NCBI GenBank assembly: GCA_902728285.1 | Contig: CACVBU010001377.1 | Location: 496,001-560,000 of the forward strand | Reading direction: 5' to 3' | Length of the DNA: 64,000 nucleotides | DNA from: Clytia hemisphaerica | Taxonomy: Eukaryota > Cnidaria > Hydrozoa > Leptothecata > Clytiidae | In this document: piece after piece, positions 1 to 64,000 of the stretch | How positions within the stretch are numbered: position 1 is the first letter of the stretch | Layout: each line of letters opens with the position of its first letter | Translations under genes and position numbers: made by a program | Notes under the pieces: model-generated | Seen by the model: only the letters and a program-made list of their open reading frames with translations | What the model was told of the DNA's origin: nothing | Database searches by the model: none

Positions 1-3000
1 ATTTCGTATAAGCCTTCAATGGACGCGACGATTCCTGAAATAAACAAATAGATTCTAATTAGGAACAATAGAAAGAAAAACAATAACTTTGATGGCGCTT
101 GAATTGTTTTTAAAGAGCGGTCTCCACTTGTGCGCGCTTCGATCACACCTTTTCGAGCAATGCTGCCACGCTATTGGTCAAAAGAAAAATGAGGCAATTC
201 CATTGGCGCGATCTGACGTAACGGTTGAAAAAATTTAAAATCTGTTCAACTTTTTTTTTCGAGCGCCCGCTACATTTTTATTACGTATAATCTTTTCTTC
301 AAGCAAAAAGGATTGAAGCCAAAAGGTGCGATTGCAGCGAGGCACAAGTGAAGGAGGCGAACTTTCTGATGCAAAATTTGACATTGAAACTATATTCATA
401 TGGATAGTTTTAATCTATTTCAAAGAGAGACTGCTATTCAAATTTTACGATACGAAAGCATTCAAATTAGAACGATTCAAATTACTGTTTGAGAGGACTA
501 AATTTTTTGTTTTTTAGGTAATATTGCGCATAATAGGTAGGGCCCCATCTTTACGAACCGAGACTTATTTAGGCTTACATAAGCTGGAAGAATCTTACAT
601 TCATGAGACATTTATTTTGTTATTTTGAGATTGAACCTTTTTGCCTTTATGATGACAATATCAGAATACACGTTTTTTATAAGAACATAAGGGCTTCGAT
701 GACTAAAATGCTAAGAACAAGTTAAGAACATTCTAAGGCTGTGTGGACTCTAAAACACCCGATTTCTTAGGAAAATGGACGAAAATACCCATAAGATGTT
801 GAAAATAAGAACATATGTTAAGAATATTTTTAGGCTTAAATCTCAAAAAGTTAAAAACCTCCAAAGGCTCAGAAAAGCTTCAAAAATTTTGGCTGTTGTT
901 AAAAATTTTTGTCTGGATTAAAAATGTGTATTGTCTGGATTGAAAAAAATGTGTATTGTCTGGATTAGAAAAACTTAAATTGAAATCAATTCACCTTGCA
1001 TGTGAAAGATGAGTTGGAAATCCGTATTCTTGATCAGTTTGAATAAAGATGACATCAGAATACGGTGTTGTTTGATACACGGAAGACGTCGCACGTGCAC
1101 TGGTTCAGACACGTCTGAAAATATAATAAGTAAGTTGAAAATTCAAGTCATGTAAAACACAATAAATGTATACGGCCACTAGTGACCCCCAACGGGAATT
1201 CCCTTTTTAATAGGATTGGACATAATAGAAATCTAATCAAATTCTCAGTGTGCATGCGATGTATCCGGAGAAATTCAATATTCAAAACATGAACAGTGCG
1301 CATATCCCGAAGAGTAGGCTAAAGTAGCCTATTCTAGACGTCACCCGCGTTTTTTACGCATTTAAACGAGTGAGGTGCTCGCTAAGGCTAAAGGAGCGAT
1401 AACAAAAATGGTCAAACCAGGGGTCCGCGGTTCGAACCACCTCCCCCTCCCCCGTGTTCAGCTCGGCTTATGAAAAACCGAGTCTGATAACCATTGCCTT
1501 CGTGAAACAAATAAAAGACTGTCTAATCCACGTTAAATATCAATTCTACATATCGATGAAAAGAAGGGATCACTTACTTCCCTTTCTATCCAAGACCTGT
1601 TCAATGTCCAACAAATATTGCAGTTGCACGTGTTTTCTAAACATCTCATCACGTCTGATAGCAAGTTCTTTGAAGTTCGGTGGATGGGGAGGTCTTCTTC
1701 TCACGAACAACAAGACAAATAGAAAGACAGCTACCGATGGAATCAGCTGAGATAATAGGAACTGCTTGATGCTACCTTGAACAATGTAGGGGTCTTCATT
1801 TCCTTGAACGATGGTGGTAGCTAGTAAGAAGCCTACCCCGGTCCCTAAAGCGTCGAATGCTACACATAGGGATGTAGCCTTCCCTGCTTCGTGTTCCCCG
1901 AACCAAGTGGATGCGATGTCTCCTGGCAGGAAGAGGAAGCCTGCTACAGACAAGGCGTGAAATGTGTTACCACAGAGCAGGAACCAGTAGCCATGATCTG
2001 CATCATCTCCAAAATATTTGATAAGGGCTCCTGAAATACAAGAAAATCAATAACTTATGAATTTTCATATCAATACAGGGTGTCCGGAAAAAAAAGGAGA
2101 AAGTCGTTTGTGAATACCCATTGATCCAAAGTACACAAAATATTCTTACTTAAAAACGAGATGTTTTGAAATTCTCTTCTTCGACCTTCTAAAATTCATT
2201 AGGCGAAACCAATTTAATTTGTTGTTCTACGGGCAGATTGTTAGCAAAATATAGGTCGGTCGGTCGGTAAAATAAGAATAAATTTTTCATTTATCAGGGT
2301 TGGTAAAGTACCGAAAATGTTTTCCAAAAAATATATAGATCAAAAATTCACTTTTTTTTATCTTCGATGAAGATCATAATAAAATCTTAGTGTATGGAAT
2401 GCTTGATTTTTTAAATTTTTCAATTTTTTGAATTAATTTTCAGCTTTATTCAAATTGATTCTTACAAATAAGTAGTGAGTAAAATATATTGTGGTGGCAA
2501 TTCAATATTATTATTTTTTGATTTTAGCAAAAATAGGGTCGGTCGGGCCCGTAGAACAACAAATTAAATTGGTCTCGCCTTACTTGTCTATGTTCTTTTA
2601 TTCTTTATTGGGGGGACAGGTTCAATTAAATAATTTTTAGATAATTGTTGCCAAAAGGGCACGCTTGAGATTCTAGAGTTCAAGAACCACATAATCGAAC
2701 AACGGATACATGTGAACCGTTCTAAACTAATCATCTTGGTACAATCGTTTGCAATTAATCGTAGTAAAATAGCAAACCTGTTAAATTGAGAAATGCTGAC
2801 GTCTGCATTACCACTGCAAGACCATATTTGTTCAACAGCAGTGCAAATGGTATGGAGAAAAGAACTAAACAGATTCCAAATACGATTGAAAGCATATTGA
2901 TCGACAAGATGCTGATTTGGTAATATTCTCTTAAGATGTTGGATACTGCTGGAAAGCAAAGCCAATTTGAGCCACAGACCAAGGATAGGAGGCAATATGA

Positions 3001-3237
3001 TGCCAGGACGAACCAACGTTGAGGATGAAGCTGAAATATAATATCCTCTTCTGGAGATACTGGTTGTAATGGTGGTTCTGGTGATTCTGTATCATCTTCG
3101 GTGATGATTGGGGATGATTGATGAATGTTGTTGAGATTGTCGAAGGATTCTTTGGTGTTGCTTGATGATGGTGGTTTTTGGTAAATAAATGGAGGCTCTG
3201 GTTGTTGTTGACACTTTGTGTTTGAGCATGGAGCCAT
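1..3237 (-). CDS. SLC49/FLVCR-like major facilitator transporter, N-terminal part (runs off left edge)
   Basis: Four exons join in phase: 2778-3237, 1578-2030, 995-1114 and 1-34 (cut by the window edge), giving the first ~355 residues. Each junction has a standard GT donor and AG acceptor. The start is the first ATG of the exon (3237), in a good context after AAAACAACA; the frame stays open upstream but only from a GTG. Residues 1-74 are a polar, Pro/Ser/Gln-rich cytosolic tail. RWFVLASYCLL (from ~74) opens the first membrane span. WFGEHE at 196-201 followed by a glycine-rich GTGVGFLL stretch is the hallmark of the SLC49 family (FLVCR1/2, MFSD7, DIRC2), known for heme or choline transport. 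Exon 3 resembles the cytosolic-loop-to-TM7 region (SLFKLIKNTDFQLIF) and exon 4 starts TM7. The exact SLC49 subgroup cannot be told and the C-terminal half is missing. Family assignment is firm; substrate is unknown. Confidence 0.8.
116..347. repeat. MITE family 1, copy 1 (TIR GGTCTCCACTTG)
   Basis: Ends GCGGTCTCCACTTG...CAAGTGAAGGAGGCG are inverted. The interior matches the copy at 22907-23151 in reverse orientation, including the GATTGAAGCCAAAA segment and the ATTGGTCAAAAGAAAAATGA segment. Confidence 0.75.
669..932. repeat. MITE family 2 (TIR ACACGTTTTTTATAAGAAC), copy 1
   Basis: Starts with the family terminus after TA and carries the repeated internal word AAGAACA(T/A)...AAGGCT. The right end is degraded and followed by GTGTATTGTCTGGATT units at 926-965. 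It lies in the intron after SLC49-like exon 3. Confidence 0.75.
2202..2579. repeat. Harbinger-like MITE with TTA target duplication
   Basis: Inverted ends of ~33 bp: GGCGAAACCAATTTAATTTG at left and its near-exact reverse at right (CAAATTAAATTGGTCTCGCC). Flanked by TTA on both sides (2199-2201 and 2580-2582). The 3-bp TTA duplication and GG start fit the PIF/Harbinger superfamily. It lies in SLC49-like intron 1. Confidence 0.8.
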
Positions 3238-4873
3238 TGTTGTTTTACAAAGTGTTTTGGTATGAGTTTGTGGATTTGATTGAAACCTTCTTTTGTTCTG
3301 TGCTTTTATTTGAAACACTCTCTTTTTCTTCCTATCTGAGTTTGACTGGTTATGTGGAAGGATCTCTTGGTTTTCTCTTTAGAGTCGATTAACTTTCCTT
3401 GTGATAGAAGCTCTTTGTAGACTCCAATAGTATTGTTTGGTTATATGGAAGAGCTCTTCTTTGGTTAATGAATTTTCCTAGTTGTACAAACTTTTTGTAC
3501 ACTCGAATGATGTTATGCGGTTTAAATCACAAATAACTAAGTCGGTAAATAAATACGATCCAATGTAAAAAATATACAAGTCAAGAGTTGATAAATCTTG
3601 ATATACGGTTTTTACCAAATGTAAAATGATGAGCAAAATAATCCAAAATTTGAAAATAAAAAATTCAAAATACTGTGCAGCAATAAATCCGAAATGCAGG
3701 ATTGAAATAAATATACAATATCGGTCAAGCCAATGTTAAAAAGTATTTACGTTGAAAAATAAATAAAAATTGTTGAGAATAAAATAAAGAATGTTGAATT
3801 TAATGTCTATTTGGTTTGTCACAATTCCTTGAACAGCGATTGCTGAAGTTAAGAGATCCTTCCAACAAAATTACCAAATATGCTCGTGTCATTCTGAAAC
3901 CGGAAAAAAAGATGAAAATGAGGTATTAGTTCTTAGAAGTTTCATTTCGGCAGAAAATTGGCCGTTAAAATCTTTGTTTGAAGATATTGAATAAAGTCAT
4001 TGCATTGACGTCAAAATAGAGAAACATATTGTCTTTAGACTTTCTGCCGGCTTACAAGTTAAGAGAAGAGAAGAAGAGGCAGGGCATAAAGTGTAAGGAG
4101 GGTGTGTGAGGGATGTGACATAAACTAAACAGTGCCGAAAGATAGAGAGCTCAATCTTTTTAAGCATGAATATAATTTTTTACAATTAATTTCATCATGC
4201 TGTGGTCTCCAGGTAATTAATGTAATCATGTAATCATAATACTTTAATGAAAGCATGTATCAATAGCATATCTTTTCCACACTTTTTTAACCTATGTGTT
4301 TTCATGTTTCAAAGAAATTTTTCTTCAGAAATTTCAATTATGAAAGGAATCTTCATGTAAGATTATACAACCTACATATAATAGAAATGCACTCCTACTA
4401 AAACACCTCTTAAAGAGTGTTAAAAACAAGACAAATTAAAGAGATGTCTGGACAGTATATTTTTCTACGAAATCTAAAAGAAATACAAGGTCAAAGTTAG
4501 ATTAGTCTAGAGATAACATTATGACAATGTCCATTTTGAGCCATCCTCTTTCAACACAGAAAAAAAATACTTCAAAAAAACGTGACAAAGAAGAAAAGAA
4601 TATATGTTTCTCGTTTACTTTTTAAATCATGTTTTTATATAGGACTGTAAATCAGTAAAAATACTCTCAACGACCATTTATGCTTTATTAAAAAGGTATA
4701 CACTGTTGGAAGGATATCTTTGAGTAGAATAACCTAACCGGTTAAAGAGTTTTGAAATATTGAACAATATGAAAAATGAAGATGAAAATTAAAATAAAAA
4801 TATTTGAATCTCACGAACTCCAAATCTATACCTAAATATTCAGATTTTTCATATCATCCTTAAGGGCTACATA

Positions 4874-4966
4874 CACTACACAATATATTGTCAGGTAATA
4901 TATTGAGAATATATTGCTGAGTCTCAGTCACCTGCTGCAAACCATATTGCTAAATATATTGTGTAG
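4874..4966. repeat. Small palindromic element (ACACAATATATTG ends)
   Basis: CTACACAATATATTG and CAATATATTGTGTAG are inverted, 93 bp in all, with extra AATATATTG words inside. Confidence 0.6.
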
Positions 4967-7766
4967 TCTAAGTAGACAGATCATTCAAATCAAAATTGAA
5001 AATCCTTTAAAGAAGAAATACTTTTGTTATGGGTGATTTTTTCCACTTTACCGAACTTCATCTGAATGTAGTAAAAAAATATTCATGAATGAGGATATCA
5101 TTTTAAAGAGTAGAAAAAGCTTGTTTGCATTTATTCAGCTTCTCAATACATGCTCAATATATTAGCAGAGGTTTCTAAAAGGATTTTTTTATGTTTGTAT
5201 GCCGGCAAAAATACTTGATCCAAATTTGATTTTTGAAACTCAATCTAAAATAGAAAAAATATTTTGTAGCAAAATTTAACTTTTTTTGTTGTTTACAAGC
5301 AAAAATAACTATTATTATCTACATCTACATATTTGAAAATTCAAAAAGATTTTCGGGAGCTGCAGCCTCTGAACATCAACCAGGGCTTTACCCTAGACCC
5401 CAGATTCATTCATGCACAGCTATTCTGAGTAGATGCCTCCCACTCAATCTAAATTTACAAAAATGGCTTCAGCTCAAAGTGCTTAGAACAGAACAATCTC
5501 TGATTGGTGCATCTCAATAATGTGTGAATGCTCTTTCAATCTTCTTGCAATAAAAAATGTCTCATTTTAGCTAAATATTGAAAGACTTTTCCGTTTTTTC
5601 TAGTTGTAAAGTTACCAAGCAAACAATCAATAAGGTGTTAAGCACCAGAAACTATGTCATATTTTGCAAGTTTTCGGAAATGTTTATTGTATATATAGAA
5701 TAAAGATATATTGAAAATTTCAGTGTGAAAAAAAACCCTACAGTAGCAGAAATTTTAAGACTGTTGCCTACTGTCTCCTAGCACATTCTTTGTTTATGCG
5801 TGTTTCAATTCTGTGATAGTTAATAAGGAAGTAGCCAAAAAATCTTGCCCTCCTTTTTTCTACATTACTGTTGGCAAGAGAGCGTTATTACACCCTTCAC
5901 ACCCCTTCTCGTAACGTTATGAGTGTCATAAAAACGCGATAGTCTATTGAATGACTAATTACTACAGCATATCTTTTTGATGACAATATTTGTCTACTAA
6001 CAACACAGCTGTTACCTAGAGACAGGATAACCTATCCTGTTTTTGTTCTGGCTGTGGGCAAGTAATGTATGCTGCAGTAATTTATTACTCAATAGAAAGT
6101 CTCGTTTTCCTAAAAGGTCTGTGGCAACCAAACTGTTTTGAGTTGTGTACAAAAATAATGTTTCCTTACTATGTGTAGCAAAAGTGTGTGACAACATCCA
6201 CAGCACCATAACATTTTTATATGTTTTTATCAGATTTGCACGCGTGTGAAAATACAAAAGAAAGCTGAGAATGAGCAAAGTAATTTTCAAAACATTACGT
6301 AATCATAACCAGTCCTCATGCCAGGCACGAATGTTGATAAAATGATATAAAAATGTTTTGAAAAGAGAAGTGAGGAAAGTTATTTGTGACCAGTCAATTG
6401 CAGTTGGGTACACAGCGTCATTTTTGTTTCCATAAATTCAGCATTTAGAAACACAAATGAGCCAACATTTCTGCAACAGAGACCGAATGACAAATGAAAG
6501 TTCACTGTTAGCCTTGCCTTTTTAAATTTTTTGGTTTCCTTAAAATGGCTGACACCTATTGTAGAATCAGAAATCGCCCACGGGTAAACATCTCACCGCT
6601 GCAATATACTGAACAAATTATGAGCGTGTAATTCAAAGTCTTTAAGCTAAAGTTCCACAAAAGCAGAACAAAAATCATTTTTTTGAAGTTTGGAAAAACT
6701 TTGCTCAATCATCAAACCGCGCAAAATTGAGGAACTTAGCTGTGGTAGATCATTTTGATGGAAGTTGTTAGACTGTTTACAAGGTTCTTGACAGAAATCC
6801 TTTGTTTAGTTGTCAAATGATGACAATACTGTTATTAATTTTGTTAGATCTGACAAATTGATGTTTGTGAGTGCACTTTTATGCACTAAAACATATAGAA
6901 AATTGTCCATGTTTGTTTTTCTTGCGCAAACCCCTGTAACTATGTGGGCAGATGTTGGGTTGAAATCAAAAATGAAACCACTGAAAACAAAAGTAGAATT
7001 AGGCCACACTCCAAATCCCAAAGATAGGAGTCTAAACTGTTAAGGGAGCGTTTGGATTCTAATAGGTAAGTGCGGTAGACAGTTTCATAAGTAAACACAA
7101 GATTTTATGTACGTTTAGAAAAAACACTTTCCAATCTCATGCCGGTTATCTCAGCAAAAAGAAGGGGGAAAATTCCAAAAAAGTCAGTGGAATCTTAGTA
7201 CAGAAAGTGGAATCTTAGAGACCAATTCCGTGTGACGTCAGTTATGATCAGTCATTTTTTCTAAGAAATGGTAGAACAAATATGTATAAACAAAGTGATT
7301 TAGTAGCACCTTGATAAATTTAAGTCTTTTAATATTTTCCATTCGGACGTGCAAATATTTTTTGTTTTTTTGGGTGAAATTTATGTCAGGAATAGGCAGC
7401 TTGCTTGAGTTTGCTCTCGAAGATAGTCCCTGACTGGATTTTGTTGAATCGGTCTATGCAAAACGAGGGTATTGAATCTTTAAACCTATACATAAACAAA
7501 GTTGCTGGGAAAAAAAGAGTAACTCAAGACAGAAGGTCTGGTTGTGCTGTTTTATGTTTTTATATCCTAGCTAAATAAAAAAAGTCTATTCTTTTATCAT
7601 TTGTTTTCTTGATATAATTTTTGAACAAAATATCCAGTTCAATGGATACCGTCAACTGTTCTGCTATATATATGGGAGTCTGAAAGAGAGGCTAAATGGG
7701 AAATCTGAGCCCAACAGGGCAGACACACAAACCAAAACAAACTGATGTATCTAAACTCTGATATAT

Positions 7767-8128
7767 ATACCTTCAACTGCTCTAACTTGGGACGATTGGT
7801 CGAAACATGGTACTGGTTGATATCTGGCCTGTATTTTCACATACTTTTAAATCTCTTTGACAACAAATTTGTTTTGATAACTCCACCAAGTTTATCAATC
7901 ATACTTCTTTGTTCCTCTTAGAGTGCACAGACACTTGCGTGTGTTCTACTACAGATTTTTTCATATTTCGATTTAAAAGCCTACTCGGTGCGAAAGAGAA
8001 ATTGTGTATTTTTTAATACGCCGTTCATTAACTCAAATCAAATGACTTTGGAAGTTCAGTGAAATGGTGGACGAATTGCCGTCCCATGATTTGTCAGATA
8101 GTCCCAAATTAGAGCAGTTGACGGTACC
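7767..8128. repeat. Inverted-repeat element, partly duplicated at 8618-8985
   Basis: Left TACCTTCAACTGCTCTAACT and right AGAGCAGTTGACGGTA are inverted. A 175-bp part (CATATTTCG..TTAAAAGCCTACTCGG) recurs at 8630-8755 and 8937-8975, where another MITE splits it. Confidence 0.6.
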
Positions 8129-8132
8129 TGCA

Positions 8133-8603
8133 TACCGTGAGTGGTCCTAAATCCGACAGCCCTGCCTAAATCCGATGGGGTCTTTCAAAGATAGAAACTA
8201 AAATAAAAACAAACCTTTCGCTGTGATGCAATGAAGATACCAAAGTGTCAAATAAACTGAGAGATTTGATACACTGAACCAATTGAACCAAAACAATAAT
8301 TGCTTCTTACAGTATACAAAACATATTTTTTATTACAAAATTGTTAACATTTAAACACGAGCAACGGATTCAGAATAATAGCAGGTAATTATTTTTACAA
8401 CTCAAACTTTTTTTTATTACATTAAATTGACATTATTACATTTTAGTCATATTCTTACATGTTTTGTTTCAAGAGTTCTTACAAAATATTTTATTGTTCA
8501 ACTTGGAGAGGGAATCTTTGTAAACATAGAATTTTGTTCATAGCAGTCATTTGGGGGGTCGGATAATTAGGCAGGGCTGTCGGATTTAGGACCACTCACG
8601 GTA
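8133..8603. repeat. MITE family 3 (TIR CCGTGAGTGGTCCTAAATCC), copy 1
   Basis: Inverted ends of ~36 bp (CCGTGAGTGGTCCTAAATCC at left, GGATTTAGGACCACTCACGG at right) with TA flanks. About 470 bp. Interrupts a larger duplicated repeat. Confidence 0.85.
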
Positions 8604-8757
8604 TATCAGATACCTACGGATTTTTTTCATATTTCGACTTAAAAGCCTACTCGGCGCGAAAGAGTATAGTGTATTTTTTTAATACACTGTTCATTAACTC
8701 AAATCAAATGACTTTGGAGGTTCGGTGAAATGGTGGCCGATTGCATGCCGTCCAATA

Positions 8758-8936
8758 GACCTTTTTTTAAAGAGGACGTCCTGTTGAATAATTATGTAGT
8801 CCAGCCATAAAAACAATGATAGAGCCATGCATAATTACTGTACCATGCATATTGTAATAATTATGCATGGTTTTATCATTATTTTTCTGCTGGACTAGAT
8901 AATTATTCAACAGGGTGGCCTCTTTGAAAAAAGGTC
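8758..8936. repeat. MITE family 4 (TIR GACCTTTTTT...AAGAGG), copy 1
   Basis: A 179-bp element with ~60-bp inverted arms (CTGTTGAATAATTATGTAGT and its reverse) and TA flanks. Splits a copy of the 7767-8128 repeat. Confidence 0.85.
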
Positions 8937-9169
8937 TATGGTTTTGTCAGATAGTCCCAAGTTAGAGCAGTTGATGATAACTCAGTACTTAAATATGGTT
9001 TACTGTAAGATTGACAGTGTAGGAAATGCCATCATGCTATTTATAGGCCTAATGAATGTATGTTTTTGCTTACGTCTACGGCAGCAAGCTGCAGAAGGGA
9101 CGCTTTTTATGGTTGGCAGACGATATCATACTCCAGGATGCAAGTGAAATTTTTCAATCTGCGGACCTA

Positions 9170-9480
9170 GACGGGGGTTCAGTTATTATCAGTTAGGGTT
9201 AGGGTTGGAGCTTGAGAGTCACAATATAAGGCCGAAGGCCTTCTTAGGGGCATTCGTACCCTGTGACTTAACTTAGGATCCCGTAGGGATCCTTGTAGGG
9301 GCACCGGTAGGGTTGGGAGCTTTCTTAATTAGGGTCTGTAAATTACACGCTATAAGTATTTGTGAATGACAGCTTTCAGTCGTGTCTCGTTGGCGTAAGC
9401 GGTTAGGCATTGGGTTAGTAAACCAAGGTTGCTTGCATTTGGTGGTTCGAGCCGGGGTCGGAGACCTGTTTCACCGCCAG
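9170..9480 (+). repeat. tRNA-derived SINE-like repeat, copy 1
   Basis: Shares a ~200-bp block with 53950-54235 (GGTTAGGGTTGGAG.., AGGGTCTGTAAATTACAC, CTATAAGTATTTGTGAA). It ends in a tRNA-like head with an A-box (TGGCGTAAGCGGTTAGG) and B-box (GGTTCGAGCC). The element 9477-10564 is inserted in its tail; SINE-like sequence resumes after 10571. Confidence 0.55.
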
Positions 9481-10564
9481 ACCCCCGCGCTCGATAGGAT
9501 TATCGATCCTTCGTTGATCCATTATCGAGCTAGTATTTCAATCGAGTATATCGATTCGTCATCGATCGTTAATCGATTCGTCATCGATCATTAATCGATT
9601 CGTCATCGATTGTTAATCGATTCGTCATCGATCGTTAATCGATTCGTCATCGATCGTTAATCGTTTCGTCATCGATTGTTAATCGATTCGTCATCGATCG
9701 TTAATCGATTCGTCATCGATCGTTAATCGATTCGTCATCGATCGTTAATCGTTTCGCCATCGATCGTTAATCGATTCGTCATCGATCGTTAATCGTTTCG
9801 CCATCGATCGTTAATCGATTCGTCATCGATCGTTAATCGATTCGTCATCGATCGTTAATCGAATATGCACCGATTATAAATCGAATATGCATCGATTATA
9901 AATCGATTATGCATCGATTTTAAATCGATTATGCATCTATCATGTATCAATCATGTATCGATCATACATCGAGCCCGTAAATTAATTAGCGGGTTGGGGC
10001 TTATTATATTATAGGTACCCGAGAGTACCATATCGGCCATTTTTAAGCCGGCCCCCTCCGCTTTTTTAAGTTCGGAGCTAGGGCTCAGGCGAAATTCCGT
10101 AATCTAAACCTTCCAGCAGATGTTGAAAGTTTCTCCGACCTTTTCCCAGAGCTTTCTTAGCGTGTCGAAAGAAAATTTCTACATCGGGGATGCCAGATAA
10201 GTACCGATAAGTAAATCCGGTTTTGACGCCATTAGATCGGTATGGATCGATTAATCAATATAAAAAAACGGTCGATATTTTGATTGGATCGATAGAGGTG
10301 TCGATAGGTAATCGATAGGTGTCGATAGGTAATCGATAGGTGTCGATAGGTAATCGATAGCGAGAAAGATCGATTAATATTAGAGCTCGATTTTTAGAAA
10401 GAGTCGTTCGATGATAGATCGATAACTAATCATAAGCTTAAAAAAATCTTGAGTATCGATCCTCTATCGATCTCCTTTCCGGATCGATAAGTAATCCATC
10501 GATCACATATCGATCCGTCATCGAGCCGTTCCGATGATCGATCCTATCGAGCGCGGGGGTCTGG
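9477..10564. mobile_element. Inverted-repeat element filled with ATCGAT satellite, nested in a tRNA SINE
   Basis: Perfect 24-bp inverted ends: CCAGACCCCCGCGCTCGATA (9477 onward) and TATCGAGCGCGGGGGTCTGG (to 10564). Both sides carry TTCACCG, a 7-bp direct repeat that looks like a target duplication. The interior has no coding frame. Left of centre is an array of ~22-bp units (TTAATCGATTCGTCATCGATC); at the right are TCGATAGGTG/TAATCGATAGG units. Confidence 0.8.
9540..9960. repeat. ~22-bp tandem array rich in ATCGAT
   Basis: About 18 units alternating TCATCGATCGTTAATCGATT-type words with small variants (CGTTTCGCC), decaying to ATGCATCGATTATAAATCG units at the right. It lies inside the element 9477-10564. 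Confidence 0.85.
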
Positions 10565-11909
10565 TTCACCGGTACCGGCAAATTTCAGAAAAATACTTAG
10601 AAAACAGTTAGAAACACTTGAGAAAGACAGAAAATCAGGATAGAAGATAGGAAAGTAGAAAATAGGAGGAAAATAAGAGACGATGCATCCTGGAGTAGGA
10701 TATCGTTTGCCAACCGCTTTTTATGGCTAGCTGGAGAGGACGAAAAGTGGGAAACAAATAACTTACTTGGTTGCATCACAAGAAGCTGAAAATTATCCTT
10801 CAGTAAAATAGGTACTTAGTAGTGTTTTCAAATTAAAGAATGTCAGGGCCAATACAGTAGGTTTTCAGTTGCAGCTGCCTGGTCTCGTCTGGTTGCAAGA
10901 TTATTGTCTTTGGAAAAATTGCAGTTTTTTGAAATTTTTTTACCAAAAAATCAAAACAAAGAGCGTGCGCGCACTTACGTGAGTAAAATCTGGATGCCCA
11001 AATTAAAATTGAAAATCTATGTCTGACCACGGGTTTTACTGGGATTTCCAGGAGCTCCGCAGTAACGGTGTAACGGTGCTTGCTTTCCGGGACACTAACA
11101 AGAGCCGCAACAATGCGAACGACCAACGTGCCCGCGCGTGCGGCTCAAAATTAGGCCTTTTGAAATTGGACCCTTACAGTGCATAAAAAATTTACTCAAA
11201 TTTTAGTAAATTAGGGCGAAAAATCGATCCTTACAGTTAGCCTTACGGTTCACTTTCACGGAAATTTTGCTTTGGATCATTTTGGGCAAAATATGGTCAG
11301 CTTTTCCAAATTAAAAAGTGCCCTGTATGTGGGCACTTTTCTCATCTTTGCTCATTTCAACCCTTCTGTCTGTGCACTTTGGGAAGCTTCGAAAAAGGAC
11401 TTTTAAGGGTCACACGTAACATAACTCGCACGTAAGGTAGGTCGTTTGCCTTGAGTTACTGTGAGTACAATAGAGTATTCTCCTTTTTTACAGAGGAATT
11501 AATAAACTTAGTTAGTTATCAGCACATTTAGTTTCCTATAGTTACTGTTGAAATCTTCAGTCGTAAATAACCGTAAAACTTTAGTATTCAAGCATTTACT
11601 TACAAAAATAAAATATGAATATGAATAAGTTGTAGTTGTTTGAACATATTAATACAATAAGACTTCAATGTGAGTAATAAAATATTTTTCAAACGAATAT
11701 CGAAATCGACAGAAATCGGGAAAAAATTGAAAGGACAGCGTATGAGCATGGAGGTATACAGAAAAACAGGAGTTGGATGTGTCGGTAATTGGTCATTAAA
11801 GTCTTTTGATTTCTTTTATAAAATGTATCAAAAGAAATTCTAAGCTCGCCCGATGAAATAAGACTTTTTAGTAGAACTCAAGTTTGCTCTGAACATTCTA
11901 ATTATCAGT

Positions 11910-12168
11910 ATACACTCTTCTCGAGATGCATAAATTTCTTGCTGTCCTCGTTTTCAAACAGATTTCATTGCTATGAAATTATACATTTAAACCAATTTAA
12001 ATTCCCAAAAGGCAAACATTAACTCTAAAACAAAAGTACTTGAAATTCAAAATGTCTCATGAGGTGTAAACAACACAATTATCATTGTGAATATGTAATT
12101 TTATAGCAATGAAATCTGTTTGAAAACGAGGACAACAATAAATTTATGCATCTTGAGAAGAGTGTATT
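11910..12168. repeat. MITE with ~78-bp terminal inverted repeats
   Basis: TACACTCTTCTCGAGATGCA at left and TGCATCTTGAGAAGAGTGTA at right. The match continues inward through the CAATGAAATCTGTTTGAAAA block. Confidence 0.8.
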
Positions 12169-12949
12169 GAAGATTCTATAACCTTTTAATATACGAAAAT
12201 TAAATAAAACTTCCTCCACGACACAAGTTTATGTTACATTTCGTTATCCGTTCAATTTTGTTTTGAAAAGATACTTTTTAAGCAAGAAAATGAAAAGTTC
12301 TTTATAAGCACACACAATTTCAGACTCAATTTGCAGACATAAAGTCGCTGGAGAATTTTGGAGAAAGTATCAAGCAATAGAGTTCACCTTAAAGAAAACA
12401 TTGATCGAAAAATCTTATTATTTGACGAGGGATTGCCAAGTTTACAGGCCTTTTTTAGTCCAAATATTTTCTTACACTGATGTCAGAAACAATGAATCTC
12501 GTCTCAACTAATTTTTAAAGCTTCAATTAGCCAATAAGATTTCACTAATGGATAAAAGAGCTCATTAAAAATGCACGATATAATGAGATTTTGAGCATAC
12601 ATACATCGTAACTTTTTTAATCGTAGGGCGAGCTTGGTTACAATAGCATACTTCTCCTTTTTCTCCATGGTATGAGAATTAGCATATGAATAATATGGAA
12701 TAATGAGTGAGTGCAAATAATATGATAAGATAAAACATAGTTCAATTCGTAGTTCAAAAAACTACTAAAACTGTAAAAGATTCCTAAAAAATGCATTCAT
12801 TCAATTGGTTATGTATTATTATAGTTCAATTTAATTCAATTAATTACATATATGGTAGTTTGAAATTGTATAAAACTCGCGATGATTGCGAATTTGCAAT
12901 ATATATAATATTGTTATAAAGCTAGAATGAACCACATTAAGCTTTTCTG

Positions 12950-13320
12950 TTGGAAGAAGATTTTTCTTGGTATCGTCTGCAATCTTGGTCAAAATAGAAT
13001 AAGAATTTTCGAATTCCTTGTTTTTTAGCAAACACTTTATCAAAGCTCGGGCGAGAAAGTCGCTTTTTGGGCTATTTGTTGAATTTAATCGAATACTTCA
13101 ATTCGGGAGGGGTTTATAGACTTCCAGGCTATATTCTGAGCCTTATTGGATCATTCTTAAACTTTTGGATATCTTCAGATCCTAAGGTTTTGTAAGTCTT
13201 AAGTCTAATGTTAAAACTTAGAGTTGAAACTCTACCCTTCCAACCTAAGTTAGAGCGCTTCCAAATCATTTGTGGCAATAAGACTTCGTGTAAATTGCCC
13301 TTTTTTCTCAAATATTAGGA
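12950..13320. repeat. Dispersed ~300-bp repeat, second copy
   Basis: Matches the copy at 33190-34085 without the insertion: AAGTCTTAAGTCTAATGTTA, then CCCTTCCAACCTAAGTTAGA. Between the SLC49-like and BCCT genes. Confidence 0.6.
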
Positions 13321-13472
13321 CCTTCATTGTGGATTCTTGTGGCCTTCACCAGGCAACTTGCCAAAAGATTTTCTTGAAAAGCTAATCAAATAGCATACAT
13401 TCAAACAAAAACGTCGATAGTCTTTTCCTGTGATCAAATGTGTATATTTCTCTTTCATTGCAATGATAGTTA

Positions 13473-14158
13473 ATCCAAGGATTTATTATACACTGGATAT
13501 ACAAGTAACAGATTTTTGCCGATTTCTCGTGTACTAGCTATGTCCGCAGTAATGATATTATTGTTCACTCTCCTTCCCTTATTAAATGATTTTTCGAAGC
13601 ATTTTTATTGCATTTCTTATCGAAAATCACTCATCCAATTCCCAAAAGAGACTTCAAACTTTCCTATGAGAGTCAGATTCTTCCACTTAATTGCTAATTA
13701 TAAGTCGTTATGACGTTTCAAGCTGTGAGAAAGATGCAAAAGACGTGTTGTGTAAAAGAAATTTAATGTTGACACCGGAAATTTTCAAATTTCAACCTCA
13801 AAAAAACCACCTTGCCACCACGTGCCTCCAAAGGATTTTCATACCACAGTGGAGCCAAGACACTCAAGTCTTATGTATGTTAATTTCAGCTCTTCTGGGG
13901 ACAGTCTTGGAAAGATATTTCCAATTGAAAATTTCGTGTCACTATAAGCATTTTGTCTGAATTTCTTGTCTAATGATGTTTTTCTCAAATTAGATCTGAT
14001 AAGCATATTTTTTAAATCAGACATCTTCAATCCACCATGACAGTTGTCCTTTGCGGACAAAGCTAGAACATCAATTGTTTTCAGAAACAAAGAAAATACA
14101 ATGAACGCGCTCCATCGTTTTATGAGTCGTTTATCCAGTGTATAATAAATCTTTGGTT
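13473..14158. repeat. Inverted-repeat DNA element with TTAA-like flanks
   Basis: Inverted ends GGATTTATTATACACTGGAT and ATCCAGTGTATAATAAATC, with TTAA just outside both. No transposase frame is recognisable in the ~690 bp. Confidence 0.65.
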
Positions 14159-14442
14159 AATCATATGAATCCAAGCTTGAAAATTCTAAACACCTTTTTA
14201 GGGAAAAGAGTTACTACTTCCGTTTAGGAATTAATCAAGCCAGTACTAAACTCGTATCAAATTCTATTTGTAGTTTTGCCATCTCTTGTTGTCATATTCC
14301 TTACCTTTGTTTAGTACTGTCTAAACGAGGGAAAAGTATTACAAAAGGACGTGAAAAATGAAAACATCGACAGTCTTTCCCTGTGGTTTTGGAGTTGATG
14401 TTGTTGCTGCAACATCTGTCGCTCACATAGTAAGATTTCCAT

Positions 14443-14566
14443 CAACCTCGTTCCCTGCGTATTATTAGCTTTTTGATGCATACTGATAGAGCTAGACAAC
14501 ACCAGTGTATTCTCTGGCGTCAATCAGTAGCGTAAATAAAACCTGGGATACACGGGGACGAGGTTG
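14443..14566. repeat. MITE family 5 (TIR AACCTCGTTCCC), copy 1
   Basis: CAACCTCGTTCCCTGCGTAT at left, GACGAGGTTG at right; shared GTGTATTC and CAGTAGCGTAAATAAA-type words. About 115 bp downstream of the BCCT stop. Confidence 0.7.
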
Positions 14567-14682
14567 GATCTCCATAACTTGTAAAATGTTAAGCATGATT
14601 ATTTCATAGAGGTCGGTGCTGCAAACCTGGGAAATATATTACTGTAAACAAAGGAGCATTTCATATCCAGGATAACGGTGAA

Positions 14683-17600
14683 TCAAGCTGATAAGAATTC
14701 ACCATCAAAATGACTGTTCTTTATCCCTGTTGGTGATGACGAAGTCGGTCCAAACACTTGGTCCATTACATATGCATCATTTGTTTGATTGATGACGTAA
14801 TTGTGATTATGATTGATGACGTCACCATTATGTTGCCTGGTCGATGTTGTTCGGTTTTGTGCAACATACGGATTAGATATTCGCTCCTCAGATCTTTTAG
14901 CCTTTGAAATGAATAAAGTTAAAATTATGATTTTTTTTACTGCTTGTTAGTATATATCTGTTAAACTTGAGATAAGCTCTGCTAAAATTCAGGAGGAAAG
15001 ATACTTGCAACTTTACTTGGCGCTTTCTAATTTGACTCCATTATGCAATAATTTGAAAATCATTGTCAACAAGAAACTCTTCTAAGCTCTAACACTCAAT
15101 GTGCACCCGTATTTAATGAAAATCCAATGCCCTTTAAAAATGGAACTAGAGAACACCAACTATTTTTTTAAATACATTAAAAACTAGGATAAAAGCATCA
15201 AATCAAAGACCGTAAAATCAAGCTAGTATAAAATATGTTCATTAAAGAAACACATGGTACCGGTAGAAAAGACTTGATCTACGATTATATTATAGGTCAA
15301 CCCCGTCCCAGTGTATTCCAGGCTTTATTTATGATTGTCGCCAAAGAATATTATCTAGCGCTATCATTAAGCATAAAAAGTGGATAATGAGGGAACGAGG
15401 TTGATTAAAGGCTACCTGTTCATGAATTTGGATAACCGTCAAAGGATAAATCACGCATATCACAATATCTTCAATGACGTTGCCTTGGATACCATCTCGG
15501 TGCCGTAACTTCGTTCTCAGCTGACTCGTCATTGTGACGAAACCAATAAAGAACGCCCATCCAAGATTGTTGATATAGAGAAATCGAAGCCGCAAAAATA
15601 ACAAGATAATGCACAAATAGAATGGAAGCGCGTATTTTACATATTTGAAAACTCTTTTCGCTCGGGATTTCATTCTCCTCTCATTGTTTGCGATGTTACC
15701 AAGGAAATACCAAGGGGCTATGGTTGCTATCGAAACGTTTTTGAGACGTTGGATGGAGTTAATATTTCCATAAATCATAGCCCAATGGTTGAGTTTGTCA
15801 TACGACCAGTTTGGTTCCAATTTCAACAGTCTAAGATAAGTGGATGTAAAGGATTGCAAATCTTAAATATTATTTTTCTAAGACCCTTTCTTTGGTTGAC
15901 AGTTGTAATGTTATGGTGTGGGTGAAGTATATATGCCCCCAGCGGTTTGCGTGAATGCGTGAAAATTTAAAAAAATTGCGTGAATGCGTGAATTGGAAAG
16001 CTTTGCGTGAATAAAAATTGCGTGGTTAATTTCGAAAATATATTGCGTGAATGCGTGAATTCGGGAATCTTAGAAGACTTTACCACCAAAAACAATTTTC
16101 CTATAATCAAAATTTATTTTTTTAGAAAGATTCTATTTCAAAATGAAGGAGAAACATTTTTACTTAATCCTGCATAAATGTATTTCTTAAGTCTTCCATG
16201 GTTTGCACCAACTCATCTCAAGAAAATATTTTTAAGGAAATGCCTAAAGCTAAAACCAAGTTTTTTTCAATGTGCCAGGAGCCCGATTAAATTCCCTCCT
16301 GTCTCGCTACCCCTGTTTATAAAAGCTTTATCAAGACATAATTCAATACAGTGTCTAATCGTATCTTGAACCATGTTCAGATGTCACGGCTTTATATCGC
16401 TCCGAAACGAAACGGCTCCGAAACACTGTGTGAATATCAAAACTCGAAGCGTCAAAAAAGAAGACATTACAAAGCAAAACAGATCGAAACAGTTTCGATC
16501 CACTTTTTTCATCGGAGCGGGACTGCTCCGAAACGTTCCGAAATCAGTGTGAACACTTCCTATTCGTAACTAACACCATATAAAAACAATACGAAAACTT
16601 AACTTAGACTATGCTCAGACGTTACGGTTTCGTACCGCTCCAGTGTTGTACGTGTCCGTTCCGGAGCGAAACGGAACGTAGCGTGTAAAGGTGGTCTGAA
16701 CATGGCCTTGGTAACAGAATAAAGAACTCACCTCCATAATGCGACCGCAGAAAGACACAACAAGATAGCGAATGGCAGACCGGCTAGGATTGTAAATCCA
16801 GTGATTTCTGCCCTCCCAACTCTTTCTTCGTAAATGAGAAGAACTGATGTCACAGCTGCTAGAGTGATGCACCAAAATATTCGTTGGATCAGAGGAGGCT
16901 TCTCTTCGCCTTAGGAGAAATAGTTGGAAACAAAGAAATAATAAACAGGTAGAGCTTTTAACTTAGTGAGTCGGAAGGGCTTATTTCAAAAAGTAACTTG
17001 GCGACGTACCGTCGTTTTTTATAAGTCTCCCATTTCTGCACTAAGATTTTTGTCACTTTTCCGAAATCTTTATGCTATTTTTTCCGGGATAACCGGAAAG
17101 AGATTGAAGGGGGTTTGTTTCTAAAATTGCGGAAAACCTTATGCTTACTAACTAAACTGCCTAACTTTCCGAAGCTCATTTTTTAACTACCCGAAGTCCT
17201 GGTCTTTTTCCAATGAAAATATGGCAAAAGAATCTTAGTGCGGAAATGGGAAAAGGACGGTACTGTAAAGATCCATTGTGTATGTGTAGATTTTACTACC
17301 ATCTAAGCTCAATCAGGCTATATCTGTCAAACTAAATTTGCCTCTAACAAAATATGATTTAATAGCATACCATAGTGATTCTAAAAATAGACATCAAATT
17401 TACTGTTTGTCCGAGTTTTAATCCCATCATCCTTTTGATTTCGCAAGTCAATTACACTTATTGGCGATACAAAAGTAATAGCTTGCACGCATTATACGAA
17501 TCAAGATGAAAAGGATTGTGGGATTGAATTTCGGTCAAATGTTAAAAGTAATAATTATGACGTTTGCATAGCGGTGTGCTATTCGAAACTCGCATATCAA

Positions 17601-20600
17601 TAAAATATGTATGAAAAAAAATGTCGCACCATTGCTGGAGATACTCCCCATCACCAGGGCTGCAGAATCAAAACTTGTGATGAAATACAGTAAAGTGATC
17701 AACAAAGCGATAATCTGCAGAATGATTTTGATATCTTCGTACTTCTCCAAAACAAGAAAGAAACGTCGGTTTTCATCTACGCATCCAAGCCGCTGCACCC
17801 AGGTTGGAATTCCCAAATTTTGTCTTTCAGCTCTAAAAAGAATATTTAGGAATTCAGACATAGTATGTATAAGTAAGTCTGCGAACGCAGTCGGAGGCAG
17901 CCCGGAGGCTCCTCTTTCGATAGCTGTCTACCCGAAGGTAGGGGAGGTAGCCACTCTTTCTCCCTGGATTGCTCCACTTATCCTTGATTCTTCCCTTGCT
18001 TGCTGAGCATCAAGCAAAGAGGCATCAAGTACCATCTTCAAGTCTTTGGTATGACCCAGCCAGGGATTGAGCCTATGACTTTGCGAACCGTAGCTGGATG
18101 CTCTATCTTTAAGCTATGACCGCTATAAAATATAGTGTATATCATGAATGCGTATATATAGTCCCTATAAAAAACACCGGTTCAGAAGCTTTTTGTTACT
18201 TTCCATTGTTTCGTACTTGAACTTGCGTTGAGAAATGAGTTTGCTTTGCTCACTTTTTGATCATGTGATTGAATCTTAAACCAACCCCAAGAGGAGTACT
18301 TGGTAACGTGATCAAAAACTTAGCCTGGATATCCAGACCGTAAACTATTTCACCGTCTAGTTTTTTTATAATCTTGTCTCTGGTTTACGGTCTGGTCGAA
18401 GTAACTCGTCTGCAGGGATATCTGTCCCTGCATATGCGAGTGTCTCTAATTGGTCAGTAAGCGCCCAGACACTGAGCAGAATTTTCGCGGGGTTTTTGAT
18501 ATTTTTCGATGCGCGCGCATAATTTATGGAAAAAGCTGACCTTGCAAAAAAAGATAAACAAATGAAAAAGAAAACACAAGTTCATTTCTAAACAAAATGG
18601 CCGCTGGAAAGGAGCCTTTATGAATGTGGCTGATGCTTTGATGTACTTTAAAGTGGTTTTGAAAGTTTATTGAGTTTGTAAAAGAGGTTTTATGGTAAGT
18701 AATTATGTGTGTCTGCCTGGGTTTCCAAAGTTTTGAGATTCTGTCAACAAGGGTTTACTCACAGACTGTGTCATTCAAAACTGTATCAGACTTTTTTAGT
18801 TGCACCAGACTCTAAAATTTTAGAAACTTTGTATGTTGAGGTAAGAGTTTTTTTTTCTGAAATTTTGAGTCTGGATACCCAGGCTATCAAAAACTGTGCA
18901 AATCGATTTTTATCTTTTGATATTAACAAAGGAAACAGCTAACAAAAAGTTAAAACGCTTCCAGACCAGGGTTTTTTATAAGAACTATGCTATCGACTAG
19001 AGTATAAAAACATTTTTTCAACCAGTCGACTCGTATGCTTGGTACTTGATGCCTTCTTCTACTTTTAGGCAGACAGCCATGAAATCGCCCTCGCTCTCGA
19101 TATAAAGCTAAGCTCATGGACTTCCGTGCTAAGTTTGATTAGCTAGATTCTCCATATTCTCCACCTTCAAGCGTAAAAAGAATTCAAATTTGCCTCATTT
19201 TCCCAAACAAAAATAACAGAGGTTTGTATAGGAAACATACGTTGTCATCCCACACTGGAGATTCGCATCAATCGCTTGATTCTGCATATCAATGGCCACT
19301 CCACCGATCACAACAAACCAAATGAAATTACAAAGAATAGGTATGAGGAATCCAAATTCAACAACATTCTTGATGGTTCGGCCTTTACTGATTCTAGTGG
19401 CAAATATAGCAACCAGTGGTGCCCATCCTAGCCACCAGCCCCCTAGAGATTGGTGATAGAGGTTGGTGAATAAATAGAAAAATTTCATGTCTTTTAAACT
19501 ATGAACCCCTTCTTACCGACCCGGTGGGATTTTTTCAGCCAGTTTGGGTAAGAATATCGGACCAAAACTCGATAGGGATAGATATTCCCACGTTTTTTAT
19601 GGCTGGGGATTGACATTCCCATGTTTTTTTTTATGATTGGAGATTTGAATTCCATTGTTTTCGACCTAGAAAATTCAGGAGAAAATACCACAATATTTTG
19701 CAGTGAGGATTTTCTTATTTGATGATTTTCAGCAGGGACAAAAATATATAATTAAATATAAGTATAGTTTTCCATTGGGGACGATATTTTGGTCAATTTT
19801 TCCAGTGGGAAGGGGTCCCAGTGGGTCTGTGAGAAAAGGGTGTAAATTTACTTTTTCATCCAAACAAAAAAATTACTGATTTGCTGAAACCCTTTGCTGA
19901 TCCTTGTGGTGAACATAGGGACTAGCCCCATGAAATAGTTAATGTTAAATATTTTTATCCAAATTTGACCAATTTTTATAGTTCGTTCTTAACCAATTTT
20001 TGTTGCAACGGCGTTGTTATTGAGATGTCGAAAATCTGCGAAGAGATGACGCAGGGAAACTGATATCAAGCTTCAAGACAGAAACCACGACTATTGTATG
20101 TGAATGAAGGTAGAAAGTCTATCGCCATATTTCCCGAACACCCTGCCTGGAAGAGCTTGAGATTCGAACACAGTCCATTGCGGTGAAAGTCTGTGATCGA
20201 AACCTTCAAACTACCAATCGGCTTAGTAAAGCTCAAATTGCAGATGTAGAATGATAAACTCGGTATACACGACTATTGTTTTTTAAATGCTTTTCCTGGA
20301 AAATTGTGAGCTCTGTCTGATTGTGATATTATCAAGGTCTTTTAAGAAAATGTAACACGGCGTTAATAGGGCTGGACTTCAGAAATATTTTAAGTGATTC
20401 TTAGAGCATAATCTCCTTATAAAAACCTTTTTTCTGAAGACAAGAGACTGAAAACATCTTACAGTAAAACACAGTGTCTATCCATTATTTCCATTATCAT
20501 CGTTAAATTCTGACCTCTCAGAGTCACCATTTTTCGACCTGTTTACCCCCTGTTACCTCATTTTACCCCATCTCGCCCTTAGTAAGAACGCAAGCTACGA

Positions 20601-23600
20601 AATCTGTGACCATGCATCCAGAAGGCGGGACCTTACCCAGAAAGACGGTATCTAAACACGAGGGATGAGACTGAAGAAACAAAAGCATTGTCAATGATCC
20701 TCGGGAACTCACTTTAATAAAAGAAGACAAGAGAAAACAACTTACAGTAAAACACCGTATTTTCATGCATCCAGTTAATCTCAACATCTGTTTTCCCAGG
20801 ATAATTTCCTTGTTGAAGAAAAGCACCAGTAAAAGTGGAAGTTCCCACAAAAAATTGAGTATAATGACCGATAGATTGGACAGCCAGATTTAACAAGTAG
20901 AAAATGTTGTCACTTAACGCTATTGTGATAGTAAACAAAGCTCCTACAAAGAAAAAGTAAATTGTCAATTTCTTTAATGAAGAGGTTCAAAATTGATCAT
21001 TAAGAGGGGTTTTTTTATAAGGCTTGAAATCTACAACAGATACAAAGATCTGTTAAAATTAATAGGAATTCCATGGGGGTAACTTTTTAAATCCTTCAAA
21101 AATTCAGAATTCAAGAGAGGTTTGAGCCTTAAATTGCCTGGAATTTCAAGGGGTTACAGTATTTCTAACAACAAAACTTTGGACCTCCTCAACAAGTGGT
21201 AAACAGTTCTTTTCTGGAAAAGCCCATAAAATAAGAACGATGTCAACTATACCTGTTAAGAAACAAAGTTGAGACATTCTTCTGATGCCGATTTTAATGC
21301 CACTTAAGGCTGAAATCATGGATAACCCGGTCACAGCCCATAATGCAATGAACCTGAAACATTGCAAGAAACAACGTTGGACGAATGCGTTAAAATAATT
21401 GTACGTTCCAACTTTAAGTTAAGGCGCTTAAAACTACTTGCAATTGTTAAAATTTTGCAGGGAAATTCCCTTTGTGCCAAATATAATAGCCCTAGTCGTA
21501 AATACTAAAGATCAATAAATAATTGAGACAACACCGCGCGGGTTACAGGCAGTGATTGTATACAGGTTCACCAGTGGACGTTTGGCTGAAATAAAAGCTG
21601 CGTATGACCGCGTGGAAAAGTTGGCGAGAGGTGCTGATTTTAGCCCTTCCAACCGACAATTCTTTTTTCTATGCAAACCTAGCTCTTGCGCTCGCTTTTC
21701 CTGCGTGATATCTTTCCAGCCCAACTGGTGAGCCAGTCTATTTTCTATAGTATTTGTTTATTTCTAACCTTGTTGTTCGATTGTTTTCCAGTTCAGGGAC
21801 GATACTTTGCAGACCGACGACCAGCATAATGGCGCCAAGAATGAACGACGTGGACACGCCGAAACCGATACAAATTAACGACACGCTGTCGACGATATCT
21901 CCGAGACGTCCGAATATCTTCTTTCCGAAGACTGGGTATAGTGATGAACGCATGGTCAAAGGTAGACCTTAAAGAAAACAAAAAATCGTTGAATTGAAAC
22001 ATTAGATATCCTGGAGCTACAATCAAAGTCATAATATTTGAGAAAAAAAGGGAAAACCCTACGAAATCTTACAACCACAAACGATTTGGAAGCGCTCTAA
22101 ATTAGGTTGGACAGGTAGAGTTTCAACTCTGAGTTTTAACGCTAAACTTATACCTTAGGATCTGAGGAACTAAAAGTCCAAGAATAGTCCAATAAGGCTC
22201 AGAATATAGCCTAGAAGTCTATAAACCCCTCCCGAATTGAAATATTCGAATAAATTTATCAATTTGCCCAAAAGCGACTTTTTTGCCCGAACTTTAAAAT
22301 TGCTGAAAACGAGGAATTAAGCAAAATTCCAAATATATTTTGACCGTGATTGTAACATCTTTCAACATCTATTCAACTGTCTTACCGTACTTTTTTTTGT
22401 ATATTATAGGTGACTTACATAAATTAAGACGGTTACCATATAATACCACGCACAGAAAGTGAAGTTGTGAACAAAGCAGTCTTTTGACCTACACTCAGAC
22501 CTTATTTTTTGCTAAATATCTAAAATAACTGTGCCTTTCTTATGAAAGAATATAATGCTATTAACAAAGTGATCTCTATAATAGCTTCCAGAACATATAG
22601 CATACCCAACCTCGCTTCCAGCGTTGTATTGGCTTTTTGATGCTTACTGATAGCTTCATTCCAAATAATAATACGCGCCCATCAGTTACCGTAAGTTGGT
22701 CTAATGTCGACATTCCTCTTCTAATTCCGACACCCTTCTTTAGAGATGGGAATAATATGGAAGGTTGGGATCACTTATAGACAAAATATTTTTCTTCTCT
22801 GATTGCTAAGTAAAGAAAATAGTTTCCATCAGCGATTCCAACATTCTGATTATTCCTATCTTTAAAGAAGGGTGTCGAAATTAGAAGGGGATATCGATAT
22901 TAAGGCCGGTCTCTACTTGCACGCGGTGCGATCGCACGTTTTGGCTTCAATCCTATTTGCTTGTAAAAAAGATTACGTCTTAAAAATCTAGCGCGCGCTC
23001 GAAAAAAAGTTGAACACATTTCAACTTTTTTCAACCGTTACGTCAGATCACGCCAATGGAGTTGCTTCATTTTTCTTTTGACCAATAGCGTTGAAGCTTT
23101 GCTCGAAAAAGTGCGATCGAAACGCGCGCAAGTGGAGACCGGCCTTTAGACTAATTTACGGTACGTAAATAAGAGCTGGGGTACAAAGACTGACATTGTA
23201 TACTCACCCTTTCGGTAACAAAGAACGGATAGTAGAAGACATGGAAGTATGTAGACACTGAATCCATGAAATCCCCAATGAAGAAGAACCACATTGAGAG
23301 AGTTCTGTGCTTGTGTGATGTGATTGCTCCTGAAAAAAAGAAAGCATCATCAATAACCTCGTTCCCGTGTATTCCAGACTTTATTAACGTTAATGATTGA
23401 CGCCAGAGAATATTATCTAGCGCTATTAGTAAGCATTAAAAAGTTGATACCTTATCGGCAAAAACTTAGTCGGCCCTTAGTGACTAAATTTTGCCTTGGT
23501 GACTAAGATTGGGGCCGACTAAAAATTTGGGCCGACTAAAATTTGGGCCGACTAAAAATTTAGGAATGGCCAAAACTTAGTTATTAGTCGGCCCTTAGTG

Positions 23601-26600
23601 ACTAAATTTTGACGAGGTGACTAAAATTAGGGCCGACTAATAATTAAGGCCGACTAAAATTAAGGCCGACTAAGTTTTGGCCAATAAGGTAATACGCAGG
23701 GAACGAGGTTGCATCATCTTGAGATCTTTAGCGGAGGAGACTGGTAACAAAACTTAACGAGCAAAATTGTAGAGTACTGGACATACTTCGGTCTAAAGTG
23801 AAATATAATCTTTACTTAACGAATAACATTGTCTAAAGCATTGAAATATGTCTGAACTCTATAGAGGTGTAAAGACGTATTGAATTTTCTGAGGCACAAA
23901 GACAGGGGTTTCTAAACCACTCATAGATAAGGATGTTGAAAAACGATAACACGGAAATAGGTGTATCTGAGACAAAAAAACATTAGTTTTGAGGCACAGA
24001 GAAGAAAATTGGCGAGAGATGTCTTAGCTCTAGTTTAGACGGCTCACCTTTCACCCTGCCTATTCTAATTGTAAGAGTAGGCACAAAGCGGCCACAAAGT
24101 GGGCAGTTAAATAAATTACTTTGAATTGAATTGAATTGAATAAATTCTTTACTTCAAAAAGGTTGAAAGAAGACATTGACGTCAAAAGAGGGCAATGCAT
24201 TGACTTTAGACAGCCTACTTTATGCTCATCTTAATTGGTCAGCCTAAGCTGAGCATTCAAATAGGTAAAATTTTCTTCTTCTACTACTTCTTCCACCATA
24301 AGACGGCAAAAAAAAATCCGATTTCCCGATCTCACTTTGATTTCTAAACTTTCTTCCGATCGGGTTAACTTTTTGGGTACTTTTAGCGTGCGTTGTTTTT
24401 ACAGATCATAATGTGGTGTTTCAAGATGGCGGCTCAAGCGATAAGTCAGATGTGATAAGTCAGTGCTGTACCAAAGTATTTCCAGTGTAAATCTGTTGCA
24501 AGCTTCAATTTCTGTCATTTATTTTTTTAACTCGGCAAATCAAACACATGATTTTCATCAAGGGGATTCTTTTTCTACATCTTTTGAAGGTTTAAAGCCG
24601 TTTGCTCAAGTTTTTGTTTATGATGAATTTTCTGATACTTTTTATTGCTGCTTTTATCAGTTTTTGCAATAAAAACATATTTTTCTTGTTTGCCTCTAGG
24701 TGGGATTGATGGTGTTATAATGTTATTGGAATTTGATAAAGTTTACAAAAGTACAGCTACTGTCTAAATTTGATAAAGACTGGATGTAATTGTGCTTTTT
24801 TGGACTAAGGCGAATCGCAGAAAATTGTTTGGTTCCCGTCATTTCTACTTTAAAAAGTGGGGGTCATTCGGTTGAAAATATTTTTCTTTTAAGAAGCAGC
24901 TACTTATTGTTGAAAGGGAATCCGTCGTGTGGACTGATCCGAATTAAGAAATTGAGAAACCGTGGATAAACTGGTTTTCGGTTTACTCTCCATTAGCATG
25001 TGGCTCGCTACTTCGATTTGAAAACTTGTAAACACAGAGCGTGCAGAGGTCGACAGTGGAAATCCAGCAAAGCAGCGGAAAAGCTTTCCGACTCTCCAAC
25101 TCTACCTGCTGACCGTAAATCAGGGTCGGTCAGATGACGGGAACCAAATGATGACATCACATTTCCTATTATTGGACTTGCAAAATTATGACAAATGGTC
25201 TTTGGAATTTGATCAATTATATTAATATTAATATATACAGTTCTTGTTGAAATTGATCAAACTATTTTTCATGCAGTTCCGGACGCAGATTGTGTTTTTC
25301 TAACCTTTCCTAACCTTGGAGCACCTTTTGACCGAATAATGGAATGGAATGAATGGCGATAGTTTATACATATCTCTTATCAGACTTGCAAAAAGCGGAC
25401 TGCAGAAAGTTATGAAAAATGGTTTCTAGAATTTAATGAATTATACCGCCAAGTTACACAACATGCACACTCGTCACAACTTGCACAGCCATAACAAACA
25501 GATCCATCTGGTCTTCATTTAACATTGTTTTAAAGTTTAAAAAACACTGCCAGTGCTTGGCACAGAAGAGAGGACTCCCAGTTGAAATTAATTGCTACTC
25601 CGCTGCCCTGTTGAATTTATTTATTATGCTCGTGTGTTTATTCCGCCAAGGCAGTAAAGCGATCGCCCAAATTCATAGACCAATTAAAAGTGAGTTTAAA
25701 GCAAAACGGGGGAAAAATGAGCTTCCCCGCATAGTTATGAATTTTAAGTTTTGCTTTCGATCATCATTTGCGACCGGCAAAGTCTTCAAGATGGTTGTGT
25801 GCATGTTGTGTAACTTGACGGTACTAAACTACAAAATTTATTTACGCAGACTGGATGCAAATTGTGTTTTTCAAGATTTTGTGATTTTGCTTCAAGTGCA
25901 AAGTAGATATCTTTATTTTGGTTCTGACGTTTTGCGGCAATTTTCTTATTTATTTCTAGCATAACACTAACACTTTGGTCAGATATGGATATTGTCTACA
26001 TCCAACAGAAAAAATGTATCATAAACTGACTGTAATGAAATTAACAAAAAGTGCAATTACACTATGTTTCTCTTTTATTTTACAGTAATGAACTATAGCT
26101 TAATTGTTTGATGTCATAGAAACAGTGCTACAATGCTATAAAGAGAAATATACTTTGAGCTTCTCGTGGCGGATGTATTTGGAGGAGCTCTCAGGCTTGT
26201 TTTAAATCAAGTTATCAAATGTTTCACATTTTGTACATTATTCAACATTTTTAGTCTACTCTGTTTCAGTACATCTCTTACATCTGTTAACCCACTTATT
26301 AAAGCTATCTAGCTAAGCTCTATTGGCTGACCTTCCAGCCTCGGCTGGTTTATTCACAATTAGAAGAGGCAAGGCGAAAAGTGGGCCGTCTAAACTAGAG
26401 CTTACTTTCCACGATAGATGAGCAAGTTGTCTGTGGTGTTTCGATATCCCACAATGGGAGCGTTAGCACCATCATAGAACAATCCATTGCATATTCCGGT
26501 GGTGAAAATCATGGCAAAGTAATCGAAATTCCCATATTCTGGTTTGTCTGTGGATAGTCCTGTGATGAAATTAGAATAAAGAATATGATATCAAGTACTG

Positions 26601-29327
26601 TAATAGTTTAGACGGCCCAATATTTTTCCTGCCTATTCTAATTTTGAATTAAAGTAGACAAAAAGTTGGCCGTTTCTGGTCTAAACTCTTTTGACATTAA
26701 TGCAATGACTTATCTCAATCCTTTTCAATTTAAGATTTCAACTCCTTGCCTCTTTTTGCTAGCTTTAACGATAAGAATAGACAGGAGAGAGTCGGTCGTC
26801 TAAACTAGAGCTAAGTCAATATAATTGAGTTGAATTTGAATTGAAGGTCGGATTGGTTTTTTCAATACTCTTTTCATGGAGTTGCGATACAATCTTGACG
26901 ACTAACAGGAATTGATCATTGAAAGTCTATATGTGTGACACACCCAGCTGGCACACAACGTTGTTTCAACGTTCGTCTAACGTTATATGGACATTGTGAA
27001 CGTTAGATAAACGTTGAAATAACGTTGTGTGCCAGATGGGCATAATATGTACGTTTTGTATAAAGGTTTGGCCCACTTGCTAGATATTTGGTCTCCTCTT
27101 ATGAGACTCTGGAATTACTCAAATTAACCTCCCATTTTATCGAACACCTCTGTCTCACAGCCCCGGTGGAATATTTTTCCTTAGTGGGGACAAAGATTGC
27201 TATACAAGTCCCAATGGGGATAGAAATTCAATTCATTTTAGAGTACAATTTTTAAACATTGAATTTCGAATGGGGATGAAATCAAAGTGAATTTCCCAGA
27301 GGGACTGAAATTCTAGGGTATTTTTCCACCGGGGACGAAATCTTTAGATAGAGTCGATAATTCACGTGAACAGTCCAGTAATCTAGGACTTTTAGACAGT
27401 CTTTTGATTGTTTTCACGGGGTCCACGGCCATCCGACTCGGCTATCTATGAACTGAACGGAACAATGGAAGGAGCGGGGATTTGAACTGCGAATCCCTGA
27501 TTTGAGACGCTGACGCTTTTGACCACTTGGCCATCGCTCCATATTTGCCAAATTTTCTAGTGGGGCTGGGGTCCCAGCGGGAATGTGACACAGGGGTGTT
27601 ATTGAGTTAAAACTTACCTAGTTTGAGTTTTCCATATTTGAAATAAACGTAGAAAATGACAATCACCCAAATCAATTGGCTGCTTATGTAGAACCTATGG
27701 TAAACGAAATATTAGATTGATTCAACCTCGTTCTCGTGTATTCATTGTTACTGTTTTGACCCCTAAATTGCTTGTAATTTCAAGTAAGCGATTGTACCCT
27801 CCAAGAACTCATTAACTATTCAAAGAAATTCTATTTTTAAACTATTTGGGATGTCTTTTATTTTCGTAGAGTAAATATTAGAAAGACGGGTCGGCAATAA
27901 ATGTTCAAAGGTCTTTTTTAGGTCTGAAAAATGGTTCAAGATACGAAAAAAATTACAATTCGACGGTCTAAGAATTTGGTTCGCCACCTCAAGTACATAT
28001 TCAAGCTAATCAATACAATGGACTTGCTAAGAATAGGCCGGTCTAAAATCTATAATTTGCCGAAGTTAGATTTTTCATTCAGAAGTCTATCAAAAACAAA
28101 GAAAACCCGACCTGAATGTTAGGGGCTGAACGCTGAAATGAGTTAAAATTTGTTATCAAATTAAAGAATTAAGTCTACACCTCAGACAAACGAAATTCTT
28201 TATTCCTCAGTCTTTAATCCTCAGGTGTCTTACTCGCATATTTCTGTAAAGCCCGAACGGCTAGATGGAGCGCTTTGGCTAAAAAGTGTGCCGTGGTAAG
28301 GTAGGAAATCCTACTAAAGTTACGTGACATTACAATAGGATTTCAGCGCCTGACCAATCAGAAGCTTCGCGCATTTTCAAAAAACAATATCAACAATATT
28401 TTTTGCCATATTCACTTTTTTTTTTTTGGAAAATCTTAAAGCATGCCATCTAGCCTTCGGGCTTTGAAATCTGTGATCCCTGTGTGCCAGCTGTGTTCTT
28501 ACCACGTGCACTTATCAGTGATCCATCTTCTAGCAATATTGAAATGATCCAGACTAGTTTTCCAATCAGCGATCGCCCAGCCTATAACAAGCCATAATAC
28601 TAATGCGCCAAGCAGAGATGACAAAGGGTTGAAATTGAGATGGATTTTACCAACGCTGAATTTCAACCTCAAACAACTGTAGACAAAAGAGAATTAAAGA
28701 AATTATCAGGAGGGAGTCACCAAGCTCTGCCAAGCGCAAATTTCAGTTTTTAATTGATTTTATTAATTTACGAATCCATCTTCACGTTTTCTAGTGTGTG
28801 GAAGTCCACCAACTATTACACAAACGAAATGTTTTGGCATACGGCCACAGATATTAATCCTAAATTTTACATTTTTCATTAATAATGAAGACATAACCCT
28901 GTGTCACAGACCCGGTGGACCCATAAGTGGAAATTCTATCAAAATGTGGCCCTTGCGGGAAATATTCCCTACAATTTCACCCCCACTGGAAAATCGACTT
29001 TAATTTCTCATTTGAATTCCAATGGCAATTTTCCGAGCTGGAAACTGATGAATTTCTCCATTATTCGATATAAATTTGAATCCCAAAACTGTCGGAAAAA
29101 GTTTCACCGGGGTAGTGATCCTAGCTGGCACACAACACAACGTTGTTTTAACGTTTTTCTAACATTCACAACGTCCATATAACGTTAGATAAACGTTGAA
29201 ACAACGTTGTGTGCCAGCTGGGGAGACAGAGCCTTACTTACAGTGACATAAATTCAGCTTTTCGTCTCACGAGGTGTTTTTCATCCATTTCTGATGGCTT
29301 TTTATTTGTTCCTTCTATTTCCATCAT
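14683..29327 (-). CDS. BCCT-family betaine/carnitine/choline transporter, 13 exons, complete
   Basis: Thirteen exons join in phase into 775 codons plus stop: 29242-29327, 28503-28676, 27618-27694, 26406-26559, 23208-23329, 21769-21967, 21253-21353, 20746-20943, 19241-19442, 17630-17832, 16732-16909, 15416-15830, 14683-14901. All introns are GT-AG; the exon-10 donor (GTGCGA) is the weakest. Family marks seen: NPLSSLLG in TM1 (exon 2), KPEYGNFDYFAMIF before TM3, HWGFHGFSVY (181-190), the RLGDIVD and GFGVSTSF segment of exon 6, the Trp box W371-x-W373-W374-x-x-W377 split across exons 8/9, RISKGRTI (387-394), and the TS pair in YFITSFDS (490-491), which binds Na+ in bacterial BetP. The glycine stretch of TM3 is altered (GICNG, 134-138). 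After the core, exons 12-13 add ~210 residues with further hydrophobic segments and a polar Asn/His-rich tail, longer than bacterial members. Likely a plasma-membrane osmolyte carrier; substrate and ion coupling are not shown. ATG ATG starts the frame (29327); the second Met is an alternative start. Confidence 0.93.
15298..15403. repeat. MITE family 5, copy 2
   Basis: CAACCCCGTCCCAGTGTATT at left, GGGAACGAGGTTG at right. Its right end is 12 bp from BCCT exon 12 (donor at 15415). Confidence 0.7.
15940..16075. repeat. Short repeat of TTGCGTGAATGCGTGAA units, copy 1
   Basis: Three pairs of GCGTGAATGCGTGAA separated by AT-rich spacers; recurs at 32895-33015. In BCCT intron 11. Confidence 0.7.
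17006..17264. repeat. Inverted-repeat element (TIR GTACCGTC...)
   Basis: GTACCGTCGTTTTTTATAAG at left; CTTAGTGCGG..GGACGGTAC at right. Related words (CATTTC.GCACT.AGATT, AATCTCATGCCGGTTATC) recur near 7120-7220 and 45990-46400. In BCCT intron 10. Confidence 0.55.
17880..18127 (-). repeat. tRNA-derived SINE (minus strand)
   Basis: Read on the minus strand from 18127: A-box TAGCTTAAAGATAGAGCA, B-box GGCTCAATCCC, then a Pro-rich, CT-rich body containing an inverted CTACCC..GGGTAG hairpin. It lies in BCCT intron 9, 48 bp upstream of exon 10. Confidence 0.55.
18321..18885. repeat. Inverted-repeat element with 10-bp flanking direct repeats
   Basis: Ends TAGCCTGGATATCCAGAC and GTCTGGATACCCAGGCT; ATCAAAAACT occurs at 18311-18320 and 18886-18895. 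In BCCT intron 9. Confidence 0.7.
22030..22350. repeat. Dispersed ~300-bp repeat, third copy (reverse)
   Basis: Reverse-oriented match to the copies at 12950 and 33190; shares AACGATTTGGAAGCGCTCTA and AAGTCTATAAACCCCTCCCG. In BCCT intron 5. Confidence 0.65.
22907..23151. repeat. MITE family 1, copy 2
   Basis: Perfectly recognisable inverted ends: AGGCCGGTCTCTACTTGC at left and, reversed, AGGCCGGTCTCCACTTGC at right, each followed by a CGATCGCAC block. About 245 bp, in BCCT intron 5. Confidence 0.85.
23351..23711. repeat. MITE family 5, copy 3, with nested palindrome
   Basis: CAATAACCTCGTTCCCGTGT at left and GGGAACGAGGTTG at right, with GCATCAT on both sides as a likely duplication. It contains a second element at 23451-23689. 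It starts ~20 bp upstream of BCCT exon 5. Confidence 0.75.
23451..23689. repeat. Palindromic element made of GGCCGACTAA units
   Basis: Ends TTATCGGCAAAAACTTAGTC and its reverse (GACTAAGTTTTGGCCAATAA). Inside, GGCCGACTAA recurs about seven times and a ~120-bp half is tandemly repeated. Confidence 0.75.
26943..27040. repeat. AACGTT palindromic element, copy A
   Basis: Near-perfect hairpin of ~96 bp from CCCAGCTGGCACACAACG to CGTTGTGTGCCAGATGGG, with AACGTT hexamers about every 11 bp. In BCCT intron 3. Confidence 0.85.
27466..27540 (-). tRNA. tRNA-like sequence, probably pseudogene or SINE head
   Basis: On the minus strand: acceptor GGAGCG paired with CGCTCC, a D-arm GGCCAAGTGGTCAA of the Ser/Leu type, a T-arm-like GGATTCGCAGTTCAAATCC, and a near-terminal CCA. 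The anticodon stem does not pair well and no long variable arm is visible. It lies within a repeat copy in BCCT intron 3. Confidence 0.35.
28248..28465. repeat. MITE family 6 (TIR AAGCCCGAAGGGCTAGA), copy 1
   Basis: AAAGCCCGAACGGCTAGATG at left and CATCTAGCCTTCGGGCTTT at right, in BCCT intron 2. Confidence 0.75.
29122..29222. repeat. AACGTT palindromic element, copy B
   Basis: TAGCTGGCACACAACAC.. to CAACGTTGTGTGCCAGCTGG; lies ~20 bp downstream of BCCT exon 1 in intron 1. Confidence 0.85.
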
Positions 29328-29330
29328 GGA

Positions 29331-29534
29331 TAACTTTTTTATAAGAATAAACTATATGAGAACATAAGGTTTCGGTGGCTAAAATTATATAAGAACAAGT
29401 TAAGAACATTTTAAGGCAATTTACACCAAAACACCCGAATTCTTAGGAAATTGCACAATAACACTCACAAAATGGTGATGAAAACATTATAAGAACATTT
29501 TTAGGCTTCTCTAGTGTCCTTATAAAAACGTGTA
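29331..29534. repeat. MITE family 2, copy 2, abutting the BCCT start codon
   Basis: Left end TTTTTTATAAGAATAAAC and right end TTATAAAAACGTGTA. The left end lies 3-4 bp upstream of the BCCT ATG (29327, minus strand), so any transcribed leader longer than that must contain MITE sequence. Confidence 0.75.
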
Positions 29535-29792
29535 CATCTGAAATTTTAGTAGTAGTCAAGAACAAAACTTCATTGCATAAGAATTGATGTTCAGACTTTA
29601 GACCTACTGTCCGGGATGGTCAAAATTCACAATGTCCGGGGTAAATTTAAAAAAAATGTTATATCCTCTAACCCCATATTCAATTTTTTTCTGGAAAAGC
29701 GCAATACTATTTCTCACAACGTTTTTAGATTTTTTAACATCTCGATAAAACGGAAGAAAATACGGAAAAGAGCTGTAAAATGGTATGCTTAA

Positions 29793-30503
29793 GGGCTCTG
29801 ACCATAGTGAATTTTTCATAATTGCCGTGTTTAAAATGTGTTTTCTGATTGATGTAACCAATAAAACTATGGCTTGTTATACATTTTCTGTTAGACAAAC
29901 TATTCCTGAATCTGAAAATTCAAAAATTGCATTGAAAAAATTTGATGAAGAAGAAAATGAAGACTTTTGCGAGGAAAAGTATTTCAACTTTGAAGAGCTT
30001 AGTTTCGGCGAAGAAAAAATATTTTGAAAAATTTTTCGCAGTAGATGGTGTATCTTTTACTGAACAATAAAAATTTTTGCGGAAAATTTTTGTAAATGCT
30101 TCTTTGTCTCGAAATCTTCAAAATAGTGGTTTTTCATCAATTTTTCATCTGGATTTTGCTTAAAAAAACAGTCATAACTATTGACACACCTTTTTAGAAA
30201 AAATTTCCGCAAAATTTAAAATAGTTCAATTCTTTGCGGACAGTGTAAAGAAATTTTGAAACAAAAAAGTTAATTACCCATTAAAACTAAGCACTTTTTG
30301 TAAAAGAGGGTGATGCAACATATTATTAACATCTTTTTAAAGTTCATAACGTCATTTTTGCAATTAAGTTCTTAATTACTCTTAAGGGATTCGATTAAAA
30401 AGCAATTTATAAAGGCAATTCTTTGTTAAATGTGTTAAAGAACCTGAAATATAACTTTTATGTTCAAATACCAAAATCAATTTTTGGACTATGGTCAGAG
30501 CCC
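29793..30503. mobile_element. TTAA-flanked non-autonomous DNA element (~711 bp)
   Basis: Inverted ends GGGCTCTGACCATAG / CTATGGTCAGAGCCC with TTAA on both sides (29789-29792, 30504-30507), as in piggyBac-type insertion. The interior is very AT-rich. An 80-codon plus-strand frame begins at the left end (29785-30027); it is acidic, unrecognised and probably not a gene. Confidence 0.75.
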
Positions 30504-31442
30504 TTAAGATAACTAGATCATTGAATTTAAAGCCAAAAAAGCTAGAGAGGAACCTTAAACCTAAAAGAATGATGTACATGAAACGTTTAAGTAAAAGTAA
30601 TAATTACCTTTATTTCTTTGGCGTACAGGGGTTTGAAGCAGCTTAAAATGTTGTAGCAATGAACTTAAATTAACAAACGGTTCAAAATACAACGAATTCA
30701 CGTTGTTATACACACTTCAAGGATTGTTTTCTCAATGATAAAAGTATTGTTTTACCATCAACACAAAATCAAGTTGTTTTTTTTTTGGCTTGAAGTTTGC
30801 TTGAAATACTGTACGATCACGTAATTGTGCAAAGTTAGATAATAAGAGACAAAGGAGAATATCGTGCAATTCTTTGTCCCATATTTTCAAGCACCAGTGT
30901 GAATACACCTAGGCTGCTGGCATCCACTAACGGATTCAAGCTTACTTCTATACTACTTAGAGGTTTGCGATTCAGACTAGAATACACCCTAACACCAACA
31001 TTCGCCAGTACACTAACGTTTCCTTGAAGAGAAATTTCTGTGCAGTTATATTTCTCGAGGAGATTGCTTTCTAAGAATAATCTTATATTAAAGCAATAAA
31101 AATTGCTGTATTGCAGTTTTCTTCTCGTAAGATGGTCGTAAAGCTTTTGTCTAACAATGATGCAAAATCATTTAATCTCAACGTATTTAATTGCACTTTT
31201 TAATGATATGTTTGAGGTTTCTTATAAGCATATGACAATCCTATGATTAATGTTCTTATCAATTTGAAACTTCTATTTGCAGAGTAGAGAATACAAAAAA
31301 TGTCTTTATGTTTGTGACAGACGAATATTGTTAAATGTGTACAAAAAATGCAGTCAAAACAGTGACTTTAGTAGACAATCTTATTGGATTAAATGATATG
31401 ACTGATTGTAGCCAAAATTTTAGCATTGCAACCATTGAGTTT

Positions 31443-31711
31443 AAAGCCCGAAGGGCTAGAGGAGAATCTTTAACCTTTCTTAGGCAAGAAAAAGTGAAGC
31501 CTTAAAACATACGCCGTATTTTCGATGACGGATTGAATCTAGCAATTCCTTTGTTTTCGTGAGATATTTTTTTCGAAATTAAGCGGTAAATATTAGTTTC
31601 AATCTGTCATTTGTGTAAAAACCAGGTGGATCGCTCAAGGCCGAGCAACTTTGGTAGGATTTGTTGGCTTCAAATCCTACCAAGGAGATTCGATTCTAGC
31701 CCTTCGGGCTT
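31443..31711. repeat. MITE family 6, copy 2
   Basis: AAAGCCCGAAGGGCTAGA at left and TCTAGCCCTTCGGGCTT at right; the interior CTTAGGCAAGAAAAAGTGAA matches the copy at 43914. Confidence 0.8.
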
Positions 31712-31745
31712 ATATTTCATTGACAGTTATTCTTTCTTTAAAACA

Positions 31746-31985
31746 TACACGTTTTTTATAAGAACTAAATATGTGCGAACATGAGGCCTTGATGGACAAA
31801 ATATTAAGAAAAAGTTTAGAACATTTTACGAAGGCTTTGGACACTCTAGCATATCAGATTTCTTAGGAAATTGCACAAAAATACTCACAAAATGCAAATG
31901 GTGAAAATAAAAAGATTTTAAGAACATCTTTAGGCTTAGAACTCATATAAAGTTAAGAACATAAAATCAAAATCTAAAAAAAAAT
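31746..31985. repeat. MITE family 2, copy 3
   Basis: Left end TACACGTTTTTTATAAGAAC intact; interior words (AGAACATTTTACGAAGGCTT, CAGATTTCTTAGGAAATTGC) match the other copies; the right end is decayed. Confidence 0.7.
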
Positions 31986-32894
31986 TGGAAGCTTTTATAA
32001 AATAAATGTATAGAATTGGACAGCAATGGATGGGCAAAGAAAAATTATGCAAAGAAGTAGCTTCAAATAAATGCTCGAAAGTAAATCCCCTTCGCTTTTA
32101 CTTTCAATTCGAAAACGAAACTAAATTTACCATAAAAGATAATTCATTGATTGATAATTGAAAATAATTGCATGGGACATCATTATGTCACTGACCCGAT
32201 TAGACCCCTGCCACCACTACTGGTAAACTTGGCAGAAATATCGTACCCTACTATTTCAGCCCAAAAAAAATTGACTTTCATTTCATTCCCATTCGAAATT
32301 CAAAATTTGCATCCTAAAACCTTTCCTACTGTTTTTTAGCTTGGAACAATAAAATTTCTATCCCCATTTGGATTTTGATAGGAATTTTTATCCCCGCAAC
32401 GGACAGAAGTTCTACCGGGGCTGTGTATTAGCAGCACATAAAGGGAAAACAACTTTTTCGTTTTCATAATCTCTTGAACATATAAGGCAACTGTACTAGA
32501 CTAGCAAACTAGTCTGTTAATTAATCATGTCAGAGGGCGGGAACATAAAGGCGGCGGGCGTTTGCTAGAATAGGAGCTGCTTACCTAACTCCTACGCTCA
32601 CTTTTCCCGCGTGATACCGCTCCAGCCCGACTGGCGTGCCAGTCTAAAACTGTACTTACGGTCTTAAAGCATTACTTATACTTAAGGGATTTTCTCTTTA
32701 TCTTTGTTTTCTAGAATTTTACATAATTGAATCTGTTAATGGTTCTTGGAGCATCCTTGGCACACTCCTGTATCGCTGACCCAATTGAACCCTGCACTAC
32801 TTATACAAAAGGAACTTTCTTTGTTTTCTAGAAATTTTCAAGTGTATTATTGCAAACTTTTCGAACGAAATAATGATGCTAGATACAAAAGTTT

Positions 32895-33015
32895 GACTTG
32901 CGTGAATGCGTGAAAATTAAAAAAAAATTGCGTGAATGCGTGAATTTGGAAGCTTTGCGTGAACAAAAATTGCGTGAATTGCGTAAAAAAAACATTGCGC
33001 GATTGCTTGAATTGA
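32895..33015. repeat. Short repeat of TTGCGTGAATGCGTGAA units, copy 2
   Basis: Same spacing and spacer words (AAGCTTTGCGTGAA) as 15940-16075. Confidence 0.7.
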
Positions 33016-33189
33016 AGGTCCGCTGGAGGGGGCTCCTTAAGCACCATCCTTCGTCCCTGGGAACCACCGAATGATCTTCTATTTCATCTCCATCCAAAAG
33101 TAAATTGGGCCAAAGAACCTGTCAAGAACTCCTGAACTCCTGTTTTCATTTAAAGGAAGATATGGGATCCCATTTTGATAACTTTAACT

Positions 33190-34085
33190 CGCTCAGTACT
33201 TCAATCTCGGTCAAAATATATTGAGAATTTTGGTTAATTCCTCGTTTTTAGCAATTTAGAGTTCGAGCTTTTGGGCTGATTGATAAATTTATTCGAATAT
33301 TTCAATTTGGGAGGAGTTTATAGACTTCCAAGCTATATTTTGAGCCTAATTGGAACAATTTTGAACTTTTGGATCCTCAAACCATAAGGTCGTAAGTCTT
33401 AAGTCTAGCGTTACCCTATTCAACCTAGGCTTTTAGGGGCGGTTCAGAACTAGGGGGGGGGGGCTTTTCCTGTACCACCCCTTAACTTTTGATCTAGTGG
33501 GTCTTTTTGGATGAAATTTGGCACACAAGATCTTTGTGACGTAAGGTAACTTTTGACAAAAATTTTTTTTGATGACGTCACTCATCATGCCCAAAGTGAG
33601 CAAAAACCGAAAATTTCCTTTGTTCTTATAAATAGCTATTGTATTCTAACAAAGGCTTTAGAAAAAAGTTGCCTGAGTTTAAAATGCTTATTTTATCCTA
33701 AATATTCAATGAATTACGGTTTAAACGATATATTTGACAATGAAAATAAATTTGTATTGGAAAAGTGTAAATTTTTGTGACACCTTACTGTCAGAAATGT
33801 CATCATGCTCAAAGTGTGAAAATATTTAGGTGTCAAATTTTTTTTTATTTTGAAGCTAAATAAAAGTTAGGAATTTACAGAAAATTTCACGGCAAAAGCT
33901 CTATTATTTCAGGAGCTATTAGCAATAGTTTGACCTCCGAACAGAAAGAGCCCCCCCCCCTAGTACGAATAGGGTTAAAGCTCAGAGTTAACTCTTCCCT
34001 TCCAACCTAATCTAGAGCGCTTCCAAATCGTTTGTGGTTGTAAGATTTCGTGGGAATTTCCCTTTTTTCTCAAGTATTCTGAATT
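33190..34085. repeat. Dispersed ~300-bp repeat, interrupted by a nested element
   Basis: The flanks 33190-33413 and 33978-34085 together match sequences near 12950-13320 and, in reverse, 22030-22350 (shared words: GAGCGCTTCCAAATC, GTTTATAGACTTCCA, CCCTTCCAACCTAA). The interruption is the separate element 33414-33974. Confidence 0.65.
33414..33974. repeat. Nested DNA element with TTA duplication and poly-G subterminal arms
   Basis: Begins CCCTATTC and ends GAATAGGG. TTA sits at 33411-33413 and 33975-33977. Subterminal inverted blocks ACTAGGGGGGGGGGG and CCCCCCCCCCTAGT lie near 33451 and 33951. Removing it restores the continuity of the surrounding repeat, seen uninterrupted in two other copies. 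Confidence 0.8.
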
Positions 34086-34836
34086 TGATTGTACCCGTTA
34101 AATTTGTTTTATTTATGAACAATTCTTTCGGATGCCGATAATTTTGATCAAGAATTTAATTTAATTCCAAAAGAATGGCACACTGAACCAACAAAACAAA
34201 ACATGATCTATTTAGCGTCCTATAGTACTGAAGGAATAAAGGAAGAAATTTTGGAGGATTTCAAATTAATTTTTCTCCAACATTTATTTTTTGTGCCCTC
34301 CACTAAATGAAATTTCCACCACAAATTTATCTATTCAATGTTTTTTTCCAAATTCGAGCTATTACAGGTATTTTTGTTTATTTAATAACAATTTTATTCG
34401 AAAATTTTTCTCTACCACCAAATCAAATTCCTATCAAATTTATTTTTCCGTATTTCCGTCAAAATTGTCATCACTCAAATTAAATCTCCGCCACAATTTT
34501 GTACCCAATCTTTAAAAAATCAAGATGCACCTAACCATTGCCTATAAACCCCAGGTACAGAAAAATGATCTTGAAAGAGAGGGAATACTAAAAAGCCCGA
34601 GGGGTTAGTTATAACACAGCTAAAACTATTAGAAAATAACGGTAATGAAATTAAAATTTATTAAATAAATCATAGACAAGACGAAGGTTAAATGAAAATT
34701 CAAAATGAAAATGTTAAACTATTTAAGATGTTGATCTTTAAAAATATTACGTGCTGATAAAGTCAGTGAGCCAGATGTGAGAATTATTTTATTCCAGAAA
34801 TTAACAGAGTGCAAAACCAAAAGATAAAATGGAATA

Positions 34837-35009
34837 CAGTTAATGCTCTCTAATTCGATCTTCAAGGGGAATTGGATTTTCATCGAATATGGGAGGTTAT
34901 CGAATAATAGAGCGTTGTTTATGAGAAATCTTGATGACTTGGGCTTTAAATTTTATCGAATAAGGAAGCGTATCGAGTAGTAGAACGTCGAATAAGAGAG
35001 CATCAACTG
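34837..35009. repeat. Tigger/pogo-like MITE with TA duplication
   Basis: CAGTTAATGCTCTCTAATTC at left, GAGAGCATCAACTG at right, TA on both sides. Close relatives at 36275-36435 and 51945-52112 share the CTCTCTAATTCGA words. Confidence 0.65.
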
Positions 35010-35077
35010 TACTTTAAGATAATTCTATGGCAGGAAGATTTGATGTTGTAATAAATTATGACGTCATTTTGTGTTCT

Positions 35078-36247
35078 TTATTTTCCTGTATTTTTCCTGT
35101 TGTTGTGTTTGCTTAGATCGCTTAGTCTGATGATTTGAACTTTGGGCTTCTTCTTCTTTGACGTTTCTCTTCGGACGCGGTCGTGGTGGAATGGGAATGA
35201 GTCAGCTTCTGATTCTTCGACGAGAACTGGAATTCGAAGTGGTGGGCGGGCAGTGCTGGCTGCTGGTGCACATTCTAAAAGGAGGAGATGGAATAAAATT
35301 ATTTGTTAAAAGAACATAATTAAACTTATACACGTTTTTTATAAGAACAAACTATATAAGAACATAAGGCTTCGATGGCCAAAATGTTTAGAACAAGTTA
35401 AGAATATTTTAAGGCTTTGTGGGCTCTAAAACGGCCAATTTCTTAAGAAAATGGACAATAATACTCACAAAATGGTGAAAATAAGAACATGCTAAGAACA
35501 ATTTTAGGCTTAAAAAATCTCAAAAAGTTAAGAACATCCGAAGGTTTCAAAATTTTTGGATGTTTTGTAAAAAAACGCGTATCTCCTACCATTTGCAAAT
35601 ATCAGTGCTTTTCAATAAAAGAAAGGATGCGAGAATCGGTACTGCTCCATGCTGTGTGTTAAGTCATGAATATCTCTAAGCTACCATAAATTAGGACCTC
35701 AACCCTCATCTTTAACTGGGGTCTGGGGAAAGTCTATTTAAAAAACCACTCCAAGTGAGAAAATAGCCTGGCATCTAGACTATGCTATCGTCCATTACAG
35801 TCATGTAAAGGCGGGAAAATATGGTGGTATGGCGTTATGGTGGTATCTTCGAATTTTGCGAATCTTCTTCGGCTTTGGGCTTATTTCTTAGATAGTGATT
35901 TGTCTTAGACTTTAGTATAGTCCCAGCATAGTCTACCTAATATCTTACATCCCCCGTAAACAATAGAATTCGAAATTCCCATAAATTTAAACAGGCGATT
36001 CTCCGCAATCAGTATTTGGCTCCTTCGATCCATCCACAACGTTGTTTCAACGTTTTTCTAACATTTGCAACGTCCATATAATGTTAGATAAACGTTGAAA
36101 CAACGTTGTGTGCCAGCTGGGTTGCTAAACATTTCGTTCTCATTTTCTAAATGAGACAGGGAAGAATTACCCTCTTCACAAAAAAAACTACTGACCGTAA
36201 ATTGATGCTGCCAATAACAATGCGAGTAACAGGTACACCTTCATCAT
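35078..36247 (-). CDS. Small secreted basic peptide precursor (82 residues), unrecognised
   Basis: Two exons: 36196-36247 (17 codons plus one base; donor GTCAGT) and 35078-35274 (acceptor TTTTAG), joined in phase through a Glu codon. The start ATG ATG (36247) directly follows a pyrimidine-rich tract ending in CAG, so a 5'-UTR intron probably precedes it. The product opens MMKVYLLLALLLAASIYE, a textbook signal peptide. Then comes a Pro/Ala-rich segment with a single Cys (CAPAASTARPPLRIPVLVEE), an acidic stretch and DRVRR, a furin-type site (about residues 49-53). The C-terminal 29 residues are basic (ETSKKKKPKVQIIRLSDL and onward) and end in NTGK, where trimming of Lys could expose Gly for amidation. 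AATAAA overlaps the TAA stop. I recognise no family. A peptide hormone, neuropeptide or cationic defence peptide is possible; that is inference. The frame could also be an internal part of a longer gene. Confidence 0.6.
35330..35582. repeat. MITE family 2, copy 4
   Basis: Both ends are readable: ACACGTTTTTTATAAGAACA at left and TTTGTAAAAAAACGCGTAT at right. About 250 bp, in the intron of the small secreted peptide gene, ~55 bp upstream of its second exon. Confidence 0.8.
36031..36122. repeat. AACGTT palindromic element, copy C (left end trimmed)
   Basis: CATCCACAACGTTGTTTCAA to GTTGTGTGCCAGCTGGG; in the intron of the secreted peptide gene, ~75 bp downstream of its first exon. Confidence 0.85.
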
Positions 36248-38289
36248 CTGAAAAAGAAAAAGAACCTGATATTAAAATTGATTCTCTCTAATTCGATCTT
36301 CAAAGGGAATTGGATTTTCATCGAATAAGGGAGCGTCGCTTATGAGAGTTTCTTGTTGACGGGGACTTTCAATTTTATTGAATAATTGGAGCCTATCGAA
36401 TAGTAGAACGTCGAATTAGAGAGCGCTAATTGTAGTTCTTTAAGGGAGTCAGAATTATTGAATCGCCCCAGTTCCTGGAGATTTGTTGGCCTTGTTTTTT
36501 AGTGATTCACGCTAACTTGATCCGAAAAACTGTATGTAAGTGTCTCGCATCTGGCAGGCAGTATAAACTACAGCGTAAAAAGATAATAACAAGATGACTC
36601 CTAGACAGCTCGATACAAAACCGGGCATCATGTAAAGTAACCTGAGATCAGATTGTGAATGTTTTCTGCACACCACGTTGAAGCTCTAAAAGGATGTGTG
36701 GAAATATAACAATCTGACGAATATGCTATCTCGAAATCGTAAGGACCGCGTTCGTCTAAAAGGACTTGGAACGACAACAAAGTTGCGTGATTGTGTTTAT
36801 GAATGGGGCGCCGTATCTGTTTTTGACTTTCCGGCGCACAACAAGATTCTTGTTGTAGAATCTTCCGCGACAGCTGTTATCAGGTTAATGTAATGTGAAT
36901 CTAACCATCATCACTGATGGTAAATTCAGTTACATATTTCTGTGTTCAGGGAACTATGGTATGACGGAGAACGATCTAATTTTCACTGAATTTTTCCTAC
37001 CAATTACTAGTACATACTGTTTACCAAAGGCAAAAGCTTCTTTGTGAAATCGTCATGCTTTTGTACGCTTTGAAAAGATTGTTCATATTCATTGGCTCAA
37101 AAATCACCAAATTTTGTTCCCCAATCAAAAAAGGGAAAAGAACTTTCCAAGATTCTGCTGAAAAATCTTTAATCAATCTGATTGTTATTCTAGCCCGGGG
37201 TCCACTTAAAGCTTTTTTTATAGACTGGATGGCGTGATTAAGTGGTCCGGTAGTATATGGTAATATGCTTTTGCTTAGGCGAAACAGTCTGCCAGATTTT
37301 AGTTGTTTTTGGAAGGTAAAAACAGTATAAAGCAATGTTTTTGTTTGAGAATAAGGGATTGCAAATCTGATGTTTGTTTCTCATGTTTGATTGTATCTTC
37401 CAACTCCAAGTAGTTATTTGGATTTTTTAACATTTTCTCTCAAAATGGCGACTTCGCCAAACGCTCCTAGTCTAATTGGTAGTCTAGTAATCTAAGCGAT
37501 AAACTTTGTACAGGGTCTAGTTTATTAATGCTTTTGTTGCTGATCTGAAATTTTAGAATTTTGTAATCTGAGTTTTAATTTTTTAATTCTCTTAAATTTT
37601 GAGCTTGAATTCCAAGGCTATTTGACTGGTAGGATCCTCTGAATTCATACGTGTTAAGACTTGTTGATTGGTCTAATGACATGTTGACATCCATCATGTA
37701 ATTCCGTCACCCTTCAAGATAGGATTAAAAGGAAGGTCGGAGTCACTAATTGAAAATAAAGATGTTTTCCACTCTGACCGTTTAGTTGCGATTCCTATTA
37801 ACCCTTTGTGTGCGGTGTTTTTTCGAAAATGTTGAAATTTTTCCTAAATTTATTTTTTGAAACTCAAAACTTTAAAGTGCCATAAAAGATTGTAACTTTT
37901 GATTTAGAGAATATCCTTGTTACCATTAGAAAGCTATTTTTATATTCTTTCTTAAAACATTTGGTTTATGCATCTTTAAATCAAGTGGTCAGGAGCTATA
38001 GCCTCAAGTCTATGACTAAGTATTTTAGCTTGTTTTTGACGCATATACGCGTCCCTCGTGGTCTAAGAGTTAAAGAAGGGTCGGAATCATATGAGAGATG
38101 TCGACATCAGACCAACCTACGATATTTGATTGGTCTAAGGAAATGTTCTTTCTCTTTCTCTAATTGGTCTAGCGTTGAACCAATCAGTGGTGTTCAGAAA
38201 ATAGATTGGAAAGTCGAGCAAATTCACGGTACATATAGTCAAGATTTTAAGTATAGTTTTTAAGGATATGTATATCATTTGCTTAGTTG

Positions 38290-38367
38290 TTTGGTTCAAC
38301 GTTCAACGTTCTACGGACGTTGTGAACGTTAGATAAACGTTGAAACAACGCTGTGTGCCAGCTGGGT
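38290..38367. repeat. AACGTT palindromic element, copy D (deleted)
   Basis: Left arm shortened (TTCAACGTTCAACGTTC), right arm intact to GTGTGCCAGCTGGG. Confidence 0.75.
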
Positions 38368-39158
38368 TTGTTGTTTGTCTGATTGGAAGCGTCAAAACGA
38401 GCCGCGCTGAGAGTTGTTCGTAATCAGGAGTTTCTATAAGTGTTGTCAGGGGGGCACCCGAGGGATACTTACTTGATTTTTGGATTTATTTCCAAAAAAA
38501 AAGACCACCACCCTTTTTAGTACACTGTATACTAACTTTCTTCCATGGTCAGGGCTTTGAGACCACCTGGAAATATCATGAAAATATGATGTTTTAATGA
38601 ATTTCAGAATTGAAAATATCTTGAAATATGATATTTCCACAACTTTGGAAATATAGAAAAGACATATTTCCATATTTACAAAAGTATATATGGAAATATC
38701 ATATTTTCAAGATATTTCCAGGATTGGAAATCTCTTATTTCGCCCAATGCATTGTAGTACTTTCAGCACACTGTACTAACTTTTCTCCAGAAATAAGGAA
38801 AAATATACATGGGAATTCGCTGGGTTTGTGTGTTTTTACCACTGAAATTAGCACAATGTACAAACTTCTCAGTGTGTATCAATTCAGAACACCACCATTT
38901 TTAATACAATTAATGTACTAACTTTTTCATTGTTGTTTACTAAGAGGACCACCCTTTTAGTACATTGTACTAACTCAATTTAACCTAAAAAGTACACCAC
39001 CCCACCAGCTATGGGTCAGTACACTGCTCGGTACCCCCCCCCCCCTGGTGTAGTGATAACTCGTTTAAGGGAGTTTCATATCATGTCTGACATGGTTCTC
39101 TTATCATGGTTCTACATTTTCAATAGTTACACAAAACTTACAAAAGTTGTGATGATTA

Positions 39159-39437
39159 GGCGAAACAAAAAAAAATTCTTGTTTCCTGAAACCGGCCGGG
39201 TGAAAAAATTTTTTTTTCTGACCCGGCCGCAAATTTTCGTTCGTTAGTAGTCCGTACTTGTTGTAATTTAGGGCATAATTTATGCTGTGTTTATACATAA
39301 AAATTATTCTTAAACTCTATTTCAATGAGCCATAAATTATCAAAAATAGCAACAAAAAAAATATTTTCCGGCCGGCCGCATGATAACTTTTTTCCTTCAC
39401 CCGCATTCCGGAAACAAAACATTTTTTATCATTCGCC
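39159..39437. repeat. Harbinger-like MITE with TTA target duplication and GGCCGG-rich arms
   Basis: Ends GGCGAAACAAAAAAAAATTC and (reverse) GGCGAATGATAAAAAATG; TTA at 39156-39158 and 39438-39440. Subterminal arms share GTTTCC(T/G)GAA then a CCGGCC-rich block. Confidence 0.8.
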
Positions 39438-40006
39438 TTATGTATTGATTTTTACATTTCCTAGATCAGGGCTTTATAGCTTACATGCGGTATGAATAGA
39501 TAGGGGAGTCGTTACACGACAGATTAAGTTAGAATAAGGTTTGTTTGAATGTCTTACCCGACAGAAATTCCAGGAAGACAAGAAATTTCATCATGACCTA
39601 TTTAGTCGGTCATTCTAGGGAATTGGTCATTGACGGTAAGATAAGTGTGCAATCAGCTTTTATCAGCACCGGTCAAAATGTTAGATTGATAGAAAAAATA
39701 AGTCTTACCTTCCAAGCTAGGCGGTTGTCTTTTTAAAAAGGATTGACTTTTGACAACTTTCAACTGAACGTCTTTCACCAAAACCTCCACGTATGACAAA
39801 TAAAAATTGAAATTGATAAAAAAATCGTCTCAAATAAGATGTAATAAAATGCCACAGAAATGCTGTGAGACAACAGAACGGTTTTATTATAAAAAATATT
39901 GAAATGATGAACAAAAAAAAAAATTTTAGGTTTTTGAACAGACACGGAACATTGATATAAAAACTTATGGTAAACATTTTGTAACATTAGTATTACAGAG
40001 CTTTGC

Positions 40007-40120
40007 ACGTTTTTTATAAACACAAATATGTTAGGGACTTCGATGGCCAAAATGTTAAGAACAATGGTTAAAAACATTTAAACCGTCTCTAAAACCCGGA
40101 TTTGCTTAGGAAAATCTAAA
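40007..40120. repeat. MITE family 2, copy 5 (truncated)
   Basis: GCACGTTTTTTATAAACACA followed by the internal GACTTCGATGGCCAAAATGT word; the right half is missing. Confidence 0.55.
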
Positions 40121-40749
40121 ATGCTAAAAAAAATGGTTAAGCTCATCCAAAATTCCGTAAAGATCTTTGGCGTTAAAACTAAGTTAAAACCCACGGCAAA
40201 CTTTGTGTTCTATCAAAGTTCGCATCTCAGTTTTGAAACAAAGTGGTCAAGTACTTCGTACGATAGTAAAACCATAAATATTTATAAGCACTTATCTAAC
40301 TCAAATCTTTATTCAGCACTTTTTGTAATGATCATGCTCCGCCTGTGGTTGATAAGAACTCTCGGTGCTTTATACTGCAAAGCACCTCTGACAAAAAACA
40401 ATTTTTTTCTTTTGACTGTTCCAGGGGTGCTTGAGCTGAGCTTGAATTTGACGGAATTTGAATGGTAGATTTGAATGGTAGAAATAATTTCATAATGCTT
40501 TTAACTAGAAAAAATTTTCTTCATTCTTGATTTTTCGATACTTCTTGCATTTAACTAATCAACAAAGAATATTTTTTTGTCCCCTTCTTTCAAATTATAG
40601 AACGCAGCGATAAGGAGGAATTTAAGTAAAAAGGCTCCTCAATCAAAATTTATATCATCATTTCCTATAACTGAAAGCTTTGTTGTCAGACACTAGCGCG
40701 CGCAAACATTGTCGCAATTTTACTTCTACTGCGCAAACGCAACAGTTCT

Positions 40750-40825
40750 TTCAACGTTTATCTAATGTTCCGAACGTCCATATAACGTTATATGAACGTT
40801 GAAATAACGTTGTGTGTCAGCTGGG
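40750..40825. repeat. AACGTT palindromic element, copy E, between 29-bp direct repeats
   Basis: Body CAACGTTTATCTAATGTTC to GTTGTGTGTCAGCTGGG. The host word CTTCTACTGCGCAAACGCAA lies on both sides (from 40723 and from 40830). Confidence 0.8.
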
Positions 40826-40943
40826 TTGCTTCTACTGCGCAAACGCAACAGTTCTTTTATTCAACAGCCCACCCACAAGACTCATCGTGACGTGATACTG
40901 GACACAACAGGGGCTTTTTAATAAAGTTCGCTGCGTCATACTA

Positions 40944-41034
40944 CCCAGCCGGCACACAACGTTGTTTCAACGTTTATCTAACGTTCACAACGTCCATATA
41001 ACGTTAGATGAACGTTGAAACAACGTTGTGTGTC
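40944..41034. repeat. AACGTT palindromic element, copy F, with 9-bp flanking repeat
   Basis: CCCAGCCGGCACACAACG to ACAACGTTGTGT; GTCATACTA directly precedes and follows it. Confidence 0.8.
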
Positions 41035-42491
41035 ATACTAACGTTAAACCCCACGTTTCTTGATGAAAATATTTTCATGTTTTCCTGTTTGAGGATGAAT
41101 CACATCATGTATTTTATTGCTACGAAAAAAAGTTTTTATGAACAAAGACTCTTTTAGCTGTGGAGCAATACACCTTTTCGACCGTAGCCGTCAATTTCCG
41201 TGCGGGCATTTTTTAAACCGTCCCAGTCTTTTTTTCGCACGGCAATTGGCGGCTAAGGTCGAAAAGGTGTATTGCAAAATATCACCTTTATTCGCTAATA
41301 TATCAATGTTCTCTAAGGTCCCGAATAGTAGTGGGTTTTTTCCAAAATATAGATAAAGGGGAGGGGGTTCAAAATTGCAATTCTAAAATACAAAACTCCA
41401 AAATAAGATAATTATAAGCAAAAATTTGGCTATTTAAAGTCATTCAACTCTTAGTCTTAGTAGCCGAAATATTTTCAAAAATAAAAAAAAAGGGTAGGGG
41501 TCCCAATAAGAACGGAGTCGTCCGAAAAATTGTCCAAAATTAATAACCGGGGGGGATATGTTTATTCGGAATCTATGTAAGAATGTCACAGAAAATCATA
41601 CTTACAAACGTATATTTTGAACTGAATATTAGAAGAATTCAAAACGAGGCTGAATGCGTGATGCGTCAAACAGGATATAGACTAGCAAGCGTCTGCCTTT
41701 TCCTTGGACACAGGAACGCGGGAATAGTGCTTATAAAGAGTCCTTACAAATAAAAATCGCCGCGGGAGAGTGGTTTGGATAGCGAAGTTGTATTCAGCGA
41801 GCTACGTAAACCCATTGCAAGCGTAGGTTGCAGCGAAATACAACGACGTGGTTTACTAGTCTGAACAGGATATGATACACATTAAACAAGCAACATGCTG
41901 AATGGACCTACCTGATGATGAAAGCTAGATAATAAGGCAATAAGGAGAAAAATAAAAACAATCAGTCAGACGATATAGCGTTTTGCAAAAATGCATAACA
42001 CATTAAATCTTATCATTTATTGTTGATGGGGGAAGAGGGAAGGGGACTAGGGAAAATAGAAATAGAAAGTTCCGGTTGCAAAAATCAGTTTTATTGACAA
42101 TTGAACCATGCTTAATGATGGGATTTGTTATCAATAATGTTTTTGTGTGAAAAAACAAAGAAATAAGGAAAAAGCCAAATGAAAATCTGCAAAAACGGCG
42201 ATTACCGGCATATTTCAGGCATTTTCAGCCGGAAAAGAATTTTTCGCAAAAGACAAACTCGGTCATGTTTTGAGTATTGCGAATACGCATCTTTCTGCAA
42301 AAAATCAGAAAAAACTAAGGATGAAAATTCGAGAAAATGTCAAAAAACTGGTTTTTCCGGCATTTTCAGCAGAAAAAAAATGTTTTTCGAAAATCGGGCT
42401 CCGTCACATTTTGGGTATTGTCATCTTGCATCAGTGTGCAAAATTTCATAAAAAAATATAAAGTACAGCTCGAGAAATTCAAGAAATACAG

Positions 42492-43104
42492 TGACACCTC
42501 TAATTAGCGGACACCATCGGGGAAAGGGGTTAGTGTCCGCTAATTAGAAGTGTCCGTCTTTTAGAAACTTTTGATCTCGGAGCTCCAATTTTGAAATTAG
42601 GCCACCCCAGGGTATCGAAAATACTTAAAATTGGGGTCTAAAGTACTTATCTGCAGACACTAGGCTATAGAAGAACAAGAGAAAGGTTATTAAAACGCAA
42701 CAATTTAGTTTTTAGCAAATAAAAGAAAATCTAGAAATATAACACCAAAATTGAAAATACAATTCGTTGAATGGGTCAAGGGAAAACCGGAAATTTGTAG
42801 AAATAATTTGAATAATAAGAGTAATAAGTGCTTGAAATAAAAATATCTATCAATTTTTTTTTCGATTTTGGACGTCTGTGACCCGTTTGATATTCAATGT
42901 CCGCTAATTGGAGAGCTAAAATAGGGGTTTTGGCCATTCGTGCGAAAAGATTTGTCCGCTAATCAGAGGGTCCGCTAATTGAGTGTCCGCCTTTTAGAAA
43001 CTTTTTTATGAGGATTTGACTAGGAAACGGCCGGGGAAAATGAAATTGTCCGCTAATCAGAGGTGTCCGCCTTTTAGAGTGTCCGTTAATTAGAGGTTTC
43101 ACTG
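42492..43104. repeat. TA-flanked element with TIR CAGTGACACCTCTAATTAGC
   Basis: Ends CAGTGACACCTCTAATTAGC and (reverse) CAGTGAAACCTCTAATTAAC, with TA on both sides. GTGTCCGCTAATTAGA-type words recur inside. The ends fit pogo/Tigger elements. It sits between two ~400-bp direct repeats (42060-42480 and 43120-43560; shared AAAAACGGCGATT.CCGGCAT). Confidence 0.75.
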
Positions 43105-43913
43105 TACTGTCTTTCCGGCGAAAATAGGTTATTCCGGCGATTTTTGAATAGTTCCGGCTTCAAAAATCAATTTTTTTGAAAATTGAAACATGCTTGATGG
43201 TGGGCATTGCTATTAATAATGTTTTTGAATGAAAAAACAACCAATTATAAGAAAAAAATCCAATGAAAATCCAGAAAAACGGCGATTTCCGGCATGTTTC
43301 CGGCATTTTCGACCGGAAAATTTTTTTTCTCAACAATTGGACTCGGCCATGTTTTGGGCATTGTTAATACGCATCTTTGAGCAAAAAATCAGAAAAAACT
43401 AATGATAAAATCTCGAGAAAATGCCAAAAAAACAGTTTTTCCGGCATATTTCCGGTATTTTCGGCCGGAAAATTTTTTTTTCGAAAATCAGGCTCCGTCG
43501 CATCTTTATGCCAAAAATCAGAAAAAACTAATGAGCCAATCCTGAGAAAAGCTGGCAACAGACGAACGGACGGACGGACGGACGGACCGAACGGACATGG
43601 GTTAATTTAAAGGACCTCCACCGGGGTACCCGGAGGTAGGTCCAAAAATGAATGATTATTAAAAGAAGTGCTTGACAACACTGCGCGACCATGAAAATTT
43701 AATAATCAAGGCTTTCATAGTTCAAAGTTTATGGACCTGTTTTGATGGACCTGGTGAGATCCATCCTAGTGGATAACCCGGGGAATATGACACAAATGAC
43801 CTTATTATTTTAAACCCTAGTTGGATAAAGCGTTAAGCCCGGTCAAAAGTCACTTTGATAAAACCAGACTCACCAATGTTCCCGGTGAAAATCGAGTTTA
43901 CACAATGAATTAT

Positions 43914-44138
43914 AAGCCCGAAGGGCTAGAATGGAATCTTTAAAATTTCTTAGGCAAGAAAAAGTGAAGCCTGAAAATATGCGCCGTATTTATCTTTTTC
44001 GAAATTTAGATGTAAATTTTAGTTTCAATCTGTCATTTGTGTAAAAACCAGGTGGACCGCGCTAGGCCGCGCAACTGTGGTAGGACTTGGTAGGCTTCAA
44101 ATCCTACCCAAGAGATTGGATTCGAGCCCTTCGGACTT
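43914..44138. repeat. MITE family 6, copy 3
   Basis: TAAGCCCGAAGGGCTAGA at left, TTCGAGCCCTTCGGACTT at right; interior as in copy 2. Confidence 0.8.
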
Positions 44139-45635
44139 CTCCTTCATTGAGTTTACACCCGCGACTTTATAAACTTTATCATCGTCGGCTATGTAACATT
44201 AACACGGGGTTCGGTAACGACTCTCTTCTTTCTTATCTTACAAATAAAGCCACGTGCAAGTTACAAAAACCAAAACCAAGGAATCGACAAGAGCCTCGAC
44301 AATAAGAAAAAAATAAGGAAAGAGAAATTCCAAAAATGTTATAAACTCGTTACAGCTTGACACATAGAGATTTCCATTTCAGATAAATTGGATTAAATTT
44401 GTGATAAGATAACAAGTATCACAGTAGACGAGACAAACGCTTTCTTTCAACCTTTGTATGCATTGATTGGGCTCTTCTAGAAAAAATTGAATATGGGGGG
44501 TGGAGGATATAACATTTTTTGGAAATTTACCCCCAGCATTTTGACTTTTTACCACTTGGACAGCAGGTCAAATCTCCCAAACATGGTAAATTTTGTAAAA
44601 TTTTCACTACCCCCATTGTACGAACATTTTCTGGAAGAGTCCATTCTAGCGCCGTTATCGAAGTAAATAGAGTAAATTTAAAAAAAGTAATTTTTGTACT
44701 TCTTTGCAAACGAAATTCTAATGCTGGAGAGCCTAGAATATCACATTTCGTAATACTCCTACAGGAAAGAAAAATTGAGAACACAAATATTTCCAATTTG
44801 AAAATAACATTAAATTATATTTTAGGGCGTGTATTCATGAAGTAAACTATTGTAAAAATTTTTTAAAGTTGAAGTTTGCTAAAAAATATCTACTGTTACC
44901 TGGATTTTAACTTCCACTATTTTTCATTCAAAAATTTTATAATCATAATAATTCGTCTTACAGCGGAAAAAAGCTTCTTTAAAACTTATGATAAATTTGA
45001 CAAATCTTCAGACTACTTAAACTCTTGTCATGCAAGAAAGAAGCAAATGTTTTCTAAAACCTGTACATACTACCTATATGCTGCAGAACGTCAAAAGAAA
45101 AGAACATTGTCGACTTGAGATAGTTCATAGTTTGATAAGGGATACTTAGACTAGCTGAAGGGAAGAAATTTTCGCGGTTGAGAGAATTTTTTGTATACAA
45201 TAATTTAACAGGCAATTTTCTTTAATTCTGAGAATATTCTTGTTTCGTGGAATTTAATTTCGCGAATTCATCAAAAAACCGCGAAATTAAATTCCGCGAA
45301 AATTTGCCCCGCAAAAATTTGTTCCCTTAAAGTACGCAATTATATTGGTGAACAGGTATTTGGGGACGGTACTCGCCAATATTTTGTCTTACAATGTTTT
45401 GTGTCGTGTATGCAACCCCTTTAAACATTCGGTTCTCTGCACATTCCATTAGACCAGATTTTCATTCGATTTAAAATTGTAACAGAAACAGAAATATGCA
45501 AAAGAGGCCAAAAATGCTTATAATTTAAAAGTAAAAAAATAATAATAATTATTTAAAAAATTCTCTTTCCTTTTCGTTTAGTTTGTGTTCATGATTTCTT
45601 CGTTGGGATTTTGAACTCATTTTACGATCGATCGT

Positions 45636-48600
45636 TTAGACTTTCATACCCATCTTGGCGTTTGTTGCCTGGAAAAAAATCGTGTAAAAAAGATGAATAG
45701 ATAGTTTGAGGATTTTAACTTAATTAGATTATTCCCTTCTACGATCTAAAGAGATATTTGGTTTTACTCAACGCCGTAGAAGAGCCTTAAAAATTTATCA
45801 TACTCGATACTGCAATTTGTATCCGTTAATATCTGTTAATATAATAATATTCAAAGAAAAAGCCACGTTTTCTAAGATAATTCAAATTGAAATACATTGC
45901 AAAGAAAGAATCGAGGAAAGGTTAACTTTAAGTACTTGAGCACAGATCTCTGGGGTGATTGATTGCATTAAATGTAAATACGTGACAGAGAGTACTGTAG
46001 AAGACTCCATTTCCCGCACTGAGATTCCACTACCACTTTCCTAGCGAAAACCAGGACTTCGGGTAGTTAAAAATTAAAGTCTGAAAGCAAATAACGCTTT
46101 TTATGTGAAATTTTTACGAAATTTTTACGTGCTTGTTGCATGACATTTACTTCTGATTGGTTCGAATTTTTTGACACTAATAAAGTTATCAGCTGTAAAT
46201 TGTAAAGCAAGTAACATGGGAATAAAATCAAGTGAACTTTTTCGAGTAATCACATGTTTTGACTGCATTGATATAATTTTGCAACCAGTGTATTAACACA
46301 AGATTTTCCGTACCTTTAGAAGAGAAAACCTCTTCCAATCTCATGCCGGTTATCCCGGGAAAAATAGCGGAAAAGTCCTATTGAAGTCAGTGGAATCTTT
46401 ACGCAAAACGATGGTATTAACCTACCTGTAAGATACCGACGATGACTCCGAAAAGACCGATAGCACTCCCGAAGATCTCCACGACTAGAACCTAGAAAGG
46501 GAGAAACGAAAAGATTATAATATAACTGTCGAGTTTACAGTTATCTGTACACAGACCCAGTACAGTATAAACGGCTAATTTCAAAATTCATTACCGTAGA
46601 GGATCTGGTGTCATTGTCTTTTCTCATTTGAGATTTTTTAAACCGACTACTGCGATGGAGTGTTGGTGAGAGAGGGGAGGCGATGAGAGAAGCGTGTTAT
46701 TTATAAATCATACTTCATCGCAAAGGTCTCCGTACGGGAATTTTTTTATCAAACAGACAATGCGCACAGAGTGTACTACGAAGCGATGAACTGGTGCAGA
46801 GTAAGTTTACAGGGGCCGAGTACACATCGCTCGAGATAAATTAACAGCATTACAGGCCTCGTTTAAAATTAAAATGGGCCTCATTAAAACTCGAAATAAT
46901 TACTTCAAACGATATTAACACATGTCATGTTTTCCCAAAAGACTGTTTTCAATTTTGAGACGAAACCGCAAACGCTTGCAAACATTAACGACGACGTTGA
47001 AGTATCGTAGCAACAAGACTTTGATAACGAGGTTTGAAATTGTCAGAACTATTTCATAGTCACGGATATATAAGGTCTGCCTTCTATGCCACAAGATTTT
47101 GATTTTTTCCTCGTGCAAGATTTAATATTTTCATTTTTAATGAAATTTTTTGTATAATAATTATTTTCAACATGGAATGTACGAGATTGAGGGAACACCT
47201 TGTGCAATTTGAGGTATATCACTATTTTAGTTCATATTGTGGTTTTTAAGATTCTAACCACACTCAATTTTACAACTATTCTTCAAAGTAAAAAGCTCCT
47301 CTCAAGTCGCTAATATGAAAAAATTGAAAATAGATAAGACGATCCCAGGCATTCACCCAAGAAACAAGTCTGTCTGATTTCACCCACACCCATGGCGTTC
47401 CAAATTTAGAACGCCATGGCCACCCTGATCATTTTTTAATCTTCAAATTACCACAAAGTATTCGAAACACAATGAAACATAAACAGATGGAAAGAGAAAC
47501 AGGCAGACAAATAGACAGACATCAGACAGTCTTGTCGAATGCTGAAAACTTCACTTTTTGATCCATAAAATTAAAAGTTCCATTTTCGGAACTTTTTTTG
47601 ATATTAGATCGACACGCGATCTGTAATTTGTAAACAAATTTCACTATTCACCACTAATTTTCAAAAAACCGTACCAAAGACGAATAAAACCGTACCTTTC
47701 AAGATTTTTGATGGCTTAGAATTTTAAGGCACTGTCGTTAGTTTTTTGAAAAAGGATATCTTTTTTTCACTAAAATTGATTTGAAATGACCCAAAGTTGC
47801 AGCAAATCCAGGCAAAAAGTTTTTGTAAATAAAAAAAAGTTCCGTTTTCGGCATTTGACTAGACTGTCAGATTCTAACTAACTCTGCACAAACTAAGAAA
47901 AAAATACCTTGACAAAAAGTGAGCCATTTTGAGCATCAGCCAATGCTGCGCCACTGTAAAAGAAAATAACATGAATGTTTAACAAAGCACCATCTATCAG
48001 TCTTCAAGATAGCCTAGCCATACTCGACTATGGAGGTGAAAATTGGTGTGCAATGCTTTCCATATTCGACTATGGAAGTGAAAATTGGTGTGCAATACTT
48101 TCAATATAAGCAAGGGAACTATAGTACAGTGTATCCCAAAAAAGCGGACAAAGTAAAATCCTCATAATATCATGCAAAGTTTTATGACTTGTATATGAAT
48201 ATTTCAATCTCAAAAGCCTATTCAATCATCTCAGGAATTGGATACCTATTAATTGAACAGAGAATTTTAGCGTTATTTCAACTATTTCAAGTTCAGTTTA
48301 GATAGTGAGTTTTGAGGATTTTACTTTATATTATACACTGTATCATAGGTAGGAGAATGGAGAATATAAGTGAACCCACTTTAAATAATGAGTTTTGGGA
48401 AATTTATTTTTTGGGATATACCGTACATAAACGTTCTTAAGTTAGATTTCAGTTTGAAGAAAAAGTTCATCAACTACCAAGGCTTGGCGAAAAATTTCAT
48501 ACACGCTTTTTTTTATAAGAATAACTTCTATAAGAATATCAGGGTGAGATTTCAGAGTTAGAACAATAGGCATATTGTTTAAAAGAATAGAAAAATAAGA

Positions 48601-50276
48601 ATAATGCTCACCCTCAGCCAAAGTACACTATTCTTATATAAAAAAGCGTGTAGTGGCACATCACCCTTTAAAATTAAAATCACCACCACCTACCTTCCAA
48701 CGAGGCCAACACACAAGCCACAAAACAAATTGGAAAAGCCGACAGTTAACCCAGCTCCAAAAATCATTAGACCTTAAGAGACGAAGAAAAAATAACGTGT
48801 TCTAGTGAAAGTTTATAAAATTTAGAACTATTCATGTCTTTAAACACATTGCTTACCTGGTTTGCAGAAAACACCACACCACACCACACCACACCACCTC
48901 GAGACTGCTCGAGAGGTGAAGTGTTTTTGGGAAATATTTTTTGCTAAAAACACCCAAAAAATCATGAAAGGTTAAAAAAAAGTGTTTTAGACGTGTTTAG
49001 AAGTGTTTTCAGGGTTTTCGGGACTTTTTTGACATGAAAGGTTCAGGCTCTTAGCAATGAGGAGTTTGAGAAACAACAAGAAATCAAGATATGCATCCCT
49101 GCAATGTCTTCAACATCATACCGTAAACCCAACAGCTGATTGGTTGAAAGTGACGTAAAATCAGTCAATCTTGAAACATTTAATATATCTTGAACTCTGC
49201 GTAATATTATCAAACATTTAAATGAGCATTTATTAAGCGTAGATAACTCTGTAAAAGCAATCAAAAGAGAAGAAAACATACCAGCAGAATAGTTCTTTTG
49301 AATTTTGATGGGGTTGTCTTTCAATAATGCTACCTCGTCGAATCTCTAAAGTAAAAAAGAACAAAAACATGTTTAGAATATCATATCATAGATTTATCAA
49401 GACCTTTTAAGACAAAATTTCTACACTCTGTAATTGCACAATATTATCAAAGCAGCGTGAAAAAGCTAAGACCTGGAAGGTCTGAGTTCTAATGAGAAAG
49501 AAGAAGAATATTTTTAAGAAAGGCGAACGAAATGATGATATACTTTTACAATAGATATCTTATATAGAACACTAGATAGAGCTTTTCCTATCCTATTTGA
49601 AGCAAAATAATTCGCTATCTTGGATGAGTTACTGTGACCCACCTTCAGCAAAGATGACGGATTACTTCACTTCACCTGGTCCTGCCGTTGCTAGGGAAAT
49701 ATTGAGTAGCTCTATCTAGTATTTTATATAAGATATCAGTACTTTCATGTGAATAAAATAAGAAAAAACTTACTTCAATGGTAGAGTACAAGACAATAGC
49801 CATAATAATTCCATAAATGGCTACAGCTTCACAGAAAATGATACTATAAGTTAGAAAAATAAGATAATTTACATCAGACTTTCTGCCAAGAGGCAGTGCT
49901 GTGAAAGCCAACCATCTACTAGGCTAAATAATGTTCACATGCCAATTTTGATAACAGAAGCGGTCTTTGGCTAAATATTTTTTTTTATTTGGTCTTTGGT
50001 CCTCGTAATTACCCAAAACATTTCGGCTTAAATATTTCATAAGTCAGGATAGTTAAGACTAAAAAGTTTAAAAAGTTTTTATCTGAAAAAGCTAATTAAA
50101 ATTCAGAAAACGCGTGTCAAACTAAAAATCAAAAACATTCAAACAGAGCGAGAAATCATTTTCACCAACTTAACGCAACAAGGACAAAAGTTGAACCAAC
50201 AAAACAAAACAGCGACAAACCTTAAAACCAACAACAATAACAAAATAAAAACAAAGAACCAAAAAGTAACAACCCA

Positions 50277-50318
<42 letters not shown>

Positions 50319-53300
50319 AATCTTACAATAGACAAACAATCAATATAAATCTACAAATTTAGCGGAGAGAAAACCGGTAAGTGAATTTAAAGAAAGTTGA
50401 GAAATAAATAGAAAGCGGATAGATGAAGACCAAAGTCTGGCATCAGGTGTGGCCATGAGTAAGCTTGCCCTGCTACTCTAGAGTCACCCGTCATCTAACG
50501 AAAGGTTAGAAAGTGTTGCAATCACAATCTAGAAAAGAAAAGATTTAGAAAGAAAGACGCATAATCGAAGAGTTTGAAAAGTTGGCCCAGAGCCCGGTTC
50601 GGCGTGCCGTATCCGAGTGGCCGTACGAAAGGAAAAGAAGAAGGAAATGAGGACTTCAAACAAAAAACACACAAATTTATATCAATACGCGTGAACTTCT
50701 TTAACCAAATTTTTTTACTAATGTGAGTTGCTAATTCACATATCCTGCAAACAAGTGGAGCGCTACCAACCACTAGACTTTCTAAAAAGTTCAAACGAGA
50801 CATTCACAATTTTCAAACTAAAAATGTTAAAATAAAACGACAAATCCGATAAATGTTTTAGATGATGATGATAATTAAATAAAACTAGAGAAGACTTTCT
50901 AAGAATAGTGTTATATTGCTAGCAAGGGGATGGAATACCTGCTGGCGTCCATATATTTTTTTCAATGTCTTTTGTAAACGAAAGACTCTTCCGCCTTGTT
51001 TCAAAGCACGGTCCATTAAAACTCTACCCGCCAAGCTAAAATTTTCCAAAGATGAACTAACCCGTGCTATCCGGATGATTTCAGCACCAAAACAAGAGTA
51101 AAACATGGTTGAAGGCAAATTACTAGTGCAAAAAGGAAGACGTACAATCTCAAAGGAAAAACTGTCCCTCCCTTTTATCAAAAAGTCTAACATCTAGACG
51201 ACCGTTGATGTTTCTCAATTCAATGTCTAAAAAAAGTAATTCGATCACCAGAACTTTCAAGATTTAATTTTAATTCTGGAGGATAAATTGACTCAAAATT
51301 TTCCAAGAAGAGATTGTTATCGTTGATGGTAAGAAGGTCATCTATAAAACGAAATGTGTTGCTAAATCGTCTGGCTTTTTGAAGATTTTCTTTTTTCAAG
51401 CTCTTGATCCACTTCGACTCAAAATGATAAAGGAAAAGATTAGCCATAAATGGGGCTGGGTCCGACCCCATCGGTATCCCAATGATCTGACGAAAAATAT
51501 TAACCCCAAAAGTGAAATAACAATTCCCCATAAGATATGAGAGGGCCTCCTTGAAAAGATCTTTTGAAAATTTTACACCGGCATTACTTTTCTTTGTCAC
51601 CCATCTTGCACTAGTACCAGAAACAGAAATTAGACTTTCAGCTTTGTCATATCTTGATTTTAGAAAAAAAGAGCTAAAATCTTTGGAGGTTTTTCCCGAG
51701 GACTGAAGATGGTTTATTTGTGTCCAAAAAATGTAAAAAGGACTTGTAACAATTCACAGTTCAATACACGACGAAATGAAATGTGAATTGCTTACCTAAC
51801 TAGATTTTTGGTTTTGATTCTTGGAGCTTTGACACCACCACCAACGATGCTTGCACCAGTAATGAAGATTCCACTGAGAGAATAATTATGCGAGAAGTCA
51901 TCAACTCAAAAAGTTTCACAACTCACTACAGTTTTGTTTAGTTCTACAGTAACTCTCTCTAGTTCGAGCCTCTATAAGTCGAATCTTTAAACTGTAATTC
52001 GATCTAAACCAGCTTAAGATTCTCTGTAATTCGAACCTTTTCCTTATTCAAAGAAAAATCTTTGACCCTTTGACGTTCGAATTAGAGAGAGTTGAATTTG
52101 TTTGGCTGTACAAAAAAATAAAAACTTGAATCCATATCAGGGCTTTCACTAACCACTTTTTTCGGTATTGGCAAATTGAAACCGCAATAAAGTGAGCCAA
52201 AAATTTGTGTGGGATTGATGCATTATTCATATGTTTACATGTCATGGGTATTATTCTGCTGCAAAATGATGCTTTTTGGTTAATTTTGGATCTTATCAGA
52301 TCTTATATTCATTTCTATTATTTTATCATCATTGAAACAGAATCGTAATGCAATAAAGTCTGGTATTCAATGTGAATGTTTGGTGTGTGTGAAGTTTAGA
52401 AACTTGAAACTGTATGATTAAAAACCAGGCAAAAAATACTCTTGACTTACAAAGCAGCTCCAATAACAGAAAGAGCAATAGCCAGAGCGATCCCAATGGA
52501 GGCCCACATATAAGGTGATGTACGACCTAAAAACCTAAAAATTGTATAGAAATCCAATAAGAATGAATCCAATAAAATCCTGCATTTTTTGTGAGAATCA
52601 CTTAAACTAAACTTAACAAGGTTGTACATAACATTCCGCTTACTATGTCAGTATGATAGCGTGGCAGGAAATCTAATGGAGGCCAGTCCTGGCCAGTCAA
52701 ACCAATTTTTGCAATAATGGTTATTTAAAAAAAAAAATGTACATTCCAACCAAAGTTGAAATGTAAGGATTCTGGAAAATCTAGAGCACCCTTGATGGCT
52801 AACAACTCATTCCTTCCAGGTACTTTCTCTTTGGTGGCCAAAAAGGGGACTTTTTCCAGTGTTTTTCCACTAAAAAGGCTGTTTTTACCAATATTTTAGT
52901 AATTTCAAGAGAGGTAGCGTCTGATAACCGGCCGCTTAAAAGACATGAAAAATGGCTTGCCTTAATCATTTTTGTTATTGTATAATGTCAAGCTTTACCC
53001 ATGATACGTACAACAACTTGTAAGAGGTTAGGTTAAAATATTGTTCGGAAAACAAAAATGTGCTATGTTCCATATTACAATAGGTATGTTCACTTACCAA
53101 CCAATATCAAAACGCCCTCCTTGGCCAGTTAGTGTGTAATACAAACCTACAAAGAAATATAATGGAGAAGAAATTATTCCAGAGAATATTTATCTATTGT
53201 CAACCCAAAAAAATACCAGCGTTTAGATTGGTCAAGAGCATCGAAATATTTGCGTTATTTCATTTTTTTTGTGGTATTTCATAATTGTGACGAAAGTATT

Positions 53301-56300
53301 CCAGATAAAAAAAATTACGAATCAATTTATATAAGGTAGATTCTTCATTTTTTCTTTTACTAGACACTAAATTTATCCTAAAAGTTCAAGGCCTTATCTA
53401 TTTGCCTTAAACTTAAAATGTAATTTCTAATCGTGAACAGACTATGTATTCTAGAATCACAGGCCCCCATTCAGCACTTGTGGCCAGAACCTTGTGTCTG
53501 TGTCTTAGTGTTTCTATAAACATGGCTGTTTTTACTGCAATTTTTGCTATTTCAGGAGGGGTTTGCATCAAACAGCAGGATAGTGAAAAATGAAAAATTG
53601 TCTAAAATGAGATAGCCGCCAAGGTATTGTTTTAAGACCAATATAAGGTTCAACTTCAAATTTTCTGGTTTGGACATTTATTTTGTAGTTACAGAGATAG
53701 CCTGGAGATCCATGCTTTGATTTCTTATTTTATATACTGATGGCGAAATATATAGCATGGTTAGGAGAGAGAATTTGAATTTCCCAAATCCGAATGACGG
53801 TTGAAAACACAGCCAATCAAATTCTGTTATTCTTTCACTGGTCACTTTCTTAGAGAAAACGCAAGTTCCGAAATTTGGCTTTTATTTTAGTCAGTGAGGA
53901 CAGCGCTAAATTCAAATTTCCCACTGTAAATTTTTTGAGGCAGAAATCTGTACGTTTATATTGGTTAGGGTCAGGGTTGGAGTTCGAGAGTCAAAATAGG
54001 GTTGGGAGAGTAGCATTGGTAGGTAAATAAAGGGCCCTCTAGGCCCTGGCAAGGATACCCCTAGGGTTGGGGCTAACCCTGGTATGTCAATATATATAGG
54101 TCTGTAGAATTTACACTATAAGTAGATTGTGAATTCGAATTTGAGCCGTGACATCGTGGTCTAGTGGTAGCATTAGGAGCTCCTGAACCGAAGGTACTTT
54201 TCATGTGTGAGTATCCCACACGAAACTCAACTTTGGCAAATTTCAAAATATCAAACTGAACTCTAAAATTGACTAAGTCCAACTTAGAAACATCCTAAAG
54301 GTTCAGAAACTCCAGAAAACTGCAGATCAAAGATAGAAAAATACAAGATCTACTCACACCAGTACGAAGAAGCCAGAGAACCACTTCAAATACAACAGCA
54401 TGTGTAGATAGACAGGAGGGCACACACTTGTATTTTTGTGTCCATAAACTCAGTATTTAATTTAACAAAATCAAGCCAACATTTCTGCAACAAAGACCAT
54501 GACAAATGAAATTTCACTGCTAGTTTGCCCTAGCCGATGCTGATTGAAGAATTACAAAGCGCCCACCTCCCCAATATAATGCACACGTGTTCCAAAAGGC
54601 AAAACAATGGAAATATACGTTCAGCTAATCAAAATGATACAAAAAAGACAAAATGACTTTTTAATATCTTTTTGTTTGGTAAAGCAAAAAGATATAGCCA
54701 AACAGAATTTCCTTTAGCCTTTACCAAAAAATTATATTAAAGGTCAAATTTCGGCCATTTTCGGCCAAATTCAAATAACCGGAATACTAGACGAGCAATA
54801 AAAAGTTATGCAAGAAAAACCATCATTTCCACCTAAAAAGGTAACTTTCCTTGTCAATAACTTTTAATAGAATTGTTCCCCTAATTTCCCAGTTTCAGAA
54901 GGTCTTCCTTTATCTTATGTGCTTCAGAAAAACCAAAGACATTGTCTAAAAGCTTAGCCTTGCAAAGCCCCAACAGTATAGACTTAAACTTGTATATCAA
55001 GATTACAGGACTTCGAGTACGGGCCGATTTTACTTTCATTTTCAATTTCAAGCCAACATCTTAGCAACGAGGTGCTCGCCCATATAGTTACAGGGGTTTG
55101 TGCAAAAAACTAAACATAGAAAATTTTCCAAATCCCCCATTTCGATTAATGCAATGAAAAATGAAACTTTTCTATCTTTCACTTTTTTGCACCTATTCTT
55201 CAAAATGAAAATATTTAAGATTTTAAGTTCTTCTTTTATTCAATGATTTTTTACGGCACTTTGTTGACAATCTAACTCTCGAATCAAATTCTCGCTTTCT
55301 TCAGTAAATTAAAGATGAGAAAAAACCTAAGCCACGGATCACGGATTGAAACAAATATATGAAGGGTGGGATTTTACAGCCACCCGTCGTGCAAGGCATT
55401 GAAAGGCCACAGGTGCCAAAAAGAAGGGCCGTTTGAAATGCTGCAACCTCATTGGTGGAAATTTGATAAATAGCTGCGAAGGAGCGCTGGGAAGCAATCA
55501 GTAGAAGAGACCACCTTCATTTTTGTTGCAGATTTCTATAAAAACTTCTCTCAGGGATTACCGTGAGTGGTCCTAAATCCGACAGCCCTGCCTAAATTGG
55601 ACCCCCCAAATAACTGCTATGAAAAAAAATTCTATGTGTACAAACATTCCCTCTCCAAGTTGAACAATAAACTATTGCAAGAACTCTCGAAACAAAACAT
55701 CTAACAAGATGACTATAATGTCAAGAGGTCAATTAATGTGATCAAAAAAGTGTGAGTTGTAAAAATAATTACCTCTATTATTCTGAATCCATTCAGTCTG
55801 GCACATCCTTGCCATTGCTCGTGTTAAAAACGTTAAAAACTTTGTAATAAAAAATTATGTTTTGCATAAGAAGCAAATATTGTTATTTGATTCAATTGGT
55901 TCAGTGTATCAATCTCTCAGTTTAGTTGACACTTTGGTATCTTCATTGCGTCACAGCGAAAAGTTTGTTTTTATTTTAGTTTGTATCTTTGAAAGACCCC
56001 ATCTGATTTAGGCAGGGCTGTCGGATTTAGAGACACTCACGGTACTTGTCAATGTACATGTACACATGTGTTATGTCAACTTGTCAGCATTGTATTGTTG
56101 TAAAGGAAAAGATAAAAGAGGTAAAACTAGCCTAGTTTCTAATCCTTATTTATATAGAAGTTTAAGTTTAGACTGCCCAACTTATAATATAACCCCCTTG
56201 TTGAATCTTTAACAGAACAAACAGCCATTCTTCAAAAATTTGCTGTCACGTGACTTTTTTATGCTCACTGTGCTAATCATGTGAAAACTAACTGCACACG

Positions 56301-57955
56301 CGCGTATTTAAAAAAAATCACTATAAGACTATAAGTATTTTATTTGACCAAAGTCCATCTTCTGGGGACAAATATTTTTTGAACTTGTTGAAAATCACTT
56401 GCTTCGGAAGCACTGGAAGAGCTCCGGAACTTCCCGGAGAGGAAAATAGTGTTTTTTTTAGCTGCTTCGGAAAACCCTGGAAGTTTCTGGAGCGCCTGGA
56501 GGGTCCTAGATTCAATTGCGTTTGACAATTGAATCGCAATTATTTGATCGCGTTTGATTACATTTGATTGATTCGATCGCAATTATCGTTCAAACTTGTT
56601 GTTTGATTGACACTGTCTGGAAGTTACCTGACTTCACGGTAGAATTACCAGACAATCTCAATCGAACGAAATCAACGATCGAACCAGTCGAACCAAATCG
56701 AACGCAATCGACCGATTGAAATTCGATTGTCGAACGCAATCGAATCTCAATCGAATATTACCGCAATTTTCAGATTCCATTGATATTCGATTGCGATTGA
56801 CCCCCGGATTGTTCATCGCATAATTTCTACGGGAAATCGAAAGTAATTTCATTCGGCTTGTGATGTTTGAGAGCTTGGATGTTGGGAAGCTGCAAGAATA
56901 AAGCCAGACGATCTCAATCGAACGGAATCGACGATCGAACCAGTCAAACAACAATCGAACCAATCGAATATTACCCAGAATTTTGACGTTCGATTGAGAT
57001 TCGATTGCGTTCGACAATCGAATTACAATCGGTCGATTGCGTTCGATTTGGTTCGACTGGTTCGATCGTCGATTCCGTTCGATTGAGATACGACCCACGG
57101 CATGGCCCGAACATGTTCGGGCCTGTTCGGACCATGCTCGGGCCACAAAAAAGTATTATTGAATCGGCCTGAACATTTTGTTCGGACCATGTCCGGGCCA
57201 TGTATTTTTATTTACCTTTCCTGGTTTATCATCATCCATTGTTAAATATTTTCATTAGACAAATTCAAAGTTCCAAATACCAGTTTGATTCACAAAGTTG
57301 TATAACAGTACAAAAAACGATCCAGAAAAATTCTGCTTCGAATAGGAGAAGACCACGAGAAAAGGGAACGGGATAAAGAATAAAAAGAAGACCATATTAT
57401 GTAAGATTCAAATCATTCTTTTTAATAATTTTCCTTAAACTTAATTGGAAAATAGATGATTAACTTCTATATTTGAACAATATATATTTGAATAAAGATG
57501 AAGATTTTTAAATTTGTTTGCTAAAATATAAATATTGGGTCCTGAAATTATATTACACGCGCGATCGTAGCAAGTTTTCGAAAATCTGGCCCGAACATGG
57601 TCCGAAACTGCGCGGACGTAAAAAGTATTAATCAAGAGGCCCGAACATGTTCGGGCCATGCCGTGGGTTGTATTGAGATCGTCTGGCTGGGAATTAAGAC
57701 AGAAAACTTTATATTATTAAAATCAGCACTCCAAAAAATGATTATTGATTTAAAATCTCTGAAGGTAGAGCGTCAGATACATTTTAGTAGCTTGATTCAG
57801 TAAGTTGAAGGCTTTCTCTACTTTCTATCAAGGCAAAATAAAATAATGGGATTTAATAAAGATTTTTAAAACAAGAATCTAAAAACATACCTGCAGCAGC
57901 CAACAAAAAATACACCTATCGTATAAACGTAACCATAATGTTGAGCATACCCCAT
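45636..57955 (-). CDS. ATP6V0B: V-type proton ATPase 21 kDa proteolipid subunit c'' (ATP6V0B / Vma16), 11 exons, complete
   Basis: Exons 57891-57955, 54358-54383, 53098-53146, 52451-52534, 51796-51873, 49774-49843, 49282-49345, 48694-48772, 47908-47953, 46426-46491 and 45636-45668 join in phase to 219 codons plus stop, close to the 205-213 residues usual for c''. The subunit sits in the rotating proteolipid ring of the V0 sector and carries protons across endomembranes. Seen: [38 protein letters not shown], near-invariant in the family; [18 protein letters not shown] with the proton-carrying Glu at 106, matching yeast Vma16 Glu108; then the second proteolipid half ([37 protein letters not shown]) and the tail [10 protein letters not shown]. 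Exons 3-11 are secure. Exon 1 and the 26-nt exon 2 are chosen because they restore frame, length and a first membrane span; they are less certain. The start is the ATG at 57955. The exon 5-6 intron holds a reverse transcriptase relic. Confidence 0.93.
48501..48652. repeat. MITE family 2-like short palindrome (TIR ACACGCTTTTTTTTATAAGA)
   Basis: Ends ACACGCTTTTTTTTATAAGA and TTATATAAAAAAGCGTGT are inverted. Only 152 bp, with diverged interior. In the ATP6V0B intron between exons 8 and 9. Confidence 0.7.
50278..50317 (+). repeat. Poly(A) tract of about 40 bases after a T-poor A/C-rich stretch
   Basis: An uninterrupted A run follows ~130 bp (50140-50277) rich in A and C with few Ts. It could be the tail of a retroposed sequence or simple-sequence expansion. 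I see no clear target duplication around it. Confidence 0.6.
50885..51760 (-). pseudogene. Penelope-like reverse transcriptase fragment with frameshift
   Basis: Minus-strand frames of about 290 residues lie in the intron between ATP6V0B exons 5 and 6. In order they contain [16 protein letters not shown], the [20 protein letters not shown] palm motif, the catalytic FIDDL box (Y/F-x-D-D), and a C-terminal part with RALKQG and LKKIYGRQ. This order and wording match Penelope-like elements and related reverse transcriptases. The frame breaks near 51215-51225 in a run of seven Ts, where a one-base indel separates the two halves. No GIY-YIG endonuclease and no intact start were found, so this is a dead 5'- and 3'-truncated copy. 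Confidence 0.7.
51945..52112. repeat. Tigger/pogo-like MITE
   Basis: ACAGTAACTCTCTCTAGTTC at left and GAATTAGAGAGAGTTG, then TTTGGCTGTA at right. Between ATP6V0B exons 4 and 5. Confidence 0.55.
53950..54235 (+). repeat. tRNA-derived SINE-like repeat, copy 2
   Basis: Homologous to 9170-9480 up to a tRNA-like part with an A-box (CGTGGTCTAGTGGTAGCA). In ATP6V0B intron 2, ~120 bp from the microexon. Confidence 0.55.
55562..56043. repeat. MITE family 3, copy 2 (interior reversed)
   Basis: Same ends as 8133-8603, with the interior words in the opposite orientation (AACCTTTCG.. versus GAAAAGTTTG). In ATP6V0B intron 1. Confidence 0.85.
56889..57690. repeat. Palindromic element rich in ATCGAA/TTCGAT
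   Basis: CCAGACGATCTCAATCGAAC at left; after removal of 57090-57671 the right arm is its reverse. A related copy lies at 56650-56770. Large arms of AATCGAAC.. and GTTCGATT.. face each other. Confidence 0.65.
57090..57671. mobile_element. Inverted-repeat element with 8-bp target duplication
   Basis: ATTGAGAT at 57082-57089 and 57672-57679 brackets inverted ends ACGACCCACGGCATGGCCCG and CGGGCCATGCCGTGGGTTGT, which extend ~34 bp and include GAACATGTTC. An 8-bp duplication is typical of hAT or P superfamilies; no transposase is present. It is inserted in another palindromic element (56889-57690). Confidence 0.8.
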
Positions 57956-58364
57956 CCTTCTAAAAAGGGTCAAAGGTCTTTTTCTACTTCTCTAAAACAA
58001 AATGTATTCTACCCTTGACTTCTGCCAGTAGTGTTGTCCCAGCTTCCAGTGCCCAGCTTCAACTTTTAGCTTTTTTGGTCTTGTGAAAACAAAATGGTGT
58101 CTATCGGGATGATATTTTCTCGGAGCAAATCCCGTTCTAGGCTGGTTTCTATATAAGAGCAAAACCTTTAAGAAATCGCATTTTCAATAACTTTCAGCAA
58201 TAGAAACCGGAATTCAACCAAATTTAGTACTGGGAACTAATTTCTCGGAACAAAGTTGAAATGGAAAGTGAAATCATTTTGCACAGCAAGCACAGCAAGC
58301 ACGACAAGCAAAGCAACTAAAACACAACTGACAACCCACACAGGCAATCAGAGACTTATCAATC

Positions 58365-58400
58365 ATGTCAAGATATTTCACTGATATTCTAATTGATATT
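58365..58400 (+). CDS. Possible first coding exon of a divergent plus-strand gene
   Basis: An ATG at 58365 opens 12 codons (MSRYFTDILIDI) that end exactly at a strong GTAAGT donor (58401) in phase 0. It lies 410 bp from the ATP6V0B start on the opposite strand, as expected of a shared two-way promoter, after a GCA/CAA-rich leader that could be 5' UTR. I found no convincing second exon before the right edge. The short exon could be chance. Confidence 0.2.
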
Positions 58401-58508
58401 GTAAGTATTTTTTCTCCTTTCACGTTTTGATCGAGTCTATCTATGATGAAGTGAAGCCAATAACAAATAAAGTCAAAAGTTTGTCAAATCTTGTTGGTTA
58501 ATAAAATA

Positions 58509-58691
58509 GACCTTTTTTCAAAGAGGCCACCCTGTTGAATAATTATGTAGTCCAGCAGAAAAACAATGATAAAACCATGCATAATTATTACAATATGCAT
58601 GATACAGTAATTATGCATGGCTCTATCATTGTTCTTATGGATGGCTGGACTACATAATTATTCAACAGGATGTCCTCTTTGAAAAAAGGTC
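58509..58691. repeat. MITE family 4, copy 2
   Basis: 183 bp, TA flanks, same arms as 8758-8936 but opposite orientation. It sits ~110 bp after the possible exon 58365-58400. Confidence 0.85.
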
Positions 58692-59459
58692 TATGATGCA
58701 AGATATGTATGGTTAGACCACAGCACAGCAGTGCTGCAAGTAAAGAAATTTCATTTGGTTGGTAATTTTGCGTGGGTGTGTGAATAATTTGAGCAAGAGA
58801 GTGGGGGTTATAGGAGACAGAGCCCCCTTCAGAAAATTATAAAGCCTAAAATAATTGGCCAAACAAACACACCTATTTTAATTTAAAATATGTTCTTCTT
58901 GTAATTAGAAGCGGTATCAAGTGCAAGACGGTACCAATCGAACGTTCAATTTTATCGGTCATCGAATACCGTGAAGTTGAGTAACTTGCATCAGTCACAC
59001 TAGCATCCCGCCGAAATGTGTATCAAAGATTAATGCTGCGGAAGCGCTAAATCGTTTACTTGACTTGCAGGAAAAATAATGCGCTGCAAAACCAGGCAAA
59101 ACTTCTTAAGGGATTCATGAAAAAAATAACCTGGTACTTTTTAATGAAATTAACATTTTCAGAAACTATGAGAAATTGTCTAAAATTTGATGAAAAAATG
59201 AAAATTAGATGAAAAAATTAGAGCCAAGCTAACCTTGAAAACTAATTTGAAGATCAATTTCGCAAGGAAAAGATCTGTGGGGGGAGACGGAACCCACCTA
59301 GGTCCGCGCACCGCTGGATGATAGGCTATTTCCCAGAAATTTAAATTTTATTTAACCTTACACAGCGATCTGTTATCAGATTCAAAATTTTGTTGGTTGA
59401 TATTCTGGCTGCTGCACGTTCGCAATCGGTCATTTTTTCTCATTTTAAGTTTTCAAGTC

Positions 59460-59666
59460 TTAATCAATTGTCTTGGGAACTTGAACTTGATTCAGGTAAC
59501 TCTCATCCTTGTTATTACAAATACATCCTGTAGATGACTGATGTTGTTTTTTCTGAAAGCTCCATTTCCTAGTGTGATTAACTGTCGTCAGTGGAGGGAA
59601 ACTTGCATAGCCCTCAAATGAATGACCTGGCTGGTCATTAAAATACAAAGTTAAATCAAAACAAAC
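59460..59666 (-). CDS. Orphan coding-like terminal exon inside an inverted-repeat element
   Basis: A 68-codon frame begins at an AG acceptor (59666, after TGTAAATC) in phase 0 and ends TAA at 59460. The translation (VCFDLTLYFNDQPGHSFEGY and onward, with a Lys/Gln-rich middle and VQVPKTID at the end) has ordinary protein composition, but I recognise no family and find no upstream partner exon. It lies inside the inverted-repeat element 58969-60340, and part of it (~59590-59640) resembles, in reverse, sequence near that element's right end. It may be a captured gene fragment or chance. Confidence 0.2.
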   Translation of the reverse strand, partial: VCFDLTLYFNDQPGHSFEGYASFPPLTTVNHTRKWSFQKKQHQSSTGCICNNKDESYLNQVQVPKTID

Positions 59667-59748
59667 CTGATTTACAAAATTTGCGGGTGGTAAAATGTAT
59701 ATCTCCTAATCATAAGTGATGTCATGCATAGTTATACTCAATATCATT

Positions 59749-60031
59749 ACACATTTTTTTTTTAAGAAACACACTTTTAAGAAACATGAGGCTCAGAATG
59801 CCTAAAAACTAAGAAACATCTAAGAAACATGCTGAGGCTGCAGAATGAGAAAATAAAATTTTTTAATTTGGTTTTTTTAAGAACCTTCCAATCCAGCCTT
59901 TCACGAGGCTGATTATGTCAAAAAGTTTAGAAACGTGTAAGATAACATTTAAGGCTCAAATAGCTGATTTTTTAAGAAACATTGAGGCTGCTTGGTATAT
60001 AAAACTAGTTTCTTAAAAGAAAAAACGTGTA
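59749..60031. repeat. MITE family 2 variant (AAGAAACAT type)
   Basis: Starts TTACACATTTTTTTTTTAAG and ends AAAAAACGTGTA. The interior repeats TAAGAAACAT...GAGGCT in both orientations. It is nested inside the larger element 58969-60340. Confidence 0.65.
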
Positions 60032-60803
60032 TTAAATTTGAGTTTACACCTCCAGCAGCCATTCAGAAACGTCTGAATTTCCTGAAAAATTTTTCAAATT
60101 TATGATCTTGTATGATTTTTTATTATCCAACCAGCCACGCTGTTTTATTCACCCCCCAATTCTGTCGCTGGAGTAACTAAAATTTCTCATATTGCAAATA
60201 TGAGATTCTAAAATGGTAGAGTAGAGCTGCGAGCGGAGCTGTGTAGTTCATTTGTTTTGAAATTTTGCTGCATTGATTGGTCAGTCATTTGATGGTTATG
60301 CAAGTTTCCCTTCACTGATGCAAGTTACCCGACTTCACGGTACTCACTCGACTCCAGATTATGGCATTTTCTTTGACCATTTTAGATTTGTTCAATCATT
60401 TCAATTACTTTTCAATTACCTCTGATCATATTGAATATCTTTGATTGTATCAAATACCTTCAATTTTATCAAATATGTTTCCTGTAGCAGCATGTCAAAT
60501 AATCTGAATTCGAGTTTATCTTGCCCAATTAAAACACACAATTCACGCTCGAAAACCACTTTTGTTTTCTTCGACCAATCAGAATGCGGGATTTGAGTTA
60601 CTTGCAGAAACCCAGGGGAAAGGCACACAGAAGAGCGGAAAAATAACTGGTCAATCTTATGGCCGGCGCTTCTTTTTGTGGTTTGGTTTTAGGTCAATGT
60701 TTTTGGTTTTTCTTAAATATATATGATAGTAATTGGTTATCGAAGTAATGTTTTGGACCTAAGAGTGTATTCTAGAAGCTTTTAACCAAAAGAAAAACAA
60801 CCC

Positions 60804-61712
60804 TCAATTTAGTAGGGGAAAATTTATTTTTTTGAGGTTGCTTGATTGTTTTGGTCAAAGTACTTGTTATACATTTTTGGAAAGCTAAGGGGTAGGGGAA
60901 TCAAAATCACTTAATAGGTTACAATTTTTTTTTCGGACACTTTACAGAAATCACCTATACTTGCAATATATCTCTAATCTTAATTTTTTGAGAGCTTTCC
61001 AAAAATATACAACAGGTCTCCGTTTTCTCAAGCTAAAATTTTCATTAATTTTTGACCCTATGATTTTTGCCTAAGACCGTCATATTTGTCCAAAAATCAC
61101 ACCAAAATGTCCAAAAAAAATTGGAAATAAAGTAATTTTGATTCCCTTACCCCTTAAGGCCAGGGCAAACCGATCCAACATTTCATCCAACATACCTTTT
61201 TTCTGATGTTGGATGAAATTTTGGACCGGTTTGCGTCAATTCAAATTTTTGGGAAAAAAATGAAAATTCAAAAAAAGAAGAAAAAAATTCTATTGGACGG
61301 TGTTGAATGAAGTTTGATCGCCATCAAACATTTCATCCAACATTTGCGGCAAGATCAAAGAAGCTCCCTCATTGAATTGTGTAATTTTTCGTGTTGGATT
61401 GGTTTGGTGCTACTTTTTTCTTTATTTTTTGAATTTTCATTTTTTTCCAAGTCATCTCGGATGAAATGTTGGATCGGTTTGGCCTTGGCCTTGATTTTTG
61501 ACCCTAGCCTTGATTTTCGCTTCATCCAACGCAAGTTTTTCCATCAAACATTTCATCCAACATTGGAAAATCATGTTGAATGAAATGTTGGATGAAATGT
61601 TGCATGAAATGTCGGACTGATTTGCCCTGGCCCTTAGCTTTCCAAAAATGTATTACAAGTGCTTTGACCAAAACAATCGAGCGATTTTACAAAATACCCT
61701 CTACTAATTGAT
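60804..61712. repeat. Outer inverted-repeat element, split by a nested insertion
   Basis: Arms GATTGTTTTGGTCAAAGTAC (60843 on) and GCTTTGACCAAAACAATC (to 61678) extend outward to TAGTAGGGG / CCTCTACTA. The element 61157-61633 splits its right arm. Confidence 0.65.
61157..61633. repeat. Nested Harbinger-like element with TTA duplication
   Basis: AGGCCAGGGCAAACCGATCC at left and GCCCTGGCCC at right; TTA at 61154-61156 and 61634-61636. ATGTTGGATGAAATG words repeat inside in both orientations. Confidence 0.75.
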
Positions 61713-61739
61713 AAATTGAAAAAAAGAATCATCAAAATT

Positions 61740-63430
61740 GATCAGTACGTTATTTCTCAGGCTCAACGACAGCATCCACCTTCATTGTGAACATGGTCCC
61801 TCTGTTTTACCTTGGGTGTTTAAGTTTTTAGACATGTAAATGTACCTTAAAGCCTTATTAAAGAATAATTAAAGATTGCACTGATGAAACTTTCTGAAAA
61901 TCACTTTGTGGAATCTTTTCTTTTACTTTTTCCAATGGTAGTGTTTGGAATTTGTGCTGATTTCACTGTTTCTAGATGTTAGCCCTATGACTTAATAATG
62001 ACATCAAAATAGCTTTATATTGGCGTCCCAATTAGAATAGTTGAACATTATCTGATTATGCTGTACAATGTCCCTAATATCTAGACAACTTCAATCTAAT
62101 CCCTTACCTCTTCTTATCAGGTGCTTTCAGCACTTTTTATTTTACTTATATGATATTTGTTTTTTGCTAGGCTCAACTCATGCTAGATAATTAGAAAAAC
62201 TCTGGGATCAGAACAATAACACATTGTTGCATGATTATTATTGTGTGCATTAAATATTTTCTTATCATTGTTTTAATGCTGGAGGTTTTAATTATCTGAC
62301 ATGACATCACGCCCAGCAAAAGGTCGATTCGTTTTTTGCACCCAAATTAACTGCGATCATTATCTGATTATACTGTAAAATGTCCTAATGTAGACAACCT
62401 CAATCTAATCTCATCAGCTTTCTTATTCTTAGATATAGGAATTATGAAAAGGTCATAATTTCAATCAGCAATGCTGACCTTTCTATTATTCTTGTCTCTA
62501 AAAAGAAGGCTGATAAAATTAGATCGGGGTTGTTGACGTAATGTCATGGATCTAAGATATAAAGGTCAGTGTCCAAAAAGTTATTAAAGAAAAAAGAGGA
62601 AATTTCGTAGTGACTAACAAGAAGAAGACCACAAACGGTATTTCCTCAACCAAAAATTATGTCGCCAAAAAACTGATTATGGTGCTGAAAAGCAGAGGCG
62701 TTGGAAAAACCGTCCGAAGTCCGAAGCTATTTTTTTTTTTGCAGAGTTATTCAAGACAAGATATTTTCGAAAAATCCATTAATCTCTAACTACTTTTGAA
62801 TCTACCTTCTCAAATTAAGAAGTTTTTACAATATCAGAGTCATGTAGTCTGCCATAAACATTTTTTATTTCAGTGAAGTTGTAAATAAACATTAAAAAGT
62901 ATTAGCATGATGGATGGACTCATCCGCTCTGCAATTGGAATCGCTGCTTTGCCTAAATATCTAGTATACACGTTTTTTCATAAGAACAAACTATAAAAGG
63001 GCATAAGGCTTCAATAACCAAAATGTTAGGAACAAGTTAAGAACATTTTAAGCTTCGTGGAATCTAAAACACTGGATTTCTTAGGAAAACGGACAAAAAT
63101 CTCAAAAATTGCAAAAATAAGAACATGTTAAGAACAAAAAACTCAAAAAGTCAAGATCATCAGAAGGCTTCAAAAATTTTGGATGTTCTTGTAAAAAAAC
63201 GTGTATCTCACTACTAGAATATCTCACTGTAGACTTTATTAATTTCGCCTTAGCGAAAGTATTACAATAGGCATGGTGCGGCGATATCGGAAGAAAATTT
63301 TGAAAACGAAAGTAGGGTGGACGAACTCACTAAAATCAATTTACAAATTACACGCTCGTATAACCACGGAAGGTTTTCTTTGGATTACGTCATTATATCT
63401 TTGTGTCTTTAGCTTCACAGTTTTGATTTT
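61740..63430. other. Right-hand interval, no supported gene
   Basis: 61746-61840 begins after a TTATTTCTCAG acceptor-like site and is open for 26 codons on plus (ending FKFLDM then TAA). 62560-62780 has a Lys-rich plus frame, and 63273-63494 a 73-codon plus frame with a hydrophobic segment that ends inside the tandem repeat. None can be joined into a gene. Confidence 0.35.
62967..63205. repeat. MITE family 2, copy 6
   Basis: TATACACGTTTTTTCATAAG at left and GTAAAAAAACGTGTAT at right, with the family interior (AAGGCTTCAATAACCAAAAT). TA may be the target site. Confidence 0.8.
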
Positions 63431-63438
63431 TCTTTATT

Positions 63439-64000
63439 TTCTTATAAGCATATACTTTATAAGAATCAAATCAATAACTCTTGTAAAGCGGTGAAATACC
63501 TTTCGGTAATCAGTTCTTACAAAGTAAACAAGGAATGGGGCACAATATGAGCATATTTATTTTTGTTAAAAGCATTTACTTGATAAGAATCAAATCAATA
63601 ACTCTTGATAGACGGTGATATACCTTCCGGTAATTAGTTCTTACAAAGTAAAAAAGGGTTGGTGTACAATATGAGCATATTTATTTTTCTTATAAGTATT
63701 TACTTTATAAGAATCAAATCAATAACTCTTGATAGACGGTGATATACCTTCCGGTAATTAGTTCTTACAAAGTAAACAAGGGATGGTGCAAAATAAGAGC
63801 ATATTTATTTTTCTTATAAGCATATACTTTATAAGAATCAAATCAATAACTCTTGATAGACGGTGATATACCTTTCGGTAATTAGTTCTTACAAAGTATA
63901 CAAGGGACGGCGCACAATATGAGCATATTTATTTTTCTTATAAGCATTTACTTTATAAGAACCAAATCAATAACTCTTGATAGATGGTGATTACCTTCCG
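63439..64000. repeat. 124-bp tandem repeat running off the right edge
   Basis: The word ATCAAATCAATAACTCTTG starts at 63465, 63589, 63713, 63837 and (one change) 63961, exactly 124 bp apart. Units include GGTAATTAGTTCTTACAAAG and ATGAGCATATTTATTTTT. At least 4.4 copies. Confidence 0.92.

Follow-up and report, generated by a model that had tools for sequence, protein, structure and literature searches.

A candidate two-exon gene for a short secreted precursor with a basic tail in Clytia hemisphaerica

The minus strand of the window (the whole 64,000-nucleotide stretch of Clytia hemisphaerica DNA analysed here) carries a two-exon candidate gene that exceeds chance expectation and is probably real. 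Its predicted product is a precursor of 82 residues (MMKVYLLLALLLAASIYECAPAASTARPPLRIPVLVEESEADSFPFHHDRVRRETSKKKKPKVQIIRLSDLSKHNNRKNTGK), in which a signal-peptide-like start is followed by an acidic pro-region, a furin-type site and a basic tail. Our preferred reading, held tentatively, is that this is a real, probably lineage-restricted gene, found once in its genome, encoding a short secreted Clytia precursor that would be cut to give a basic effector peptide.

Structure of the candidate gene

An earlier note on this DNA had described two in-phase exons giving 82 residues, with an RVRR site, a basic 29-residue segment, a KKKK run and a terminal Gly-Lys. Joining the exons in phase 1 and translating them from the coordinates below reproduced that product, and all of these elements are found in the translation; the strand, which had gone unstated, is minus. 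The features are:

36248..36260, minus: acceptor-like site TTTTCTTTTTCAG adjoining the ATG, from AG-site scoring of the window
36196..36247, minus: exon 1, with an ATG ATG start, 17 codons plus 1 nt (MMKVYLLLALLLAASIY) and the signal-peptide core
35275..36195, minus: intron of 921 nt, phase 1, with GT at 36195-36194 and AG at 35276-35275
35078..35274, minus: exon 2, with the end of the signal region, acidic pro-region, RVRR, basic 29-residue tail ending in GK, and stop
35168..35179, minus: RVRR furin-type site, residues 50-53
35080-35078, minus: stop codon
35077..35082, minus: AATAAA, a possible poly-A signal overlapping the stop codon (the next one is at 34793)
39594-39557: alternative first exon MMKFLVFLEFLS, with a further start at its second Met
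36033-35948: alternative first-exon frame within the intron, with a further start at an inner Met

Exon 1 begins like a signal peptide by a simple hydropathy rule. The precursor contains one cysteine in total, and none lies in the 29-residue tail that follows RVRR, which holds the KKKK run and ends in Gly-Lys. By splice-matrix scoring there is no usable donor within exon 2 (best score -3.3). We therefore read exon 2 as the terminal exon and rejected a larger protein with more exons. Possible alternative first exons for exon 2 lie within about 6 kb, with four starts in two places. The gene had been called invisible to simple open-reading-frame calling; exon 1 has 17 codons, but exon 2 by itself shows up as a frame of 75 codons from stop to stop.

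The intron includes a dispersed repeat (35326-35400), which matched at least 42 other places with 40 of the 235 first-look candidates scored. By eye, a short element (ctctaattcgatcttcaa...) also occurs twice around the candidate gene: the copy at 36285-36440 lies upstream of exon 1, about 40 bp away, and the copy at 34849-35010 lies downstream, some 70 bp beyond the stop.

Scans, splice sites and codon use

We scanned for two-exon secretory precursors, using a hydropathy rule for the signal and, as strict thresholds, the candidate's own splice scores. Such thresholds were set post hoc and the matrices behind the splice scores are generic ones, so that the counts are guides and not probabilities. 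The strict scan of the window returned one model: the candidate itself. The control set of 1576 order-3 Markov shuffles, scanned on both strands, gave 198 strict models (0.126 per window; counts are printed means multiplied by 1576), of which seven had an RX[KR]R site and one had a strong acceptor no more than 60 nt upstream of the ATG. Under loose thresholds the window held 4 models against 0.92 per shuffled window; loose shuffle models with RX[KR]R came to 0.029 per window and those with an upstream acceptor to 0.003. Real sequence from the same genome (220 kb, 22 loci) yielded three strict and five loose models. One of these has RX[KR]R and by eye falls within an adhesion-GPCR-like frame; a strong acceptor upstream of the ATG is present in none of the models from these loci.

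That acceptor is the single sign that weighs most for a gene. Directly before ATGATG, TTTTCTTTTTCAG comes first when the window's 6853 AG sites, both strands included, are ranked by score. The boundaries of the intron itself are moderate: the donor is in the top 3.9% of GT sites on the minus strand, and 161 of the 6853 AG sites score as high as the acceptor. Exon 2 has a GC content of 0.467 versus 0.355 for the window, a level that 2.6% of 197-bp windows reach.

Codon bias gives moderate support to exon 2 as coding sequence, and this support varies with the training set. We used 12 hand-chosen training frames (2927 codons): eight picked by eye outside the window, and four Pfam-matched frames inside it (600 codons), two of which, both MFS matches, fall below Pfam's cut-off. 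For the ranking, the remaining frames in 284 kb that run to 55 codons or more served as comparison. Exon 2 ranked 9 of 1252 with all 12 frames, where it was first among the window's non-training frames, 11 of 1256 with the eight outside frames and 24 of 1260 with the four Pfam-matched frames; it is thus in the top 2% with each of the three sets. Compared with other frames of the same DNA, exon 2 leads under 12- and 8-frame training (0.18 versus at most 0.13 bits per codon), the two other minus-strand frames scoring 0.09 with stops unpenalised. Under 4-frame training another minus-strand frame beats it, at 0.131 versus 0.038 bits per codon. The proposal of a two-exon secreted precursor is accordingly supported by the scans and the ranking of AG sites, and moderately by codon bias.

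The predicted peptide and known systems

The two halves of the precursor differ in charge. Net charge is -4 before RVRR and +8 over the 29 residues after it, so that RVRR falls at the border of an acidic and a basic half. Furin processing at this predicted site is plausible from the motif. C-terminal amidation of the putative peptide is weakly grounded, because it would depend on one terminal Gly-Lys without GR, GRR or GKR flanks, and an amidated 27-residue product would require an internal Arg-Lys to be left uncut. Of the furin site and possible amidation in the earlier note, then, RVRR is present and the lone Gly-Lys offers less. An exon-by-exon search of the genome for the amidating-enzyme domain gave no match, but the control genomes gave none either, so that this null result carries no information on amidation.

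We took membrane-active character as a mark of basic peptides of the antimicrobial peptide (AMP) type, and the tail does not show it: its hydrophobic fraction is low (0.17), and its whole-tail hydrophobic moment is no higher than in shuffles (p 0.25-0.70).

Searches for relatives returned little beyond the candidate. Against its own genome the protein matched itself (E 1.2e-38) and one chance sequence (E 3.8); we rejected the latter as a paralogue, since by eye it is a coiled-coil-like frame, with a stop within the match. The protein search thus found no paralogue in the genome, at a sensitivity that very diverged copies could escape. There was no Pfam match up to E 1 and no PDB match up to E 10, which agrees with the absence of a recognised family in the first reading of the sequence. 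Ten animal peptides showed no similarity beyond shuffles after correction for ten comparisons (the best, CRH, had p 0.0125 uncorrected), and the candidate's peptide strings occurred in none of the open-access main texts searched. The candidate gene is probably lineage-restricted.

How does this precursor compare with those already described? According to the excerpted text of PMC8638164, cnidarian preprohormones hold peptides flanked by GR, GRR or GKR, mostly in several copies, and single-copy precursors exist. Like the hydrozoan amidated preprohormones (GRFamide, GLWamide, PRXamide), the candidate has a signal peptide, a basic convertase site and a Gly before a basic residue; unlike them, it would give a single long product without GR- or GKR-flanked repeats. 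Indeed, no copies flanked by GR, GRR, GKR or GKK are present, and one terminal GK is all that is found. Neuropeptides isolated from cnidarian model species are 4-10 residues long in the passages of PMC9545775 used here, and the 29 residues after RVRR exceed this, though further cleavage could shorten them. The neuropeptide layout suggested earlier is therefore not that of the usual hydrozoan form. The same genome does supply an example of the standard layout: an RFamide preprohormone exon (976-1815 of a locus on contig C507) encodes 17 copies of QWLNGRFG and one of QLVSGRFG. These counts equal those published for the Clytia hemisphaerica precursor, with seventeen pQWLNGRFamide and a single pQLVSGRFamide (PMC8638164, in excerpt); nowhere else does the main text of that paper contain this motif.

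Comparison with cationic defence peptides is more favourable in part. Most Hydra AMP precursors are described in the cited sections of PMC10945409 as having bipartite charge, a cysteine pattern and taxon-restricted occurrence, and as typically multi-copy; the same paper reports that homologues of these Hydra families are absent from Hydractinia and Clytia. Arminins are described as ending in Gly and as presumably amidated, and placozoans, too, have been proposed to possess arminin-like precursors whose C-terminal Gly would serve amidation (PMC12013895, likewise excerpted). Likened by description to arminins and periculins, the candidate is a small, probably taxon-restricted precursor with a signal peptide and an acidic half followed by a basic one; unlike them, it has no paralogue in the own-genome protein search, low hydrophobicity and one cysteine. 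The suggestion of a cationic-defence layout thus holds for the charge split, but not for hydrophobicity, amphipathicity or paralogues.

A third comparison is with proteins of Clytia itself. PMC12225738, as far as its excerpts extend, describes short secreted proteins in Clytia larvae for which no relatives were detected outside Clytia, and an orphan of the candidate's size is therefore unsurprising in this animal. Like PF1 from the same source, the candidate is short, secreted and without recognisable relatives outside the lineage; unlike PF1, which has several genes and conserved cysteines, it has one cysteine and no paralogue in the own-genome search, the comparison again being by description.

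Interpretation and neighbouring sequence

It is unlikely, but deserves weight, that there is no functional gene here and that a chance open frame has been joined to a chance signal-like exon. The intron's donor and acceptor are only moderate, homologue searches of the genome, Pfam and PDB were empty, codon support moves with the training set, and the rate of about 0.13 strict models per shuffled window implies hundreds of chance models across the 417 Mb genome. Against this, the best acceptor of the window sits at the ATG, a codon score in the top 2% persists under all three training sets, and models with a furin-type site or an upstream acceptor are few across the 1576 shuffles (7 and 1). If the gene is real, its product might instead work whole, as a matrix, adhesion or gland protein in which RVRR is incidental and left unprocessed. 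We consider this rather unlikely. Basic motifs would arise easily in a tail rich in Arg and Lys, and short secreted proteins of Clytia and corals may, as has been suggested, take part in larval adhesion (PMC12225738, in the part cited); the placement of RVRR at the acidic/basic boundary argues for a processed precursor. Were the product not processed, it would be another relative-less short secreted protein, a class known in Clytia and coral larvae from the same excerpts.

Two more specific proposals concern signalling. That the gene encodes a single-copy hormone or neuropeptide precursor, whose long amidated product would belong to none of the known hydrozoan families, we regard as very improbable. 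The sequence does contain a signal peptide, a convertase site and a terminal Gly-Lys, and the excerpts of PMC8638164 include precedents in a single Hydractinia pQPRGamide gene and in Hydra Hym-176. Moreover, the survey in that paper, as excerpted, used a script for at least three copies (multiple GKK, GKR or GR motifs) and TBLASTN with known peptides, and a precursor like this one would for that reason have been missed. The 4-10-residue length of isolated cnidarian neuropeptides, the 18 copies in the genome's own RFamide precursor and the lack of corrected similarity to the ten animal peptides all speak against this reading. Somewhat broader, and improbable rather than very improbable, is an undescribed, lineage-restricted leptothecate peptide: furin would divide a single-copy precursor in two, the acidic part serving as a mask and the other, basic and amidated with about 27 residues, acting outside the cell as a signal or in shaping microbes. 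A survey based on repeated copies would miss such a precursor.

We return to the preferred reading, a lineage-restricted secreted precursor cut to a basic effector. Here the pre-mRNA would be spliced, in cis or in trans, right at the ATG, and the protein would enter the ER. A furin-type convertase would cleave after RVRR in the Golgi, the acidic pro-region masking the basic tail meanwhile, and a linear, cysteine-free basic peptide would be secreted; this peptide might then lose its Lys and become amidated on Thr. In hydrozoans, leaders are added to some mRNAs by trans-splicing (PMC11067881, in excerpt). The acceptor next to the ATG may accordingly serve trans-splicing, or, with equal likelihood, the cis splicing of a 5'UTR. 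With low certainty, the likeliest use of the peptide is as an extracellular effector that works through its charge at the surface of an epithelium, in defence, microbe shaping or glycan binding, rather than as a classical neuropeptide. If real and processed, the product would give a model jellyfish a secreted peptide that is long and encoded in single copy, a kind for whose detection at least one published survey of hydrozoans (PMC8638164, judged from its excerpts) was not built.

Several observations concern the surroundings of the candidate and other loci of the genome. Exons of a BCCT (betaine/carnitine/choline) transporter (16728-28693, minus) follow the candidate downstream in the same orientation; this transporter had first suggested a copepod, a source that the RFamide and mitochondrial evidence contradicts. 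The Pfam matches to it are:

19195-19512, minus: BCCT, E 6e-19
17535-17927, minus: BCCT, E 1e-6

Further BCCT exons were seen by eye only, at about 16.7, 20.7-21.9, 26.4 and 28.5 kb. Two minus-strand frames, 15329-15862 and 23151-23435, share the motif CL(M/L)IALDNILWRQS and are possibly a duplicated membrane-protein gene next to the BCCT exons; a PLAC8 match in the first frame is weak and falls short of Pfam's cut-off. By eye, a reverse-transcriptase-like frame at 51220-51753 (minus) resembles Penelope-like elements. Outside the window but on the same contig (C940), about 3858-4625 of locus L019 looks by eye like a nanos gene and includes a pair of CCHC zinc fingers. The code in which AGA is Arg and TGA is Trp is that of cnidarian mitochondria; in the genome's own COX1, located at the end of a 14.5-kb contig, the conserved arginines appear only when AGA is read as Arg, with TGA as Trp.
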